Shown: positions 1 to 64,000 of the stretch, one piece after another | Layout of the letters: every line of letters starts with the position of its first letter | Numbering within the stretch: the first letter of the stretch is position 1 | Assembly (NCBI RefSeq): GCF_001441615.1 | Contig: NZ_LAXJ01000023.1 | Location: 1 to 64,000, forward strand | DNA length: 64,000 nucleotides | Direction: 5' to 3' | DNA from: Roseovarius atlanticus | GTDB lineage: Bacteria > Pseudomonadota > Alphaproteobacteria > Rhodobacterales > Rhodobacteraceae | Notes under the pieces: model-generated | Told to the model about the DNA's origin: nothing | The model's database searches: none | What the model saw: the letters and a program-made list of their open reading frames with translations, nothing else | Translations under genes and position numbers: made by a program

Positions 1-206
1 CTTTCACCTGACCTGACACGAATGACGACATATAGAAACAATGACATGCTGACCGACCGATACAGCAGGATCTGCCAGACAGATGCCTCCTCGATCAGGC
101 GGATCCCAAGACCGACCGTCGACCACAGAACGCCTGCTGCGAACACGAACAGCACGCCATATCTGTGGCTCTCTCCGTGCGAAGCCGGTTGATCAATAGA
201 CGTCAT
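1..206 (-). CDS. EamA/DMT-family transporter, N-terminal part (cut by window edge)
   Basis: The minus frame opens with ATG at 206 and stays open to the window edge, giving about 68 residues. A polar N-terminus (about 17 residues) is followed by a hydrophobic helix with the pattern FVFAAGVLWSTVGLGIRLIE, then a second helix around WQILLYRSVSMSLFLYVV. A Trp-Ser-Thr motif in helix 1 and an Arg in helix 2 are typical of EamA (DMT superfamily) inner-membrane exporters, which usually have ten helices and about 290 residues. The rest lies outside the window. The substrate cannot be told. It is transcribed away from the accessory genes to its right. Confidence 0.72.
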   Translation of the reverse strand, partial: MTSIDQPASHGESHRYGVLFVFAAGVLWSTVGLGIRLIEEASVWQILLYRSVSMSLFLYVVIRVRSGE

Positions 207-449
207 CTGGGTCCAATCTGGAAATCCTGCGCGGCACGGCAGAGTAAAGTAGATCCATGCCCCCTACCCTTACCGCGGTTGCGAACGTATTTCTGCGTCT
301 AAGGCATTTCTTATAGAGCAGCCATAGAGCGGTCGACATTTCAAACGGACCAGCATTTCCTTCGCCGTGGTCAAAATGCAAGTCCACCGCTCGGGATTAA
401 CGTTCTAGCAATATAGGCCTCCATCTTCTCCCAAGACAGGGAGAAGGAC

Positions 450-890
450 ATGAGTAACAGCCTTAATTCAGAGAGCGGCACGTGGCGCGCTTCGGCCGAA
501 GAGATGAAGCGAGATTACACCTCATTTGCTTTAGCCGGGTTAAGGGCCCGGCACTACGCAGGCGTGTTTCACAGAGTCGAGCGCGCAAAGAACCCAACAT
601 TCGTGGCGACCATCCTCCTCGACGGGTTTGAGCGGGCGCTGGAAGTCAAGTTCACCTCTGTGCCGAAGACCGGTGGCAATGTCCACATACAAGGCCAGCT
701 TTCTGGGTTACGCCTTTCCAAGAACCATCGCCGCTTTGACTTCTGCCGCGATGTCGAAGCGCCTTACCGGGCCCAAGGCGTTATCAGTCTGACGGGGGCA
801 ACTCTGAGCATTGGTATTCTGCCGGCGCGTTCCGCCGACGGCTTGAGGATTTACGTTTGCCACCTGGAGATCGTTCGAGACCATGCATAA
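450..890 (+). CDS. hypothetical protein (146 aa)
   Basis: The ATG has a strong ribosome site (GGAGAAGG) five bases upstream. The protein is soluble, with no signal peptide or membrane segment. The middle alternates short beta-like stretches (residues about 50-125), suggesting a small beta-rich fold. I do not recognise a family. It lies upstream of a tyrosine recombinase gene in the same direction, with a 270-bp gap that holds no gene I would defend. A function is not assigned. Confidence 0.6.
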   Translation: MSNSLNSESGTWRASAEEMKRDYTSFALAGLRARHYAGVFHRVERAKNPTFVATILLDGFERALEVKFTSVPKTGGNVHIQGQLSGLRLSKNHRRFDFCRDVEAPYRAQGVISLTGATLSIGILPARSADGLRIYVCHLEIVRDHA

Positions 891-1160
891 TCCGACTAAA
901 AGCCCGAGGCCGAAATTTCAACAATTCCGTTACCATCACGCGCATTTTTGCGACCACAGGCTACGGCTGCGTTATCGCGATATCGGACACGGGGCTTCTG
1001 ACGCCTTCGGTTTTTTCGCCAACTTTCACGTGCTGAATAACCATCCTCCCCCTCAAGTCCAGGGGGACCACTACGGACAGCGGCGGACTCTCAAGAAACA
1101 CTCCCTTCTTCCAGCACAAATTTCAGATCACCAATTTTTCAGTTTCAGGAGACATCACAA

Positions 1161-2567
1161 ATGACCAAATACGATCGCGATCTCTCACGCTCTTCGCAGA
1201 GCAGTCCTACCACAACAGGTAATCCTTCAGAGAATTTCGAAGGCTGCAACACAGACCTGCTGGAAGCCTCTTTGCAAGCCCACGACCTTGCAAACCACTC
1301 GCAAAAGAACGTTTCGATGGCAAAGCTCTATGAAAGCGGCACTTGGGCAAAATACGAACAGCGTGCCAAGTCTCTCGCAAGAAAGCACCCGTCACGTGAT
1401 CCGTTTCGCGCATACCTTATATGTGATGAGCACGGCACCTTTTTGAGCTCGAACAGCCGGCAGAGCTACAGGTCCGCGCTCGTTCGCCTCGCAGCACGAG
1501 ATGTCCTCGAATTGGCGCCCCCGTTGTGGCATCAAATCCTGAACCTCGCAGCCGGAGAAGATAAAAAACGCGATCTGGAGCGAACGATTTCAGCATACAT
1601 TGACGGAGAAACCTGGGATCATATTCAGCAAGCGAGTGGCAATCTTTCCAATGTCCAATTGCGTAAGCTCGAACGCGCGGTCGAGTTCATCATCACAGTT
1701 CAACCCGATCCTGACCACACAGCACTGCGGCACCGATCTCGCCAGCCGTCGTCAACGGAAACCAAATCGGGCTCTTCCACTTCGAAGAACAGCACTCTCT
1801 ACAAGCTGAACCAGCATCAGCGACGCAGGGCCAAGGTGCTTTCCGCATACGATTGGCGCAGCCATTTCTGGAACGCGGCGGTCATGTCCGACACACATCT
1901 CGACGACCGCAGGCGCGCGTGTATCGCAGCCATGATGCTCACTGGCTGCCGGCCCTCAGAGCTCTGCGATGACCTTGGAGTGACGGTCGATGCCGTTGGC
2001 TTGGAAGAAAATCAACGCCTTGCGTTCGAGATCGCCGGGTCAAAGTGCATAGAAAGCGGCGCAATTCATCCGGGCAAAGGTCAGGAGCGGCGGTACATAG
2101 AGATCGTATGCAAAACACCGGAAGCTGCATGGCTTTTCGACCATGTTGCCGAACAGCCAGATCGTGCAGTCCGGTTGTTTCTCGGCGCCCCGACATATGA
2201 CCGGAAAGGCATCGAATTGATGGCAACTGAACGCCGGCGTCGAGTGTCCGACCAGCTTGGCAAGCTGATCGCACGGCTCGGGAAGGTTGCCTTTCCAAGG
2301 TTGAATTGCAATCTGTCACCGTACGTGTTCCGGCATGCTCTTGCGTCCGATCTGCGAGCGTCAGCCCACCAATTCAACCGCTGCGGTATCGCGTCAGCAC
2401 TCGGGCATCAAAGCGAGAAGACGCAACAACATTATGGAAGTCCGAATACTTCGAAAGGATTGAACGGGAGCCGGGCCGTGCAGATCACGCATGTGTCAGC
2501 GACCTCACCGGTCCGGGCATTCGAGCGCGCACGGATCGGGCAAAAGTACGATGCGACTCCAGAATGA
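1161..2567 (+). CDS. Diverged tyrosine recombinase/integrase (468 aa)
   Basis: DNA breakage-rejoining enzyme of the tyrosine recombinase family. The catalytic C-terminal half is readable: box I Arg in MLTGCRPSE (about residue 260), a Lys/Arg-rich beta-hairpin (GKGQERRYIE), box II YVFRHALASDLR (about 387) where the usual first His is Tyr but the Arg-His pair is kept, and LGHQSEKTQQHYG (about 413-427) with the His and the nucleophilic Tyr. The N-terminal 200 residues are long and polar and probably form the DNA-arm/core-binding region. The ATG follows a GGAG site. It could be the integrase of the accessory block that follows (RHH, nuclease, AAA protease). No att repeats were identified. Confidence 0.78.
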   Translation: MTKYDRDLSRSSQSSPTTTGNPSENFEGCNTDLLEASLQAHDLANHSQKNVSMAKLYESGTWAKYEQRAKSLARKHPSRDPFRAYLICDEHGTFLSSNSRQSYRSALVRLAARDVLELAPPLWHQILNLAAGEDKKRDLERTISAYIDGETWDHIQQASGNLSNVQLRKLERAVEFIITVQPDPDHTALRHRSRQPSSTETKSGSSTSKNSTLYKLNQHQRRRAKVLSAYDWRSHFWNAAVMSDTHLDDRRRACIAAMMLTGCRPSELCDDLGVTVDAVGLEENQRLAFEIAGSKCIESGAIHPGKGQERRYIEIVCKTPEAAWLFDHVAEQPDRAVRLFLGAPTYDRKGIELMATERRRRVSDQLGKLIARLGKVAFPRLNCNLSPYVFRHALASDLRASAHQFNRCGIASALGHQSEKTQQHYGSPNTSKGLNGSRAVQITHVSATSPVRAFERARIGQKYDATPE

Positions 2568-2672
2568 TATGCAGGGACACGGAAATGATCAGGCGGAGGA
2601 TCGGCTCCGTACCACTTTTGACTGGCATCGTCTGCCCTCCCCGATTGCAGCATTCAACCGCTTTCGATCTGT

Positions 2673-2855
2673 CTATTTTTCGGAATCTTGTATTTTTTTC
2701 TCCGCCCATTCGGCGAGCACCCGTCGGATCATTTCCGGGCGAGAGGGCATGTCCGGCCGCCTCTCGCGCTCCGCGTCGATAATGCGAAGCATGTCCTCGT
2801 GGAGACGTAACATCACGCCGGTTGTGTCAGATTTCGGTCGCCCGCGCTGCGTCAT
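2673..2855 (-). CDS. Ribbon-helix-helix (CopG/MetJ-type) DNA-binding protein (60 aa)
   Basis: The short protein reads GRPKSD, then a strand (TGVMLRLHEDMLRIIDA) and a helix-turn-helix ending SRPEMIRRVLAEWAEKK. This is the strand-helix-helix arrangement of ribbon-helix-helix repressors, which bind palindromic operators as dimers. An alternative ATG at 2903 would add 16 residues, but that start lies inside an AT-rich palindrome likely to be its operator, so 2855 is preferred. It is divergent from the next gene at 2976, so it could autoregulate and also control that gene. It might equally be an antitoxin without a visible toxin. Confidence 0.68.
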   Translation of the reverse strand: MTQRGRPKSDTTGVMLRLHEDMLRIIDAERERRPDMPSRPEMIRRVLAEWAEKKIQDSEK

Positions 2856-2884
2856 ATGCAGAAATCCAGAATCAGGGTTGACAT

Positions 2885-2902
2885 TGATATTATTTAATAT
2901 CA
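2885..2902. promoter_or_regulatory. AT-rich palindrome, candidate operator for the RHH protein
   Basis: A perfect 8-2-8 palindrome (TGATATTA-TT-TAATATCA) sits in the 120-bp divergent gap between the ribbon-helix-helix gene and the hypothetical gene at 2976. Position and symmetry fit an autoregulatory operator for an RHH dimer. Binding is inferred. Confidence 0.5.
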
Positions 2903-2975
2903 TAATGTAGCGAGCAAAGCAAGAGTTGCACCTCCTGCCTTGCTCTAACCAAAGCGATCTACAGAGGAGATCACC

Positions 2976-3467
2976 ATGACTAAAAATATTAATATCACTT
3001 CCATCCAGGCTCCGAAAGCGGGCGCTCAGCCAGAAAAATGTATTTTTGACGGTTTCTGCGAACTTTTGACCCGGGTGTTGTTCGCGCTCGAGGAAGAAGA
3101 ATGGGCCCAGGAGGCCGGGTGGGACATTGCGTTTCGCACATCCGTCGCAGACGCAGATGCCGCGTGGAAACTGGTCGCTCTTCAAGCCGACGAGCTGATC
3201 CGTGTCTCACCACTTTCATCGAGTGATCTTCTGCTGCGCAGGATGGCAGGTTTGATGAAACGTGCCATCTCGGCGACAACGGTAGGCGCGATCTGCGATA
3301 TCCATGCCAAGGCCATGAAATGCCGGTTGCAGGCGTCGAAAGCGCTTCCAACTGCAGTCTATGATCTGGCCTTTGAGGCCGAGGCCTGTCTCGAACAGAT
3401 GTTCGAGCATGCACATGCCTGTGAAGCACACTGGGTGGATGGCAGCATTCTGCCGCTCGCCGCGTAA
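2976..3467 (+). CDS. hypothetical protein (163 aa), mostly helical
   Basis: The start has a good GAGGAG site seven bases upstream. The protein is acidic and helical, without a signal peptide or membrane segment. It has several Cys residues (CIFDGFCELL near residue 22, and others near 106, 115, 134 and 148) but no clear zinc-finger spacing. I do not recognise a family. It precedes the PD-(D/E)XK-like and AAA-protease genes in the same direction, about 85 bp from the former, so it may belong to the same module. Confidence 0.62.
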   Translation: MTKNINITSIQAPKAGAQPEKCIFDGFCELLTRVLFALEEEEWAQEAGWDIAFRTSVADADAAWKLVALQADELIRVSPLSSSDLLLRRMAGLMKRAISATTVGAICDIHAKAMKCRLQASKALPTAVYDLAFEAEACLEQMFEHAHACEAHWVDGSILPLAA

Positions 3468-3553
3468 CTACCGCCTCAATTAAAGCCAGTCGCTTTGCCC
3501 GTTCGGTGTTCTCGCCGACCGGCAGCTCAAGCTTACTCATAAGGATATTGAAA

Positions 3554-4108
3554 ATGAAGAAACAACCGCCGTTACGCGGCTTCGAAGAGCTGTTTGCATC
3601 TGAAGAGTCGCCGTGCAGTGAAGACTTGCGAGACTTCCCGAACTTGTCGCGAGATACCCTCACCAGAAACGCAAAGTGGTTCGGGCTCGCCGGAGAGCAT
3701 TTCGTCGACAGCATTCTGTTCCGCTTCGGTCTCCCCTCCTCCGATTTGCCAGAAATTCTTCCGGCCGACCGCATCGTGTATTGTGCAGGTGTCGGACTAC
3801 GCATGCAGATCAAAACCGCCTGCCGGCCGAGGAACGGGTACTTCCATTTCAGTTTGATGAAGGGATACCACCGGTCGCCAACCGGTGTTCGGCACTACGA
3901 TCAAGAAGATTTCGATATCGTCGGACTTGTCGCCCTGTCCGAGAATGTCGTGAAGTTCACCACAGACCGACGTCAGTCCCACCGCATTGCGCTCTCCGAG
4001 ATCGAGAGTTTGCGTGCCACTCCCTGCGCAAGTTTTGACCGCGCCATGAAGGACCTGGGACTGTCGGACAGCATGGCCGCAACCAACACGCTTGGAGGAC
4101 AAGGATGA
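3554..4108 (+). CDS. Putative PD-(D/E)XK-type endonuclease (184 aa)
   Basis: ATG at 3554 has an AAGGA site; an upstream in-frame start at 3506 lacks one. The order of conserved pieces matches small PD-(D/E)XK nucleases: a helix with Gly-Glu (GLAGEHFVDSILFRFG, about 45-60), a strand with Asp (ADRIVYCAG, about 70), then R-M-Q-I-K-T (about 83) carrying the Gln-x-Lys core, then YDQEDFDIVGLVAL with the Asp-Ile-Val strand common after the core. This points to a metal-dependent DNA-cleaving fold, but family membership is inferred from pattern only. Its stop overlaps the AAA-protease start in an ATGA, indicating coupled translation and a joint function. Confidence 0.6.
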   Translation: MKKQPPLRGFEELFASEESPCSEDLRDFPNLSRDTLTRNAKWFGLAGEHFVDSILFRFGLPSSDLPEILPADRIVYCAGVGLRMQIKTACRPRNGYFHFSLMKGYHRSPTGVRHYDQEDFDIVGLVALSENVVKFTTDRRQSHRIALSEIESLRATPCASFDRAMKDLGLSDSMAATNTLGGQG

Positions 4109-6357
4109 CGGAGCAGCATATGAAAACACCCTCATACTCCACGTCTGAGACCTCATCGGAATTCGCAGAACGCCTGGCTCGATCAACCGTCTTGAGTCTT
4201 TTCGAGACCGAGTGGCTCGGCTTCGTCACTGTCGACCACTCCCCGGATCCAGACGAGTTCGAGGATGATGAAGACCCTGAATTCATCGCGAACCTGCCTG
4301 ACGATGTGACTGAGGCTGCCGCGAAACGGTCCTGGGAACACCCAAAGACCCCTTTGGCTCAATCGATGACCGAGGGCGAAATCGCAGAGGCAATCGGCAA
4401 CGGCTGCGACCCTTGGGCGCAGTCTTCGCTTGCTGAAGGCAGAATGCAGCAGAAAGACGATCCGCCCGCGTCCATCATCTCGGCGGCTTTGGGTCTGAGC
4501 ATGCTTGTGGACAGCGACGAGCATTTGCATGAGCTTTTTGCACCCGGAAGCGTGACGAATTTCGTGTGTCCGAAACAGTTTTTGTGGCAAATGAAGCAGA
4601 TTCTCGAGCGCGCAGAAAAGCGCTGGAAAAGCCATCTGCGCGACCCGGAGAACGCGGAATTGCGTCATTTCGTGCAGGACGAAGACGACAAGCGCGGCCT
4701 AAGACTGAGTCCTCTCAAACAGGGCATGTGGGGGGCTCGGCTGGAGCGAAGCCTCTCCCAAGGCGGGGCGGTCCTCCTTGTGACAACGGATGCCGGGCAA
4801 CTCGATGATGCAATGAATGCACTCGTCACGCGTCAGGTGACGTGGCACGGTCTTTCGTCAGATGTGGTGCTGGAGACGCTCCGGTTGACGCATTCTGCGA
4901 CGGGCCAACTGTCCGAGGCTGAAATCCGCAATCGCTTGCCGGGAGGCAGGAAGCTAGCGATGTTTCAGCCGGCGCAGATCGACGCGGCTTTCGCCGCGCC
5001 GACATCGCTCAAGGTTGCCGATGGCCTCGCCAAGATCGCAGCCAAACTAACGCGCCAAGTGCCGACCGTTACGCTCGATGCGGTGTTCGGTCTCGCTGAA
5101 GTGCGAAAGTCCCTTGATCGAATGTTGAACGATCTGAACCTGTGGCAACGGGGTGATCTGCCGTGGTCTGATGTTGCCTCGAGCGCGGTTTTCCATGGGC
5201 CTCCGGGCACCGGGAAAACAACGCTGGCCAAGGCGTTCGCAGGGTCGGCGGGCATTCCGATCATCGCGACATCGTATAGCGATTGTCAGAAATACGGGCA
5301 CCAAGGCGACATGCTTGGAGCTCTCGACCGCGCGTTTGTCGATGCAAAGCAGTCTGCCCCAGCCGTACTCTTCATCGATGAGCTCGACAGCTTCTCGCAA
5401 CGGGACGCAAGAGCGCACAATGTCGATTACCTCAGAGGCGTCGTAAACGGACTGCTGGAACAAATTAATCGGACGAAAGATGTTGGCGGCCTGTTACTGT
5501 TCGGCGCAACGAACTACTTGGACACCGTGGACCCGGCAGTCATCCGCAGCGGCCGCTTCGATCTCAAGATTCATGTCCCGTATCCTGACAAAACCGGGCT
5601 TGAGGCAATCCTGAGAGCCAAAATCGGGTCCGCAATCGCCGAGGATGTTGATATCGCCGCAATTGCAGACCGCCTGGTCGGCATGTCCGGCGCAGACGCC
5701 GAGGCAGTTGCGCGCGATGCTCTTGGGCGCGCGAGGGCCGATGCTGTCCATGTGGCCCAGCGGCATCTGGAGATTGCCGCGGATCAGGTTGCGCCCCAGC
5801 TCGACGACGACACTTTCAGGCGCGCAGCGGTGCATGAGGCTGGACATGTCTTGGTCATGCTGCAGCTTGGATTGCCGCTTCCGAAGCGCGTTTCGCTCTC
5901 CACACAAGGGGGCCGGGTAGAGCACGTGCCCGTCAATTCGCTGACGCCTGAGACAGCCCAAAAGCGGCTGCAAGTTTTGCTCGCTGGCCGAGCGTCGGAG
6001 CTCTGCATCTTCGGGGATGCAAGTTCTGGCGCTGGTGCGGGGGAGCAAAGCGACCTGGCAAAGGCGACAAGCCTGGCGTTGGCTATCGAACGACAATGGG
6101 GGTTCGGCGACAGCGGACTACTCTGGGACGGCATTGCAGCTGCAGACGTGTGGCGTGCGCCGTCAGATGTCCGGGATCGAGTCGAGACCCATTTGCGTCG
6201 CGCACAAGACCAAGCACTTGATCTGGTCGACAAAAACAAGGGCTTTCTTCTCCGCCTTACCAAGACACTGATCCAGCAGCGAGAAATCCACGGCGAGGAC
6301 ATTGAAGCCGTCAAACGGGAGTGCACGCATTCCCCTGAAGCAGGCTATGCGAGTTGA
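4105..6357 (+). CDS. AAA+ ATPase with FtsH-like M41 zinc-metalloprotease domain (750 aa), soluble
   Basis: AAA module: Walker A FHGPPGTGKTTLAKAF (about 363-378), Walker B AVLFIDELDSF (about 421-431), sensor-1 region LLLFGATNYLDTVDPAVIRSG and arginine-finger region RFDLKIHVPYPDK. The C-terminal part carries the zinc-protease motif HEAGH (about 576-580) in AAVHEAGHVLVMLQLG and a downstream SDLAKATSLA helix with the third-ligand Asp, as in peptidase M41. FtsH has N-terminal membrane helices and about 640 residues; this protein instead has about 300 soluble, acidic residues, with no membrane segment. It should unfold and degrade a specific cytosolic target. Coupled to the PD-(D/E)XK-like gene, it may regulate or be regulated by that nuclease. 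It ends at the paired terminator at 6379. Confidence 0.88.
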   Translation: MTEQHMKTPSYSTSETSSEFAERLARSTVLSLFETEWLGFVTVDHSPDPDEFEDDEDPEFIANLPDDVTEAAAKRSWEHPKTPLAQSMTEGEIAEAIGNGCDPWAQSSLAEGRMQQKDDPPASIISAALGLSMLVDSDEHLHELFAPGSVTNFVCPKQFLWQMKQILERAEKRWKSHLRDPENAELRHFVQDEDDKRGLRLSPLKQGMWGARLERSLSQGGAVLLVTTDAGQLDDAMNALVTRQVTWHGLSSDVVLETLRLTHSATGQLSEAEIRNRLPGGRKLAMFQPAQIDAAFAAPTSLKVADGLAKIAAKLTRQVPTVTLDAVFGLAEVRKSLDRMLNDLNLWQRGDLPWSDVASSAVFHGPPGTGKTTLAKAFAGSAGIPIIATSYSDCQKYGHQGDMLGALDRAFVDAKQSAPAVLFIDELDSFSQRDARAHNVDYLRGVVNGLLEQINRTKDVGGLLLFGATNYLDTVDPAVIRSGRFDLKIHVPYPDKTGLEAILRAKIGSAIAEDVDIAAIADRLVGMSGADAEAVARDALGRARADAVHVAQRHLEIAADQVAPQLDDDTFRRAAVHEAGHVLVMLQLGLPLPKRVSLSTQGGRVEHVPVNSLTPETAQKRLQVLLAGRASELCIFGDASSGAGAGEQSDLAKATSLALAIERQWGFGDSGLLWDGIAAADVWRAPSDVRDRVETHLRRAQDQALDLVDKNKGFLLRLTKTLIQQREIHGEDIEAVKRECTHSPEAGYAS

Positions 6358-6378
6358 ACCCAGAACAGATTGCACGTA

Positions 6379-6408
6379 GAGGCCGGGACGCCAATCGCAC
6401 CCGGCCTC
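6379..6408. terminator. Bidirectional terminator hairpin, copy 1
   Basis: The 9-bp stem GAGGCCGGG/CCCGGCCTC with a 12-base loop lies between the convergent AAA-protease gene and the first paralogous small gene. An almost identical hairpin occurs 914 bp further on, as part of the tandem duplication. Confidence 0.7.
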
Positions 6409-6420
6409 AATTGGCTGTTT

Positions 6421-6858
6421 TCAGTAGAATGCAGCGGGTGTCGAAATCGCGGTCTGCTCCTGAATCGCATTCTGCAGCCAGCCTTGAGTCGAATTCCAGG
6501 CTATGACCCGACCGGACTTCATTTCGAAGAGAATTGCGCCTCCTCCATATTCATCGGCACGACCGGTGGAACAGACGCGGCTGTACTGAAATCCCCAAGC
6601 GCCTTTGAATTCGAAGTCGAAACAAAACCGGTGCATGAAATGAATCACGGCCCCGATGTCAGCCTGTCCCGCCGAGTCTCGCAACCAGATGACTGCAGAG
6701 AGATCATCACGTTCAAGAATTGAAACGTCAAAGCTGAACATGTCCAGGGATGGGTCATCCACCTCGCGCAGGTACTTATGAAGTTTCACAGCTTCGTACG
6801 CGTACCATTCATCAATGAAGTCGAACGTGCATGAAAATTTGATTGTATATTTGCTCAT
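6421..6858 (-). CDS. Hypothetical protein, paralog A of a duplicated family (145 aa)
   Basis: The protein begins TIKFSCTFDF and shares with paralog B the pieces MFSFDVS, VIWLRD, a GxWGFxYS block (about 88-95) and YGGGAILFEMKSG (about 104-116), ending ISTPA. It looks like a small alpha/beta protein resembling immunity-type folds, without signal peptide or membrane helices. I do not recognise the family. An AT-rich 5' region with a conserved AAGGAATGTTAAATCAGG element precedes it. It converges on the AAA-protease gene with a shared terminator. Duplication beside a protease/nuclease pair suggests a target, adaptor or immunity role, but that is speculation. Confidence 0.66.
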   Translation of the reverse strand: MSKYTIKFSCTFDFIDEWYAYEAVKLHKYLREVDDPSLDMFSFDVSILERDDLSAVIWLRDSAGQADIGAVIHFMHRFCFDFEFKGAWGFQYSRVCSTGRADEYGGGAILFEMKSGRVIAWNSTQGWLQNAIQEQTAISTPAAFY

Positions 6859-7208
6859 TAATTTTCTCCAGTTAAAGCAATTCCTATTTACACGGGCACC
6901 CTTAAAGGAATGTTAAATCAGGGAATTTTCTTTGATTTGGTCAAGTTATGGTCTTTACCGAGATCAATGGACAAACAGTCGAATTCTGTTGGAGAACACC
7001 ATTCAGTTTGGCTTCCGGCTGATACGCGTTTCGGGATCTGGGTAGAAGCGCGCATCGCTGTGACCGGGTTCGCAGCCGCCGAGGGCGGTATGCAACGATA
7101 GCTGTTGGACAAGGCTATAAAAGGCGATTTTGGAGTGCCGAGGAGAAAGTAAGTATCCAAGCCGCCTGGGCAGTCCCAAAAAGAGCTTTCCTGGATCCCT
7201 ATATTTTT

Positions 7209-7271
7209 AAGGAGATTGACGTCGTCAAAAGGGCGTGCACGAGTTTCCCTGAAAGAGGCTATGCGATTTGA
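7209..7271 (+). pseudogene. Remnant of the AAA-protease gene 3' end (duplicated)
   Basis: In frame to a TGA at 7269, the codons read EIDVVKRACTSFPERGYAI, against EDIEAVKRECTHSPEAGYAS at the end of the protease gene. It is followed by the same terminator hairpin. It has no start or body and was carried along when the neighbouring segment duplicated. Confidence 0.82.
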
Positions 7272-7292
7272 ACCCAAGGTCGATTGATCATA

Positions 7293-7322
7293 GAGGCCGG
7301 GGCGCCAATCGCACCCGGCCTC
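7293..7322. terminator. Terminator hairpin, copy 2
   Basis: Same 9-bp stem GAGGCCGGG/CCCGGCCTC as at 6379, now downstream of the protease-tail remnant and of paralog B. It probably still ends transcription of paralog B. Confidence 0.65.
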
Positions 7323-7335
7323 TGGATGCCGCTCG

Positions 7336-7770
7336 CTAGACTGTAGCCGGCGTCGAAATCGAGGACGGATCCTGAAGTGCTTTCTCCATCAACTCGTCGG
7401 TCGATTGCCATTCCACGACATCACCCGAGTTGAGGTCGAAGAGCATGACTCCCCCTCCGAATTCAGGAACCAAGTTTGTGAAACTGTTGCAGCTATATTC
7501 AAAGCCCCAAATCCCAGTGAGGGCGATTTCGTCGCAAAGACGCTCTATGAAATAACGTACCGCATCTATTTCAGCCTGTTCATCCACGTCTCGCAACCAG
7601 ATGACGGTTGAAGACTCTGATGGCTCGAGAACTGACACGCTGAAGCTGAACATGCAGATGGGTCGATGATGCTCATTGCGAAGTGTTTCGTGCAATTCGA
7701 GGGCGGTTAAAACGTTTTCGCGTTCCCTGAGATCAAGGGTGCACGAGAATTTAATGGTATCTACAGACAT
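7336..7770 (-). CDS. Hypothetical protein, paralog B (144 aa)
   Basis: Aligns end to end with the 145-residue neighbour: TIKFSCTLDL, MFSFSVSVLE, VIWLRD, GIWGFEYS, FGGGVMLFDLNSGDVVEW and a terminal ISTPA. The reading frame is intact despite clear sequence divergence from paralog A, implying selection for protein function after duplication. The upstream element (AAGGGAATGTTAAATCAGG) is conserved, so regulation was probably duplicated too. Function unknown. Confidence 0.66.
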   Translation of the reverse strand: MSVDTIKFSCTLDLRERENVLTALELHETLRNEHHRPICMFSFSVSVLEPSESSTVIWLRDVDEQAEIDAVRYFIERLCDEIALTGIWGFEYSCNSFTNLVPEFGGGVMLFDLNSGDVVEWQSTDELMEKALQDPSSISTPATV

Positions 7771-8311
7771 ATTTTATCCTTTAGTTAGAATTCCTATGTA
7801 CGCGAAGATCCTTAAGGGAATGTTAAATCAGGAAAATTTCTTTGGTCTTTGGTAAATTTTGACCTTCGCGGAGTTCCATCTTGCCAACGGTTAAATTCCG
7901 TTGGAGTGCGCGGATCAGCGTGGCTCTTGGCTTTACCCATTGCGGAATTTAGGCGGAAGCTACTTTGCTAGGACCGGGATCGCAGACGCTGAGAGTGGTA
8001 TGCACCGGTCGCTGTTGGGCAAGGCTAGAAAAGTCGATTTCGGAGTGCCGCGGAGAAAGCAAAGATCCAAGCCGCCTGGACCGTTCTACAATAGCGTCTC
8101 TTCCTCCCTGTATATGTGAGGAGATCACGATTTTACGCACCGAGCGCTCTAAACCTGGCGTGGCAGTCAGCCCCGAAGGCACACTCCAAACGGACACGCG
8201 GATGACGGGAAGAAAGATTTCCTTTCGGCCTCGAGGATTCCACATGATGCACCATGGCGAATGCGGATCAAGATTTACCCGCACCGCGTCCTGTAATTTC
8301 CGTTTGAACGC
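7771..8311. other. Gene-free spacer, end of duplication unit 2
   Basis: About 350 bp of this stretch is the duplicate of 6859-7208. The remaining bases (about 8125-8311) have no convincing gene on either strand. The duplication match fades near GAGGAGATCACGA at about 8119, where a third protease-tail copy would be expected but cannot be read. Confidence 0.5.
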
Positions 8312-8719
8312 TTAGGTTGCGTCGCTTGCGGGCGTATCGCGAACGGAATTGCAGAACGACATTTCGGTCTTCGTCATGTCTACCTGTTCACCAGTTGCCA
8401 TGTCGAACGAGTAGCTGCCTCCGCCGCATTGAACAAAGATTCCGTCTTGCCAGATCTGGTGGTAGTTAAATTCCCATTTCCCGTCGAGATTGGCCTCTTT
8501 GCAAAATTGCTTTATGAAAGCTATGGCTCCCTCGCAATCGCCTTTCCCCCCGACATCGCGCATACAGAAACTCGAGAGACCGCGCACAATTTTGAAACTG
8601 CGCAGATCGTGCTTTGATTTACCTTCTTTCCGCATTCTCCTCAGCAATTTGATTGGGCATGACTTACGGTCACGGTCAGAGGGGAGAGGCATTGCAAAAT
8701 ACGTTTTGATTTCAGGCAT
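8312..8719 (-). CDS. Hypothetical protein, distant third paralog (135 aa)
   Basis: Good ribosome site (CGGAGTG) before ATG at 8719. The C-terminal half carries the same skeleton as the two upstream genes: a run of helix (AIAFIKQFCKEANLDG), then KWEFNYHQIW matching the WGFxYS block, then CGGGSYSFDMATGEQVD matching the GGG-FD-SG segment. The N-terminal half is basic and differs. I infer an older member of the same family. Function unknown. Confidence 0.6.
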   Translation of the reverse strand: MPEIKTYFAMPLPSDRDRKSCPIKLLRRMRKEGKSKHDLRSFKIVRGLSSFCMRDVGGKGDCEGAIAFIKQFCKEANLDGKWEFNYHQIWQDGIFVQCGGGSYSFDMATGEQVDMTKTEMSFCNSVRDTPASDAT

Positions 8720-9064
8720 TCTTCACTCCGTTTGCTACAGAGGAAACTACGGTAGCGCAGTTAAAATGACGTAAATCGAGGTGAAACCCCAATAAATCTA
8801 TACAGATCGATGCCCTTTATTCGGATCGGCGATTAACACCATATGCGCTAGGTCAAGAACAACCATCCTGGAGGCAATGCCGAAACCGATGGAACCCCGG
8901 TACACAGAATCTTCCAAGATCTGACGCCGGCGACATGTCTCGACTGTGCCGACAGATTTTGCACCTGCTTGGAAAGGCCGTATTAACCTCACGCGTAGAG
9001 CCATAGCTACAATTAACGTTTCTTTAACATTCGCACCCATGTTTCGAATGAGAAAGGAAGATCA
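8720..9064. other. Non-coding gap of 345 bp
   Basis: It separates the third paralog from a divergent two-gene micro-operon and must hold both promoters. An 80-codon minus-strand reading frame inside it has no ribosome site and no recognisable composition, so I see no gene. Confidence 0.4.
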
Positions 9065-9193
9065 ATGCAAAGCGATATCCATAAACAACTGACACCACCA
9101 AACCTGAATTGTCGAAGCTTGGCAAAGTCGGAAGATGCCGACCAAGGCCGACTGGCCACCTTAAGCAAGCTCTATATCGGAGGACACCTATGA
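9065..9193 (+). CDS. Small protein (42 aa), first gene of a micro-operon
   Basis: A perfect GAAAGGAAG ribosome site lies six bases before ATG at 9065. The 42-residue product (MQSDIHKQL...KLYIGGHL) is polar. Its TGA overlaps the next ATG as ATGA at 9190, with a second ribosome site (GGAGG) inside its last codons. The spacing and overlap argue that it is really translated, perhaps as a leader that couples translation of the next gene. No family recognised. Confidence 0.52.
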   Translation: MQSDIHKQLTPPNLNCRSLAKSEDADQGRLATLSKLYIGGHL

Positions 9194-9453
9194 CGAAGTA
9201 CCTAAATGTTAACGACGTTCTTTCGGCGTTATCCGCGTCAGAACACCCGCGATTTGATGTGCATCGGAACCGGCTTGAGCATGCGGTCAATCTTGCCGCG
9301 AAAGACCTTGCCAGTCATTTTGGACTGAACTTCGAAAAGGCAGAAACCGTTCTGGATTTTGGCGGCCTTTGTGTTGCCATGCGGCCCGTGCACGACAGGC
9401 AAATGTGGCCAAAGGAACTGGCAGAGCTCGATCCCGGCGGATCTTTTGATTAA
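9190..9453 (+). CDS. Hypothetical protein (87 aa)
   Basis: ATG at 9190 has an excellent GGAGG site seven bases upstream and overlaps the stop of the 42-aa gene. The product is soluble and mixed helical (LNVNDVLSALSASEHPRF near the start, then a long helix with HAVNLAAKDLASHFGLNF). No family recognised. Confidence 0.6.
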   Translation: MTKYLNVNDVLSALSASEHPRFDVHRNRLEHAVNLAAKDLASHFGLNFEKAETVLDFGGLCVAMRPVHDRQMWPKELAELDPGGSFD

Positions 9454-9649
9454 GTTGTGATGTGGTTTTCGCAGTTTCGAATTTGTACAGTTTCCGGCCT
9501 GTCACTGAAGGCGGCTTAAGCCTGTTCATGCATGCTCTGGATATGGAAATCGTCTTATTGGCGACGATCATTGGTACCAAAAGTTGCGACGCTTCGGTGG
9601 CACGCTGGAAATGTGGGCGCTCAGGTGTCCGCCGCGGCAGAGCGGTTCT

Positions 9650-9892
9650 TCACAGCGCGGCGGTCTCATACCCTCGTTTTAGCTTTGAGACTTCCAGTGA
9701 TTGCATCGATGTTATGGCCGCGGCGTCGTCAGAATGTCGCTCGATGAGCAACTGGCCTCGACACCCTATCCGGCCCCATTCGCGGATCAGGTCAACACCG
9801 CCGAATAAGTCAGGCTGCAGGCTCATGCGATAGAAACGGCGCATGTTGAGCAACGGATCGATGCGCTTGAGGTCAATACTGGTCGGGGTCAT
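9650..9892 (-). CDS. WGR domain protein (80 aa)
   Basis: The whole protein is one WGR domain: an N-terminal strand with NMRRFYRMSLQPDLFGG, the signature REWGRIGCRGQ (about 36-46), and a C-terminal helix ending LKRGY. WGR domains bind nucleic-acid ends in PARPs and occur in bacteria as stand-alone small proteins, frequently on alphaproteobacterial plasmids. The length is typical of the stand-alone form. The neighbours are unrelated, and the cellular role is unknown. Confidence 0.85.
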   Translation of the reverse strand: MTPTSIDLKRIDPLLNMRRFYRMSLQPDLFGGVDLIREWGRIGCRGQLLIERHSDDAAAITSMQSLEVSKLKRGYETAAL

Positions 9893-10084
9893 GTAAAATT
9901 TCCCGTGCAGTCACATACATATTGCGACTTACTTTATTATCACCACAATATCAGGTGGACTCCTGCGTTTCCAGCATGTTCTACTGTGGTTCAAATCCTC
10001 TTTCGCTCGCAGCATTGGGTTCGCATTTGCGCGACCGCAGACCCGGGCAAATCAATTTGATTACAGAACAGAAGGAGCATCCAG

Positions 10085-11506
10085 TTGGCTAAAAACATCT
10101 GTATTTTTTCCGATGGTACCGGACAGATGGGCGGGGCCCGGCCGGATCAACACCTTTCAAACGTTTACAAGATGTACCGTGCGATGCGCCCCGGTCCGGA
10201 CTCACCGATCAGTCCGAAGGATCAGGTCGCATTCTATGATCCCGGTCTCGGCACGGGAGAACGCGGCGGCGTCTTAAGTCGCATCAAGCCAGTCCTCGAA
10301 AGTTCAGTCGGCACTGGTATCGATCACAACATCATCGATTGCTACGAACAGATCATTGCACATTACGAGCCGGGAGATCGGGTCCTGCTTTTCGGGTTCT
10401 CTCGCGGCGCATACACGGTTAGGGCCCTGGCCAATGTCATGAACTTGTGCGGAATCCCGACGCGCATGCCGGATGGAAGCCCCGTCCCACGCTATGGCCC
10501 GGGGCTCAGGAAAATCGCCAAGGATGCGGTGACGTTCGTTTACAACCACGGCGCGGGAAAGCCGAGAACCGAGCAGCCCTATTACGACCGTCGCGAAGAG
10601 CTGGGCCGCAGATTCCGGCAGAAATATTCCAGCGCCCCGATCGAGGGCGAGGATGTCCAGGGCAACGTACAGCCGCATTTCATCGGCGTGTTCGATACCG
10701 TCGCTTCGCTCAGAACCGCCGTCGTAAGAACGCTTGTATGGGGCGTGACCATTGCCGTTGGCGCCGCATTCGTCGCGTCCCTCGCGCGTGACTGGCCGTG
10801 GGTCGCAACTGCACTGCTCGGTCTAACGGGAGCAGCTCTGACCTGGCAACTGGCCAAGCTTCTGGTCGACAACTTCAAGTTCTTTTCGGAGGATCCCAAC
10901 CGCAAGCTGAAGCTCTGGCGTCTCTCGGATTGGGCGCAAATTCTGGGGACCGGCCATTTCGCAGCCTGGAACAAGAAAAACTATGACAAGTGGCTGGACC
11001 CGGATGTTCAGCATGCTCGGCACGCGATGGCCATTGACGAAGATCGCGCTGACTTTCCAAGGGTTGGATGGGCTTCGGTCGCTGCCGCGGTCGAAACCAA
11101 GGCGAGACGCCCTGAATGGCTCAAACAGGTCTGGTTCCCAGGATGTCATAGTGACATTGGTGGCAGCTACCCCGAAGCTGAATCGCGGCTCAGTGATATC
11201 GCTCTCGACTGGATGGTTAAGGAGCTCCAGGAGTGCGTGCCTTCTATCCAGATCAACGAGCACATGCTCAATCGCGCCCCTGATCCTCTCGGCCTGCAAC
11301 ACCGCGAAGATGCCATGGTCTCTTTCGGTGCGTTGCGAATCCCTTGGAAAAAGGGCGTCCGGGAAGTGGGAGACGACTTCCTTCTGCACCCGTCGGTAAA
11401 AACGCGTATGAAAGCCGCTGCAGTTGTGCAAAGCGGCGATGTGAAGTCGTATCGTCCCGAGCAACTTAGGTCGCGAACCGGTCTCAGTTCATTTTACGAA
11501 CAGTGA
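10085..11506 (+). CDS. DUF2235 (Tle1-like alpha/beta hydrolase) protein with two membrane segments
   Basis: Start TTG at 10085 with AGAAGGAGC upstream; it begins AKNICIFSDGTGQ, as DUF2235 proteins do. The nucleophile elbow GFSRGAY (about 102-108) gives the GxSxG serine, and GCHSDIGGSYPE (about 354) supplies the acid region. Two hydrophobic helices (about 212-258) split the domain and would tether it to the inner membrane. The family includes T6SS Tle1 phospholipases, but no VgrG, Hcp or immunity gene is nearby, so a T6SS effector role is unlikely. A second DUF2235 gene at 22.2 kb lacks the helices. Confidence 0.85.
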   Translation: MAKNICIFSDGTGQMGGARPDQHLSNVYKMYRAMRPGPDSPISPKDQVAFYDPGLGTGERGGVLSRIKPVLESSVGTGIDHNIIDCYEQIIAHYEPGDRVLLFGFSRGAYTVRALANVMNLCGIPTRMPDGSPVPRYGPGLRKIAKDAVTFVYNHGAGKPRTEQPYYDRREELGRRFRQKYSSAPIEGEDVQGNVQPHFIGVFDTVASLRTAVVRTLVWGVTIAVGAAFVASLARDWPWVATALLGLTGAALTWQLAKLLVDNFKFFSEDPNRKLKLWRLSDWAQILGTGHFAAWNKKNYDKWLDPDVQHARHAMAIDEDRADFPRVGWASVAAAVETKARRPEWLKQVWFPGCHSDIGGSYPEAESRLSDIALDWMVKELQECVPSIQINEHMLNRAPDPLGLQHREDAMVSFGALRIPWKKGVREVGDDFLLHPSVKTRMKAAAVVQSGDVKSYRPEQLRSRTGLSSFYEQ

Positions 11507-11554
11507 TGGTCAGCTCTGGTTACAGCAGAGGTTGCAGAAGTAATGGCCTTCTGA

Positions 11555-11700
11555 TCAGGTTGCGACCGTTTGTTTCAAACTCGCGCCCTGAGCGGCTTCG
11601 CGCTTGTCAATCAGCACAGCTTTGGATGACCATCTCATATCACCGTGGTTGTTGCGGTATGAGATCGGGATGATCACCATGGCGATGATCGCCGCGCCAA
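11555..11700 (-). pseudogene. Possible C-terminal remnant of a membrane protein
   Basis: In the minus frame ending with TGA at 11555 the codons read IGAAIIAMVIIPISYRNN, then a polar tail to QTVAT. A hydrophobic helix followed by a charged tail looks like the end of a transporter, but no body or start exists upstream. It could be chance. Confidence 0.28.
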
Positions 11701-11734
11701 TGGTGTACGTAGATCGTCACTACGATGGTCGGCG

Positions 11735-12745
11735 TTAAAGTCTGCTCAGGATGGCACGCGTTTCAGGCATGCGGTCAAGTGATTTTGCAATATGTTCCCG
11801 CCAGCGCGGACCGACGTCCTGTGCCGTGGTATATGCTTGTGACAAATCGTCCGGCCGATCCTCGGCGAGCGTTTCTATGAGAAACGCAGCCTGTTCCCTA
11901 TCCTTGACTGCCTTTAGGCTCCCTGCCCCGTCACGCCGGCGATCCGCGATAATCAACTTGTGAATTGCGTAGCGCTCCGGACGCGGCACCTGGACCAGTA
12001 TCCCTGACCTATAAATGGCCGCTGCATAAATCGGCTCCGCAATAAGGAAATTGAGATAGTTCAATGCCTGCGCGTTGACGCCAAGCGCTGGTAAGTCGCG
12101 AATGGTTTCATCTCCAAAGGCGGGTGTAAGGAATTCGACCAACTGGCCGCTGCCGCCCTGCGCCCATCGCCAGGTGCGCCCCGGATCAAGACCAGGCAAG
12201 GGATCGAATTTGAGCACAGAGAACGTCTCCGCGAGGCCCGGGTCGACCTTATCTTGCAAGGCGACGCTGAGCTTTTGGAACTGTGCAATGTCGATATCGC
12301 CGGTGTTGGCCATGCCTCCTAAGGGCAGACGTACGCCGAGCTCACCTTCATAAAGTCGAAACGCGTTCGTGCCTACGATTGTACCGCCCAGTCGGAACGT
12401 TCCCGTCTCAGCCATCGCAGACAGGATTGAGCCCGTCGCCCGATCGGTCGGTGTCATGCCTTCGGCGCGCAGCAATCGGACCAGGCGAGATCGCTCGGCC
12501 TGCCGCTCTTTTCCAGTTTCTTGCAGATCTTCGATGCGGTCGATTCGTCCACGCGTTTCCTCGTTATCTTCCCCAATATAGAAGAAACGCGTGTCGTGTC
12601 CGACGCGGCGCGCAGCGTACCAATATGCTTTGTCGCCGCGCTGTTTCAGCGTTGGCTTGCCTTTCGCACCGGAGACTGCTTCATCCCTTAAGAGACGTAC
12701 AAGATCGGTATATGCACTCATTGCGATGCTGCTGAGGGAAGTCAT
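11735..12745 (-). CDS. GSU2403-family nucleotidyltransferase-fold protein
   Basis: A helical N-terminus with YWYAARRVG and an ExxRLVRLLRAEG stretch precedes the nucleotidyltransferase core: TFRLGGTIVGTNAFRLYEG (about 115-133), then NTGDIDIAQF carrying the Asp-x-Asp metal pair (about 150). This arrangement matches the family in which the GG(T/S) and DxD motifs form the active site. ATG at 12745 is chosen; an internal ATG at 12721 is also possible. The substrate is unknown; such proteins often sit on mobile elements and may be toxin-like. It stands alone here, beside a LysR gene cut near 12.8 kb, consistent with insertion. Confidence 0.72.
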   Translation of the reverse strand: MTSLSSIAMSAYTDLVRLLRDEAVSGAKGKPTLKQRGDKAYWYAARRVGHDTRFFYIGEDNEETRGRIDRIEDLQETGKERQAERSRLVRLLRAEGMTPTDRATGSILSAMAETGTFRLGGTIVGTNAFRLYEGELGVRLPLGGMANTGDIDIAQFQKLSVALQDKVDPGLAETFSVLKFDPLPGLDPGRTWRWAQGGSGQLVEFLTPAFGDETIRDLPALGVNAQALNYLNFLIAEPIYAAAIYRSGILVQVPRPERYAIHKLIIADRRRDGAGSLKAVKDREQAAFLIETLAEDRPDDLSQAYTTAQDVGPRWREHIAKSLDRMPETRAILSRL

Positions 12746-12781
12746 GCCTATCACTTTCGTGTTTTGCTTGGCACAGTATAC

Positions 12782-12979
12782 CTAACAAAATTTAAAATTG
12801 CTAGGCATGATCTCGCGCGTAGCTTTCGAGCGGGCAAACACAGGCCGATCCAAGTTTTCCTCCAATCGCTGCACCCTTAGCGAAACGGCAGACTGGGTTA
12901 CAAAGAGGCGGTCCGAGGCTTGAACAAAAGATCCCGTCGCAGCCACCTCCAGGAAAGTTTTGATAAGGGCAATATCCAT
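12782..12979 (-). pseudogene. Truncated LysR-family regulator (DNA-binding domain only)
   Basis: ATG at 12977-12979 starts a classic LysR helix-turn-helix: MDIALIKTFLEVAATGSF, then ASDRLFVTQSAVSLRVQRLE, then FARSK. After about 52 residues the similarity stops and 13 unrelated codons lead to a stop. The whole effector-binding domain (about 230 residues) is missing. The break falls just beside the nucleotidyltransferase gene, so its arrival probably cut the regulator. Confidence 0.85.
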
Positions 12980-13611
12980 CGGTCGAGCATGAGAAACCAT
13001 TGCCGCAAAATCAATTTGAATATGCTTCACGCAAGCTGCCATCGAGGGCTGTCGAGCCGAGTTGCGGCGAAACCACCAAGTTAATAGCGTAATCCGCAGG
13101 TGGAAATCTTTGATCTTGTTGGAGCATGGGATGAGGATGTGCCGCACGACAAGCTTGCAGCATCATTCCGAATGCCTCGGCTCGTTGGAGCGTCCTTAGA
13201 TCTGTCGCTCAGATGGGCGCCCACCCTCCACCAGCAGACACCTTGAACTGCCGATACTGGGCGACATAGAATCGTTGTTTTGCAAAGTCTCGCATTGCGC
13301 CTGCGAGCAACTTGAGTGCAAAGTATTCGAGCGGGCGTCCGCTCCCCGCGGTCTCTCGTGTGGTATTTTATCCCTGCCACCGTCGACTCGCTCGCCCAAA
13401 AGGGACGGGTCGGCGAAAAACTTGCCCCTGCTACCTTCCAGCCTGGGGCCGGGCGGCTGGGTGGTGAGTGGCCATGCAGCCGCCTGCATATGTTAGCTAT
13501 CTCGCCTTTTGGTTGTGTTTGCTTGGCTGTTCTGGCAACATCGATATGTGGCGTATGAGTGATGGACGCAGGCGCGGTGTCCGTCCTGCATCCCACTAGA
13601 TTGCGACCGCG
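12980..13611. other. Unassigned 632-bp stretch
   Basis: Open frames on both strands are long only because of high GC. Their translations are rich in Arg, Ser and Pro and have no motif or ribosome site. I see no gene, RNA or repeat that I can defend. It is likely remnant DNA upstream of the broken LysR gene. Confidence 0.35.
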
Positions 13612-13788
13612 TCAGCGTCCTTTTTCTACTCTCTGATCGATCCAGGCCTGCGCCATGTCTCGCGTCGTGAATAGAGGACGTTCGTCGGGATAGACTTCGA
13701 CACCCCCGACGATGTCGACGACCTCGAACAGGGTGATCTCGCCCTGCTCAGGATGAACAACCTTCGTTTCGAGTATACGGCGTTCCAT
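13612..13788 (-). CDS. Small hypothetical protein (58 aa)
   Basis: Starting at ATG 13788 (a GTG three codons earlier is possible), the protein reads as a short beta strand set (TLFEVVDIVGGVEVYP) followed by one helix (TRDMAQAWIDQRV). The composition is that of a real protein rather than an antisense frame. No family recognised; the ribosome site is weak. Confidence 0.45.
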   Translation of the reverse strand: MERRILETKVVHPEQGEITLFEVVDIVGGVEVYPDERPLFTTRDMAQAWIDQRVEKGR

Positions 13789-14011
13789 GAAGGTCACGGT
13801 AGCAGCGACGCGCTGCCCTGCAACCGCCTTGACGCAAGAAAAAGATCCCAGACACTGCGTAGGATCGGACGTATGTCAGTATTGGTTGTATCGCAGCTCG
13901 CTCCTCTATTGATTGGCACGACAGGGTCCCTGCTGTATTTCACGCTGAGCACGCAATTCAGCTCAGTATCGCGATGAAAACTCTCGACGGCTTCAATCCA
14001 ATGACAAGGGA

Positions 14012-14566
14012 TCAGGCCGCGGTCTGCTTGCGGCGCCCGACCAGCGGCAGGACGTTCGCCGTATCCACCTTTGCATCTGGAGTATCGGCTTCCTTGGCCA
14101 TTGAAACCACCTCGTCGGTAACGTAGGCGATCAGTTGGTAGCGCGTTTCAAGCCCGGATTTTTGGTAAATGCGGCCCAGCTGAGATTTCACCGTGGTGAT
14201 GGCACTGCCGCGCATTCCGGCGATCTCGCTGTTGGAGAAGCCCTTGGCCACGAAAATTGCCACATCCGCTTCGGCCTGCGACAGACCCCAATCCGGTGCA
14301 TGGCGCAGGATCACGGTTTCCTTGGCGATGGGCTCGCTGACTCCTGGCGCCAGTTTTTCACGACGCCGCTGCACCACGTGGCGGTTAAGCTGCGTGCAGG
14401 CGACATAGGCCACAATCGCGGTCAATGCGAAGAACAGCGCAAAAAGTCCGGAAAGGATGCCCATGCCCGGCCCGGCCTGCGGATAGGCCAGCTCGGCAAC
14501 AATCAGCGTCTTCAACGCCGCGACCACCGTGACGAGAACACAGCCGAAAATCCAAATGCGCGACAT
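14012..14566 (-). CDS. Membrane-anchored LuxR-type (GerE) transcriptional regulator (184 aa)
   Basis: Two N-terminal membrane helices (about 5-27 and 36-60), then a linker, then a LuxR/GerE helix-turn-helix: LSQAEADVAIFVAKGFSNSE followed by TTVKSQLGRIYQKSG (about 92-140). Two-helix LuxR proteins of this layout are common in Roseobacter-group genomes, usually as orphan regulators. There is no receiver or ligand domain; membrane state may be the input. It lies alone, with about 200 bp free on each side. Confidence 0.82.
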   Translation of the reverse strand: MSRIWIFGCVLVTVVAALKTLIVAELAYPQAGPGMGILSGLFALFFALTAIVAYVACTQLNRHVVQRRREKLAPGVSEPIAKETVILRHAPDWGLSQAEADVAIFVAKGFSNSEIAGMRGSAITTVKSQLGRIYQKSGLETRYQLIAYVTDEVVSMAKEADTPDAKVDTANVLPLVGRRKQTAA

Positions 14567-14782
14567 CTCAAAAATTCTCCAAGACTACCGACAGCGCTAA
14601 ATTCACTAACTCAGTAATGCGGCAACAATAGGGTGATTGTTTCACCATCTTGAAACGTTTGTGGAAAATAACGAGATCACGGATATACAGTCCGGCATTT
14701 CCAGGCGGTTGCACCCAGATAGTTCCCCGTCTGAACAGAATTGACAGTCACGCGTGCCGGACCATAGCTCTCGGCCCGTCGG

Positions 14783-15554
14783 ATCCAGAGTATGTCGCGT
14801 TGGTTTCGCCTGCCTGACACCGGAGGTGAGCAAGCGCGCGGCGCGAGCCGCCGTAGAGTGTTTGGCGGGACGCACGCCGCTTATTGTCGGAGTCGGCGCT
14901 CTGGCGACCGATGTCGCCGAGGATCTCGCGCGCGACGCAAGGCGCGTTTTCGCAGAAGGCCTGCTTCTTGCGAGCATGTCCTACCAGCCGCTGACAGACG
15001 AATAGGTCTTTCGCCATTTTGAAGCCGTCGCCGCGGCTGATGAATTGCTGCTTTGAATTTACAACAATCCTGGCACTACGAAATTCACCTTCAGCCCGGA
15101 CCTGATCGCGCGCCTGGCCGAGCAGCCGAACGTGACAGCGGTCAAGATGCCGCTGCCGTCGGACGGGGGTTTTGCCGGCGAGATGCGGCGCTTGCGGGCC
15201 GTGACACCGGAAAGGTTTGCCATCGGCCACAGCGGCGATTGGGGCGCGAAGGATGCGCTGCTCGCCGGTGCCGCCTGCTGGTATAGTGTGGTGGCCGGTC
15301 TTCTGCCGGAACCCGCCGCCCTCACCCGCGCGGCCCAGCAGGGGACTGCGGCCGAAGCCGAGCGCATCAATCAGGCCTTCGCTCCTCTCTGGGCCCTGTT
15401 CCGGGAATTCGGGAGCTTCCGGGTGATTTTCGCGATTGCGGAAATCCTCGGTTTCGGAGGTATCACGCCGCCGCGCCCGATCCTGCCGCTGGATCAAGCG
15501 CGCCACAAAAGGGTGGAGGTCGCCCTGCAGCCGTTGCTCCAAGTCACCGTCTGA
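14783..15554 (+). pseudogene. Dihydrodipicolinate synthase (DapA) family gene, nonsense-mutated and 5'-truncated
   Basis: One frame reads as a DapA-family aldolase: AAVECLAGRTPLIVGVGAL, YQPLTDE, IYNNPGTTKFTFSPDL, VKMPLP (Schiff-base Lys in VTAVK), IGHSGDWG and a normal C-terminus. Two in-frame stops break it: TAG at 15003 where the family has Glu, and TGA at 15054 where a Cys in CIYNNPG is expected. About 60 N-terminal residues are absent before 14783. Two point stops with the rest well preserved indicate recent decay. Confidence 0.85.
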
Positions 15555-15768
15555 CCAAACGATTTTGCTAGCACAAATTCTCGCCAGGGTTCGCTACTCC
15601 GCGGAACAAAATATCCAGAAAAGATCGAAGCGAGCGGCTTTTGATTATGCCGAAAGCAGTTACCCAAAAATGGTGAAACAAGATGCCGCTATCAGAAAAG
15701 CAAATTCTTTTACGTTTCTTAAACTGGAATTCTCTAAGTTCCGGTCATCACAAGACAAGGAACAAAAT

Positions 15769-16080
15769 ATGAAGATCATTTTCAATAAGAAGATCTACGA
15801 TACCGACCAAGCCACTGAAATCACCTCTGTTCGCTATGCGACTCCGAATAACTTGGCGTGGTTTCTAGAGGACCTCTATCGCTCCAGGAATGGCGCTTGG
15901 TTCATCGTCGGCGACGGAGGTCCCCTTTCGCACTACGCGGTTGAACTCGAGGACGGTATCAGGGAAGGACGACGCAGACTCACGCCGATGTCGTCCGACG
16001 AGACGATCGCCTGGCTCGAAAAGCATGGCAAGTACTCGGTGATCGAGGACCACTTCTCTGATTGGTTGGAAATCGCCTGA
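15769..16080 (+). CDS. Hypothetical protein (103 aa)
   Basis: ATG at 15769 follows CAAGGAAC. The protein begins MKIIFNKKIYDTDQATEI, continues with LYRSRNGAWFIVGDGGPLS and ends in a helical tail with HFSDWLEIA. This pattern of 'set-up strand, tyrosine/tryptophan-rich centre, acidic tail' occurs in short plasmid and phage proteins of unknown role. No family name is claimed. It is followed after 200 bp by the H-NS-like gene. Confidence 0.6.
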   Translation: MKIIFNKKIYDTDQATEITSVRYATPNNLAWFLEDLYRSRNGAWFIVGDGGPLSHYAVELEDGIREGRRRLTPMSSDETIAWLEKHGKYSVIEDHFSDWLEIA

Positions 16081-16280
16081 CGTTCAGGTTCAAGTCGATA
16101 ACGACTCCAAAGGCAACAGACTCAGATGCAGACGGGTGCGCGGGATGATCATCGCGCGCCCGTTTGACATTGTAGAACGACAAGTCACCCTACTGCCGCA
16201 AATCTTCCCATTTCGGAAAAAATATTAATTTCCTAAACAATATTTTCTCATAATAATACAGAATAGAAAATTGGAGATAA

Positions 16281-16604
16281 GTGGTGATTAAAAATCAGTT
16301 GGAGAGCCTTGATCTACCAGAACTCAAAGACATCAAAGTCTATGTCGAAAGGTTAATTCGGGAAAAAGAAGAAGAGGCACGCCAACGGGCAAAGGCGGAT
16401 CTTGAGGAACGCGCTCGGGAGTTGGGCTTCAATGCATCGGAATTGTTTGGTGCGGAACCCCGAAAATCAAAAAAGCAGCCCACGCACCAAAACCCTGAGA
16501 ATCCGAAAGAGAAATGGATCTATGGCCCGGGCAGAAGACCGCAATGGATAACCGAATACTTGAAGCAAGGTGGCAAACTGGAAGACCTAGAAGTGAAAAG
16601 CTAG
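16281..16604 (+). CDS. H-NS/HvrA-like nucleoid-associated protein (107 aa)
   Basis: A GTG start (16281, or the adjacent GTG at 16284) follows TTGGAGAT. An N-terminal helix (LPELKDIKVYVERLIREKEE) gives the coiled-coil dimerisation part. The C-terminal DNA-binding loop is WIYGPGRRPQWITEYLKQGG (about 77-96), the H-NS-family equivalent of the W-xGxGRxPxW signature. Short HvrA/Spb-type proteins of alphaproteobacteria have this length. It probably silences AT-rich acquired DNA on the replicon; an AT-rich stretch lies directly upstream, which suggests autoregulation. Confidence 0.87.
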   Translation: MVIKNQLESLDLPELKDIKVYVERLIREKEEEARQRAKADLEERARELGFNASELFGAEPRKSKKQPTHQNPENPKEKWIYGPGRRPQWITEYLKQGGKLEDLEVKS

Positions 16605-16941
16605 AAGACTTTCTTGATCGGTGACTTTCAGTCCCGCATGAGGATGTGCGCGATTCTATGCCTCTCCGGCCTGCCGGTTTGAGAATTGACCTGCGGCGCA
16701 TGTGACGCCGCAGATCGGTGTTCGAATATTCCCGGACAGGCAACATCCTAGCATAGGCTGCCCCAACCAAATTGAACGTGAGGGAAGTCCGATACAAAAG
16801 AGGCGTGATTCAATCGATGCCTGGCGCTCCGACACCAAGAGTTACTAAAGAACCACGTCGAATTCATCTATTGGATGGAGGCTTTTTTGTCCTGCCGGTG
16901 TATCTCGGTCCGGCTGGGACCTATTGACCCACTTCCAGGAC
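16605..16941. other. Gap of 337 bp with a hairpin
   Basis: No gene seen. An inverted repeat CTGCGGCG/CGCCGCAG (16691-16713) with a 7-base loop could terminate the H-NS-like transcript, although no T-run follows it. The rest is featureless. Confidence 0.4.
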
Positions 16942-17373
16942 TCAGACCGTGCCGGCCTGCCCCTCATGTCCTTGCCAATTGATTTGAATGCCGTAGCAGC
17001 GTTTCCAGGTGGGAACAGCGGCACGAACATGCTCTTCCTCAAGGACGAGCTCGTAACGACGGCCTTGCGCTGGAGAGACCTCATCACGGACGACGTTCAC
17101 CAAGAACCAGCCGGAAGGCCCACGTTTAATCACGACAGTCGAGGCAACAGCATTATACTTGTAGCTCTTGGCAGGTCCTCGCAGACGGGCTGTGAGACAG
17201 GCGCCAGGTCTATTGGATTTTGCCAAGCCAAACTTCGCGAGATCGGCTTCCGCCTCCTCGACGAGCTCTTTCAGGTCACTCGACGTGTGTACAAAACGTT
17301 TGGCTTTGCCCATTACTCGCCCAATACTGGCTTCAATCTTTTGACGGTTGTTTTCGTTAATTTTAATCTTCAT
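16942..17373 (-). CDS. Hypothetical basic protein (143 aa)
   Basis: ATG at 17373 has a strong AGGAGAT site. The protein starts MKIKINENNRQKIEASIGRV, has a helical acidic stretch (SDLKELVEEAEADLAKFG, about 31-48), then beta-rich sequence with TVVIKRGPSGWFLVNVVRD. It is basic overall and could bind nucleic acid. Proteins starting this way are found on plasmids and prophages, but no family name is claimed. The start region is enclosed by a 9-bp inverted repeat, suggesting regulation. Confidence 0.62.
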   Translation of the reverse strand: MKIKINENNRQKIEASIGRVMGKAKRFVHTSSDLKELVEEAEADLAKFGLAKSNRPGACLTARLRGPAKSYKYNAVASTVVIKRGPSGWFLVNVVRDEVSPAQGRRYELVLEEEHVRAAVPTWKRCYGIQINWQGHEGQAGTV

Positions 17374-17403
17374 ATCAATTATCTCCTATAACTAAATTGA
17401 TAT
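17372..17403 (-). promoter_or_regulatory. Inverted repeat enclosing the ribosome site of the 143-aa gene
   Basis: Arms ATATCAATT (17372-17380) and AATTGATAT (17395-17403) are perfect complements. The loop contains the AGGAGAT ribosome site and one arm abuts the start codon. It could be a protein operator or an RNA hairpin that hides the ribosome site. Confidence 0.5.
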
Positions 17404-17673
17404 AAAGTATTTAGGCTGCTCAATTAAACCGATCAATCGTTTCTGGTTAACAAAATATTAAACGCGATTTTTCTTAATAGGTTTTAAATAATTCCTCCGG
17501 GAAAGTGGCGAATTCCAGAGGGTTCGGCCGCTGTCGTCAACGTTCCATTCAATTTAGGGCCTGCGTCTGGGCTTTCCGACCTGTCCACAATTTCTGGGGA
17601 TAGATCTGGGGACTGATAAGGCGGGCCATTATCGTTACCGGAGCGGAAGCGGATTTAGAGACCCAAGTCACGA
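17404..17673. other. AT-rich then GC-rich spacer without a gene
   Basis: The first 100 bases are AT-rich (TTAACAAAATATTAAACG and T-runs) and may serve as promoter DNA for the minus-strand gene. No reading frame has a start with a ribosome site. Confidence 0.35.
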
Positions 17674-17714
17674 CATGCTGAACTGGCTGAACCCCACCAA
17701 AGGAGTTCAGCATG
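17674..17714 (+). promoter_or_regulatory. Perfect 11-bp inverted repeat covering the recombinase start codon
   Basis: Arms CATGCTGAACT (17674-17684) and AGTTCAGCATG (17704-17714) flank 19 bases that include AAAGG of the ribosome site. The right arm contains the ATG of the recombinase gene. In RNA it would form a hairpin over the start; in DNA it could be a recombinase-binding site. Confidence 0.6.
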
Positions 17715-18649
17715 CCCCACCTCGATCACACCGCTTTCGTCAATGCCTGCCGCGATGAGCGCGGCGTCGGACATCACACCTTGCGGCCTATGCCCAGGAT
17801 CTGCGCACCTTCGCCCGCTTCACCGAGGCCCACCATCTCAGCAACCCGCTGTCGAAAGACGACATCCTCGCCTACCAGCGCCATCTGCGCGATGAGTTGG
17901 GCGCCAAACCCGCGACCATCGAGCGGCGGCTCATGACGCTCAAGTCCTACTTTGCCTGGCGCGAAGATCGAAACAGCGCCCTGCCCTCCCCGTTCGCGGA
18001 TGTCCGCATCTCTGTGAGGATCCCGCGACGCCTGCCGCGCCCCATCGACCGAGACACCCTCAGAGCGGTTCTCCAAGAGGGTGAAGCCACATTCGCTGTG
18101 CGGTCAAAGCCGGGCGCTGACGACGCTACGCCTGCCTCACAAAACGATGTCACGATCCTGATCATCAAACTGCTCATCGTGACCGGCCTCCGGATCAGCG
18201 AGCTGACCAATGTAAGGGTCCGCGACGTCTCGCCGGACGGAAGCCAGATCCTCGTAAATGGCAAGGGCAGCAAGGAACGGATCGTCTTCGTGCCGAACCG
18301 GGAGCTGCAGGAGGAGTTTCAGCGCTACTGCCAGCTGCGTTCCGAACACGGTTCGATCGGAGCACCGCTGTTCTTCAACACGGTGGGACGCCGGCTTCGC
18401 GCGGCCACCTTCCGCAAGCGTCTGCGGGCGCTCTCAAAACGCCTCGGCATCGAACCCCACCTGACCCCGCACCGGTTTCGGCACTCGGCCGCGACCCTGC
18501 TGATCGAAGAGGGTATCGACATCCGCATGGTTCAGGCGCTCCTCGGACATGCCAGCCTCAGGACCACCGAGATCTATGTGAGGGTTTCAAACCACGCGCT
18601 GCGACGAGCGTTGGAGCGGGTAAACATTCTGGATGTGCTTTCGGTTTGA
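17712..18649 (+). pseudogene. XerC/D-like tyrosine recombinase, frameshifted near its N-terminus
   Basis: From ATG 17712 (site AAAGGAG) the frame reads to DERGVGHHTLR, then a single missing base near 17786 shifts the continuation, which resumes in another frame as AYAQDLRTFARFTEAHHLSN. From there to 18649 the protein is complete and has every catalytic residue: Arg in TGLRISELTN, Lys in NGKGSKERIVF, HRFRHSAATLL, LGHASLRTTEIYVRVSN with the nucleophile Tyr. Loss of one G in an expected CGGGCC would explain it. A downstream start (17897) would give only the catalytic domain plus part of the core-binding domain, so activity is doubtful. It stands at the left edge of the defence island. Confidence 0.83.
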
Positions 18650-18903
18650 CGGACCAATCGGGACACTCGCCCAATCAAGTCTGCGCTGCGGTGCCGCCCG
18701 CCAGACCCGATATTCGCTGCGTTTGCAATATGCTGGCACAGCTGGCGGTTGGTAGAGCGGACAGAGAGATTGAAGCAACCCTTATGTGATCAGCCGATAC
18801 GCTAAGGGAGAAACCGAAGTCACTTAACCAATGTGATATCGTGGATATTCGTAGATAATGATAAAAAGAACAAAAGAGACGACGCAACTTAAAGGGTGAC
18901 ACA

Positions 18904-21147
18904 ATGCGATTTGTAAACCGCGAGACTATTGCCCCGCCGGCAGCATTCTCGCGTCCATCGGCGCAGGAGGGGCGTCGCACTTTGCTGGAGTTGTTCTCTC
19001 GAGACACTCAGAAGCTTGCTCAGTCGCGCGGGACCGTCTTTCTGGACGAGGAAGCTCCCAGCAAGACTGAAGAGGTGCGCAAAGCACTGTCGGAGCTTTT
19101 CACGGGAAGATGCGCCTTCTGCGAAAGCACGACAAAAGATCCTATTGTCTACCGCTTCCGACCCGACGGTAATGCCGAGCCGGTGGAAGACTACAGCGTA
19201 TCGCATCTCTACTACGTTTGGCTCGCGGAGGCTTGGCAGAACCTATATCCGATTTGCCGGGGCTGCATGCCAAGCGATCCTTCCTACTTCCCGGTGAAAG
19301 GTCGACGCGCGCGGCTACCCGACGTCGCGCTTCTCGAACGCTTCGCCGATCGCAACGATGGGCGGTGGCCGGACTTCCCTCTCGAGGAATCTGCAGAGTT
19401 TTTGGACCCATGTTGGAACGAGCAGTTCTGGCGTAGCCTGTACTTTCGGTCCACTGGAGAGGTTGTTGGCACCAGTCGACGCGGCCGAGAGACCGTCCAG
19501 CATTTCAATCTCAACAGAGAAGAATTGTGGGAGAGCCGGCGGCGTGCGATTGAAGAAGCGGTTAGCCGGACAGAAAGCGAGATCTTGCGCGATCCGTTAA
19601 AGCCCCCGCGCGTCGATCTTGGCCACGAGGGCGCATGCGAGCTTTTCCTGCGTGAGGTCCTCTTTGAAGCCCTTGGCCGAACGGGCCCGAGAGATCGGAG
19701 CCGTCAGATCGCCCGGTTGGCGCGGATGGACGATGGGGCAAATCGGCTCCGCGCCGCAATCAAAGAAGTCGACGCGCGTATCATTGAGGACTTGCCCGAC
19801 GCCGCGAGCGCCAGGCCATCGCAGGGACGCACTGTGCTCACATCGTTCTCGGTTCGGAACTTCAAGTCCCTTGAGGCAATCGAACTTGATCTGGATGTAC
19901 CGGAGCCCGGCAAGCCAGCCCCGGCCCTTTTGATCCTGGGTGAGAACGCTACCGGAAAAAGCACGATATTGGAGGCGATCGCGCTCGCGGTGATGCCTGA
20001 GACCGCGCGGGCGAAGTTGCGCCTAGAGCCCGCGAAGATGGTGCTTGACCCGCGCTTCCTCGGTGCACCCGATCAGTTGACTCCTGTGGAAGCCAAGCTA
20101 CAGGCCAGGTTCGGCGATGACACCGCCATCTCTGTCACGCTATCGCGCGACGGGCTCGGTCAGTTCTCCCAAATTGGTGAGGCTGTACTTCCCGTCTTCG
20201 CTTATGGCGCCTATCGCCAATACTTGAAGGGCGACCGCAGATTTGTTGCCCACATACATGTGAGATCGCTGTTTCATCCCGATGAACTGCTGCCGAATCC
20301 GGAACGCTGGCTCTTGAAGCTGGATGGGCCCGAATTCAACATGGTGGTACGCGCCCTACGTGAGGTCTTTAACATCGAGGGCTCGTTTGAAGTCCTGGAA
20401 CGCGACGGTGACAGGATCTACGTGGTGGTCAGTCCCGAAAATACCACGGACGGCCCATTGCTTCGCACCCCGATTGAACTTGTATCCTCCGGCTTTCGCG
20501 CGGTCTTGGCCATGCTTTGCGACATCATGCAGGGCCTTATGGACAAGCGTGTCAATCATGGTTTCACCTCGCTCGAGAATGCCACGGCGCTTGTGCTTAT
20601 CGACGAGGTGGAGGCACATTTGCACCCGCGCTGGAAAATGTCGATCATGACCGGGTTGCGAAAAGCGCTGCCGGGGGTGACCTTTATCGCTACGTCGCAC
20701 GATCCTTTGTGTCTGCGCGGCATGAAGAAGGGTGAAGTAATGGTCCTCGAGAGGATCTCGGGCGATCAGGCAAGCACCAGTCTGCCAGTCTTCACCCACA
20801 GCCTCGTCGATCTGCCCGACAACGACAACTGGACAATAGAGCAGCTTCTCACAGCGGACTTCTTTCAGATGCGATCGACCGAGAGCCTTGAGGCGGAGCG
20901 GCGAGCAGCGCGGATGGAGGACCGCTTGGCGCAAGGAGCAAACCCTGCAGAAGACCCCGAGCTTCGGGATTACTTGGCGGAGCTCTCGGCCGACCTGCCT
21001 ATCGGCCACACCGAAGTGCACAGGCTTGTGCAGCAGGCAATAGCCGATTTCCTGCGCGAACGTCGGCAAGCAAGCGACGAAAAGCTACGTGGTCTCAGGG
21101 AGCAAACCCGACGATCTATCCTCAACGCGCTCAGGAGCGTGGGATGA
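18904..21147 (+). CDS. HNH-like domain fused to an AAA/ABC-type ATPase (PtuA-like), 747 aa
   Basis: The N-terminal third (about 50-130) is a Cys-rich HNH-like module: CAFCES, YRFRPDGNAE, HLYYVWLAEAWQNLYPICRGC. It parallels CAYCET, EHFRPKG, YWWLAADWDNLLPSCIDC in the next gene, but the catalytic His of EHFRPK is changed (YRFRPD), so it is probably inactive. The rest is an SMC/OLD-like ATPase: ILGENATGKSTILEAIAL (about 348-365), ABC-signature region IELVSSGFRAVLAML, Walker B ALVLIDEVEAHLHPRW and switch TSHDP. PtuA of the Septu defence system has the ATPase but normally no N-terminal HNH. The gene overlaps its HNH partner (ATGA). Confidence 0.82.
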   Translation: MRFVNRETIAPPAAFSRPSAQEGRRTLLELFSRDTQKLAQSRGTVFLDEEAPSKTEEVRKALSELFTGRCAFCESTTKDPIVYRFRPDGNAEPVEDYSVSHLYYVWLAEAWQNLYPICRGCMPSDPSYFPVKGRRARLPDVALLERFADRNDGRWPDFPLEESAEFLDPCWNEQFWRSLYFRSTGEVVGTSRRGRETVQHFNLNREELWESRRRAIEEAVSRTESEILRDPLKPPRVDLGHEGACELFLREVLFEALGRTGPRDRSRQIARLARMDDGANRLRAAIKEVDARIIEDLPDAASARPSQGRTVLTSFSVRNFKSLEAIELDLDVPEPGKPAPALLILGENATGKSTILEAIALAVMPETARAKLRLEPAKMVLDPRFLGAPDQLTPVEAKLQARFGDDTAISVTLSRDGLGQFSQIGEAVLPVFAYGAYRQYLKGDRRFVAHIHVRSLFHPDELLPNPERWLLKLDGPEFNMVVRALREVFNIEGSFEVLERDGDRIYVVVSPENTTDGPLLRTPIELVSSGFRAVLAMLCDIMQGLMDKRVNHGFTSLENATALVLIDEVEAHLHPRWKMSIMTGLRKALPGVTFIATSHDPLCLRGMKKGEVMVLERISGDQASTSLPVFTHSLVDLPDNDNWTIEQLLTADFFQMRSTESLEAERRAARMEDRLAQGANPAEDPELRDYLAELSADLPIGHTEVHRLVQQAIADFLRERRQASDEKLRGLREQTRRSILNALRSVG

Positions 21148-22091
21148 GACGGGTCGAACGCAGTGAGGCAATTCCGGAGGACCTCAATGAGAAAGGGGCG
21201 GCGGAACTTGAGAAAGCCATCCAGCACTTCGAAAGCAACCCTCCCAATCCGGATAGTTTTTCGTTCCAGCGTTACAAACTGAAGTCGGTGAAAGACGCGC
21301 TTGAACGGATTTTCCACGGCAAGTGCGCCTATTGCGAAACGTTCTACGCCAGTACGCAGCCACTCGATGTCGAGCATTTCCGTCCAAAAGGTGCGGTTGC
21401 CGGAGAAACCGGGCACCGTGGCTATTGGTGGCTTGCGGCGGACTGGGACAATCTTCTGCCCAGCTGCATCGATTGCAATAGGAAGCGGAATCAGATCACA
21501 CCTAAGGGCGAGACGTCGCAAGTTCGGCTACTCGAGGACACCGTCGGCTTCTCTGCCGCCGTCACTGTCGGATCTGGGAAGAAGGACAGCTTTCCAATAG
21601 CGCCAACCGGTGCACGTGCCAGGAGCCGCACCGATCCAATCGCCGCGGAGAAGCCGCTATTGCTCAATCCGTGCGAGGACGATCCTGAGCAGCACCTGAC
21701 GTACTTCTTTGATAGAGAGCACCCGGTTTCCTTCGTTCTCGCAAAACATCTCGCCGGGGATCCGGATTTTTCGGGCGACGACGGGTTAAGCCTGAAGGGC
21801 GCTACGTCAGTACATGTCTACGGACTGAACCGGCTTAGGCTGGTGCAAGCGCGGACCCGGCTTCTGCGGCGGCTCGAGTTTCTGGCCGATCTGGCGATAG
21901 ACCTCAAACAGCTGGCGGAAAACCTGAAACAGAAGGCGGACCCGGAGGTCGTTCGCGCTGGTCAACAGGTGGACGCATTCGGCGACCGAACACTGGCGGA
22001 GCTTGTCGGCATGTGCGCTGAAGACCAGCCGTACTCGGCGATGGCTAAGGCATGGATGCGCGATTTTCAAAACCGCCTCGAAGCGGCATAG
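21144..22091 (+). CDS. HNH endonuclease, PtuB-like (315 aa)
   Basis: The translation-coupled second gene has the hallmark zinc/HNH layout: CAYCET (about 51-56), DVEHFRPKG with the catalytic His, YWWLAADWDNLLPSCIDCNRKR (about 87-108), and a C-terminal LLNPCEDDPEQHL plus VYGLNR helix seen in retron-Ec78/Septu type PtuB proteins. In those systems the ATPase-HNH complex cleaves nucleic acid when triggered by phage. The active-site residues look intact here, unlike the degenerate copy in the ATPase gene. No reverse transcriptase or msr/msd sequence is visible, so this is a stand-alone Septu-like pair, not a retron. Confidence 0.84.
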   Translation: MRRVERSEAIPEDLNEKGAAELEKAIQHFESNPPNPDSFSFQRYKLKSVKDALERIFHGKCAYCETFYASTQPLDVEHFRPKGAVAGETGHRGYWWLAADWDNLLPSCIDCNRKRNQITPKGETSQVRLLEDTVGFSAAVTVGSGKKDSFPIAPTGARARSRTDPIAAEKPLLLNPCEDDPEQHLTYFFDREHPVSFVLAKHLAGDPDFSGDDGLSLKGATSVHVYGLNRLRLVQARTRLLRRLEFLADLAIDLKQLAENLKQKADPEVVRAGQQVDAFGDRTLAELVGMCAEDQPYSAMAKAWMRDFQNRLEAA

Positions 22092-22178
22092 CAGCCCATC
22101 TGTCGTTCGCGAAGTCATGTGAACGGCTATCTGGCCACACTGCAGTTTTTCACTAAGGGTGCACCGCCGCCTGTCGGT

Positions 22179-23309
22179 TCAGTCGACGAAGTCAAACGTG
22201 TCCGGCAAATTCGGAGGGCGATGCTGCGCCTGCTCGACTGATCGGTGGATCTTTGCACCTGGTGGAATCCATCGCCGTTCTTTGAGTGGAACGCTCAGGC
22301 CGAAAAGTCTAAGGCGCTTCGAATGGGAACGAAGCCTGCGTGGTAGAAACTCCACAAAGCTCCAGCCAAGGGTCATTGAGTCATGATGCTTCGCATGGGC
22401 GTTCGGAGCGACGTACTTCTCCGCACGGCCCAGCACCAGATCGTTGACAGTCCGTGTCACGAATTGAAGCTCCGTTTCCTTCGCTTCGGTGATCATCCAG
22501 GCAAGCGGGACCTTCGCAAGCGCCGACGAGGCTTCAGGGTAACCGCCTCCTATGTCACCATGAACGCCCCGAAACCAAACTTCCTTCGCATCCTGTGGTT
22601 CGGACTTCGAAGCGTCGAAGCGGTTCGCACTGTAGTCTTGTGTTTCAGGCCAGAGCATCGGTTCGAACATCGTTCGGCGTTCGTCAATCGCAACCGCATG
22701 GCGGATCGATTGAACCGATGAATTGGTCGAGGTGTGGGCATTGCTTCTCAGTCGAAGCCCGAACCTACCGGTCTCTATGACCGACGCGACTGTATCGAAG
22801 AGACCAAGCATTCTGATTGGCGGTCTGTCCGCTCGGAGGGCCCGCTCGAACAAACGCATTTCGGCAAATGCGTTTTCCCTGCCGCCCTCCCCGATCCGCT
22901 TGTAAGCGCGATAGACGTAGTCAAGTAGATTGAGGTTCCGATTCTCCATAAGGCCAAAGGCGTGGATGAAACCTGCGAGGACCCGCGCGGAGTAGGCTCC
23001 TCTCGAAAACCCAAAGATGAAGATCCTGTCGCGGTTGCCGTCTTCATCCCGCTGATAGTTCTCAACCAGAAACCGATAGGCTTCCTTGACGTTCTTATCG
23101 AGACCATAGCCCGTCGCCAAACCGAAGATCTCCATGAACTTTCGCCAGATTCCGAGCCAGGCAAGACCAATCGTGCCTACGCCTGGATCATACCAGACGA
23201 TTTGATCCTCCGATTTCTTGAGTGTCCCGTACAACCGAAGGACATTTGTTCTGTCGGCTGAAATCTCATTGGAGGTCCCGTCGAAGAGGATCACAATGTT
23301 CTTTGCCAT
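22179..23309 (-). CDS. DUF2235 (Tle1-like) alpha/beta hydrolase, soluble (376 aa)
   Basis: Starts MAKNIVILFDGTSNEIS, then GVGT, nucleophile motif IFGFSRGAYSARVLAGF (about 102-118), FDTVAS (about 177-182) and GVHGDIGGGYPE (about 241-252): the full DUF2235 core with GxSxG serine and the conserved Asp/His segments. No signal peptide or membrane helix, in contrast to the DUF2235 protein at 10 kb. Its ATG lies only 12 bp after the stop of the helicase-nuclease gene on the same strand, so the two form one transcript. A cytosolic lipase-like partner suggests a membrane-attacking effector, which is inference. Confidence 0.86.
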   Translation of the reverse strand: MAKNIVILFDGTSNEISADRTNVLRLYGTLKKSEDQIVWYDPGVGTIGLAWLGIWRKFMEIFGLATGYGLDKNVKEAYRFLVENYQRDEDGNRDRIFIFGFSRGAYSARVLAGFIHAFGLMENRNLNLLDYVYRAYKRIGEGGRENAFAEMRLFERALRADRPPIRMLGLFDTVASVIETGRFGLRLRSNAHTSTNSSVQSIRHAVAIDERRTMFEPMLWPETQDYSANRFDASKSEPQDAKEVWFRGVHGDIGGGYPEASSALAKVPLAWMITEAKETELQFVTRTVNDLVLGRAEKYVAPNAHAKHHDSMTLGWSFVEFLPRRLRSHSKRLRLFGLSVPLKERRWIPPGAKIHRSVEQAQHRPPNLPDTFDFVD

Positions 23310-23321
23310 TCAATATCCCCA

Positions 23322-26300
23322 CTACTCTGAGCAGATAAGCTCAAACGGAATGCTCCACGTCTCCATTAGCAAGCTCGAGGTTGCAGCGAGAAGCTCCATG
23401 TGATCCTTCTTGGCGAGCTTCTTTGAATAGCCCGGTTGCACGGCGCTCACCTCGAAACGGTAGGTCAGCTCCGACCAGCGGCCAAGCCAGTTGTTGACGA
23501 TAGACGCATCACCGAGTTCGTATCGGGAATTCCCACCCTTTCGGAGCCGATCACCCTCGCGCTTGCGGAGATGTTGAAAGAAGAACCTAGGGTTCTCTCG
23601 CCAACGAAGCGATTTCTGGGATTGACCGCACACTTCGTAGAGATCATCGATCCGGGATCCCGGCGTGTCTTCGCTCGAATACTTGCAGTGGAAGAGATGC
23701 ACGAAAATAGTATCACCGTCTTCCTTTATGCACACGATATCCGCAGCTTCACCGGTTCCGTCGTCATCAAATACGACGTCGAACCGCCCAGATGAGATCA
23801 ACTCATCTATCATCGAGCGTTGGATGGAATTCTCGATCTTCAGCTTGCCCTGTGACTCCACGCGAATGTCGACGCCGCCCCAATCTCGTTCGATCATTTT
23901 CCCAGGGTCAAACGGCTCAATGCTTTCGCGATCAGGCAACTTGAACAACTCGGAATCCACGAGCATGTCGCCATTTCCGTAGTAGATGTGTGGTGGGTCT
24001 TCCTTGAACCACTCCTGGATTGTCAAGCTTCTTCGACCCAATGAAACTGAGATCGGAACGGTATCAACTTGGCGATAGACGGCAAATCCATCCTCGATTG
24101 TCATCTCGAACTCACAGGAACTATCATCAATAGAAATCAAGATACGGACGGGCCCTTCATCAGAAAAGCGACCAACTCCAATGTCGCAGTTTAAGATTGG
24201 GTGCCGTCTGCCATTCACCGTTAGTTCGACCCGTTCCTCATCCTGATCGAGTATTCGTTCTGGCCACACGATGGCGACCGGCGTAAGGCTTGGCATTCTC
24301 TTTTGTCGTACCGGGCGGATCAGATTTTTCAGAAACGCGTCCGTCGGGATGCTGTCATCGAGCACCTTTCGCCCAAGATCGTGGCACCAATCGATCCACT
24401 CTCCAAAATTGTTGGTGGCATCGTAGGACCAGAACTTGCCTTTGCGGGAGCACCCGATAGTGACTTTGCCTTGGTCGGTGTAGCCTTGCCCGAACAAATT
24501 GGTTTTCGACCTGTTCCGGTTGCCCGGAAGCGTATCGATATGCTCAGTGATATCGGTACCCATGAATTGCGAGTACCTCACGGGACGCCGTTGGGTCTCA
24601 CTCAATCCGAGCGTATTGAGACAGAGCCTGCGAACACCGTTCAAGCACCTGTAGACTTCTTCCCCACCAATCCTTGAGACACCATCGCCGCAAAGCTTCT
24701 TGGCCAGCGGCTCATGCATGTCTTTGAGACGCGAAGAGTGGATAAAGAGCAGGTCTCGCTCTCCATCCCAATGAACCATGTAGAGATTGTATTCGGTGTT
24801 ATGGACGGCACGCGAAGTTGTCCACTTCGGCTGATCCTGATCTCTCTTGACGAAGATTGCTAGGTTTTCGTGCGGGTTGATGTGCGGGCCCTCCACGATA
24901 GAGGTCGGAGGGAACACTTCCTCGATCAGTTCTGGCTGCCAGACAACCCCGCTAGTCTTGTAGATTACGGTGCTCATGCGAGGACTAAGCGTTTCGAGCG
25001 GAAACCGCTCTGGCGCAGCCGTGAACCCCTCAAAAACAGCCTCTCGGCGAACTTCGCGCTCCGTCCTTGACTGGCCGATGTTGCTAATCAGACGGTTCCA
25101 GTCAGCATCCTCCGCATAAAGCGCTTTCAGCGGTTCGTTGATGTCACCTAGCGCCACGTTCGCAATGACGGTTGCGTCACCGAGGTCACTGCGCGCGCGC
25201 GTGAAGCGACCAATGAACTGGAGCGTCACAGCTTCAGACCTGTGTTTGTCATGAAGCGCGGCGATCTTAAGGTCCGGTAGATCGAAGCCTTCACCTAGCA
25301 TGTTTACACACAGTACGATCCTCGACTGTCGGGTCCGTAATCGTTCGATCGCGTCCCTTCTCTCTGAATCAGAAAGTCCGCTGTGTAACACCATGGGCTC
25401 ATGCTGCGGGTACTTGGCTCGATACAGGTGTATCAACTCTTCTGCTCGAGCCTGCCGAGCGCAACGAGCCATCACTAGGTGATCAAAACCATTCTGTCTG
25501 TCTTCTTCCAGCACTTGACCGACCAAGTCGACGATCTGCTCGTCAGTATCGATGTCGTCAGCGCCGCTGACTGGGAGGTACTTGATGCGCTTGAAGTAGC
25601 CTTCCTCCTGAGCCTTCCATAGCGGGTAGACATAAATGTGGCGGCCATCCACTCGCACCTTGTCCCGCCGAAAGGGAGTAGCAGTGAACTGCAGAACTTT
25701 TGTCTTTGAAAAGTAGGACCTGAAACGTCGCCAGGTCTTGGCGCCGATGTGATGAGCTTCATCCACGAAGAGGTGGCTCGCGAGCTCGGCCATTCTTTGC
25801 TGAACAGCGCTTGCTGCCTGTCCGGCCACGTTCATCGTAGTCACAACTACGTTGGCTGCATGAAAGACTTGGTCGACCTCTTCGACTGACTTTGGCCTTC
25901 TGTTGAGAGTAGCGACGACTGGTCTCGCAACAAACTCCGGCAAGCATCCACAGGCCGGGAGGATTCCGAGACTCATGAACTTTTCGGAAATCTGAGTTCG
26001 GAGGGCGTCGTTGGGTACGACGATCAGCAAACGCGGGGCCACAACCGCTGTGGCCAATGCGATCATGGTCTCTGTCTTTCCGGTCCCTGTCGGCATGACA
26101 ATTGTACCGGGATTATCCGATACACTCCAATGAGCGAGCGATGCATGAACAGCACCTACTTGAGGGGGACGAAGGCCGGCGGACATTACCGCGTCAGACG
26201 CGAGCTTCTCTTCGCGCAACTCGAATTTGCCGTCCCAAGCGGCTTGGACTGCCTTGGTTGTTTTGGCGAGGAGTTCCGGTTCGCACCGCGTAGGGTTGAG

Positions 26301-26621
26301 AGGTTTTGGTGTTAGTCTATCGGCAGTTCCTCTCGAAAGGCTCGAGATGCAGGCGTCGACCGATGAGGCATCTTCGATGATGAAGACCTCATCGGCTTCA
26401 ATCGATGCGTTGGTACGTCGGTCGACAAAAGCAATTCGATAACCGTCATCAGCCTCACCAAGCACGCCTTTCAACTGTCGTTGGCGCAACTCGCTCAAAA
26501 AGAGCTTCCGCTGGCGAGGCGGCATCGCAACCTGCTTTACAAGAGCGCCACCTATGCGTCCGTGAACCCCAATGAGTTCCGGAACCGCGAAAAGGATGCT
26601 CTGGGCAAAAAGGTCAACCAT
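23322..26621 (-). CDS. SF2 (DEAD/DEAH) helicase with C-terminal PD-(D/E)XK-like nuclease domain (1099 aa)
   Basis: ATG at 26621 gives a natural N-terminus (VDLFAQSILF); the frame upstream is poor protein. Helicase motifs: I PTGTGKTE (about 177), II FVDEAHH (about 286), III FTATPFRRD (about 312), Q/VI QFIGRFTRAR (about 468), with GEGFDLPDLK (motif V). After a long middle part comes VVFDDDGTGEAADIVCIKED, then FVHLFHCKYS (about 955-985), matching the Asp...Glu-x-Lys strands of a PD-(D/E)XK nuclease, although the strict D-ExK order is approximate. Such large helicase-nucleases are typical of defence islands. Gene order places it first in an operon with DUF2235. It does not match BREX or DISARM, whose partners are absent. 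Confidence 0.8.
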   Translation of the reverse strand: MVDLFAQSILFAVPELIGVHGRIGGALVKQVAMPPRQRKLFLSELRQRQLKGVLGEADDGYRIAFVDRRTNASIEADEVFIIEDASSVDACISSLSRGTADRLTPKPLNPTRCEPELLAKTTKAVQAAWDGKFELREEKLASDAVMSAGLRPPQVGAVHASLAHWSVSDNPGTIVMPTGTGKTETMIALATAVVAPRLLIVVPNDALRTQISEKFMSLGILPACGCLPEFVARPVVATLNRRPKSVEEVDQVFHAANVVVTTMNVAGQAASAVQQRMAELASHLFVDEAHHIGAKTWRRFRSYFSKTKVLQFTATPFRRDKVRVDGRHIYVYPLWKAQEEGYFKRIKYLPVSGADDIDTDEQIVDLVGQVLEEDRQNGFDHLVMARCARQARAEELIHLYRAKYPQHEPMVLHSGLSDSERRDAIERLRTRQSRIVLCVNMLGEGFDLPDLKIAALHDKHRSEAVTLQFIGRFTRARSDLGDATVIANVALGDINEPLKALYAEDADWNRLISNIGQSRTEREVRREAVFEGFTAAPERFPLETLSPRMSTVIYKTSGVVWQPELIEEVFPPTSIVEGPHINPHENLAIFVKRDQDQPKWTTSRAVHNTEYNLYMVHWDGERDLLFIHSSRLKDMHEPLAKKLCGDGVSRIGGEEVYRCLNGVRRLCLNTLGLSETQRRPVRYSQFMGTDITEHIDTLPGNRNRSKTNLFGQGYTDQGKVTIGCSRKGKFWSYDATNNFGEWIDWCHDLGRKVLDDSIPTDAFLKNLIRPVRQKRMPSLTPVAIVWPERILDQDEERVELTVNGRRHPILNCDIGVGRFSDEGPVRILISIDDSSCEFEMTIEDGFAVYRQVDTVPISVSLGRRSLTIQEWFKEDPPHIYYGNGDMLVDSELFKLPDRESIEPFDPGKMIERDWGGVDIRVESQGKLKIENSIQRSMIDELISSGRFDVVFDDDGTGEAADIVCIKEDGDTIFVHLFHCKYSSEDTPGSRIDDLYEVCGQSQKSLRWRENPRFFFQHLRKREGDRLRKGGNSRYELGDASIVNNWLGRWSELTYRFEVSAVQPGYSKKLAKKDHMELLAATSSLLMETWSIPFELICSE

Positions 26622-26852
26622 ATGATCCCAACAAATAGTGTGAAAATGCTGACTTAGCCACAACAAGTAGCAATGGCAACGGTTGGTGTACGGAGGACAG
26701 GCGCTGCTTTCAGATCTGAGTTTGAGCTGTCGCCTACGGTGGCTCGGGCCGTCAGCCCTGTCGGGTAGATAGCCTATGCAAACCAATTGCATTTCTAATG
26801 CATCACAAAAGGTCTCATTGAAAAAATGCCATGTTTCTGAATCGGAATGGGA

Positions 26853-28343
26853 TTAATGTCGTCGAGTATCGTACTTTGGAAGATAGAGGGGGACCGATAC
26901 TGCATCGCTTCCCCGATCTCGACGCCGTTCCTCTTCGTACATCGCCAACGACAAGAGAATAAGGGCTTCGTGCGCCAACTGTAGCATTCGAACGGTGTGA
27001 CGTTGGAACACGGTCAGCTCCTCCCGATCAATTGGGCTGTCGTCGTGCAAGGCGAATTCACTGCATAAAACAAGACAACGGTGTTCGAGCAAATTTCGAA
27101 GGCTGCTTAGATGGGCAGCAGTCGGTTCGATCGAGTCATCGTGTGAGCCTCTTGACCCCAGGATGTCGAAGGAGAGCCAATAAAGACCGCGCAGCGCAAG
27201 GTTGGGACGATCATGAAATGGAACCGCGAGGGCATCTCTTCTCCTTGGGTCCTTATACCATATGCCTCTGAGGTCGACTTGGTTCGGTCGCCTCCCCAAC
27301 TTGAAAAATGTGTTCAAGAATCCCGCTATCTTATCTAGCAGCCCATAAGCTGTTCTAAAGGACAACCGCAGTTTTTCTGCACCTATGGAGAACTCCGGGT
27401 AATCCAACGTATCAATTAAATGGGTGCCGTCATCGGCAAAGTGCCTTCCGCGATCCTCGAATGGCGGACCCTCCACCGCTTCGTGGAATAGTAAACGCGC
27501 GGCTACAAACTCCTGCTTTAGCTGGTTATACCATCTTAGATAATGCGGCGGCTCTTCGAGTCCGTAGGTGTGCGACGGCAAGTGAAGCGGATCTAACGCC
27601 GCGATGGGATATGGACCAATCACAACCAAAGGGTTGAGGAAGAGGCCCATCTCTAGCATACGCTCTCGATAGATGCGCTCTTCTCCCTGTCCAACTTGCC
27701 AAGCGTGCATATCGGTTTCAGCAAGTACTGCTTCCACGTCGACTGCGTCTCGAACTTGTGCGGCCTGCTCTGAGACAGCCGCACGCATTTCAGGGTAATC
27801 ACCGTCCCACTCTACATCCCCGTTCAGGACGCGTTCGAAGTCCTGCCAAGCATGTGCAGCGAGAACGGCTCGATGACCGTCATCGTAGATCATGCGCGCC
27901 AGCGTCAGACGTGCAAGACCTCGATTAGCGATCGCCATGGCGAAGTTGGGGCTCTCTCTCAGAACGGTTTCATAGATCCTGAGTGCCTCGACCGGCCGAC
28001 CGAAGGTGTTCATGTTGTTTGCCAGGTTCGTCCCGATCTGGGCCCGTCGCGTCAGCGATATCTGAGCAAAGGTCCGTGCGGTCCGTGCGCGTCGGAGGTA
28101 CAGGATTTGCCTTTCCCTGTTTGGTTGCCGCCAAGCCCAACTCCGCGGCTCCTCCGCATCTTGTAAAGCCGCGTAGATATTGGCTCGAAAGTAATGGAGC
28201 AATGCGTCCAAGTCTGTTGAAGCTGCCAGCTTCTTCTTGCAAATGGCGTCGATACGTCGAAGCTCTTCTGATCGTCCCTCTAACGCCGCGTCATCAATTC
28301 GGAGCGCGAGTTCGTCGAGTTCAATGTTCATTTCATCTTGCAT
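26853..28343 (-). CDS. LA2681-like HEPN domain protein with TPR-type N-terminus (496 aa)
   Basis: The N-terminal half is helical with TPR-like repeats (GRPVEALRIYETVLRESPNF, AIANRGLARLTLARM). The C-terminal part has the LA2681 features: LRLSFRTAYGLLDKIAGFLN, FFKLG, IWY, LALRGLYWLSFDI, and the HEPN catalytic signature RNLLEH (Arg-x4-His, about 416-421) followed by a long HEPN helix (QLAHEALILLSLAMY). HEPN proteins with Rx4-6H are metal-independent RNases that act in toxin and abortive-infection systems. No cognate antitoxin is adjacent, so the TPR part may sense and restrain it. It is 230 bp upstream of the helicase gene on the same strand. Confidence 0.8.
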   Translation of the reverse strand: MQDEMNIELDELALRIDDAALEGRSEELRRIDAICKKKLAASTDLDALLHYFRANIYAALQDAEEPRSWAWRQPNRERQILYLRRARTARTFAQISLTRRAQIGTNLANNMNTFGRPVEALRIYETVLRESPNFAMAIANRGLARLTLARMIYDDGHRAVLAAHAWQDFERVLNGDVEWDGDYPEMRAAVSEQAAQVRDAVDVEAVLAETDMHAWQVGQGEERIYRERMLEMGLFLNPLVVIGPYPIAALDPLHLPSHTYGLEEPPHYLRWYNQLKQEFVAARLLFHEAVEGPPFEDRGRHFADDGTHLIDTLDYPEFSIGAEKLRLSFRTAYGLLDKIAGFLNTFFKLGRRPNQVDLRGIWYKDPRRRDALAVPFHDRPNLALRGLYWLSFDILGSRGSHDDSIEPTAAHLSSLRNLLEHRCLVLCSEFALHDDSPIDREELTVFQRHTVRMLQLAHEALILLSLAMYEEERRRDRGSDAVSVPLYLPKYDTRRH

Positions 28344-28461
28344 ACACCGCAGTCCCTATATTCTGTCGGCTTCGGTCGACGTGCCCAATCATTGACTGCG
28401 TGGAACTTGTGAAAGAAGGCAGGATTGTTGCGACAGCTCAGCGAATGCTGCCGTATCCCCG

Positions 28462-29505
28462 TCACGCGCTTCTGTTGAGAGTATCCTCGATCTCTCTGAT
28501 CGACAACAGGATCTCCCCGAAATCGGGGGCATCACCAAAGATCATCGCTTGCGTGTTGTCATAGTCCCTGGCCAAGCGATCGATCATGTCGCCGATCGGT
28601 CGAAGAGCGAATGTTCCAGGTACCGCGGCAGTAAGATTGTAGTCCGGTCTGTTGAAGAAGGTTCGGGCGTGCTCGATACAGTCCATACCGAGCGGCAAAT
28701 CCGCGACAGCCGAGGCGCCAACATCCGAGGTCAAGAGCGAGTGCAGGTCGTAGTAGTGCCGCGAAATCCGCTGACCGTCCTGACGAAGCTCACCGCGCCG
28801 CTCGAACCAGCTGCGAAGACCGTGAACAATCACGATCTTGTCCCAGAAAGTTCGCTCGGCGTGGATCGTCGTGACATCAGGCACCCTGAGATCCAGTGCT
28901 TCGAGATCGGCATCGATATAGGGAGCAATCGTGACTGGTCGGTTCGGATCGAGTGCGGATTTCGCGCCTGATTCGATCTTGACTGCAGCCTGCACATATC
29001 CGGTCTCATTTGCATCCACCCGCGGATACCAGACCAACAGCGTCTGAGAATTTGGATCGCTATCGTCGATCTCGACGCGACCCGCCCCACCTGTGTCGGC
29101 TGCCAGAATTTCGGCGACGGCCTCCAGAAGCTCTGTGGTGATATAGCGGCTGCAATCCGCTGCAATCGCGTCAAGAGCAGCCTTCCGCTTCTTGTTGGAA
29201 AGTGCCGCGATCTCAGCAGTGCTCCCAGGGTGACCGAGGTCATCCCTGAAGACGGTGACGTCAATGTCTTCTGAGAACCGGTTGATCAGACCATAGGCCT
29301 TTGATAGCGACGTGCCACCTTTGAAGAGAAGGCGTGGGCCGCCCTTCGGCAGCCGATGGTAGAGGGTGTTGAGCGTCCAGCACACCCAGAAGTCTTTCTC
29401 GATGTTGATCAGGGGGGCACCCAGCCGCCGGGCCGTCGTGAGGAAGAGGTCAGCGCGGTCAGCGGGCTCCGCGCGGATGACCTCCAAGAACGCCTCTGTC
29501 GTCAT
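28462..29505 (-). CDS. abiEii: AbiEii-family nucleotidyltransferase toxin
   Basis: ATG at 29505 follows GGAGAG and overlaps the antitoxin stop (ATGA). The nucleotidyltransferase core is plain: FKGGTSLSKAYGLINRFSED then IDVTVF, giving the GG-[ST] and Asp-x-Asp motifs (about 62-82), with the conserved upstream EKDFWVCWTL. AbiEii/MenT-type toxins modify tRNA or other targets with NTP, and in type IV TA systems they abort phage infection. Length (347 aa) is longer than the minimal family but normal for the AbiEii/AbiGii group. The antitoxin is the upstream gene. Confidence 0.88.
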   Translation of the reverse strand: MTTEAFLEVIRAEPADRADLFLTTARRLGAPLINIEKDFWVCWTLNTLYHRLPKGGPRLLFKGGTSLSKAYGLINRFSEDIDVTVFRDDLGHPGSTAEIAALSNKKRKAALDAIAADCSRYITTELLEAVAEILAADTGGAGRVEIDDSDPNSQTLLVWYPRVDANETGYVQAAVKIESGAKSALDPNRPVTIAPYIDADLEALDLRVPDVTTIHAERTFWDKIVIVHGLRSWFERRGELRQDGQRISRHYYDLHSLLTSDVGASAVADLPLGMDCIEHARTFFNRPDYNLTAAVPGTFALRPIGDMIDRLARDYDNTQAMIFGDAPDFGEILLSIREIEDTLNRSA

Positions 29506-30167
29506 GTGTATCTCTCCGCACCTGCCGACATGATCGGTTTGCGCAGGATGTCCTGCATCCATATCGGCATGGCCGAGAGACCGATGCGAAGATCCTCGGT
29601 GAGTTTTGGCCCCCCATCACTGTCGGTAAGGAGCTTTCGAATGGTCCGCTCGACTTTCGAGCGCTCGGTCTCAGTCCGCATGGTGTCGTGAACCCAGTGC
29701 AGTGCCTGAACAAGATACATACCAGGACGTCCCGCCCAGTAGAGTCGGCTGGGCGCAGCATGCTTGAAGACGATCTTTTGGTTGCCCAGTTCGATGGGTT
29801 TCAGGCGGGCATCGACCAGGACCTCGATTCTGGCAGGAACGGCGTTTGTCAGTCCGAGCGTGTTGGCCGCGGTCATTCCGTCTACCACAAAGCGCGCCTT
29901 GTCCCGCCGTGCTACAGCTTCGATGACAGCGCGATAGTCCGGTGCCGACAGTTTTCCGGTCAGCTTGTTGAGTCGCGGCTTGTCGTAGAGGCCGCGTTCG
30001 ATACGACGGAGCTCGCCGGACTTGGCAAGCCTTTGGAGGGCCTTGTCGACGGCCTCGCGCGAGCCGGCATCCGCAAAATCTCCCGGCGTCCACACCTTGG
30101 CAGGTTCGGCACTGACCCGATCGAGGATCTGAGTCGGCAAAGCAGCATGTGATCTAGCATCCGCCAT
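29502..30167 (-). CDS. abiEi: AbiEi-type antitoxin/repressor (DUF6088 family)
   Basis: The N-terminal winged helix (QILDRVSAEPAKVWTPGDFA, then ALQRLAKSGELRRIERGLYD) binds DNA; the remainder (APDYRAVIEAVARRDK, GMTAANTLGLTNAVP) is the AbiEi C-terminal antitoxin region. The start codon lies at the edge of operator 1, so the leader is very short. AbiEi proteins repress their own promoter through paired inverted repeats, matching the two boxes just upstream. The gene is translationally coupled to the toxin. Confidence 0.87.
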   Translation of the reverse strand: MADARSHAALPTQILDRVSAEPAKVWTPGDFADAGSREAVDKALQRLAKSGELRRIERGLYDKPRLNKLTGKLSAPDYRAVIEAVARRDKARFVVDGMTAANTLGLTNAVPARIEVLVDARLKPIELGNQKIVFKHAAPSRLYWAGRPGMYLVQALHWVHDTMRTETERSKVERTIRKLLTDSDGGPKLTEDLRIGLSAMPIWMQDILRKPIMSAGAERYT

Positions 30168-30230
30168 GTCCGAAGATTACCACATATTTCGGACACAAGC
30201 GAGTCCGAAGTTTGCTACATATTTCGGACA
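30167..30230 (-). promoter_or_regulatory. Two AbiEi operator boxes
   Basis: Two 29-bp inverted repeats with the arms TGTCCGAA / TTCGGACA and 13-bp spacers lie at 30167-30195 and 30202-30230 (the second with one arm mismatch, AGTCCGAA on the plus strand), 35 bp between centres. On the coding strand the spacers start ATATGT in both. Paired operators next to the start codon are the known autoregulatory arrangement of abiE systems. A third copy is at 50931. Confidence 0.8.
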
Positions 30231-30411
30231 TGTAGACCGTGAACTCACTCTTCAAAATTGGCTTTCGACGAAGTGAGGTTCAGACGACGCCGAGATTGGA
30301 AGAGGGGACAATAAATAACGAGGCTATCGCAAACCGAGAATCGCCTTATAGTTGAACCACATTGCCACACTGCGATTGAACCCGAAACCAGTCACATTTT
30401 GGAGCAATTTC

Positions 30412-30819
30412 ATGCAACTATTTCGGCTTTGCCACACGAGTCTACTGCTTACATGCATGACCATCTTCCAAGCGTCCGCCCAGGACCTCGCCGAATGCCC
30501 CAACCCGTTGTTCGAGTGCATTGGCCCTGGATCGGGTGGAAGTCCTCCAGGCAATCCACCCGATCCAATTTTCAAACCAGTCGCACCTTTCACGGACAGC
30601 TATGTTGATTTCAATCGGTCTTTCGGGGTCATCCGAAATGGTGCGCTTATCGTTTCCCCAGGATCGCCCGAGATCCAGACCGACTTGGCCGACTTTCTGA
30701 CGCGCAATCGCACCTTGATCGATCCGAATACCGCCTACCTGCTTTCTCCTGGTTCGGTCATCGATGCCGATGCCGCAATCGATGGTTTGATCGTGGGCGG
30801 TGGGGCACTAACACAATGA
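30412..30819 (+). CDS. Small exported protein (135 aa), first gene of an EEP operon
   Basis: ATG at 30412 with GGAGC upstream gives an N-terminal signal peptide: LFRLCHTSLLLTCMTIFQAS, then AQD, cleavage likely after Ala-Gln. The mature part has CPNPLFECIGPG with two Cys and a Gly-Pro-rich turn (GSGGSPPGNPPDP). No family recognised. Its stop overlaps the next start (ATGA). It may be a periplasmic partner of the exported EEP enzyme. Confidence 0.6.
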   Translation: MQLFRLCHTSLLLTCMTIFQASAQDLAECPNPLFECIGPGSGGSPPGNPPDPIFKPVAPFTDSYVDFNRSFGVIRNGALIVSPGSPEIQTDLADFLTRNRTLIDPNTAYLLSPGSVIDADAAIDGLIVGGGALTQ

Positions 30820-31328
30820 GCTTCGTTGGATCGATTGCGGGGTATTTCTTCGTTTCGGCCGGTGTCGGATTCTTGCTTCCGTTTCTGGGGGCGTTGGCAT
30901 TTCAGCGCGAATCCTGGCGAACCGTCGGTCCGCTCCTACTTGCACTGACCCTCGTGGGGGCCTGCGCGGGGTTTGCGGGAGGTATGAGCCGGGCTTCGGC
31001 TGTTGGCGATGTTATCCCTGCATTTCTTGGGCTGTTGGGTGTCGTTGGAGTCTACCTTTTCGGTGTGGACCAGTCGCGCGGAATAATTGCTTCCTTTGGC
31101 GCCGCTGCGCTTTCGATTGCGTTGCTCATCGGTTACGCGTCCGGCTCCCAATATCGGGCCAAGCCCGAAGATCATAGGGATATCCGAGCGCATTGCGCAC
31201 GTGCATACACGGACGCCGACCTCCTGGGGAATGAGGCCGCCTTTGAAAGGTTCCGGCAACAAATGGGAAACCTGTGCGATGCTTCAATGTTTTGGCGGGT
31301 GACCACAAGTGAGAAGGAAGAACAGTAA
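30816..31328 (+). CDS. Integral membrane protein, four helices (170 aa)
   Basis: Four hydrophobic segments (about 5-27, 38-57, 67-82, 90-106) are followed by a soluble C-terminal tail with HCARAYTDADLLG and two Cys residues (DHRDIRAHC and GNLCDASMFW). Coupled start (ATGA) with the previous gene and a 1-bp gap to the EEP gene. No family recognised; it may anchor or sense for the exported proteins. Confidence 0.62.
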   Translation: MSFVGSIAGYFFVSAGVGFLLPFLGALAFQRESWRTVGPLLLALTLVGACAGFAGGMSRASAVGDVIPAFLGLLGVVGVYLFGVDQSRGIIASFGAAALSIALLIGYASGSQYRAKPEDHRDIRAHCARAYTDADLLGNEAAFERFRQQMGNLCDASMFWRVTTSEKEEQ

Positions 31329-31329
31329 G

Positions 31330-32352
31330 ATGAGTATTCGCTTGATGCCTGGGGTCCTAGGTGCGTTTCTGGCCGGCGCATGGCCAGCTACCGCGGAAGA
31401 CTTCACATTCGCCTCATGGAACATCGCAAATCTACATCACGAGACGGGCGTTCCGCTTCGTGAAGGCTCCCTACCGCGCGAAGATGTAGACTATGAAAGG
31501 CTTGCGGCCGTAGCCAACGAGCTTGATGCCGACATTATCGGTCTTCAGGAGATCGGATCTCTGGCCGCTCTGGAGAGAATTTTCTCTCCCGATGCTTACC
31601 ATCTTGTCATGTCGGACCGTTACCAAGTTGGTGACGAGGAAAAACCGCCGGAAGAGCGAGATATCTTCACGGCTGTCGCCCTGTCCAGAGAGGCCTTCCC
31701 TGACTTGCCGTCGATCGAGACTGTTAGCGCGTTTTCTATTCAGCACATCGATCTGAACCAAGCATTGGATGCGCCAGATATTCGACCGACCCGATCAGCA
31801 ATTCATGTCCAGTTCGAGCTCGAAGGGGAGCAGGTGTCGTTCCTAAACGTGCACCTCAAGTCTTCCTGCCATCAGTATCCTCTCCGAGATGTCGAAGATC
31901 AGAACTTTTTCAACCAGCAGTCTTTCGGTTCGAGGTTTGATTGCAGGACCCTTAAGGCGCAGTTGGCGATCCTCGAAAACTGGATCGAGGTTCAACATGC
32001 GCTCGGGGTCCGTGTGGTCGTCGCAGGAGACTTCAACCGGCGACTAAACATCGCATATCGCAACCCGACCCGGTATGAAGATTTCTGGGCCGAGTTGAAC
32101 GACGGGCAGCCCGGAAACTTCATGTTGAGGAAAGGTCCAGAGGGTCGCGACAACGTATGCTGGCCAAGCCACGAAGACCGGTTCGACGAACATATCGATC
32201 TGATCGTCTCCGATACAGAGTTCCTAGCCCGCTTCGCGACCGCAAGCTTTGACAAAGTCGGCCTCGGCTTTGACGAAGCGCCCGAGTATGCAGGAAGAGC
32301 TCGTCAACGTTTGAGTGACCATTGTCCTGTGCGGCTTGTGGTTGGTGGGTAA
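31330..32352 (+). CDS. Exported endonuclease/exonuclease/phosphatase (EEP) family enzyme
   Basis: ATG at 31330 with AAGGAAG upstream. A signal peptide (LMPGVLGAFLAGAWPATA, cut before EDF) precedes a DNase I-like fold: FASWNIANL, LQEIGSL with the metal-binding Glu, FLNVHLKSSC, VVAGDFNRRLN with the Asp-x-Asn pair, HIDLIVSD and the terminal RLSDHCPVRLVV with the catalytic Asp-His. All signature residues are present. The substrate could be DNA, RNA or a phosphoinositide-like ester; periplasmic location favours nucleic acid from outside. Third gene of an operon with two unknown envelope proteins. Confidence 0.83.
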   Translation: MSIRLMPGVLGAFLAGAWPATAEDFTFASWNIANLHHETGVPLREGSLPREDVDYERLAAVANELDADIIGLQEIGSLAALERIFSPDAYHLVMSDRYQVGDEEKPPEERDIFTAVALSREAFPDLPSIETVSAFSIQHIDLNQALDAPDIRPTRSAIHVQFELEGEQVSFLNVHLKSSCHQYPLRDVEDQNFFNQQSFGSRFDCRTLKAQLAILENWIEVQHALGVRVVVAGDFNRRLNIAYRNPTRYEDFWAELNDGQPGNFMLRKGPEGRDNVCWPSHEDRFDEHIDLIVSDTEFLARFATASFDKVGLGFDEAPEYAGRARQRLSDHCPVRLVVGG

Positions 32353-32591
32353 GAAGTGAGCTTACCTTAAACGAAGTCGATCTATCATTTGGACCATTAC
32401 TTGTCCGCTTCACCACACTGAGTCTCCCAATGGAAATGGGAGACAGAAGCTCTCCTGACACTCGCGAATTCACATTCAGAAGCGGGCGCGCCGAGCCTCT
32501 CAGGGCCTGTTTGGAAAAGGTGAACGAGCTGCCAGCTTTTGACCCGCACTCTTTCGGCTTCCCATTGATCGAGAAACTGGCCTCGGCCTGA
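32322..32591 (+). CDS. Possible small protein (89 aa), low confidence
   Basis: The frame overlaps the end of the EEP gene by 31 bp. Its second half (MEMGDRSSPDTREFTFRSG, ACLEKVNELPAFD) reads like real protein with a beta strand and helix, but the start lacks a ribosome site. It could be a fourth operon gene or a remnant; the rest of the gap to 32669 shows nothing else. Confidence 0.3.
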   Translation: MSCAACGWWVRSELTLNEVDLSFGPLLVRFTTLSLPMEMGDRSSPDTREFTFRSGRAEPLRACLEKVNELPAFDPHSFGFPLIEKLASA

Positions 32592-32669
32592 TCTCCAGTC
32601 TCTACCAGCTCTGACGATCGTTAACCGACACGTCTGCGAGCCAAGCTGAGAACGTCGCGGGCGCGAAAC

Positions 32670-33146
32670 TCAACGCATTCGGCGCAGGCTGCGGCGCAAG
32701 GCGCGGTTGCCCTCGTCTGGGTCATCCTCTCCAGGGTGTTTTCCCCCGCCCTTCCAGTCGTCCGACACGAGCCATTCCTCGAAATAGATCAGCCAGAGGT
32801 GGGTCCAGGGGATGATGGTGAGGTCAAGACGCTTGCTGGCGTCCCATTGTCCGGTTCCGGGCAGATAGAGACAGAGCCGATCCGGGTCATGGTAGATATG
32901 CGGCAGGTCGCGTCCACCGGCGAGCAACCTCAAGTTAGGTTCTACGACCCGAACATCCGGCGTCCCGTCCCTCTCCAGGACAAGAGTGACCTGATACGAC
33001 CGGGAAAGCGGCGTCGGTTGCGCCTGAAAACGCCATTCCAACCGGCGCGGACCAAGCACCCCCGCGCCGGCTATCGTCTTGGACCTCTGCAGAAACAGGT
33101 ACTGCTGGGGCAGTGACAGCCGGTTTCTTGTGGTCGATCCCGCCAT
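32670..33146 (-). CDS. CBASS E2-like ubiquitin-transfer protein (158 aa)
   Basis: Small E2-fold protein: strands YQVTLVLERDG and VRVVEPNLRLL, then LPHIYHDPDRLCLYLPG with candidate catalytic Cys92 and the preceding His83, then TIIPWTHLWLIYFEEWLVSD and an H-terminated loop. This is the E2-only component of short type II CBASS, which conjugates or primes the CD-NTase without an E1/JAB partner. Five bp after the CD-NTase stop on the same strand. Length is typical for stand-alone bacterial E2 proteins. Confidence 0.75.
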   Translation of the reverse strand: MAGSTTRNRLSLPQQYLFLQRSKTIAGAGVLGPRRLEWRFQAQPTPLSRSYQVTLVLERDGTPDVRVVEPNLRLLAGGRDLPHIYHDPDRLCLYLPGTGQWDASKRLDLTIIPWTHLWLIYFEEWLVSDDWKGGGKHPGEDDPDEGNRALRRSLRRMR

Positions 33147-33151
33147 CGCGT

Positions 33152-34351
33152 CTAGTCCCCGAAAAACTCGTTCCTGGGAACGGGCGTCGAAGCGGCCGAT
33201 TTTTGGGTAGTCAGGCCAACGCCCGCACCAAGCATAAGAGCGCCCGTCTTCCGCCCCTCGTTCAGCGCATCCATCCGCCTGTTCATGGTCCGGGCAACAA
33301 GTTTGTCGCCCAGGCTGTCCTTCATGGAGCCTACAATCGCGTCGAGGCCAACGAGGTCACGCAGGGATTCGAAATCCGCAAGCGCCTTGCTGTGCCATTT
33401 GTAGAAAGCCTCTACCCGCGCGGGTTCTTCATTCCAACGCTCGGCAAAATTTTCGCCTTGGGTGGTCTCGTTCCAGACCGCGTAGATCTGTCGGCCATTG
33501 ACCAAGGGCCGCTCGATGAAGATCGGCATCAGGCGGATCGTGTCGATCAGCACCTGGAGTTCGTCTACGAAAACGTGGCGCCTGACACACATCTCATAGG
33601 ATCGCATGGCCAGGGTCGTGATGATGATCGAGATCGGCGCGATTTCTTCCTGAACATGCAGGAATTCCAGATCCCGGTGACGCTTCAGGAGCTGCACGGT
33701 CCGCCGCAGAATGCCCTTGACGGACTGACGGACTGGGAAGGGCTCGGTCGTGGCCGCATCGCGCTGCGCCGCGACGATCGACTGCGTCATCCTCGGAACC
33801 AGGGCCGCCCGTTCGTCGAAGAGGGCCCGATAGGCCCGGGGATTTGTCGCGTGCCAATCCCGTAGCTTGCGATCGGGCACCAGCTCACCGCCATTCACGC
33901 AGTTCGGATTGGCAATGGTCGGGGAGATGTCGAGGTGAAAGTCACCGGCGTAGTTCAGGCGCCAGCAGCGCTTCTTTTCTTCCAGGATCGACGCGTAGTA
34001 GGCATGTTCGCGCAAGCGCTGGCCGATTGCAGCCGTCAGGCACATCGGTGCGATTTCCGGGCCGAGGCCGAGGATGAAGCTGATCAGGTCGACATCGAAC
34101 TCGTCGCGTCCGATCGGTTTGATCGAGGTGCCGAGTGCGCCAGAGCCGTGCAAGTAGACATGAAGGGAAGCAAGCATCGGGTCACTCGATCCGGCCAACC
34201 AGTCCGCGACCGCTTCGTAGCTGGTGCGGGCCTTCTCGAACTGGGTTTGCGTCCATTCCAGCTCCTGGCAGATTTCTTCGAGGATCGTGAAGACCTGCGC
34301 CCGCCGCTGAATGGCGGTATCGGTGAGGGGGTGCGAGAAGATCTGGTTCAT
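33152..34351 (-). CDS. CBASS CD-NTase (cyclic oligonucleotide synthase)
   Basis: The nucleotidyltransferase core reads VYLHGSGALGTSIKPIGRDE followed by FDVDLI, giving Gly-Ser (69-70) and Asp86-x-Asp88, with the third Asp in GDFHLDISPT (about 155). The C-terminal helical OAS1-type domain follows (LLKRHRDLEFLHVQEEIAPI). On phage infection such enzymes make a cyclic di- or trinucleotide that activates the effector, here CapV. The start overlaps the capV stop (ATGA). The clade cannot be set by eye. Confidence 0.88.
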   Translation of the reverse strand: MNQIFSHPLTDTAIQRRAQVFTILEEICQELEWTQTQFEKARTSYEAVADWLAGSSDPMLASLHVYLHGSGALGTSIKPIGRDEFDVDLISFILGLGPEIAPMCLTAAIGQRLREHAYYASILEEKKRCWRLNYAGDFHLDISPTIANPNCVNGGELVPDRKLRDWHATNPRAYRALFDERAALVPRMTQSIVAAQRDAATTEPFPVRQSVKGILRRTVQLLKRHRDLEFLHVQEEIAPISIIITTLAMRSYEMCVRRHVFVDELQVLIDTIRLMPIFIERPLVNGRQIYAVWNETTQGENFAERWNEEPARVEAFYKWHSKALADFESLRDLVGLDAIVGSMKDSLGDKLVARTMNRRMDALNEGRKTGALMLGAGVGLTTQKSAASTPVPRNEFFGD

Positions 34352-35334
34352 GCCGCGTTCCGTTCGAGTTGATGCACGGGCACGAACGGCTCGGCAGGTT
34401 GCTGGAAGAAGATGGGGGTCAGGGTGGGGCTCGCGTGCCGGGCGCTCGAGGCGCCAAGCCCCTTGAGCCTCTGGATCTTGGTGGTGTCGTCGAGGGAAAA
34501 GAAACCCTCCGGCACGCTCGGCGAATACCGGTGAACAGCCGTCCGGTCATGCGGATCGCCTGTCAGATGACGGGCAATGCCGAGCGCACCGCGGGACTGC
34601 CCGTCCATGAAAAGACTGAGCGCCTTGAATCCGAGTCCGGCCGTGCCGGGGGATTCAGGCAGCATGTAGACCTCGTCGACACAGCCGAGGCTCAGGATGT
34701 GCAGATCCTGCGGAGACCAGCCAAGCATCGAGATCGCTTCTACGGTCGCGACGCCCGCCGGATTGTTGCACCAGGTGCCGCCATCAAGGAGCCCGACATC
34801 ATCCACCGTCTTGTGGCGCGCGAAATAGGTCGGGGCGGCCGACGTCGCCATCGCGGCGTCTAGCGCGGGCTTCCGGTAATCCTTGGTGAGCCGCGGATGA
34901 TGCGACGTCTTGTAGATGTAGACGCTGCGCTGATCGGCATCCCAGGCCGGGATCAGCAACCGGGTCTCCGCCTCACCGATGAGCTTGTCGCCAAGGACGG
35001 CGTGGAGCTCGTCCCGAAGAGTCGATGCCTCGTGCTTCGGCTTGACCAGGTGACGCAACGACGCGCGCGCATTCCGGGCCTTTCGTCCGAGCCAACTCCT
35101 GTCTCCCGCTTGCCCGAAGATCGTCGGCCCGCGATTTTCATAGAGCTCCAGAAGGGTCTTGGCCCGGATGCCGAGGGCGAGGCCGATCGCGAGAATGCCC
35201 CCGGTTGACGTTCCCGCAATCAGGTCGAAGTAGCGGCCAATCGGTTCATCAAGGTCTTCTTCCAAACCCGCCAGGAAAGCTGCCGGTTGGGTGCCTTTGA
35301 TGCCACCGCCATCGATGCACAGGATACGTCTCAT
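34348..35334 (-). CDS. capV: CapV patatin-like phospholipase, CBASS effector
   Basis: Oxyanion loop CIDGGGIKGTQPAAFL (residues 7-14), nucleophile motif GTSTGGILAIG with Ser43, and the catalytic Asp in LLDGGTWCNNP (about 190) complete a patatin Ser-Asp dyad. Length (328 aa) fits CapV. The enzyme is activated by the CD-NTase's cyclic nucleotide and degrades the inner membrane, killing the infected cell. It follows the DUF2188 gene by 7 bp and overlaps the CD-NTase by 4 bp. Confidence 0.9.
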   Translation of the reverse strand: MRRILCIDGGGIKGTQPAAFLAGLEEDLDEPIGRYFDLIAGTSTGGILAIGLALGIRAKTLLELYENRGPTIFGQAGDRSWLGRKARNARASLRHLVKPKHEASTLRDELHAVLGDKLIGEAETRLLIPAWDADQRSVYIYKTSHHPRLTKDYRKPALDAAMATSAAPTYFARHKTVDDVGLLDGGTWCNNPAGVATVEAISMLGWSPQDLHILSLGCVDEVYMLPESPGTAGLGFKALSLFMDGQSRGALGIARHLTGDPHDRTAVHRYSPSVPEGFFSLDDTTKIQRLKGLGASSARHASPTLTPIFFQQPAEPFVPVHQLERNAA

Positions 35335-35341
35335 GATTCAC

Positions 35342-35566
35342 TTAGCCTTCCGGGGGGTAGGGGTCTTTGCCGTAGGTGTTGCGCTCGCGGATGCGACCGT
35401 TGGTTCCGTGGATGAGCATTTCCGAGCCCTGATTGCGGGCGATGTCACGCGCCTGGGTGATCGCGGATTGCTGCGTCGGGTGGATGGCCGTTGCCTTCGC
35501 ATTGCCGGCGCCTTTCACGGCCCAACCGTCCTTGTGGGGAACAACATGCTGATTTTTCTTGGTCAT
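35342..35566 (-). CDS. DUF2188 protein (74 aa), first gene of the CBASS operon
   Basis: ATG at 35566 has a consensus GGAGG. The protein is a single DUF2188 domain: KNQHVVPHKDGWAVKGAGN, then a helix AITQARDIARNQGSEMLIHG and RIRERNTYGKDPYP. DUF2188 proteins are short, of unknown role, and common beside phage-related genes. Here only 7 bp separate it from capV, so it is co-transcribed with the CBASS genes and may be an accessory factor. Confidence 0.8.
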   Translation of the reverse strand: MTKKNQHVVPHKDGWAVKGAGNAKATAIHPTQQSAITQARDIARNQGSEMLIHGTNGRIRERNTYGKDPYPPEG

Positions 35567-35591
35567 TTTGACCTCCAAGTGCCTTTTTTCC

Positions 35592-35606
35592 TTGACGATT
35601 CGTCAA
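35592..35606. promoter_or_regulatory. Palindrome in the divergent CBASS / XRE-ImmA promoter region
   Basis: TTGACGATTCGTCAA (6-bp arms, 3-bp centre) lies between the divergently transcribed DUF2188-CBASS operon and the XRE-ImmA/IrrE gene. Symmetry and place fit an operator for the XRE protein, which could then repress both directions. Confidence 0.5.
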
Positions 35607-35670
35607 TCTTGTGTTGATAAGTACAGCAATAAATGTCGTATATCAACCGACGTTTTTACGGGAGCAGACC

Positions 35671-36741
35671 ATGTTTGGGCAACGGTTGCGACTGGCCCGC
35701 AAGAAGGCGGGTTTGTCGATGCAGGGGCTTGCCGACCGCACCTCGCCAAGGATCACCGCACAGGCCATCAGCAAGTACGAGGCGGACAAGATGAATCCGT
35801 CCTCCTCGGTGTTGGTCGGTCTGAGCAAGGCTCTGGGTGTGTCGCTCGATTTCCTGATGGGAGGTCAGGTCGAAGAGCTGGTCGGCGTCGAATTCCGCAA
35901 GCATTCCAGCACCTCCGCAAGGGACCGCGCTCATGCGGAGGCCATCGTCATCGAGCGGCTGGAGGACTACCTGGCGATCGAGGACATCCTGGAGATCGCA
36001 CCGCCGGATGACCCTTTCGGCGATCTGGTTAGGGATGTCGTCGAGAGCTACGAAGAGCTGGACCTGTTGGCGCGAGAGCTGCGAAGGCATTGGAAGCTCG
36101 GAAACGATCCAATTCCCAGCATGTCGCGGCTGCTCGAGGACAAGGGCATCAAGGTCATCGAAGCCGATTTCGCAGAGCGCTTCGATGGGCTGGCCTGCGA
36201 GGTGCGACGCAGCGAGGGTCGAAGCTCCACCGATGTCGTCGTGGTTTCAAGCCGCACCAATGTCGAGCGCAGGCGGTTCAATCTGGCCCATGAACTGGCG
36301 CACCGTGTCATTCGGGCGACCGGAAACTCGGCGATCAAGCTCGAGAAGGCGATGAACCGTTTCGCCGGTGCGTTCCTGATACCCACCGATCACCTGATCG
36401 AGGAGGCCGGTCCCTCGCGCAGCGGCATGACCTATATGGAGATCATGCGACTGAAGCGGCTCTATGGCGTGTCGGCAGCCGCGATGCTGATGCGTCTCGG
36501 ACAGGTTGGCATCCTGCCCCAGTCGATGATCGACTACGCGTTTCGGACCTATGCACGGCGCTGGCGCACCAGCGAGCCGGACGAGATACGGGATGATGAG
36601 GGGTTCGGTGCTTTCGAGCATCCGCAGCGGTTTGAGCGCCTGGTCTGGCGAGCCCTCGGTGAGGAATTGATCTCGCCGGTACGCGCCGCTCAGATGCTGC
36701 ACCTATCGCTGTCCACCGTTGAAGAGAATATCAGGGGATAG
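35671..36741 (+). CDS. XRE helix-turn-helix plus ImmA/IrrE metalloprotease-domain regulator (356 aa)
   Basis: N-terminal helix-turn-helix (FGQRLRLARKKAGLSMQGLA ... AISKYEADK, about 2-45). The middle is helical. A zinc-protease motif FNLAHELAHRVIR (His-Glu-x-x-His, about 205-209) lies in the ImmA/IrrE domain with the AGAFLIPTDHL segment. Start ATG 35671 is preferred to 35611 because it is preceded by GGGAG and begins like other XRE-ImmA proteins. Such proteins act as antitoxins or cleavage-controlled repressors and pair with small toxins; the PIN gene 8 bp downstream is the evident partner. Confidence 0.88.
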   Translation: MFGQRLRLARKKAGLSMQGLADRTSPRITAQAISKYEADKMNPSSSVLVGLSKALGVSLDFLMGGQVEELVGVEFRKHSSTSARDRAHAEAIVIERLEDYLAIEDILEIAPPDDPFGDLVRDVVESYEELDLLARELRRHWKLGNDPIPSMSRLLEDKGIKVIEADFAERFDGLACEVRRSEGRSSTDVVVVSSRTNVERRRFNLAHELAHRVIRATGNSAIKLEKAMNRFAGAFLIPTDHLIEEAGPSRSGMTYMEIMRLKRLYGVSAAAMLMRLGQVGILPQSMIDYAFRTYARRWRTSEPDEIRDDEGFGAFEHPQRFERLVWRALGEELISPVRAAQMLHLSLSTVEENIRG

Positions 36742-36749
36742 TTCGTCTC

Positions 36750-37253
36750 GTGGCCCGCGTGATCGTCAACGATGCCAGCTGCTTGATCGATCTTCGGAAG
36801 GGTCGGTTGTTGCACGTCTTGTGCGGCCTACCCTACGAGTTCATCGTACCACTTCCCGTGCGCGCCAGCGAGATCCTGGATTTCACACCTCAGGAATGGG
36901 CGCTCCTCGATGGAAGCGGCATGGCAACGTATGACCTGCCACCTGCCCAGGTCGGCCAGGCATTCGACATCAAGAAACGGCACGGGCGTCTATCGGCGAA
37001 CGATTGCTTTTGCCTCGTGACGGCAGAGGTGCATGAGGAAGCGATTTTGCTCACCGGAGACCGTTTGCTGAGGCGCGTGGCCGAGGATAACGGGATCCCC
37101 GCGCATGGCGTTCTTTGGGTGGTCGATCAACTACTGCGGGAGAGCCTTTGCGATACCAAGCTACTTGAAACGGCATTGAAGCTTTGGCGGGACGACAAGG
37201 CAGTATTCTTGCCAAATCAGCTCATCGATAACCTGCTGCGTCGGGTGCGATAG
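36750..37253 (+). CDS. PIN-like domain protein, probable toxin partner (167 aa)
   Basis: Starts with GTG; VIVNDASCLIDL gives the first acidic residue (Asp8) of a PIN-type RNase. LSANDCFCLVTAEVHEEAI carries the central Asp, and LLTGDRLLRRVAEDNGI the third. Three Asp at the right spacing suggest an active Mg-dependent RNase. It follows the XRE-ImmA/IrrE gene by 8 bp in one operon, the known arrangement of COG2856-PIN pairs. Confidence 0.75.
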   Translation: MARVIVNDASCLIDLRKGRLLHVLCGLPYEFIVPLPVRASEILDFTPQEWALLDGSGMATYDLPPAQVGQAFDIKKRHGRLSANDCFCLVTAEVHEEAILLTGDRLLRRVAEDNGIPAHGVLWVVDQLLRESLCDTKLLETALKLWRDDKAVFLPNQLIDNLLRRVR

Positions 37254-37260
37254 TCGAACA

Positions 37261-38154
37261 TCAGACACCTATTTCTTCCGCCTCCCGAGCGCGTAGATAC
37301 TCCTGGCGGTCCTCCTCATTTGTTTGCCTCAATGTTCGCTGGCTCACCGCGAGATACAGATCGATCATTTGCCGATGAGCCTTATCGGTATAGGCTTGCG
37401 GATTGTTTCTGAGGCCAGCCATGTAGCCCGTCAGTCGTCGGAAGAAGATCAGAGGATTGCAATAATCTTGGATATCATCCCAGCAGTCCATGAAGCCTTG
37501 GTGATTCAGGCGTGACGTCAACCTGCGGTCGCACTCGCCTTTACATACGAAGTGGACCGAGTGCGTGATATCATCCTTGACTGCGAAGTTGATTGCGCCC
37601 TTGAAATTTCCTTTGGTGCTCTCCTTCAGGAGGTCCCTGCCGCAAACCTCGCATTCCAGCGGCACATACTCACCGAGAAGAGGATGGATTGGCCGCAACG
37701 CCGTGTGGCTAGCAGGAAGATGCTGAAGCAAGACTCCAGACAACCCAACATCGTGAAACCCGCTCTCAATACGAGCTCCGTCAAATATTTCAAAAGACTC
37801 AATTGTGCCATTACCTCGAAGTTCCTTTAGGCGGGTAATCAGCGCAGCACTGGCGGTCGTAGAGTAGAACCCGAAAAATCCATTCGCATTATGGTGCGCC
37901 AGCCGATCCGTTATGTTTGTTTCATGATTGGTCCCGACGGACCCGCCACCAGCGGCAAAGTGCTTGCATGACACAAGCCATGTGAACGACCGTGTCGCGA
38001 GCTTTCCTTTTAGTTGCTCCTTGACTAGCAAGTCGCGACCACCGTCTGGGCCTGGCCCAGGCGGCACCTCGACTACCAGGCCTTGCGCCACAAGATAGTC
38101 CCGGCAGAAGAGCTCCCAATCGTCGCCATTTCTGATTTCCGTATAGTCAATCAT
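37261..38154 (-). CDS. PD-(D/E)XK restriction endonuclease with zinc-binding C-terminal half (297 aa)
   Basis: The N-terminal motif order is that of Mrr_cat/REase domains: WELFCRDYLVAQGLVVEV, GPGPDGGRDLLVKE (Asp37, Glu46) and TWLVSCKHFA (Lys64). A zinc-like pair of motifs follows: CEVCGRDL and CKGECDRRL (about 178-222), then a helical tail. Typical for defence-island stand-alone restriction or phage-DNA-cutting enzymes. No methyltransferase or specificity subunit is near, so it is not a classic type II system. It converges with the PIN gene, seven bp apart. Confidence 0.8.
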   Translation of the reverse strand: MIDYTEIRNGDDWELFCRDYLVAQGLVVEVPPGPGPDGGRDLLVKEQLKGKLATRSFTWLVSCKHFAAGGGSVGTNHETNITDRLAHHNANGFFGFYSTTASAALITRLKELRGNGTIESFEIFDGARIESGFHDVGLSGVLLQHLPASHTALRPIHPLLGEYVPLECEVCGRDLLKESTKGNFKGAINFAVKDDITHSVHFVCKGECDRRLTSRLNHQGFMDCWDDIQDYCNPLIFFRRLTGYMAGLRNNPQAYTDKAHRQMIDLYLAVSQRTLRQTNEEDRQEYLRAREAEEIGV

Positions 38155-38210
38155 CGAAAGCCTCTTGCTTTGGTTGGTCTCACGCAGTCATCTGCGCCTG
38201 CCGATAGCTC

Positions 38211-38231
38211 CTTGTCAGATCATTTGACAAG
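38211..38231. terminator. Hairpin between restriction gene and scpB copy 1
   Basis: CTTGTCA/TGACAAG arms with a 7-base loop. The place after the scpB stop and before the restriction gene start makes a terminator role possible; no T-run follows. Confidence 0.35.
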
Positions 38232-38255
38232 CCGATCATCCGGATACGGGATTCA

Positions 38256-38855
38256 CTACGTCGTTAATTCCAGATACGGCAAATCCCGCAGGCTCTGTAG
38301 ATCAAAGATCACCAGGAACGTCTCTGTTGTCACGAAGGTATGCGGCGCCCCGGGTCGCGGTGACCGCGGCCCACTCGCGATCAAGTCCTTGTAGCGCAGT
38401 CGGGCCAGGAGATCCCTGCTGATCTCTTTGCCAAAAATGTCGGCCAGCCCTGCCCGGTCGATCGGCTGGTGATAGGCGATGGCGCAAAGCACCCCCATCT
38501 CCATCTCGGTAAAGACGAGTGACTGGTCGCCGAGATCGGCGGCGGCCTTGATCGCCTCGGCGAACTGGGTCTTCGTTCGGAACATCCATCCACCGGCCAC
38601 CTGTGCCAATTCATACGGACGGCCGGTCAACTCGGCCTGGATGTCCTCGATCAGCATCTCGACCGAGACCCCCTGCCCAACCACCCGCGCGAGGTCTTCG
38701 CGACCGACCGGCGAGGCACTGGCGAAGAGCACCGCTTCGACCCGGCCCATCCATTCGCGCCAGCGCAGCTCCTGCGGCAGGTCGTCGAGCTCCCGGTCAA
38801 AGACGGCGTCCTCCTCCTCCTCCTCCGGTTTTCGTTTCCTGGTCACCGTGGTCAT
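38256..38855 (-). CDS. scpB: ScpB-like SMC-ScpAB subunit, plasmid copy 1 (199 aa)
   Basis: Two winged-helix domains: EAVLFASASPVGREDLARVV (about 40-59), QVAGGWMFRTKTQFAEAI, and TEMEMGVLCAIAYHQPIDRA (about 110-130) followed by DIFGKEISRDLLARLRYKDL, the ScpB pattern. A charged N-terminus with a run of Glu precedes it. ATG at 38855 overlaps the stop of the DUF1403 gene (ATGA). Plasmid ScpB homologues are probably involved in partition or DNA organisation. The second copy lies inverted at 50.3-50.9 kb. Confidence 0.85.
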   Translation of the reverse strand: MTTVTRKRKPEEEEEDAVFDRELDDLPQELRWREWMGRVEAVLFASASPVGREDLARVVGQGVSVEMLIEDIQAELTGRPYELAQVAGGWMFRTKTQFAEAIKAAADLGDQSLVFTEMEMGVLCAIAYHQPIDRAGLADIFGKEISRDLLARLRYKDLIASGPRSPRPGAPHTFVTTETFLVIFDLQSLRDLPYLELTT

Positions 38856-39805
38856 GATGCGATCCCATAGAGCCGGAACGTCGGCCGCCCGGTCAGTTCC
38901 CGCGCCACGCCCAGCTCGACCAACCGGTCGCAGAACCGCCGCGCGGCGCGGTCGGTCATCGGGATCGAGGTACCGCGAATGTGCGGCGACAACATGGACG
39001 CCGGGGCCACGGCATACTCGGTCAGAAACAGGTCGACCGCGGCATCCGACCCCTTCGCCCGGAGCTTCGGAGCGACAAGTCGAAGGGCATCGGCGCTGCG
39101 GCCCAGGTCCCGCGCCAGCAGGATCACAGCCTCGATGGACTCGAGGATCCGGGCTTGAACCGCCAGTTCTGCCCCCTGCCCTTCTGTGGTCAGATCGCGC
39201 AGCACGGTCTTTGTCAGCCGCCGTGCAGTCACGAACAGCACCTGCTTCCAGTTCAGCGCCCGCGCCAAGACGATGTCCGAGAGCAGGCATGCGAGTCGTT
39301 CCGCACGGTCGTCGGCATCGAGCACGGCGAGTAGGACGGCCACGCCGCCAGCCAGCGGACCATGGGTCCGTGCACGTTCTTGCCCGGCGTCCAACCAAAC
39401 GGCCACATCCTCCGCGCGGTCGGGCCCGATCAGGTCTGCGATCTCGCCGAGTCTGCTCAGCCGTAGCCGCGCCGCATCGCGCCAGTACGCCAAAAGATCG
39501 CCATCCGGCCCCCGCGCCTCGCCCGGCGGCGTCAGGTGGTAGGCATCACGGATATCCGCCTCCCGCGCGAGGCGGCCTTCCAGTTTCGAGGTCGCGGTTG
39601 CCGCGCTCAGCGCCAGCTTATTTGCAAGCAGTTTCACCGGCACGCCATGCCGAGGATCGGAAACCAGCTGATCGAGCACTGTCAGCGCCGCCCCCGACCG
39701 AAAGGCCACAGTTTCAAGGGTTTCGACACGACCGGAGGTGACCCAAGCGGGAAGCTGCGGTAGGGTGCTCAGGTCGTCAGAGATGGTGGCGGGCTGATAT
39801 GTCAT
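38852..39805 (-). CDS. DUF1403 protein, plasmid copy 1 (317 aa)
   Basis: Intact DUF1403 member: LETVAFRSGAALTVLDQLVS, HGVPVKLLANKLALSAATAT, HLTPPGEARGPDGDLLAYWR, and LLSDIVLARALNWKQVLF. The family is confined to plasmid-rich alphaproteobacteria, always next to ScpB, and its biochemical role is not known. Overlaps scpB by 4 bp. The upstream region is shared with the decayed second copy and carries the inverted repeat at 39881. Confidence 0.86.
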   Translation of the reverse strand: MTYQPATISDDLSTLPQLPAWVTSGRVETLETVAFRSGAALTVLDQLVSDPRHGVPVKLLANKLALSAATATSKLEGRLAREADIRDAYHLTPPGEARGPDGDLLAYWRDAARLRLSRLGEIADLIGPDRAEDVAVWLDAGQERARTHGPLAGGVAVLLAVLDADDRAERLACLLSDIVLARALNWKQVLFVTARRLTKTVLRDLTTEGQGAELAVQARILESIEAVILLARDLGRSADALRLVAPKLRAKGSDAAVDLFLTEYAVAPASMLSPHIRGTSIPMTDRAARRFCDRLVELGVARELTGRPTFRLYGIAS

Positions 39806-39880
39806 GCCACAACCCTAATCTCCCACGGCGCTTTCGTCCATAATATGATGCACAAACCGCCCCACCTTACCGTTCCTCAC

Positions 39881-39911
39881 TATGTCCAATAAGTTTGCCT
39901 TATCGGACATA
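39881..39911. promoter_or_regulatory. Inverted repeat upstream of DUF1403 and the integrase
   Basis: Arms TATGTCCAATAAG and CTTATCGGACATA (13 bp, one mismatch) flank TTTGC. The right-hand sequence (reverse complement GGCAAACTTATTGGACATAG) is conserved upstream of the second DUF1403 copy at 49370, so this is a retained control element of the DUF1403-scpB operon, and possibly a recombinase-binding site for the divergent integrase. Confidence 0.6.
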
Positions 39912-39962
39912 TCTAGATACGCTGCGGCACAGTCTCAAAATCAGCGGGTTTTCAGGGAAACA

Positions 39963-41060
39963 ATGGACTCAGAGACCGAGAAATCGACGTCAGCGCCCTC
40001 CGGTGCGGTCGATGATGCGCGCGGCGACGAGAGCGAGCAAGAGGCACCCAATAGCATCGCCCTGCCCGCCCATGTCGCCGGGTCGGGCACGCTGGATCGC
40101 CTGGTCGACACCGCGCGCGATTACGCCCGGGCGGCGGCGTCCGAGAACACGCTCAAGGCCTATGCCAAGGACTGGGCCCACTTCGCACGCTGGTGCCGGA
40201 TGAAAGGCGCGGAGCCACTGCCCCCGTCCCCGGAGATGATCGGGCTCTATCTCGCGGACCTGGCGTCCGGGTCGGGCCCCTCCCCTGCCCTCGCGGTCAG
40301 CACGATTGATCGCCGCCTGTCGGGCCTGGCCTGGAACTACGCCCAGCGGGGCTTCACTCTCGATCGCGAGAACCGCCACATCGCGACTGTCCTGGCGGGG
40401 ATCAAGCGCAAGCATGCTCGCCCGCCGGTTCAGAAGGCCGCGATCCTGGCCGAAGACATCCTCGCGATGGTCGCCACCCTTCCCTTCGATCTGCGCGGCC
40501 TGCGGGATCGGGCGATCCTTTTGATTGGCTACGCTGGAGGCCTTCGTCGCTCGGAAATCGTGAGCCTCGATGTGGGTAAGGACGACACGCCAGACAGTGG
40601 CGGATGGGTCGAGATCCTGGAGAAAGGCGCCCTCCTGACCCTCAATGCCAAGACCGGTTGGCGCGAGGTCGAGATCGGCCGCGGCTCCAAGAAGCAGAGC
40701 TGCCCGGTCCACGCCCTCGAGCAATGGCTGCACTTCGCCAGGATCGACTTCGGGCCTGTCTTTGTCGGCACCTCACGCGACGGCAAACGCGCATCGGAAA
40801 CGCGGCTCAACGACAAACACGTCGCACGCCTGATCAAGCGCACCGCCCTGGGCGCCGGCATCCGGGCCGACCTGCCGGAGAAAGACCGCCTCGCCCTGTT
40901 CTCCGGTCACAGTTTGCGTGCGGGTCTCGCGAGTTCGGCCGAGGTCGACGAGCGCTACGTCCAGAAACAGCTCGGACACGCCTCGGCCGAGATGACACGT
41001 CGCTACCAGCGCCGTCGGGATCGGTTCCGGGTGAACCTGACTAAAGCCGCGGGGCTCTGA
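39963..41060 (+). CDS. Tyrosine recombinase/integrase (365 aa)
   Basis: ATG at 39963 has GGGAA upstream; an earlier ATG (39882) lies within the inverted repeat, so it is less likely. The core-binding part reads SENTLKAYAKDWAHFARWC. Catalytic residues: GYAGGLRRSEIVSL (Arg), a weak Lys segment (NAKTGWREVEIGRGSK), SGHSLRAGLASSAEV (box II), QLGHASAEMTRRYQRR (His and the nucleophile Tyr). It resembles integrases that accompany roseobacter plasmids. Beside it lies a serine recombinase. Confidence 0.85.
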   Translation: MDSETEKSTSAPSGAVDDARGDESEQEAPNSIALPAHVAGSGTLDRLVDTARDYARAAASENTLKAYAKDWAHFARWCRMKGAEPLPPSPEMIGLYLADLASGSGPSPALAVSTIDRRLSGLAWNYAQRGFTLDRENRHIATVLAGIKRKHARPPVQKAAILAEDILAMVATLPFDLRGLRDRAILLIGYAGGLRRSEIVSLDVGKDDTPDSGGWVEILEKGALLTLNAKTGWREVEIGRGSKKQSCPVHALEQWLHFARIDFGPVFVGTSRDGKRASETRLNDKHVARLIKRTALGAGIRADLPEKDRLALFSGHSLRAGLASSAEVDERYVQKQLGHASAEMTRRYQRRRDRFRVNLTKAAGL

Positions 41061-41118
41061 TCGCGCGATTCATCGGTCGTTTATTGGCGATACCCTGAAT
41101 TGTAAACGGCCCGATTTC

Positions 41119-42003
41119 ATGCCCCTGATAGGTTTTGCGCGCGTATCGACAGAAGATCAGACCTCCCTACCCCAGTCTGAGGCACTGCAAACCGCGGGAT
41201 GCGTCGAGATATTCGAAGAACACGCCTCTGGCGGCAATCGCGCGCGTCCTGTGCTTGCTCGTGTACTTGAGCGGGTCCAGAGCGGCGACACACTGGTCGT
41301 CGTGCGGATCGACCGGCTTGCGCGGTCCTTGTCGCATCTTCTCGAGGTGATTGAGCGTCTAGAGGCCAAAGGCGCCTTCTTCCGCTCGCTCCAAGACCCA
41401 ATCGACACGTCCTCACCACAGGGTAAGTTTACGCTGCATGTTCTGGACGCTGCGGTCGAGTTCGAACGCGCTCTGATTTGTGAACGCACAAAGGCCGGGC
41501 TCGCCTCTGCGCGCGCCAAAGGGCGCGTTGGTGGCAATCCTGGGCTTCGCACCAAAGACCCCGCCGCGCTGCGCAAGGTGCGGCTGGCGCGACAGGATGG
41601 CTACATGGAGCGCCTGAACGAGACCGCGCAAGATTGGGTGCCCCATGTGCGCCGCCTGCGCCCGTATATGGCCTGGGAAGACGTGCTGCGGATCATCAAT
41701 GGCCCCCTGCCCCCAGATCGTCATTGGACCCAAAGCCGAATGCTCCGCGCCGTGAAGGCATATGTGCGCGACGGGTTTCTGCCCGATGAAGTGCTTGGCC
41801 GCGCCGGACGCCGCGAAACCGACGACCGCCTGCCGGCTATCGTGGCTGCCATCAAAGGCGCGAACCCCGAAATCACGCTACAGGCGATTTGTGAAAGGCT
41901 GGAATCCATGCGTGAGCACACCCGGCGTGGCCGCACCAGCTGGCAGCCGTCTTCGGTGAAGATGTTGCTTGAACGTGCAGAAAAGCTAGGAATGTTGGAG
42001 TAG
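41119..42003 (+). CDS. Serine recombinase (resolvase/invertase family) with extended C-terminus
   Basis: Starts LIGFARVSTEDQTSLPQ with the catalytic Ser (VST), then VVVRIDRLARSLSHLLEVIE with the Arg pair, FTLHVLDAAVEFERALICER with the E-helix motif and RTKAGLASARAKGRVGG. After the N-terminal resolvase domain (about 140 residues) come two helix-turn-helix-like stretches instead of one. Length 294 is above the 180-200 of Tn3-type resolvases. It may resolve plasmid multimers or invert a segment. No res site was found in the 58-bp gap before it. Confidence 0.86.
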   Translation: MPLIGFARVSTEDQTSLPQSEALQTAGCVEIFEEHASGGNRARPVLARVLERVQSGDTLVVVRIDRLARSLSHLLEVIERLEAKGAFFRSLQDPIDTSSPQGKFTLHVLDAAVEFERALICERTKAGLASARAKGRVGGNPGLRTKDPAALRKVRLARQDGYMERLNETAQDWVPHVRRLRPYMAWEDVLRIINGPLPPDRHWTQSRMLRAVKAYVRDGFLPDEVLGRAGRRETDDRLPAIVAAIKGANPEITLQAICERLESMREHTRRGRTSWQPSSVKMLLERAEKLGMLE

Positions 42004-42129
42004 ATGTAGGATTACCGCTATCTCCTAACCGATGATACATCACTCACCGTGCTTCCGAGCTCAGAAGTTCTCAGGCTTCACTGAGCGTATCCTCGACAGG
42101 AGTATCAAAGGGATCGCGTGCGCCACGGA

Positions 42130-42423
42130 TCAAGCCCCTCGCAATAGGTCCTGAACCACCGATGGCTTCTTTGCGATCAAGGCCAGCAGGACTTGAGCAG
42201 GGCCCGTCGGGTGTCGACGCCCATGTTCCCAGTTCAAGAGCGTGCCCTTTGCTACTCCTATGCTTCGAGCGAATTCGGCCTGTGAGAGACCAGTTCGTTG
42301 GCGAACTTCGGCCACGTCGACATCGCCAACAGATACCTCATGAACCTTGGCGACGGACACGTCGCCATCGGCGAATGCCAACGCCTCTTCCAGGCCTTTC
42401 GACACCGATTCATATGCAGTCAT
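42130..42423 (-). CDS. XRE-type antitoxin (HigA-like), 97 aa
   Basis: Helix-turn-helix VRQRTGLSQAEFARSIGVAK then TLLNWEHGRRHPTGPA (about 40-75). The C-terminal helix (ALIAKKPSVVQDLLRG) fits the antitoxin group. Overlaps the toxin stop in ATGA on the minus strand, toxin gene first, as in higBA-type modules. Confidence 0.84.
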   Translation of the reverse strand: MTAYESVSKGLEEALAFADGDVSVAKVHEVSVGDVDVAEVRQRTGLSQAEFARSIGVAKGTLLNWEHGRRHPTGPAQVLLALIAKKPSVVQDLLRGA

Positions 42424-42761
42424 GTTCCGTCTCCATACTTAGCGACAAGCGTCTTGCTCATTTCAACTGCTGCGGCTTGCTCAGCCTTTGACAGGTTGGC
42501 CTTCTCATTCTTGGCGAAGACCGTGATCAGAAAGATTGGCATATGGTTACCGCCAAATACATACAACGTCCTGAAGCCGCCGCTCTTGCCACCCCCGCTT
42601 CTTGGGATGCGGACCTTGCGAAGCCCGCCGCCGAGTGACACTCCGTCATTAGGATTAGCAGCAATGAAGTTGATTGCAGCCTCGCGCTCTTGTTCCGACA
42701 TGATTGCTTTGGCACGCCTTTGGAATTCGGGCAGTTCCACCACCGTCTGCAGTCGTGTCAT
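42420..42761 (-). CDS. RelE/HigB-superfamily toxin (113 aa)
   Basis: Helical N-terminus (ELPEFQRRAKAIMSEQERE), then GGGLRKVRIPRSGGGKSGGF, RTLYVFGG and the final strand MPIFLITVFAKNEKANLS: the RelE/HigB fold of the 'KxxxP...KSGGxR' subgroup. Such toxins are mRNA interferases; the basic residues are present. Expected function: plasmid maintenance by post-segregational killing, near repABC. Confidence 0.84.
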   Translation of the reverse strand: MTRLQTVVELPEFQRRAKAIMSEQEREAAINFIAANPNDGVSLGGGLRKVRIPRSGGGKSGGFRTLYVFGGNHMPIFLITVFAKNEKANLSKAEQAAAVEMSKTLVAKYGDGT

Positions 42762-42939
42762 CTCGAATTACCAATTATGCTTCATTGGCGTATAAGTCAA
42801 TGGCATATGAAGTACGCTTAAAGCAACCCACTTTGTGCCACTCTTGGATATAGCCCAATTGCTAGGGCATCCGGCTAAAAGCTTAAGGCAGTGTAGAATG
42901 CTGCTGGAAAGCATCGAGCGGCTTGCTCCTTCGCAACAC

Positions 42940-43112
42940 AGCCATGTCATAACTTTCCAGAAGAGAGGATGCGGTGGTCTCACGGCTGAACCCTGCATTC
43001 TTCCAGCCATTTACTGCAGCCTCATTCAGGTCCAGGGCCCCTGCCCTTGGATGTCTTTGCTCGATCTGCCTTTGGATCATCAGCGATCAGATAAAAAAGG
43101 CATTCGTTTCTG
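42940..43112 (-). pseudogene. Ruined vapC (PIN toxin) gene
   Basis: Directly downstream of vapB, the minus strand reads ETNAFF then, in a second frame, YLIADDPKADRAK, then in a third LNEAAVNGWKN. These match the N-terminal DTNVLLYLI...DDPxKADRA and the VQVLNEF segments of VapC with frame changes and a stop between. The remaining 80 residues are absent. So the toxin has been lost while its antitoxin stayed. Confidence 0.68.
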
Positions 43113-43117
43113 CGATT

Positions 43118-43345
43118 TCAGCGCTCGTGCACAGCGTCGAGGCACAGACGCGTCTCACTGGGCAGTTTGCCCTGAAACCGCTTCAGTGCTTTGAAGATTT
43201 CATCCGCGCGAGGCTGACGCCGAACATGCACAGTCTCATCGTCCTTTACCAGGTCAATCTCATCACCCGCCTTCAAGCCAAGTTCAGCCACAAGGTCGGC
43301 GGGCAAACGGACAGCCAGATAACTCCCCAATTTTGCGACTCGCAT
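43118..43345 (-). CDS. vapB: AbrB/MazE-type antitoxin (VapB), 75 aa
   Basis: Swapped-hairpin AbrB domain: MRVAKLGSYLAVRLPADLVA and ELGLKAGDEIDLVKDDE (about 1-40). The C-terminal toxin-binding tail reads DEIFKALKRFQGKLP and ends normally (...DAVHER). The gene looks intact although its vapC is broken, leaving an orphan antitoxin that could neutralise related toxins. Confidence 0.84.
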   Translation of the reverse strand: MRVAKLGSYLAVRLPADLVAELGLKAGDEIDLVKDDETVHVRRQPRADEIFKALKRFQGKLPSETRLCLDAVHER

Positions 43346-43808
43346 CTTGTCCTCTCAAGGTTTGGAGAAACGACGTTCAATGTACGTCCATCTTGCTCCA
43401 AGAGCAAACCCATCGCCGTGCCGGTACTGCGTGGAAAATATGCCTACAAGCCATCGCAACTGAACCTGTTGTCGTCCAATATTTTGAAGAATCATCCGGT
43501 TCGCATTGATCCAGCGGAACCATCGACCAATGATACCAAGCCGGTTTCTCAGCAGGTAAGTTTGCCTTGCTTTCGCAAGAAACGATCTACTGGATCGAGA
43601 TTATATTATTACTTTCATTTACTTAACTATGCGCCAACAGATCGATCGCAATTGGTGCTGTGGATAACTTTTGTACTACATCTAGATTCTTCTTGCCGGA
43701 CTCGCTGGATCGTGGCATTCCCATTCTGACGGCAAATTGCGTCATTCACGTTGTGCGTCGTCAAAATGATCAAGAGCCTTTATAGAGGCCAAGAGCGGGC
43801 GGCAGGAT
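43346..43808. other. repA upstream region with a DnaA box
   Basis: Gene-free 463 bp before repA. A perfect DnaA box (TGTGGATAA, 43659-43667, TTATCCACA on the other strand) and AT-rich sequence around 43600-43640 suggest promoter or origin function. No protein-coding frame is convincing. Confidence 0.5.
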
Positions 43809-45008
43809 ATGGATGATCGTAACGTTGGATATGCGCAAGGCATAGGCTCTTCTGACATCGGCACGTTTGCCGACAATCTGGCCGAGTCCCTGGATCGGCA
43901 GATGAAGATCGCCTTCGAACCCGAAGAGCGTAAAGCCCTGCGGCGTTTCAGCTCGACCGAAGTTGCCGGTCTCCTGCGCGTAAGCACGTCTAACCTGCGC
44001 AACCGGCACAAGGACGGTAGCTTCCCGGAAGTGCATACTGATAACCGCGGGCACCGGTTCTACACAGCCCAAGAAGTAGACGAATTGCGCAACATCTTGG
44101 AGCGCACGGGAAAGAACGCCGAATCTTATCGGCCAGGTCGACGCGATGGCGACCGGCTTCAGGTGCTGTCCGTCGTGAACTTCAAAGGTGGTTCTTCAAA
44201 AACAACAGCGACGATACATCTTGCACAGCGGTATGCCTTGCGCGGCTACCGTGTTTTGGTCTTGGATCTCGATCCGCAAGCAAGTTTGACCACATTTTTC
44301 GGCTTTCGGCCTGAACTCGAGTTCGCCGAAGGCGGAACAATCTATGATGCTCTGAGATATGAGGATCAAGTTCCGCTCGCTGACGTGATCCAGAAGTCCT
44401 ACTTTCACAAGCTCGACATGGTCCCGGCGGGCTTGATGCTCTCGGAGTACGAAACCGAGACAGCAAACGCGCTCGCCCGTCGGATGCAGCCCATTTTTGC
44501 GGAGCGCCTCGCCTTGGCCCTCGAGGAGGTAGAGGCAAATTACGACATTGTACTGATCGACTGCCCGCCTCAACTCGGCTTTCTGACCCTCACGGCATTG
44601 GCGGCTTCTACGGGGCTCCTGGTGACGGTCGTACCAGGCATGCTGGACATCGCTTCCATGAGCCAATTCCTGAAACTTGCGTCAGAAACGGTCAAGGCAG
44701 TGGAAGAAGCGATCGGTCGACGTGTGACATGGGATTTCGTAAAATTTTTGATCACTAGATATGAGCCGTCAGACGGGCCACAGACCCAAATGGCTGGCTA
44801 CCTGAGATCAATTCTCGCCGGCCAGGTCATGACCGAACCAATGCTGAAGTCTACCGCAATCTCTGACGCCGGAATGACCCAGCAAACCGTCTATGAAGTT
44901 GATCCCGGCCAGTTCATCCGGAAAACGATTGATCGCGCTCTGACCAGCGTGAACGGCGTTGCCGATGAACTGGAGCAGACGATTCAAATGGCATGGGGGC
45001 GTCGCTGA
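43809..45008 (+). CDS. repA: RepA, ParA-type partition ATPase of repABC (399 aa)
   Basis: A MerR-like N-terminal region (FSSTEVAGLLRVSTSNLRN) precedes the ParA domain: deviant Walker A NFKGGSSKTTATIHL (about 124-138), LDLDPQASLTTFFG, and DIVLIDCPPQLGFLTLTAL. Length is standard for RepA of repABC plasmids. RepA with RepB segregates the plasmid and represses the operon. repB starts by TGATG overlap. Confidence 0.94.
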   Translation: MDDRNVGYAQGIGSSDIGTFADNLAESLDRQMKIAFEPEERKALRRFSSTEVAGLLRVSTSNLRNRHKDGSFPEVHTDNRGHRFYTAQEVDELRNILERTGKNAESYRPGRRDGDRLQVLSVVNFKGGSSKTTATIHLAQRYALRGYRVLVLDLDPQASLTTFFGFRPELEFAEGGTIYDALRYEDQVPLADVIQKSYFHKLDMVPAGLMLSEYETETANALARRMQPIFAERLALALEEVEANYDIVLIDCPPQLGFLTLTALAASTGLLVTVVPGMLDIASMSQFLKLASETVKAVEEAIGRRVTWDFVKFLITRYEPSDGPQTQMAGYLRSILAGQVMTEPMLKSTAISDAGMTQQTVYEVDPGQFIRKTIDRALTSVNGVADELEQTIQMAWGRR

Positions 45009-45976
45009 TGGCCAGAAACATTTTCAACCAACCTCCGAAGGACGAAAAAGAGAGCGCGGCTCCCTCCCCTACCTTGCAAAAAGCTGCAAAGCTGCCCGGC
45101 TCTATTGGTGGATTACGGGACTCGTTGCGCGAAATCACGGCCAATTCGATCCGGGACATAGAACCCGATCAGATTGACATGGATGGCCTTCGCGATCGGT
45201 TGGTGCTGGAAGATACGAGCATAGACGAGCTTGCCGAGAGCATTCGCAAGCATGGCCAACAAGTGCCGATCATGGTTCGCCCATCGGGCCAACCCGACAG
45301 ATATCGCGTGATCTACGGGCGCCGTAGGCTGGCGGCGATCCGCAAGATCGGAGGACCGGTCAAGGCAATCGTTCGCACATTGGACGACGACGCCTCGCTT
45401 ATTGCACAGGGTCAGGAGAACAACCTTCGACTCGATCCGTCGTTCATAGAAAAATCTATGTTTATCAAAGAGATGCAGGAGCTTGGATATAAACCTGGTG
45501 TCATTCAGGATGCTTTGGGGTTAACCCGGCAAGGCGTGTCCAACCACCGAGTCGTTATCGATCAATTGCCTGATGGGCTTGTTCAGCTTATCGGGCCGGC
45601 ACATGGCATCGGAAGACGGCAGTGGGGTGATTTGGCGGCCCTATCGGACAAGGTAGACTTGGTGAATTCGGCCAAAGAGGTGATTGCCGCCCTGCCCGAC
45701 GACACTCCAAGCCCCGAGAGATTTCAGGCGGTCTATTCTGCTTGCTCGCACAAGGCGCGAGCAGACAAGAAACCGGCCAATCGCGGCGTGACGTCTGTCG
45801 TCAAGAATGAGAGCGGCGACACTGTCGGAACGCTGACAGTCGATCAGAAAGCGATCGCCATCAAGATCGCCAAAAAGGACAACCCTGAATTCGGCCAGTG
45901 GCTCGAGGAGCATGCGGAAGCTGCGCTTTTGCAACTCTTCGATACGTGGCGGAATGAGAGCGGCTCTGGGTCCTAA
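45008..45976 (+). CDS. repB: RepB, ParB-type centromere-binding protein (322 aa)
   Basis: ATG 45008 overlaps the repA stop (TGATG); an in-frame ATG at 44993 is also possible. ParB core: IRKHGQQVPIMVRPSG, YRVIYGRRRLAAIRKIG (CTP-binding GxxR segment), QGQENNLRLDPSFIEKSMF and helix-turn-helix QDALGLTRQGVSNHRVVI. Binds parS; the two palindromes after repC are candidate targets. Confidence 0.93.
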   Translation: MARNIFNQPPKDEKESAAPSPTLQKAAKLPGSIGGLRDSLREITANSIRDIEPDQIDMDGLRDRLVLEDTSIDELAESIRKHGQQVPIMVRPSGQPDRYRVIYGRRRLAAIRKIGGPVKAIVRTLDDDASLIAQGQENNLRLDPSFIEKSMFIKEMQELGYKPGVIQDALGLTRQGVSNHRVVIDQLPDGLVQLIGPAHGIGRRQWGDLAALSDKVDLVNSAKEVIAALPDDTPSPERFQAVYSACSHKARADKKPANRGVTSVVKNESGDTVGTLTVDQKAIAIKIAKKDNPEFGQWLEEHAEAALLQLFDTWRNESGSGS

Positions 45977-46214
45977 CCCAAGCCACAAGGAGGAACCCGA
46001 GCAAAGGAGAAAAGCGACGGCCAGAAAGAAAAGAGCCCCCCAAAGTTTCCCCTGGAGAGCCCTCATCATCCGATTAGCACTCATGATGTAGCAACCTCCA
46101 GTAAACCGGTCAAGAGTCACCGATTCGGTGAACCGATTTTTATTGCCTTTTCCCAGGTGAAACCTTGGGAAGAGACAGGGAAGCTGTGGGCCAAACGGTC
46201 ATCGCGATCAAACC
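45977..46214 (-). ncRNA. Candidate counter-transcribed RNA (incompatibility) region between repB and repC
   Basis: repABC plasmids encode a small antisense RNA in this gap which limits repC. The 238-bp gap has no protein gene but has a strong nested hairpin TTCCCA-GGT/ACC-TGGGAA at 46150-46171 and another, CACCG-ATT-CGGTG, at 46118-46130, upstream of the repC start. Exact RNA ends and promoter cannot be read. Confidence 0.5.
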
Positions 46215-47270
46215 ATGGCATTTACAAAACTATCAATCGAGGCTGCTGGTGCCGATGCATCGCGCGGCTCAACTCCCTCATCTGAAATCGATATCTGGAC
46301 CATCTTCCGGGCACTGAGAGACGCGCGCAGCGTTTTCGGGCTTCGCCCTGGTCACATCCAGACCCTTCAAGCAATGCTCAGCTTTCTGAAGCCTGGCCAT
46401 GGCGAAACGGTTTTTGCATCAAATTACTCCATTTGCCATCGCGTTGGCGGGATCGACGAACGGACACTTCGCAGACACATCAACCGCTTCGTTGAACTCG
46501 GATTCATCAAGCGCAATGACAGCTCGAACCGAAAGCGCTACCGCGTTCGTTCATCCGGCGGGGAGTGCATCAGTTATGGATTATCGCTCGCCCCCCTACT
46601 CCAACGTGCGAGCGAGCTTATCACCATCGCGCAAGAAATGGAGAATAACCGGCGGGATCGGATATTTGTCCGCAAACAGATCCTTACAAAGCTCGCCCAT
46701 TTGGAAGAGCATGATCCCAGCAACACATTCATCAACCACGCAAGAAAAACGCTACGAAGGAAGCTGAGCCTCCCCGAATACCGCGCACTGCTCGCCGACA
46801 CAGACGCAGAATGCCAGAATTTGTCCACCCCGGATGACCCGCCAGAAACTATGGAATTGCCCGCCAATGACGGACAAATTGTCCGGCACCAATCTAGATC
46901 TGAAAAAGGAAAAAAAGATTTAGAAAGCAACGTAGGCAATGAAGCCCTGACTCCCGACTTGTTAACTTCAGTCTGCAATCAAGCGACATCTTTCTCGACA
47001 CAGAAACTTAGAAGTTGGTTAGACATTGAAAACCATGCCCGAACACTTGCGCCGATGATGGGCATTCACCCCGAAACGTTCGAGAAAGCAAAGAAAACTA
47101 TAGGAGCACAGAAGGCTTCGTGCGCGATTTTCATCATGCTACAGCTAGGGCAACGCATCAGGGATTTTGGAGCCTACTTTCACAGTATCACTCTGGGCCA
47201 ACGTCAAACCCAATTTGATCCGGCCGCTCTGATTAAACGCGCGTCCAAGACCAACGAGTGTGTCGGCTAG
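46215..47270 (+). CDS. repC: RepC replication initiator (351 aa)
   Basis: RepC-family features: IDIWTIFRALRDARSVFGL (N-terminal helix), TLQAMLSFLKPG, NYSICHRVGGIDERTLRRHI (helix-turn-helix, about 73-92), FVELGFIKRNDSSNRKRY, and a C-terminal CAIFIMLQLGQRI. Typical RepC is about 400 residues; this one is somewhat short, with a shorter linker. RepC initiates at an origin inside its own gene in this class. The start has no close ribosome site, consistent with translational control. Confidence 0.9.
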   Translation: MAFTKLSIEAAGADASRGSTPSSEIDIWTIFRALRDARSVFGLRPGHIQTLQAMLSFLKPGHGETVFASNYSICHRVGGIDERTLRRHINRFVELGFIKRNDSSNRKRYRVRSSGGECISYGLSLAPLLQRASELITIAQEMENNRRDRIFVRKQILTKLAHLEEHDPSNTFINHARKTLRRKLSLPEYRALLADTDAECQNLSTPDDPPETMELPANDGQIVRHQSRSEKGKKDLESNVGNEALTPDLLTSVCNQATSFSTQKLRSWLDIENHARTLAPMMGIHPETFEKAKKTIGAQKASCAIFIMLQLGQRIRDFGAYFHSITLGQRQTQFDPAALIKRASKTNECVG

Positions 47271-47271
47271 T

Positions 47272-47287
47272 GTCCACCGCGGTGGAC
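47272..47287. promoter_or_regulatory. Candidate parS palindrome 1
   Basis: Perfect 16-bp palindrome GTCCACCGCGGTGGAC, directly after the repC stop. Identical copy 134 bp downstream. Repeated perfect palindromes next to repABC are the known form of RepB-binding centromeres. Confidence 0.65.
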
Positions 47288-47405
47288 GTCCGACGGAAAA
47301 CCACGCTCATGAAAGCGCCATCATTCCGAGAGCTACAAAGGCGGTCGCGCCAAGACCAGCTCAAGGGACGATGTGCGGTCATTAGCTTGCCCCGGAACAG
47401 AAGAT

Positions 47406-47421
47406 GTCCACCGCGGTGGAC
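47406..47421. promoter_or_regulatory. Candidate parS palindrome 2
   Basis: Second perfect copy of GTCCACCGCGGTGGAC (18 bp symmetric with flanking T/A). Half-site-like TTGGAC and ATGGAC follow within 20 bases. No other copy was seen in the window. Confidence 0.65.
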
Positions 47422-47499
47422 AAATTGGACACCAAATGGACACAGTGGTTCCCGCCGCCAATCGTTGCAGAATACGATCAGTGTTCTCTCGTTGTAATT

Positions 47500-48345
47500 C
47501 TAGCGCTCCACCGCCAGGTCACCGTCACCAAAAAGGTTTGCAAAAAGTCGCTCTCGATAATCCAACGGAAACGCCAACCAAACGGGCGTCTTCGGCGAGG
47601 TGGAAGCCAGGTATCGGGCAGCGGTCAGTTTGTTCAGCGTGATGCGAGCAGTACACTCGGACGTCTTGAGCACAATCTGCGCGTTGCCCTGTCTAGGGCG
47701 CCGTGCCGAAGTAACGGCGGAGATCAGTTCCGGCGCTCGCTATGTCATCGATGGTTTCTGCAACAGGACGACGATACCGCGGATCCAGTTCGCCAAGATC
47801 GAAGAGTTTTGCCGAAAAGCGATCTGGCCGAGCGTCACCTTTAGGTACCATTCGCTGAATGTCTTCAATGCTGTCTCGGATAATTTACCGCGCCCGTCAC
47901 GGTCTCCTCGTCGGGGGCTGTCTGCAAAATCCATCATTCGTTTATACTCGCCCCAATCGGTCAGCCCGCGGGGCAGTCCACGCGAAAAGGACCAGAGCCC
48001 GTTGGCCTTCAATCCCAGCTGTAAAGGCTATAACATGAGACATCATCCTGCTGAAACGACCGTTGCCATCTGGGAAAGGGTGGGTGTAGTTCAGCCGGTG
48101 ATGGGCGGATGCAATCGCGATGATCCGTCCGCTCGAGGACCGCGCCGCAATCTGAAACCGTTTGTCAAAGTGATCCATGAATGCCGCGACGCGCGACGGT
48201 GAAAAAGGTAGGTGGCGCCCAACAGTAACTTCCCGATCGTCATCCTGACGCATGCGTTCTGGAACGATGGGCTCGTGTGCGCTGTCTAGATGTTCAATGA
48301 TCCGAAACTCGTCGAGCATCTCGTCGTAGAAGCTTTATGGACTCA
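47500..48345 (-). pseudogene. fic-family gene, broken by a stop and frame changes
   Basis: Minus strand, from right to left: SFYDEMLDEF just after an in-frame TAA, GRHLPFSPSRVAAFMDHFDKR, then the AMPylation motif HPFPDGNGRF inside AHHRLNYTHPFPDGNGRFSR. Next, in another frame, come GLWSFSRGLPRG and FADSPRRGDRDGRGKLSETA, then, in a third, ELISAVTSARRPRQGNAQI and KTPVWLAFPLD to the stop at 47500. Fic enzymes transfer AMP to Thr/Tyr. N-terminus absent at 48345, where opposite-strand ParB-like DNA begins. Confidence 0.82.
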
Positions 48346-48362
48346 GCTCAGGAATTCGACAG

Positions 48363-49205
48363 ATGTGGGGCGGGGCAGGGTGCCCGAGCGGCTGGATGGA
48401 GTTGACGGCGCACCGGACTCTGGCACTGCGCGAAGCTGTCGGGCGTTCGCCTGACGTCGCCTCGACGATGCTGCTCCTGAAGCTCGTCAACGACACCTTC
48501 AGGACGTCCAGTTCGGCGGGCAACTGTCTCGAGGCTTCGGTGCTTCACGTCTATATTTCTGCGCAGACGAGCGATCAAAAGGACAGCGTGGCGGCCAAGC
48601 TGGTGGACGAACGCCACACGGAGTGGGAGGCCGACCTATCGCTTGGCGACGATGCCGCCCTCTTGGACTACCTGACCTCGCTTGATCAAGGGGGCCGGCT
48701 GTCCTTGCTCGCGCATTGCCTCAGCTTTGGGATCAACGCACTCCACGAGAAGGTAAACGCCTACCGTGCCGGCATCTCCGCCAGTGGTTTGACACGGCGG
48801 ATGGCGCAAGCCCACTTGCTTGCCCTGGCGGCCGGCCTCGACATGGACGAGGCGGGATGGGAGCCGACGGTCGATACCTACTTGAACCGTGTGCGCAAGG
48901 GTCGGCGCCTCGAAGCAGTGCGTGAGGCGAAAGGGGAGGGCACCGGGCAACTCCTTGATCACCTGAAAAAGGGCGAGATGGCGACCGAAGCCGAGCGTCA
49001 GTTGACAAGCAGCAGCTGGTTGTTGGAGGTGCTTCGCCGTAGCGATCTGGCGTCACTCGACAGTGGGGAAGGACAGAGGGCCTCAGAAGGTGTTTCCGAC
49101 ACCGAACAGGTCGAAGAGGCCAATTTGCTCGCCTTCCTCACCGCCGATTTGGCGAGCGATGAGGCACTGATAATGGCGTCGGAGTGGTCTAGACCATCCG
49201 AGGGC
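48363..49205 (+). pseudogene. C-terminal remnant of a plasmid ParB-family protein
   Basis: From 48363 the frame reads ELTAHRTLALREAVGRSPDV, HVYISAQTSDQKDSVAAKLV, SLGDDAALLDYLTSLDQGGR, HLLALAAGLDMDEAGWEPTV and EAVREAKGEGTGQLLDHLKK. These are the C-terminal helical segments of the long (600-700 aa) ParB-like proteins that precede DUF1403-scpB on roseobacter plasmids. The whole N-terminal ParB/nuclease half is missing, and the original stop is lost so the frame runs on. Confidence 0.72.
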
Positions 49206-49369
49206 AGCAAGCTTACGCTCAGTCAAATAAAAATTAACAATATCAATATGATGAATGCAAAACTACGTGCTAAGGATAAGGAATCTTGTCTGGGTAGATC
49301 AAACACAGTCTATGGCTTTGCACCTGTCGCGCGTAGCGGATGTTTTTTGTCTCACGAAGGGCACGGTAT

Positions 49370-49389
49370 GGCAAACTTATTGGACATAG
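49370..49389. promoter_or_regulatory. Conserved DUF1403 upstream element, copy 2
   Basis: GGCAAACTTATTGGACATAG is identical to the sequence upstream of intact DUF1403 copy 1 (in reverse at 39881-39901); homology continues to the start codon. The left arm of the inverted repeat is not preserved here. Confidence 0.6.
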
Positions 49390-49463
49390 CAGAGAACAGC
49401 AAGGAGGGGCGGTTTGCACATCATATTGTAGACGAAAGCGCCGCGAGAGACTAGTGTTGTGGC

Positions 49464-50334
49464 ATGACATACCAGTCCGCAGCCATCTCGAACGACTTGA
49501 ACACCCTACCGCAGCTGCCGGGGTGGGTCACCTCCGGACGTGCTGAAACCCTTGAAACTGTGGCCTTTCGCTCGGGGGCAGCGCTGACGGTGCTCGATCA
49601 GCTGGTCAGCGATGCTCGGTATGGCGTGCCGATGAAACTGCACGCGAACCGGCTGGCGCTGAGTGCGGCAGCTGCCACGTCGAAACTGGAAGGGCGGCTG
49701 GCACGGAAAGTCGATATCCGTGACGCCTTTCACCTGACCCCGCCGGGCGAGGCGCGGGGCCCGGACTTCGCGGGCGAGGTGGGCCTCTGGCTCGATGCGG
49801 GTGCGGAACGGGCTCGGACTCATGGGCCGCTTGCAGGCGGCGTGGCCGTCGTTCGTGCCGTTCTCGATGTTGACGACCGGGCGGGGCGGTTCGGCTGGCT
49901 GCTCTCGGATATCGTCCTGGCGCGGGCGCTGAACTGGACACAGATGCTGCCGGTTTCGGCACGGTACCTGACCAAGACGGCGCTGCGCGATCTGACAGTA
50001 AAAGGGCAGGGGGCCGAGATGGCGATTCAGGCTCGGATTCTCGAGTCCATCGAGGAGACGATCCGGGTAGCGCGGGATCTCGCGCGCCGGGCCGAGGCCC
50101 TTCGCACCGTTGCGCCGAAGTTGCGCGCGAAAGGGTCGAAGGCCGGCTGTCGAACTCTTCCTGACCGAGGATGCTGTGGCACCTGCGTCGATGCTCTCAC
50201 CGCGCATTCGCGGCACCACGATCCCGATGACCGACCGCGCGGCCTGGCGGTTCTGCGACCGGCTGGTCGAGCTGGGCGTGGCGCGGGAACTGACCGGGCG
50301 GTCGACCTTCCGTCTCTACGGGAGCACGTCATGA
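49464..50334 (+). pseudogene. DUF1403 copy 2, frameshifted and shortened
   Basis: Starts MTYQSAAISNDLNTLPQLPG and follows copy 1 closely (VAFRSGAALTVLDQLVS), but about 29 residues between GEARGPD and the GLWLDAG segment are deleted. A frameshift near 50145 then breaks the frame at AKGSK. The rest (AVELFLTEDAVAPASMLS ... RLYGSTS) continues in another frame to the stop at 50334, overlapping scpB copy 2. Confidence 0.84.
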
Positions 50335-50930
50335 GTGTTGCGACCAGGAAACAGAAGTCAGCGGATGATGGCCACGCCCACTTCGACCGGGAGCTTGACG
50401 ACCTTCCCCCGGATTTGCGTTGGCGCGGATGGATGGGTCGGATTGAGGCAGTGCTCTTCGCTAGCGCGAAGCCGGTTAGTCGCGACGACCTGGCCCGGGT
50501 GGTGGGGCAGGGGGCGTCGGTCGAGATGCTGATCGACGACATCCAGGCCGAGTTGACCGGCCGTCCCTACGAACTGACTCAAGTTGCTGGTGGCTGGATG
50601 TTGCAAACGAAGACCCAGTTCGCCGATGCCATTGAGGCGGCGGCCGACCTAGGCGAGCATTCGCTGGCCTTCACCGAGATGGAGATGGGCGTGCTCTGCG
50701 CCGTCGCCTATCACCAGTCGATCGACCGGGCGGGGCTGGCAGACATTTTTGGCAAGGAGGTCAGCCGCGACCTGTTGGCCCGGCTGCGGTACAAGGACCT
50801 CATCGCCTCTGGGCCGCGCTCGCCGCGGCCAAGCGCGCCGCATACTTTTGTGACGACGGAGACGTTTCTGGCGACGTTCGATCTGCAGAGTCTGCGGGAC
50901 CTGCCGGAGCTGGAGCTGCCGAAACCTTGA
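50331..50930 (+). CDS. scpB: ScpB-like SMC-ScpAB subunit, plasmid copy 2 (199 aa)
   Basis: Full-length and very similar to copy 1: EAVLFASAKPVSRDDLARVV, QVAGGWMLQTKTQFADAIEA, TEMEMGVLCAVAYHQSIDRA and DIFGKEVSRDLLARLRYKDL. Starts at ATG 50331 overlapping the DUF1403 stop. No lesion seen, though its partner gene is broken and expression would depend on the decayed upstream frame. Confidence 0.82.
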   Translation: MSVATRKQKSADDGHAHFDRELDDLPPDLRWRGWMGRIEAVLFASAKPVSRDDLARVVGQGASVEMLIDDIQAELTGRPYELTQVAGGWMLQTKTQFADAIEAAADLGEHSLAFTEMEMGVLCAVAYHQSIDRAGLADIFGKEVSRDLLARLRYKDLIASGPRSPRPSAPHTFVTTETFLATFDLQSLRDLPELELPKP

Positions 50931-50959
50931 TGTCCGAAGTATGTCGTATTCTTCGGACA
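50931..50959 (+). promoter_or_regulatory. Orphan AbiEi-operator-like box
   Basis: TGTCCGAA and TTCGGACA arms with a 13-base spacer (GTATGTCGTATTC) directly after scpB copy 2. The same architecture and nearly the same spacer occur in the abiE operator on the opposite strand at 30.2 kb. No gene follows it closely. Confidence 0.6.
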
Positions 50960-51128
50960 AACGAAGCTGTCTGCTCTCAATCTGTCGGGCTTAGAATTTC
51001 AATCAGTCGGAGATATGGCCGAACCTGAAGTGTATGGGTATCAAAGCGGAAACGCGGGTTGCGCGCTGTGAGGTATAGAGCTAACTTCTATGCCTCAAAA
51101 ATAGTCTGCTCATCAGTTATAGGAAGGC
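50960..51128. other. Short gap between the orphan operator and IS debris
   Basis: No gene or repeat recognised; it precedes transposase remnants and may contain their unrecognised ends. Confidence 0.3.
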
Positions 51129-51236
51129 CACGAGCCCTTCGCCTACCTAAAGACGACGTTGGAGGCCATCACGGCCGGCCAGCCTGCCAGCAAGATCGAC
51201 GATCTCCTGCCTTGGAACTTAAACCCGTCAAGTTGA
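51129..51236 (+). mobile_element. IS66-family transposase C-terminal remnant
   Basis: In frame from 51129 to TGA at 51234: EPFAYLKTTLEAITAG, then SKIDDLLPWNLN, matching the conserved C-terminus (ending LLPWN) of IS66 TnpC transposases. The remaining ~500 residues and the terminal repeats are missing. Confidence 0.72.
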
Positions 51237-51423
51237 TACCCGGTGAAACGGAGACACCGCGTACACATGGTCGGCTCTTCTGGCAAGGTCGGCGGCGCGT
51301 TCTTTTAACCACACGACGTGCATGGCATCGCGTTGAACTTCAATGTCGACGCAGCCGCGGTGGAGAAGATTTCCAACTCCGCAAGTGTCAACCCAGATAT
51401 CATGCGGACTTTGACCTTTTGGG

Positions 51424-51714
51424 GACCGCGACTATGACGCCGATTGGTTCAGAGAAGCACTGAAAGACAAAGGGATACCTGCCTGGATCCCTGGTCGGAA
51501 ATAGCGCAAGAAGACCGTGAAGTACTCCTCCTGGAATAATACGCCGCAATACACTGCCAGGCAATTGACAAGCGCCGCTACAAAAGGCGCAACAGGATCG
51601 AGATCATGTTCGGCAGGCTCAAAGACTGACGTAGGGTGGCAACCCGGTATGATATATCCTCGAAGGTCTTCTTATCGGCCATCGCTCTCGCTGCACTCGT
51701 CATTTATTGGCTAA
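51424..51714 (+). mobile_element. IS5-family transposase C-terminal remnant
   Basis: DRDYDADWFREALKDKGIPA then WIPGRK before a TAG, followed downstream by KRRYKRRNRIEIMFGRLKD, a TGA in place of Trp, RRVATRYD and FLSAIALAALVIYW. This is the end of IS5-group transposases with two internal stops and about 50 bases of disruption between the parts. Inactive remnant. Confidence 0.75.
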
Positions 51715-51949
51715 AAGTTGCTGTAACGGCGCCTGCGTTGCAAACAGCCCGTTATCGCTTGCATGCCGAGAGGTCAGTTGCCGACGTTCCCGTATTAGAT
51801 CCACACGCTCGACCACATCGGCGAGTCTTGGACTCCAATTGACCTGTTCCGCCGCCTGTAGTGATTCATCCCACACTATCGTGGAGAAGTTTCGCACCGG
51901 AGTTCGCGCCGTTCGAACCGATTACCTTGGAAAGCACTTCTTGGACTCG

Positions 51950-53836
51950 CTATTTGGCACCAGCGGTTTTCCCTGTATGGTGGAACATCAACCCGCCGCG
52001 CCAGCGCGGGAAGGCATACCCGTGGATCATCACCAGATCAATGTCCTCAGGCTTTTGGGTGATGCCTTCATTCAGAATTTTCTTTCCCTCGCCGGCCATC
52101 GCCTCGACAAGCACCTCCGCAAGCTCGGGGTTAGTCAAGTTACGACGAACGATTCCCGCTTTCTGTGCAACCTCGGCGGCAAGTTGTGCCACGAGTGAAC
52201 TGTTGCATGCTTGGCCACCGGTGTAATCGTACCAACCCGCCCCGGTTTTTCGCCCAAGGCGGTTGTGATCTTCCACAAGGATATCGGCGACGGTGCGGAG
52301 TACCTGATCCTGACCATCGCGATGGCGACTGGCATTTGCGATATCAAGCCCTGACATATCTTGCGCTTCGAAAGGCCCCATCGCCATACCGAAGTCACGC
52401 ATCGCTTGGTCGATCTGAGTCGGCGATGAACCTTGCAAAAGAGCCATTTCAGCCGCCTCACGATAGCGTTTCAGGATGCGATTGCCTATGAATCCCTCAC
52501 ACACACACCGGACAGGGCAGGGATCTTGTGTATCGCTTTGGCCACGCGGAAGGCTGCCCCCAATGTCGCCTCCGAGGTTGCGTCAGCGCGGATCACTTCC
52601 AGCAGTTTCATGATGTGGGCCGGACTAAAGAAATGCAGCCCCAGGAAACGGCCCGGATGGCGCAACCCGGTGGCCATTTCATTGACATCCAGGTAGGATG
52701 TATTGGTCGCAAGGATGCATGTTTCGGGCAGCACCGCTTCCAGTTTGGACAGGATGCCCTTCTTGATCCGCATGTCTTCAAACACGGCTTCGATGGCCAG
52801 ATCTGCCTGAGCCAGTTGATCGTAGCTTATGATGCAGGCAAGGCGTGCGGCAATCGCTTTGGCTTTGTCTTCGGTCAGCAAGCCGCGTGACCTTGCGGCT
52901 GAAATCAGCGCCTCGCAATTTGCCTGTGCCTACGCGCGGCTGGCCTCATCTCGTTCGACGATTTGTACCGCGAGGCCAGCGGTGGCCAAGGCATAGGCGA
53001 TGGACGCGCCCATATTGCCGCCGCCGACGACACAAGCGGTTTTGAAAGCGCGCCCATCGTCGGGGTAGTTGCGCGCCTGCGCCTCCGCCGCGCGTTCGGC
53101 AAAAAACACATGGCGCAGGGCAGACGATTGCGGCGATTGCCGAAGGGACAAAAAGGCCTCTCGCTCCTGCGATAGGGCCGCGGTCAGCGGCAGTCGCGCC
53201 GATGCTTCGATCAATTGGATTGCCTGCGATGGGGCGATCTGACCTGCTGTGCGGCGTTTTGAAGCCGCACGCGCCTTTTCCAAATCTCCAGAGGAATGGA
53301 CAGGCGCGGCGAGTTCGAGATCGCGGTGATAGCCCCCGCCTCCAGCGCCTGTCTGGCGGTCAGAGTCCTGCCTGTTACAATCACGTCCAGCGCAAGCGGC
53401 ATGCCCACAAGACGGCGCAGGCGCTGCGTACCCCCTGCGCCGGGCACAAGGCCCAGTTTCACCTCGGGCAGGCCAAGCTGCGCCTTGGGGCCTGCGATAC
53501 GGGCCCGGCAGGCGAGGGCGATCTCGCATCCGCCACCCAATGCGGCCCCTTCCAGCACCGCAATGGTCGGGATGGAAAGCTCTGCCAGCCGCCACAGAAC
53601 ATCGTTGAGATGCGGTGCTTCGGGCGGCTTGCCAAATTCGCCTGCATCGGCTCCGGCAACTAATACACGGCAGGCGCTGCGCAGGATGAGGCGGTCAATG
53701 GCGTGGTCTGCCGCGACCGCGATACAACCTGCGATTCGGCGCGCAGCTGTCGGTCGATCAGGTTCAGGGGAGGGGCGTCGAATGTGATAACGCCCGCGCG
53801 GTCCCTCACGTCAAAGCGTACCTTCGGCCGCGTCAT
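51950..53836 (-). pseudogene. fadB-like multifunctional beta-oxidation gene, multiply broken
   Basis: ATG at 53836 overlaps the thiolase stop (ATGA). Reading leftward: TRPKVRFDVRDRAGVITFDA; after a frame change, GAALGGGCEIALACRARIAG (enoyl-CoA hydratase oxyanion region); GAGGTQRLRRLVG; then ACVVGGGNMGASIAYALATA (NAD-binding 3-hydroxyacyl-CoA dehydrogenase); an in-frame TAG near 52930; LGLHFFSPAHIMKLLEVI; a frameshift inside a GTGTGTGT tract; and GFIGNRILKRYREAAEMALL. It ends at RWRGGLMFH, near the IS remnants, with the last domain cut. At least four lesions. Confidence 0.86.
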
Positions 53837-55038
53837 GCGGAAACCCGTTCGATGGCCAGGGCTTCACCCTGGCCGACGCCCACACACATCGTCGCAAGGG
53901 CCCGTTGCGCCTGACGCATTTCCAGCTCGATCAGCGCGGTGCCGACCAACCGCGTGCCGGACATGCCAAGCGGATGACCCAGGGCGATGGCGCCGCCATT
54001 GGGGTTCACGTGATCGGCATCATCCGGCAGGCCGAGCCCCCGCAAAACCGCAAGGGACTGGCTGGCAAAGGCCTCGTTCAACTCAATCACGTCAAAGGCT
54101 TTGACGGACAGGCCTAAACGGTCCACAAGCTTTTGCACCGCAGACACCGGGCCGATCCCCATAACGCGCGGCGCAACACCGGCAGAGGCCCCGCTCAGAA
54201 TGCGCGCGCGCGGTGTAAGCCCATAGGCCTCGCAGGCCGCAGCCGAGGCGATCAACGTTGCCGCCGCCCCGTCATTCACCCCTGAGGAATTGCCCGCGGT
54301 GACCGACCCGCCTTGACGAAACGGGGTTTTCAACTTCGACAGGATCTCGACGGTGGTTTCCCTAGGGTGCTCGTCATGGTCAAAGACGACGTCGTCTCCG
54401 CGCCGCTGGGGAATGGTGACCGGGATGATTTCTTTGGCAAAGCGACCGCTGGCCTGCGCGTTTGCGGCACGCGCCTGCGATCGTGCCGCGAATGCATCCT
54501 GATCTTCGCGGCTGATGGCAAAGTCTTCGGCCACGTTTTCGGCCGTCTCAGGCATGGACTCGATGCCGAACTCCGCCTTCATCCGGGGGTTGACCATACG
54601 CCAGCCAATCGTGGTGTCCTCGACCGAGGAGGCGCGGCTGAACGCCTGTTCGGCCTTGGGCATGATGAAGGGCGCGCGCGACATGCTTTCGACGCCGCCT
54701 GCGATCATCAGTTCGGCCTCGCCGGTCTTGATCTTGTTTGCGGCGATATTCACCGCCGCCAGCCCCGAGGCACAAAGTCGGTTCACCGTGAGAGCGGGCA
54801 ATGTTTCCGGCAACCCAGCCAAAAGCGTGGCCATGCGGGCGACATTGCGGTTGTCTTCGCCGGCCTGATTGGAACAGCCCAGAACCACCTCGTCGATCCT
54901 GTCGGCCGGCAATCCCCCATGGCGCGCCAGCAACTGGCGCAGCACATTCGCGCCCAGATCGTCGGGGCGAATGGATGAGAGCGCGCCACCGTAGCGGCCG
55001 ATCGGGGTGCGGATATAGTCGACGAGAAAGGCGTCCAT
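53833..55038 (-). CDS. Acetyl-CoA acyltransferase (thiolase), PcaF/PaaJ/FadA type
   Basis: Complete 401-residue thiolase. Acyl-accepting Cys in TVNRLCASGLAAVNIA (about 90), GGVESMSRAPF, VIELNEAFASQSLAVLRG, GGAIALGHPLGMSGTRLVG with the base His (about 350), and TMCVGVGQG with the second catalytic Cys (about 384). The N-terminus (AFLVDYIRTPIGRYGG) resembles beta-ketoadipyl-CoA thiolases. It is co-transcribed with the fadB-like gene and would cleave the 3-ketoacyl-CoA end product of this pathway. ATG 55038 is used (a GTG precedes it). Confidence 0.9.
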   Translation of the reverse strand: MDAFLVDYIRTPIGRYGGALSSIRPDDLGANVLRQLLARHGGLPADRIDEVVLGCSNQAGEDNRNVARMATLLAGLPETLPALTVNRLCASGLAAVNIAANKIKTGEAELMIAGGVESMSRAPFIMPKAEQAFSRASSVEDTTIGWRMVNPRMKAEFGIESMPETAENVAEDFAISREDQDAFAARSQARAANAQASGRFAKEIIPVTIPQRRGDDVVFDHDEHPRETTVEILSKLKTPFRQGGSVTAGNSSGVNDGAAATLIASAAACEAYGLTPRARILSGASAGVAPRVMGIGPVSAVQKLVDRLGLSVKAFDVIELNEAFASQSLAVLRGLGLPDDADHVNPNGGAIALGHPLGMSGTRLVGTALIELEMRQAQRALATMCVGVGQGEALAIERVSA

Positions 55039-55132
55039 CACAGAGGTGTCCTTTGTTGGCGCCGAGGCGCGGAATACGATACCGGCCGCAGGCTATTTCT
55101 GCGGCGAGGCAGGGCAACCGAAATGAATTTCA

Positions 55133-55174
55133 GTTCCGCATACCGAATGCAACGCATGCCCCGCTATGCGGAAC
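55133..55174. promoter_or_regulatory. Candidate IclR-type operator, thiolase/acyl-CoA dehydrogenase gap
   Basis: GTTCCGCATA (55133-55142) and its complement TATGCGGAAC (55165-55174) flank 22 bases, inside the divergent gap. Each half is a TTCCGCATA-type box, the pattern of IclR sites, and resembles the repeat at 59800. Confidence 0.6.
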
Positions 55175-55299
55175 AGAAGATCAAAAGATTTGTCGTATGA
55201 CCTGGACGAGACGTAATTCTGGGAGAAATTGCTCCCGGCTGCTGGAAGGGCGATGCCATATCTTCCGCTACCGGCCCTGTTACAGCTAAGGAAAAGTTC

Positions 55300-56469
55300 A
55301 TGCCGACCGATCCCGACGTTCTTAATCAAATCCTCGACACGGTGCGCAAATATGTCAATGAGCGCCTGATTCCGGCCGAAGAGCTTGTGGCCCAAACCAG
55401 CAAAATCCCGGACGATATATTGAACGAGATGAAGGAAATGGGCCTTTATGGTCTTTCCATTTCCGAAGAGTATGGCGGGCTGGGGTTCTCGATGGAGGAT
55501 GAGGTGCGCCTGGTGTTCGAACTGGGCCGTACAGCGCCTGCCTTCCGGTCAGCGGCGGGCACCAATATCGGCATCGGCTCGCAATCCATCGTGATTGCCG
55601 GAACGGAAGAGCAAAAACGGCATTACCTGCCGAAACTCGCCTCGGGCGAGATTGTCGGCTCTTTCTGCCTGACCGAACCGGATTCCGGATCCGATGCCAT
55701 GTCGATCCGCACCTCTGCAGTCCGTGACGGGGACCACTATGTCTTGAACGGAACCAAGCGCTATATCACCAACGCACCCAACGCCCAGCTTTTTACGGTG
55801 ATGGCCCGCACCGCACCGGAACGAAAATCACGCAGCATCTCGTGCTTTCTGGTGGACGCGCAGACGCGCGGAATCACCCTGGGACCGCCGGACAAGAAGA
55901 TGGGTCAGTCGGGGGCGCTCACCTGTGACGTGGTCTTCGATGATTGCCGCGTACCGGCTTCGGCCCTGCTGGGCGGCGCGGAAGGAAACGGCTTTGTCAC
56001 CTCCATGAAGGTGCTGGACAAAGGGCGGCTTCATATCGCGGCGCTATGCACAGGAATCGCCGCACGGCTGATCGAAGAAAGCCTGCGATACGCCTGCGAG
56101 CGCGAGCAATTTGGCCGAAAAATCATCGATCTTCAGATGATCCAGACGATGATTGCCGACAGCCAGGCCGATACCTATGCGGCCAAGACCATGATTCTGG
56201 ATGCCGCACGGCGCCGTGATGCAGGGGAAAACACCACCCTGATTGCGGCAAGCGCCAAGATGTTCGCCTCGGAAATGGTAGGCCGGGTTGCGGACCGTGC
56301 CGTACAGATTCACGGCGGGGCAGGGTATATGTCGGAATACGCGGTCGAGCGCTTCTACCGCGATGTCCGCCTGTTTCGCATCTTCGAAGGAACGACCCAG
56401 ATCCAGCAGGGGATCATCGCCCGCACGCTCAAGGCACAATTCGAAGAGACCGGCACTTACGAGCTATGA
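55300..56469 (+). CDS. Acyl-CoA dehydrogenase (389 aa)
   Basis: Good AAGGAAAAG site. All ACAD elements are present: GLYGLSISEEYGGLGFSMED, FCLTEPDSGSDAMSIRTSAV (FAD/substrate loop), GTKRYITNAPNAQLFTVMAR, GRLHIAALCTGIAARLIEES, QIHGGAGYMSEYAVERFYRD, and RIFEGTTQIQQGIIAR where Glu (about 368) is the catalytic base of the short/medium-chain type. It oxidises an acyl-CoA to the enoyl-CoA. It is divergent from the thiolase across a candidate IclR operator. Confidence 0.92.
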   Translation: MPTDPDVLNQILDTVRKYVNERLIPAEELVAQTSKIPDDILNEMKEMGLYGLSISEEYGGLGFSMEDEVRLVFELGRTAPAFRSAAGTNIGIGSQSIVIAGTEEQKRHYLPKLASGEIVGSFCLTEPDSGSDAMSIRTSAVRDGDHYVLNGTKRYITNAPNAQLFTVMARTAPERKSRSISCFLVDAQTRGITLGPPDKKMGQSGALTCDVVFDDCRVPASALLGGAEGNGFVTSMKVLDKGRLHIAALCTGIAARLIEESLRYACEREQFGRKIIDLQMIQTMIADSQADTYAAKTMILDAARRRDAGENTTLIAASAKMFASEMVGRVADRAVQIHGGAGYMSEYAVERFYRDVRLFRIFEGTTQIQQGIIARTLKAQFEETGTYEL

Positions 56470-57253
56470 TCGCTTCGCGCCGATCAGTGCCGTAAGGACG
56501 GCCACGTGGTCCGTACTTTCATGGGCGACAGCCTGCATCGCAGCACAGGTTGCCAGATAATCCTTCAGTTCTGATCGGGCGGCCATTTTCAGAAGTTGCT
56601 TGGTCATCCGCACGGCGGCTGGTGGTTTCTGCGCGATGTCCCGCGCAAGGTCCATCGCATGGTACATAAGGGTGTCTTCCTGGACCACCTCCAGCACCAG
56701 ACCAAGTTCCAGGGCCTCGTCCGCCGGTATCGGGCGACCCCGGAAACTGATCTCGGCGGCGCGCTAATATCCAAGCAATCGTGTCAGGAACCAGCCGCCC
56801 CCACTACCGGCACAAGGCCCAGCTTGACAAAGAACTCCCCGAAAACGGCGGTCGTGCGGGCAAGCCGCAAGTCGCACATCAGTGCAATGTCTCATCCGGC
56901 ACCCATGGCAGGCCCGTTGACGGCGGCGATGACCGGAATGGTCAGCTGTTCCATGATCAAGAGGATGCGCTGAACGCTATCGGTATAGGCTCGCGCAACT
57001 TGATGCGGTTCACCGGCGAACATCCCGTCCTTGGCCTGCATCTCACGCACGTCACCTCCCGAAGAAAAGACGTACCGGCGCCAGTAATGATGAAGGCGCA
57101 CAAATCGGGATTCAACGCAGAATTTTGAAGCGTTGAGACGATAGCTTCGATAATCGAGCGATCTGACACCGGATTGCGCTTTGCGGGATCAGTCAAGGTA
57201 AGAAGCCCAATCCCCTCTTCATGGATCTCGAACAGGACTTTCGGTTCGTTCAT
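56464..57253 (-). pseudogene. Enoyl-CoA hydratase/isomerase gene, multiply broken
   Basis: From 57253: NEPKVLFEIHEEGIGLLTLT, DPAKRNPVSDRS, FIITGAGTSF; after a frameshift near 57060, FSSGGDVREMQAKDGMF and LTIPVIAAVNGPAMGAG. A TGA (for Cys) then stops it before DIALMCDLRLA; further shifts precede EVVQEDTLMYHAMDLARDIA, KPPAAVRMTKQLLKMAARSE to 56464. The fold and motifs are those of crotonases. The last 35 bp overlap the IclR gene end. Confidence 0.85.
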
Positions 57254-58139
57254 GGTGATGGTTCTTCGTGGAATGGTCGTTGCGCTGAATTATCTTGTCG
57301 ATTACACGTTTGATTTCCAGCAGCTTGTATCCCAGTTGGTGTTGCTTTTCGGGGGGAAGAAGTGCCGCAGGCGCCCCGCATGCCAGCGCATAGGTTGGCG
57401 CCCCGTTCAATGAATGGATCGGCACCGAAACCCCATTTATATCCGTTGCCCAGCTCCTATATGCAGTGACGAACCCGCGGTTCTCGATTTCGCCAAAGCC
57501 GTCATCGATCCGTTGTAGTAATCGCTCCCAGTTGCGTCCATGTCTTTCCCGCAAGCGGTGATAGATCACGTCGCGCTCTTTCTCGGGCAGGTGCGCAAGA
57601 AGTGCAATGCCGGTGGCTGTGCCCGCAAGCGGCAGGCGTGACCCAACATCCAGCTTCAGGGTCATTAGCGTGGACTGGCTGTGACAGACCAGCACTTCCA
57701 ATGCATCCAACCGGTCGCGTTTGGCCAACGACGCATGGACGTTGTATGTGTCGGCCAGTTTCTGAAGATGGGGTCGTAGGATTTCGCCTAGCGTAAATGG
57801 TTGCCGCGCCGCGAATCCGAGGGTCAGAACCGGCGCGTCCAGACGGTATGCGCGCCAGTTGAAAGAATAGTGCAGGTGCCCGAGATTTTCGAGGCTGCGA
57901 ACGAAGCGTGCTACTGTCGGCTTGGGCAGGTCGATCGCGTCAGCTATTTCGGAGACCTGCATCCAGGTTTTTCCGGAATTGGCGAAGGTCTCCAGAATCA
58001 TCAGCCCACGCGCCAGGGCTTTCACGAAATGGCGGTCTGTGGCGACATGACCCGGCTCGAAGCGCGCTCGGGCCATATCACGGGGCGATTTAGCTGTGTC
58101 GCTGCATTTGATATCTTCTGTCCGTTTTTGCTTAGTCAT
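57219..58139 (-). CDS. IclR-family transcriptional regulator A (306 aa)
   Basis: Winged helix: FVKALARGLMILETFANSGK, TWMQVSEIADAIDLPKPTVA, RFVRSLENLGHL (about 35-90), then a GAF-like effector domain with HVHASLAKRDRLDALEVL, GSRLPLAGTATGIALLAHLP and GVSVPIHSLNGAPTYALACG. The N-terminal 35 residues are a polar extension. It overlaps the second IclR gene by 8 bp. The likely ligand is the pathway substrate or an intermediate; the shared TTCCGCATA-type boxes are probable targets. Confidence 0.9.
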   Translation of the reverse strand: MTKQKRTEDIKCSDTAKSPRDMARARFEPGHVATDRHFVKALARGLMILETFANSGKTWMQVSEIADAIDLPKPTVARFVRSLENLGHLHYSFNWRAYRLDAPVLTLGFAARQPFTLGEILRPHLQKLADTYNVHASLAKRDRLDALEVLVCHSQSTLMTLKLDVGSRLPLAGTATGIALLAHLPEKERDVIYHRLRERHGRNWERLLQRIDDGFGEIENRGFVTAYRSWATDINGVSVPIHSLNGAPTYALACGAPAALLPPEKQHQLGYKLLEIKRVIDKIIQRNDHSTKNHHHERTESPVRDP

Positions 58140-58920
58140 CGGAGAATGTCGCTCCGATCTGCTCCATGCCGTCGCTAATGTCTCTTGATAGAACCATAAG
58201 TTCGGGTCCCAGCGTTTTTACGTAATGACCCCGGCTTTGATTGCGCTGGCGGACACCACAATTAATCGCGGCAACGGATTCCCCGCGATCCAGCCAAACC
58301 GGGGCACCGACAGCATAGATATCCGGCCGCCATGAGCCGAAAGACACCGAGAAGCCGACGTGTTGGGTTTCGGAAATCTTGTCGGGCAGATCGGCAATAT
58401 CATCGTCTGGATATTGCGCTGCGATGGCTTGCAGATGGCTCTCCCTCTGATCGGCGGGCAAGGCCGCGAGAAAGGCCAGGCCAATGGCCGACTGGTGCAT
58501 CGGCACAAGCGTTCCCACGCGCAGACGCATCGTGGCAGACTGGTCGCCAGCGCAATAGCACAGATAGATTATGTGATGCCCGTAACCGACCCCCAACGCG
58601 GCTGACATCTGGTGACGTTCGGCAAAATCCATCATCAACGGTTCCGCAACGCGGGCCAGGATGAGCGATTTCAGATAGGATTGCCCCAAGTTTGTGACAT
58701 TGTCATCGAGGTGATATTTGCCATGCATGCCAGCCGGCCTCAAATACCCCATCTTGACCAGCGTATGGCAGAGGCGGGTGACCGTGGCCTTCGAAAGGCC
58801 TGTGCGCTCGACGATTTCCTTGTTGCCCATGGGCGCCTGCCGCGACCGAAAAGCCTGCAGTATCGCAAGCCCCCGCGTCAGGGAAAGAATCTCGGTCGGC
58901 GTGTCACGTTTGTCTTGCAT
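58132..58920 (-). CDS. IclR-family transcriptional regulator B (262 aa)
   Basis: ATG at 58920 with GAGG upstream (a TTG at 58941 overlapping the previous stop would add seven codons). Winged helix: LSLTRGLAILQAFRSRQAPM, GNKEIVERTGLSKATVTRLC, HTLVKMGYLRP. Effector domain: GVGYGHHIIYLCYCAGDQSA, RLRVGTLVPMHQSAIGLAFL, SVSFGSWRPDIYAVGAPVW. Two IclR genes side by side suggests different inducers for the two ends of the cluster. Confidence 0.9.
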   Translation of the reverse strand: MQDKRDTPTEILSLTRGLAILQAFRSRQAPMGNKEIVERTGLSKATVTRLCHTLVKMGYLRPAGMHGKYHLDDNVTNLGQSYLKSLILARVAEPLMMDFAERHQMSAALGVGYGHHIIYLCYCAGDQSATMRLRVGTLVPMHQSAIGLAFLAALPADQRESHLQAIAAQYPDDDIADLPDKISETQHVGFSVSFGSWRPDIYAVGAPVWLDRGESVAAINCGVRQRNQSRGHYVKTLGPELMVLSRDISDGMEQIGATFSDD

Positions 58921-58937
58921 TAAACCTCGATCTGTCT

Positions 58938-59723
58938 TCAACGCCCCTGCCAGACAGGCGCACGTTTTTCGGCAAAGGCACGGGGACCTTCCTGTGCATC
59001 TTCGCTGGCATAGACCATTTCGAAAATACCCTCCGCCTCGCGAAGACCCGGTTCACAGCCCAGAGACATTGCTTTTAGGGTCGATTCCTTGGCGGCACTG
59101 ACCGACAGGGGGGCGTTTTCCGCGATGGTCCGCGCAAGGCCATAGGCCCGGTTCATCACGTCTTGAGCCGTCGGCTCCACATAGTTGACGAACCCGAGAT
59201 CGCGATACCGCTCGACTGGATGCGACTCTCCTGTCAGCAAGATCTCCATTGCGAAGGGCAAGGGCAATTGCCATAGGATCGGCACGGCCCAGGGCGAGCC
59301 GCGCCCGCGCTTGACCTCGGTAACACCGCCAGTCGTTCCCTCCAACCCAACACGGATGTCCGAATTCAGCATCAGCATAAAGCCGCCTGCCGCGAAATGC
59401 CCGGTCATTGCCGCGATGATCGGGACTTTCACGCGGCGCATACGCTGGTGAAACGGATCATGAATTAGATCGAGAATATCACGGCCCTGTTCGCGCTTGA
59501 CCTCAGCGGCTTCCTTGAGATCCATGCCGGCGCAGAACGTGCCGCATTGGGCGGAGGTTAGGACCACCGCACGCACCGAGCGATCTGCATCGATCTTTTC
59601 CCAGATGTCGTGCAACTCGTTCGCGGCGACAATGGACAAGGCATTGCGCCGCTCCGGGCGGTTGATCGAGACGGTGGCCACGTGATCGAGGATTTCAAGG
59701 GTAACAACATCTTGGCTGGTCAT
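58938..59723 (-). CDS. Enoyl-CoA hydratase/isomerase family protein (261 aa)
   Basis: Crotonase fold: TVSINRPERRNALSIVAANE, FCAGMDLKEAAEVKREQGRD (oxyanion hole CAGMDL), VPIIAAMTGHFAAGGFMLML, NSDIRVGLEGTTGGVTEVKR, EILLTGESHPVERYRDLGFV. The usual first catalytic Glu region is replaced by Gly-Thr-Thr-Gly-Gly-Val-Thr-Glu, so Glu near residue 139 may serve. Start ATG 59723 is chosen. First gene of an operon with both IclR genes; it keeps a hydratase in the cluster although the second one (56464-57253) is dead. Confidence 0.87.
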   Translation of the reverse strand: MTSQDVVTLEILDHVATVSINRPERRNALSIVAANELHDIWEKIDADRSVRAVVLTSAQCGTFCAGMDLKEAAEVKREQGRDILDLIHDPFHQRMRRVKVPIIAAMTGHFAAGGFMLMLNSDIRVGLEGTTGGVTEVKRGRGSPWAVPILWQLPLPFAMEILLTGESHPVERYRDLGFVNYVEPTAQDVMNRAYGLARTIAENAPLSVSAAKESTLKAMSLGCEPGLREAEGIFEMVYASEDAQEGPRAFAEKRAPVWQGR

Positions 59724-59799
59724 TGGGTCTTCCCGAAAATTTAAGCTCTTACAAAACTTGGAACGGGAAAACGTCTCACTCAATAAAAATGGCTCTCGG

Positions 59800-59829
59800 T
59801 TTCGCATAGTGAGTTTCTACTATGCGAAA
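59800..59829. promoter_or_regulatory. Candidate IclR-type operator between enoyl-CoA hydratase and TRAP operon
   Basis: Perfect 11-bp arms TTTCGCATAGT and ACTATGCGAAA, 8 bases apart, in the divergent promoter region. Each half resembles the TTCCGCATA box at 55133. Position between the hydratase/IclR operon and the TAXI-TRAP operon fits control of both. Confidence 0.7.
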
Positions 59830-59956
59830 CTCAAGATCAAAAATATTGAGGGTCTTTACTGATTCGTAGCAGGTAGTGGGCACTGCGAAAGTCTCAAGGA
59901 CCGGAGCTGTAATGTCGCGGGGAGGACGCGCGACAACAACAAGGAGGAGACAACCG

Positions 59957-60904
59957 ATGAAACTTTCTAAGAGCAAAAACCTATGCGCCGTTGTAATTGG
60001 CGCGTCGCTAGGCTGGTCGGCCATGGCCGAAGCTGAAACACTGAGCCTGGGCGCAACCAATGCCACCTCAAGTCATTACCAGATCGCCGTGGCTATGGCG
60101 AAAGCCATCGAAACCGAGAATGACGGCATCACGGTCACAGTTGTCGAAACCGGTGCCAGCGTCGACAATATCAAACGCCTGGCACGCGGCGAGATCGACC
60201 TGGGCTTGGTGGCCGGGGATATTTTCATTCAGGCGCTGACCGGAACTGGCAAGTTCGAAGGTCATGCTGTTGACGATCTGGTCGCGCTTTACCCCTACAG
60301 CACATCCATTATCAATATCGCGGTGCGTCAGGACAGTGGCATCACCAACCTACAAGAACTGGAAGGCAAGAACTTTACACCAGGCATTCGTGGCAGTGGT
60401 GGCGAGGCGCTAATCTCCGCAGCCTTCGAACTGTTCGGGATTGAGCCGAACTACATTTACGGGACCGTGACCGATGCCAAGGAAGGGGTCGCGAATGGTC
60501 AACTGATTGGCTACAGCAAGTATGCGGCGGCCAATCGGGTGGATGCCGCCCTGCAAGAGCTAATGACCTCAACAGATATGCGCCTGCTAGGCTTTAACGC
60601 AGAGCAGCAGGCCCTGATCAAAGAGAAAATTGCCGGCGTGGGATTCATTGAAGTGCCGGCCGGGTTCATCGAGGGAAACGATGCTTTTGTCACGCCCGCA
60701 GTCCCGATCGTTTATGCGACGCGAAAATCTCTGATGGATGATGCCACTGCGGAAAAAGTTGCCCGTGGCATTGGTGAGCATACCGACATTCTGATCGAGA
60801 CATGGCCGCAACTGGCTGACTATGATTTCCGTGCGTCGATCCTTGAGACGCAAGATATCGGCATCGCCGTGCACCCGGGCGCATTGGGGTATTGGCAGCA
60901 ATAA
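59957..60904 (+). CDS. TAXI-family TRAP transporter substrate-binding protein (315 aa)
   Basis: AAGGAGGAG site seven bases before ATG. Signal peptide: KLSKSKNLCAVVIGASLGWS followed by AMAEA. TAXI features: SLGATNATSSHYQIAVAMAK, GASVDNIKRLARGEIDLGLV, YPYSTSIINIAVRQDSG, FTPGIRGSGGEALISAAFEL, then a C-terminal helical lobe. TAXI proteins deliver organic acids or similar substrates to a fused membrane subunit, encoded next. Periplasmic. Confidence 0.92.
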   Translation: MKLSKSKNLCAVVIGASLGWSAMAEAETLSLGATNATSSHYQIAVAMAKAIETENDGITVTVVETGASVDNIKRLARGEIDLGLVAGDIFIQALTGTGKFEGHAVDDLVALYPYSTSIINIAVRQDSGITNLQELEGKNFTPGIRGSGGEALISAAFELFGIEPNYIYGTVTDAKEGVANGQLIGYSKYAAANRVDAALQELMTSTDMRLLGFNAEQQALIKEKIAGVGFIEVPAGFIEGNDAFVTPAVPIVYATRKSLMDDATAEKVARGIGEHTDILIETWPQLADYDFRASILETQDIGIAVHPGALGYWQQ

Positions 60905-60943
60905 GCGCTGCGAACCGCATACCCGCTTTATGAAACTCCAAAG

Positions 60944-62899
60944 ATGGCCGGTGCTATGTCCAGTTCTGAAAACAATAACGCGTTGACGCGCCCCAATCCC
61001 ATTCTTGCCGTTTTCCTTATCGGATATGCGTGCTTCGAGATATATACCTCGTTCTTCGGGATGCTGGAGCCGTTGATTCAACGCAGTTTGTTCTTGGGAA
61101 TTGGGCTGGGGTCGGTCTTTTTTCTGGAGTTTTCAAAAACGTCGCACCCGTTGCGCTGGTTTTATCTGGTGCCGGCCATTGCGGGATATTACGTGGGCCT
61201 GCACATCGCCATCGGCAACGAGCGCATTTCAGACTTCATGAATGAGCTGACCGCGCTGGATAAAATGCTGGGGCTGATTGCTATCCTTTTGGTTCTTGAG
61301 GCCGCGCGTCGTACCATCGGGATATTTCTGCCTGCGCTGGCTGTGCTTGGGTTGTGTTACTATTACTTTGGCCATTCGTATATCGAAGGCCCCTGGCAGC
61401 CTCCGCGTGTGTCCTTTCTTACGCTGGTGGAGACATATTATGCCTCTACCGAAACCCTTTTTGGCTACATGACGGATCTCGGCACGCGGGTGATTGCGAT
61501 CTATATCATCCTTGGTGCGTTGCTGCTGAGCACAGGCGCGACAGACCTTTTCGTCAAGCTGGCCACACGGATTGCCGGGCGGTCCTATGGGGGGCAGGCC
61601 AAAGTCTGCATCGCGTCCTCGGCCTTGTTCGGCACAGTCACGGGTTCAGCCGTGGCCAATGTGATGGCGATGGGTCAGGTCACCATACCGACCATGCGCC
61701 GGGCCGGATATTCTAGGGGATATGCGGCGGCGGTCGAAGCGGTCTCTTCGGCCGGGGGTCAAATCATGCCGCCTGTTATGGGGGCAGGGGCCTTCATAAT
61801 GGCCGAAATACTTGGGATCCCCTATTCACAGATTGTCGTTGCGGCGATCCTTCCTGCGCTCTTTTTCTTCATGACTGTCTGGCTCAGCGTGGGTTTTTAT
61901 GCGCGCCGCCGCGGGATTGCACCTTTGCGAAAGGATGAGCTTCCCAAGCTGAGCGAGATTTTCGATCCTTATACTTCGCTGCCGCTGTATCTTCCGCTGA
62001 TCACCATGATTACCCTGCTGGCGATGAACTACACTCCGACATTGGCCGGTGCGTCCGCTGTTGGTATGTTGCTGATTTGCCAGTTAGTGCTGCGGGTCCT
62101 GAGATGCATCGTCCATGGCGAGCAGGATCAAATTGTCAAAACCGTTGATGTGCTGGTTCGCCAGATTTTGAAAGGCCTGTTTGATGCAGGGCGCGCAGTG
62201 GCGATGATTGCGGTGTTGCTGGCCTGTGCTGCGATTGTCGTCAAGGTGCTGCTGACCACAGGGATTGGGGCCAAAGTTGCAGGCGGAATCATGTCCGTCT
62301 CGGGCGGGCATCTTATCCTTGTACTAATCCTGTCGGCGGTGCTGGCCATTCTCTTGGGCATGGATGTGCCGACAACAGCCTCTTACATCCTTGCATCGGC
62401 CGTGGCCGCACCGATCCTGATAAAGTTCGGCATTGCGCCGCTGAACGCGCATCTCTTCATCTTCTATTTCGCGATCATGTCGGCGATCACACCACCCGTC
62501 TGCGCTTCGGTCTTTGCGGCGGCCTCCATCGCCGAGATCAATTTCTGGAAGGTCGCGGGCCATGCCATTGTCATGGCGGTCGGACTTTACCTGATCCCTT
62601 TCCTTTTCATTTTCCGCCCCGGCGTTCTGATGGACGGGACAATGGCCGAGATCGCGGTTGACGGTTTCATGGCAGCGGCGGCGATCCTGGCCATCACCGC
62701 ATCGTCATCGGGCTTTCTGCTGGCTCCGCTCAATCATGTGGCGCGCCTTGTGCTTTATCTGGCGGCGGCCTGCCTTTTCTACACGGAAATCTGGAGCAAC
62801 TGCCTGGGGCTTGTGCTGATCGTGGCAGTTGCTTTTCACAATCGGTTTTCAGGTGGCGGGTCTGTTCAGACCGCTAATCCTGAGCACTCAACACAGTAA
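60944..62899 (+). CDS. TRAP transporter fused permease (DctQ-DctM, TAXI type), 651 aa
   Basis: About 18 hydrophobic segments. The first four (about 15-130) are the small DctQ-like part; the rest is DctM-like: LATRIAGRSYGGQAKVCIAS, TIPTMRRAGYSRGYAAAVEA, SSAGGQIMPPVMGAGAFIMA, LLGMDVPTTASYILASAVAA. These are the Na+-driven transport motifs. ATG 60944 (or 60956) starts 39 bp after the binding protein. Pairs with the TAXI protein to import the substrate degraded by this cluster. Confidence 0.91.
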   Translation: MAGAMSSSENNNALTRPNPILAVFLIGYACFEIYTSFFGMLEPLIQRSLFLGIGLGSVFFLEFSKTSHPLRWFYLVPAIAGYYVGLHIAIGNERISDFMNELTALDKMLGLIAILLVLEAARRTIGIFLPALAVLGLCYYYFGHSYIEGPWQPPRVSFLTLVETYYASTETLFGYMTDLGTRVIAIYIILGALLLSTGATDLFVKLATRIAGRSYGGQAKVCIASSALFGTVTGSAVANVMAMGQVTIPTMRRAGYSRGYAAAVEAVSSAGGQIMPPVMGAGAFIMAEILGIPYSQIVVAAILPALFFFMTVWLSVGFYARRRGIAPLRKDELPKLSEIFDPYTSLPLYLPLITMITLLAMNYTPTLAGASAVGMLLICQLVLRVLRCIVHGEQDQIVKTVDVLVRQILKGLFDAGRAVAMIAVLLACAAIVVKVLLTTGIGAKVAGGIMSVSGGHLILVLILSAVLAILLGMDVPTTASYILASAVAAPILIKFGIAPLNAHLFIFYFAIMSAITPPVCASVFAAASIAEINFWKVAGHAIVMAVGLYLIPFLFIFRPGVLMDGTMAEIAVDGFMAAAAILAITASSSGFLLAPLNHVARLVLYLAAACLFYTEIWSNCLGLVLIVAVAFHNRFSGGGSVQTANPEHSTQ

Positions 62900-62916
62900 A
62901 ACAGAGGACAAGCCCC

Positions 62917-64000
62917 ATGGGTAAGACGATACGACTTGGTGCAGGCTCTGGCTTTTGGGGCGATGCGCTCGACCCCGCCATCGAATTGCTGGAAAAGGAA
63001 AATATCGACTACTTGTCGATGGATTACCTGGCTGAACTGACGATGGCTCTGCTGCAACGGCTGCAATCCCGTAACCCCGAGGCCGGATATGTGCCCGATC
63101 TGGTGGCCCATATGCGCGCGCTGCTGCCCCTGGCGCGGGAAAAGGAGACCAAGATCATCTGCAATGGCGGTGGCACCAACCCCGAAGGGGCCGCAAAGGT
63201 GATCCGCAACCTGGCGCAAGAGCTTGGCCTTGGCGGGCTGCGGGTGGCCGCCGTGCGCGGGGACAACATTCTGGATCAGGTGGATGAACTGGTCGCAACC
63301 GGTTGCGACCTGACTAATATGGACACGGGCGACAGCGACTTTCTCGCCATTCGCGAACGTGTCGTTGCGGCCAGCGTCTATACCGGCGCTGAAGGGATTA
63401 TCGAGGCCCTAGCCAAAGGCGCGGATGTGGTGATTGCCGGCCGGGTGTCGGATAATGCGCTTTATGTCGGGCCGGTGATGCATGAGCTTGGACTCGACTT
63501 CACCGAGACCAACGCTGATATCATCGCCTCGGCCATCACTGTCGGCCATATCGTGGAATGCGCCGCGGGCGCCACCGGCGGCATGTCTTCGCGCTTTGAT
63601 GAAATGCCAGACATGGGCCGCGTCGGCTTTCCGATTGCCGAGTTCCACGAAGACGGCACGGCCATTATCACCAAGGTTGAGGGCAGCGGCGGCGCGGTGG
63701 ACCAATTCACCGTCAAAGAACATTTGGTCTACGAGATCGGCGATCCGAACGAATATCTGATGCCTGATGGCGTTGCCGATTTCACCCGCCTGTCCATCGA
63801 AGAGCTGGGGGAGGATCGTGTCCGAGTCAGCGATATGGGCGGGCGCGGACGGCCCGAAACGCTCAAGCTGGTGGTCGGCTACGAGGATGGCTGGATCGGC
63901 GAAGGCATGTTGTTCTTCCCTTGGCCACATGCTTTGCAGCGGGCCGAGAAGGCCAGGGGTACGCTTCTGACCCGATTTGACCGGCTGGGGCTGAAATATG
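62917..64000 (+). CDS. AtuA-family protein (acyclic terpene utilisation, DUF1446), cut by window edge
   Basis: ATG 62917 with AGAGGA upstream; frame open to the window end (361 codons). Typical AtuA N-terminus: IRLGAGSGFWGDALDPAIEL, DYLSMDYLAELTMALLQRLQ, KIICNGGGTNPEGAAKVI, LVATGCDLTNMDTG, ADVVIAGRVSDNALYVGPV, GHIVECAAGATGGMSSRFDE. AtuA is required for citronellol/geraniol breakdown in Pseudomonas and occurs in gene sets for branched acids; its reaction is not established. Same direction as the TRAP genes, 17 bp after the permease stop. Confidence 0.88.
   Translation, partial: MGKTIRLGAGSGFWGDALDPAIELLEKENIDYLSMDYLAELTMALLQRLQSRNPEAGYVPDLVAHMRALLPLAREKETKIICNGGGTNPEGAAKVIRNLAQELGLGGLRVAAVRGDNILDQVDELVATGCDLTNMDTGDSDFLAIRERVVAASVYTGAEGIIEALAKGADVVIAGRVSDNALYVGPVMHELGLDFTETNADIIASAITVGHIVECAAGATGGMSSRFDEMPDMGRVGFPIAEFHEDGTAIITKVEGSGGAVDQFTVKEHLVYEIGDPNEYLMPDGVADFTRLSIEELGEDRVRVSDMGGRGRPETLKLVVGYEDGWIGEGMLFFPWPHALQRAEKARGTLLTRFDRLGLKY

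Follow-up and report, generated by a model that had tools for sequence, protein, structure and literature searches.

What can be left to do for a nuclease domain that appears to have lost its cutting site, stays joined to the ATPase of a predicted defence system and sits beside an intact version of itself? This question is raised by two genes of Roseovarius atlanticus, found in a stretch of 64,000 nucleotides (contig NZ_LAXJ01000023.1, positions 1 to 64,000; hereafter the window). Gene A (18904..21147, + strand), an open reading frame of 747 aa, encodes a PtuB-like pseudonuclease fused to a PtuA ATPase, and gene B (21144..22091, + strand) a stand-alone PtuB-like HNH protein of 315 aa; the stop codon of A and the start codon of B overlap as ATGA. 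A sequence-only reading had proposed a Septu-type ATPase with an internal pseudo-HNH domain and an intact external HNH protein, and this view is supported by profile, fold and comparative tests.

A PtuB fold in front of a PtuA ATPase

The C-terminal part of A is a PtuA ATPase of the SMC/ABC type (residues 310-696; 19831..20991, + strand), as delimited by fold alignment and conserved columns. From residue 310, the full-length model (pLDDT 87.2) matches E. coli Septu PtuA with a Z of 26.7 (8eea_C, VIA-align), the first 21 rows all being PtuA entries, and the Walker A (346-353), Walker B (D567-E568) and signature (S528-S-G530) motifs as well as H599 are present. Regarding Septu type I of E. coli (PDB 8eea, 8ee4, 8sux), the window shares the PtuA fold, the SMC/ABC-like ATPase with its motifs, and a PtuB-type HNH gene with a complete site adjoining ptuA. 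However, the solved E. coli PtuA chain starts opposite residue 310 of A and lacks any HNH part, whereas a seemingly dead PtuB stands in front of the ATPase in the window. To our knowledge, PtuA itself normally lacks a nuclease domain.

The likeness of the N-terminus of A to PtuB is apparent at several levels. Residues 1-300 align with B itself (BLASTP, E 2e-13, 25% identity), with the PADLOC PtuB profile PDLC00316 over residues 1-226 (E 5e-25) and with the NCBIfam PtuB profile over residues 53-223 (E 8.2e-7, the 29 bits lying below the curated cut-off of 150), while a Pfam scan of the same residues returned no family up to E 1. A confident fold is predicted for residues 1-310 (AlphaFold2 with 64 sequences, pLDDT 91.9, pTM 0.89), which aligns with 9u9y_H over 175 residues (VIA-align, Z 14.9, rmsd 2.7). 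The 11 best rows are PtuB-size chains of PtuA-PtuB complexes (Z 14.9-6.2) and the next ones are a Cas9 and a Cap5 (both Z 4.0); the PtuB or PtuA identity of matched PDB chains was taken from entry titles, chain lengths and, for some, molecule names. With Foldseek, the five best PtuB rows reach a TM of 0.33-0.37 (query length), with an rmsd of 10-13 and E from 5.8e-5 to 1.6e-3. An unrelated zinc ribbon, which the sequence-only reading had named as the finding that would speak against it, is ruled out, PtuB appearing instead and no non-PtuB chain exceeding Z 4.0 with VIA-align. The repeat of the HNH partner within A, put at about 130 residues, holds as a repeat by BLASTP and profiles but not in its length: the fold alignment covers residues 1-254 (18904..19665, + strand; AlphaFold2 and VIA-align), so that a whole PtuB, more than the HNH core, would be fused. 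On these models, the window would hold a variant of Septu type I rather than a plain member, in line with the variant architecture of a known system proposed at the outset.

PtuA and PtuB effectors likewise occur in retrons of type I-A, or Septu type II (Ec78 = Eco7, Ec83), and in fold the N-terminus of A comes closest to the PtuB of Ec78. The retron reading was nonetheless rejected since a reverse transcriptase (PF00078) has no match in the whole genome of the window, with matches in 3/14 control genomes, and Rfam, a database that may not include all retron RNAs, has none up to E 1 between 14000 and 28400.

The external partner has an intact site, as expected from the sequence-only reading: E77, H78, N103, N112 and the four cysteines are all present in B, which matches the PADLOC PtuB profile PDLC00329 (E 3.8e-127), so that B would be the active PtuB as judged by its residues, E77, H78 and N112 in particular. 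Its matches to NCBIfam TIGR02646 (E 1.1e-11, 45 bits against a cut-off of 52) and to Pfam HNH stay below the curated cut-offs. B was found in 108/109 fused loci, with a fully readable and intact site in 106. A fused A devoid of partner was sought in plasmids, genome contigs (best 80 of 230), viral contigs and genome samples, and the only case was L199, where A is shortened and no B lies within the 4.7 kb examined; besides, L062 has a short piece of B only, and both A and B are in broken frames in L004.

Loss and history of the catalytic site

In A of the window, the four zinc cysteines are retained in two knuckles, C70-x-x-C73 (19111..19122, + strand) and C118-x-x-C121 (19255..19269 with the following residue, + strand), as is N113, the middle N of the HNH motif (19240..19242, + strand). 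In contrast, Y83-R84 (19150..19155, + strand) stand in place of the catalytic E77-H78 of B and M122, next to the second knuckle, in place of N112. In other words, the pattern is C70xxC73...Y83-R84-F-R-P...W111xN113...C118xxC121-M122 in A against CxxC...EH[FY]RP...WxN...CxxCN in B. The altered region of the catalytic His, already pointed out from the letters of the window, is hence confirmed by alignment to B, and two further catalytic positions turn out to be changed as well.

Among 109 fused A proteins, the four cysteines and the middle N are kept in all (109/109) and the R-P in 107, but the catalytic residues survive in few, namely E/D in 14, H in 12 and N/H in 14; all three are found in a single protein and none of them in 83. 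Conversely, the three residues are complete in 107/107 readable B (3 rows with gaps being dropped) and in 20/20 readable PtuB of unfused systems, from which L032 (B of the window again) and 8 rows with gaps were dropped. In four of these eight (L027, L035, L029 and L215), the E or H columns do not read E/D or H, and in L209 they are gapped, all of which was taken as truncation or misalignment. Neither L018 (again the window) nor L010 (broken at the N-terminus) is among the 109 rows; close relatives are (L003, L040, L042, L049, L100 and L119 among others), and so are L004 and L226, whose N-terminal part is in a different frame from the ATPase. Arg is the commonest replacement of the His, in 81/110 rows with the genome of the window counted twice. 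PtuB H75 and N91 are reported to be required for defence by Septu EcB88, which also needs the PtuA Walker residues (PMC13096335), and with positions mapped by motif the losses in A should therefore kill cleavage. From both residues and model, the N-terminus of A is apparently a retained pseudonuclease, and its retention in 109 sampled relatives suggests that it gained a job other than cutting.

A complete site in the first domain, held by the sequence-only reading to speak against a pseudonuclease, occurs once in the 109 and does not restore the domain of the window. This sole fused A with an intact site (L120) comes from a viral contig and has its partner, so the presence of the partner does not force inactivation, and it fits an ancestor in which the fused domain was intact. 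A tree of the ATPase part with 149 rows has all fused rows to the same side of a single, unsupported branch, i.e. one label change. For the fused rows, this tree implies a minimum of 4, 5 and 6 changes at the three catalytic positions, and three lineages differ in what they lost. In lineage I (9 rows), E/D is kept, His is lost in all and N is kept in 8; in lineage II (8 rows, L120 included), His is kept in 7 and N lost in 7; and in lineage III, to which the window belongs (91 rows with a readable site), all three are lost in 82, His alone is kept in 5 and N alone in 4. The simplest reading would be one fusion of an active PtuB followed by inactivation along several routes. A tree of PtuB domains (98 rows), weak in its deep branches, keeps most A and B domains apart, and the grouping of B into lineages I-III largely follows that of A. 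Canonical PtuB does not form a single clade; one of its rows is placed with A, and three A rows of lineage I sit apart from the rest of A.

In the main lineage (88 rows), the fused domain has a signature of its own, F72, R84, I117 and P123 at 85-99% (R84 at 85%, next to F85 at 98%), where B has Y, H, S and R at 97-100%. Against L037, dN/dS is about 0.12 for the dead domain, 0.10 for the ATPase and 0.08 for B, and identity is 80% for the dead domain against 88% for B. The dead domain thus changes faster than B, as relaxed constraint would also give. Differences from L003 are too few (dN 0.0057, dS 0.0062) and dS is saturated against L038 and L100. Taken together, the conserved signature and the low dN/dS of this one pair indicate that the dead domain seems to be maintained.

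Possible roles of the dead domain

Pseudoenzymes controlling an active paralogue are familiar from kinases. Here, a defence nuclease would have a dead paralogue on its ATPase, with Arg for the catalytic His in most of the 109 relatives. With a probability of about 60%, the locus would encode a Septu-type complex in which PtuA carries a fused PtuB copy, its site lost, that is kept as a structural cradle for B, a proposal drawn from alignments and predicted structures. A and B are predicted to form a defence complex of this type, where a second PtuB copy would have been fused to PtuA, lost its cutting site and remained as a structural domain. A may dimerise through its ATPase heads, and the pseudonuclease probably occupies, on the ATPase or close to it, the place that PtuB takes in solved complexes with PtuA. 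It would dock or anchor B there as a built-in cradle or heterodimer partner, positioning and restraining the sole active HNH subunit. A change in ATP or ligand state triggered by a phage would free B, and the freed B would cut DNA or tRNA and so abort infection. Different PtuAB are reported to target DNA or tRNA (PMC11555353), and Septu EcB88 to cut tRNA-Tyr (PMC13096335). A lipase gene could supply a second effector in many of the relatives and perhaps in the window as well.

PtuA is reported to outnumber PtuB in published complexes, at 6:2 in Septu (PMC12948488) and, by entry titles, at 4:2 in retron I-A. With its own pseudo-PtuB on each ATPase, the arrangement in the window likely differs from both. 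Since one PtuB copy is tied to the ATPase, the locus also gives direct access to the way in which PtuB is held and released by PtuA.

Somewhat doubtful is the idea that the dead domain reads DNA or tRNA, its Arg-bearing groove gripping the phosphate backbone and handing the substrate to B. The frequent replacement of His by Arg, the conservation of R84 and F85 in the main lineage, and the retention of the R-P and of N113 would all suit such a reader, but the charge does not: median net charge per 100 aa over the first 230 residues is -0.4 for A and -0.9 for B, and the core median is -1 for A against +1 for B, hence no positive excess. Moreover, lineage II is without this Arg, the His being kept in 7/8.

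It is unlikely that the locus is an ordinary Septu type I, already covered by PADLOC, in which the fusion changes nothing. Three PADLOC PtuA1 profiles do match A nearly end to end, PDLC00291 over residues 1-745 (E 1.8e-251) and PDLC00288 and PDLC00292 over nearly its whole length, and so cover the fused protein from residue 1; their description, however, names a PtuA or AAA ATPase domain only and leaves the second, dead HNH unnamed. The one-sided position of fused rows in the ATPase tree, albeit on an unsupported branch, also speaks against it, as do neighbouring genes unlike those of unfused controls (see below). The fused protein is therefore already counted as PtuA by PADLOC, whereas the dead domain and the lipase link appear to be newly described here: the literature searched, which comprised titles, abstract starts and passages, yielded no account of the dead domain, of the Arg conserved in it or of the lipase link.

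Very unlikely is a functionless, drifting relic, which would explain why different catalytic residues went in different lineages and why the dead domain changes faster than B, but sits poorly with zinc cysteines and N113 intact in 109/109, a dN/dS of about 0.12 against L037, a confident predicted fold and a new conserved signature. Least credible of all is a nuclease with a rewired site, hence two cutters: L120 shows that a complete site is possible in the fused position and the zinc scaffold and N113 are kept, but the window no longer has the base and the metal-binding residues, the main lineage has no new acidic or His residue, and its E74, E162 and D168 (at least 80%) are common in B too.

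Lipases, other neighbours and distribution

Beyond the cradle proposed for B, the surroundings of fused loci are peculiar. A lipase-like gene lies in the flanks of 49/110 fused loci vs. 1/39 unfused controls in a profile search, a contrast biased toward the fused side because the profiles were built from genes beside fused loci. The controls are 39 unfused PtuA-like loci with similar flanks, 32 of which have an adjacent PtuB-like ORF. The 49 genes comprise 25 large patatins, 2 small patatins, 10 Tle1-like (DUF2235, PF09994) and 12 other alpha/beta-hydrolase-like genes, the latter (the "hyd" family) called hydrolase-like from an HSLG motif and weak DUF900 and EstD matches. After thinning fused rows at 60% identity, 26/64 have a lipase-like gene by the same biased profiles. 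Given this bias, immediate neighbours were also scanned with Pfam as an unbiased check: of 126 proteins around the 64 thinned fused loci, 12 belong to Patatin, more than to any other family, and 2 are Tle1-like, while each amounts to at most 1 in the control neighbours (73 proteins), both being absent from families with at least 2 members (25 of 111 control families listed; simple ORF calling misses some genes).

A patatin-like gene comes directly behind B in 16/98 loci with at least 1 kb downstream. Overall, 39/49 lipase-like genes are same-strand neighbours at no more than 150 nt, and an 18-nt tblastn gap makes L084 a fortieth; for the "hyd" family, this holds for only 7 of the 12 loci. On the tree, the lipase label has to change 18 times or more, so that lipases were frequently gained or lost. 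In 6 further fused loci (6/110), a gene for the NACHT anti-phage protein HyoA (NCBIfam NF058534; one scanned, five by similarity) lies directly upstream of A; it was not found in the examined flanks of the other 104 fused loci, the window included. Lipase-like and HyoA-like genes together concern 1/39 controls. The literature searched, consulted in part, contained no mention of HyoA and no earlier description of lipases as a second, membrane arm of Septu, as the link suggests.

A broader reading is tentative: the fused Septu might be the core of a modular, multi-effector defence that repeatedly gained swappable lipases or NACHT proteins, the dead nuclease serving as the adaptor that connects ATPase, active HNH and these effectors (two patatin types, Tle1-like, alpha/beta-hydrolase-like, NACHT). 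The module of the window might then consist of helicase, phospholipase, A and B in rearranged order. The gene following B at 87 nt, in convergent orientation (22179..23309, - strand), encodes a Tle1-like (DUF2235) phospholipase with a GFSRG motif (PF09994, 258.7 bits), and directly upstream of it on its own strand is a ResIII/DEAD helicase (23322..26792, - strand; PF04851). The former is a possible accessory effector and the latter a possible fourth member of the system; being convergent to B and behind the helicase on its own strand, the phospholipase could also belong to another operon. L038 and L100 have helicase, A, B and lipase in this order on a single strand, with the phospholipase homologue 10 nt after B and a helicase homologue upstream of A (47% in L038 and 48% in L100, tblastn). 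Over nine loci, A and lipase identity fall in step (r 0.87, from 36 non-independent pairs). Both observations point to a co-inherited set that was rearranged in the lineage of the window; as a counterpoint, L037, the closest A relative after L003, has no lipase in the examined flank.

Regarding distribution, a phage-borne system was rejected, since 6/50,697 phage records match and none over 80% of A. Out of 77 viral-contig loci, fusion is seen in 4 (L117-L120, of which two are near-identical) and was excluded by a check in 2 others, the remaining 71 being judged by match range alone. Fused forms at E 1e-50 occur in 1/385 genomes of the class of the window and in 1/369 genomes of the class of G637, i.e. 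in the window's own genome and in G637 itself, with at most 3 candidates scored per genome. Among the best 80 of 230 genome loci, a biased sample, 79 are from Pseudomonadota and 1 from a Planctomycete, with 47 genus labels, in which unnamed genera may be lumped into one. The plasmid loci include one Bacillota case, Priestia, where a retron-type reverse transcriptase adjoins B. The best plasmid match is pTHAF9_b of Roseovarius sp. THAF9, whose A is 99.2% identical and annotated as "AAA family ATPase", adjoining an "HNH endonuclease".

Surroundings of the fused Septu pair

In the window, gene A (fused PtuB-like pseudonuclease and PtuA ATPase) and its stand-alone HNH partner B are flanked by a Tle1-like (DUF2235) phospholipase and a ResIII/DEAD helicase (22179-26792, minus strand), and the same two functions flank the pair in the homologous loci L038 and L100 (842-8846, plus strand), the gene order and orientation around A-B in the window differing from those in both loci. 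A tyrosine integrase (17897-18649, plus strand) ends 254 nt upstream of A, and an LA2681-like HEPN protein (26853-28343, minus strand) lies past the helicase as seen from A-B. Since the same stretch on the Roseovarius plasmid pTHAF9_b extends to genes whose annotations read CBASS phospholipase and AbiEii toxin, these surroundings look like a defence island. A second, diverged stretch resembling the DUF2235/Tle1-like phospholipase, in two pieces of 31-36% identity, is found at 10085-11278 (plus strand).

Genes upstream of A in homologous loci

Immediately upstream of A, six loci (L058, L063, L064, L065, L067 and L068) carry a gene of 1274-1300 aa, which in L064 scores 1151.8 bits against the NCBIfam HyoA NACHT anti-phage protein, slightly below the cut-off of 1200. 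In L039-L043, L083 and L229, a 466-527 aa protein with an HSLG motif is encoded upstream of A, the middle stretch of which is poorly conserved and hydrophobic by appearance; a Pfam scan of two members (L041 and L043) returned zero families over their own cut-off.

A neighbouring reverse transcriptase

In L016 from Priestia megaterium, a Retron St85-family reverse transcriptase (5955-6968, minus strand) adjoins the fused Septu pair, and this locus is possibly a retron with a fused ATPase.
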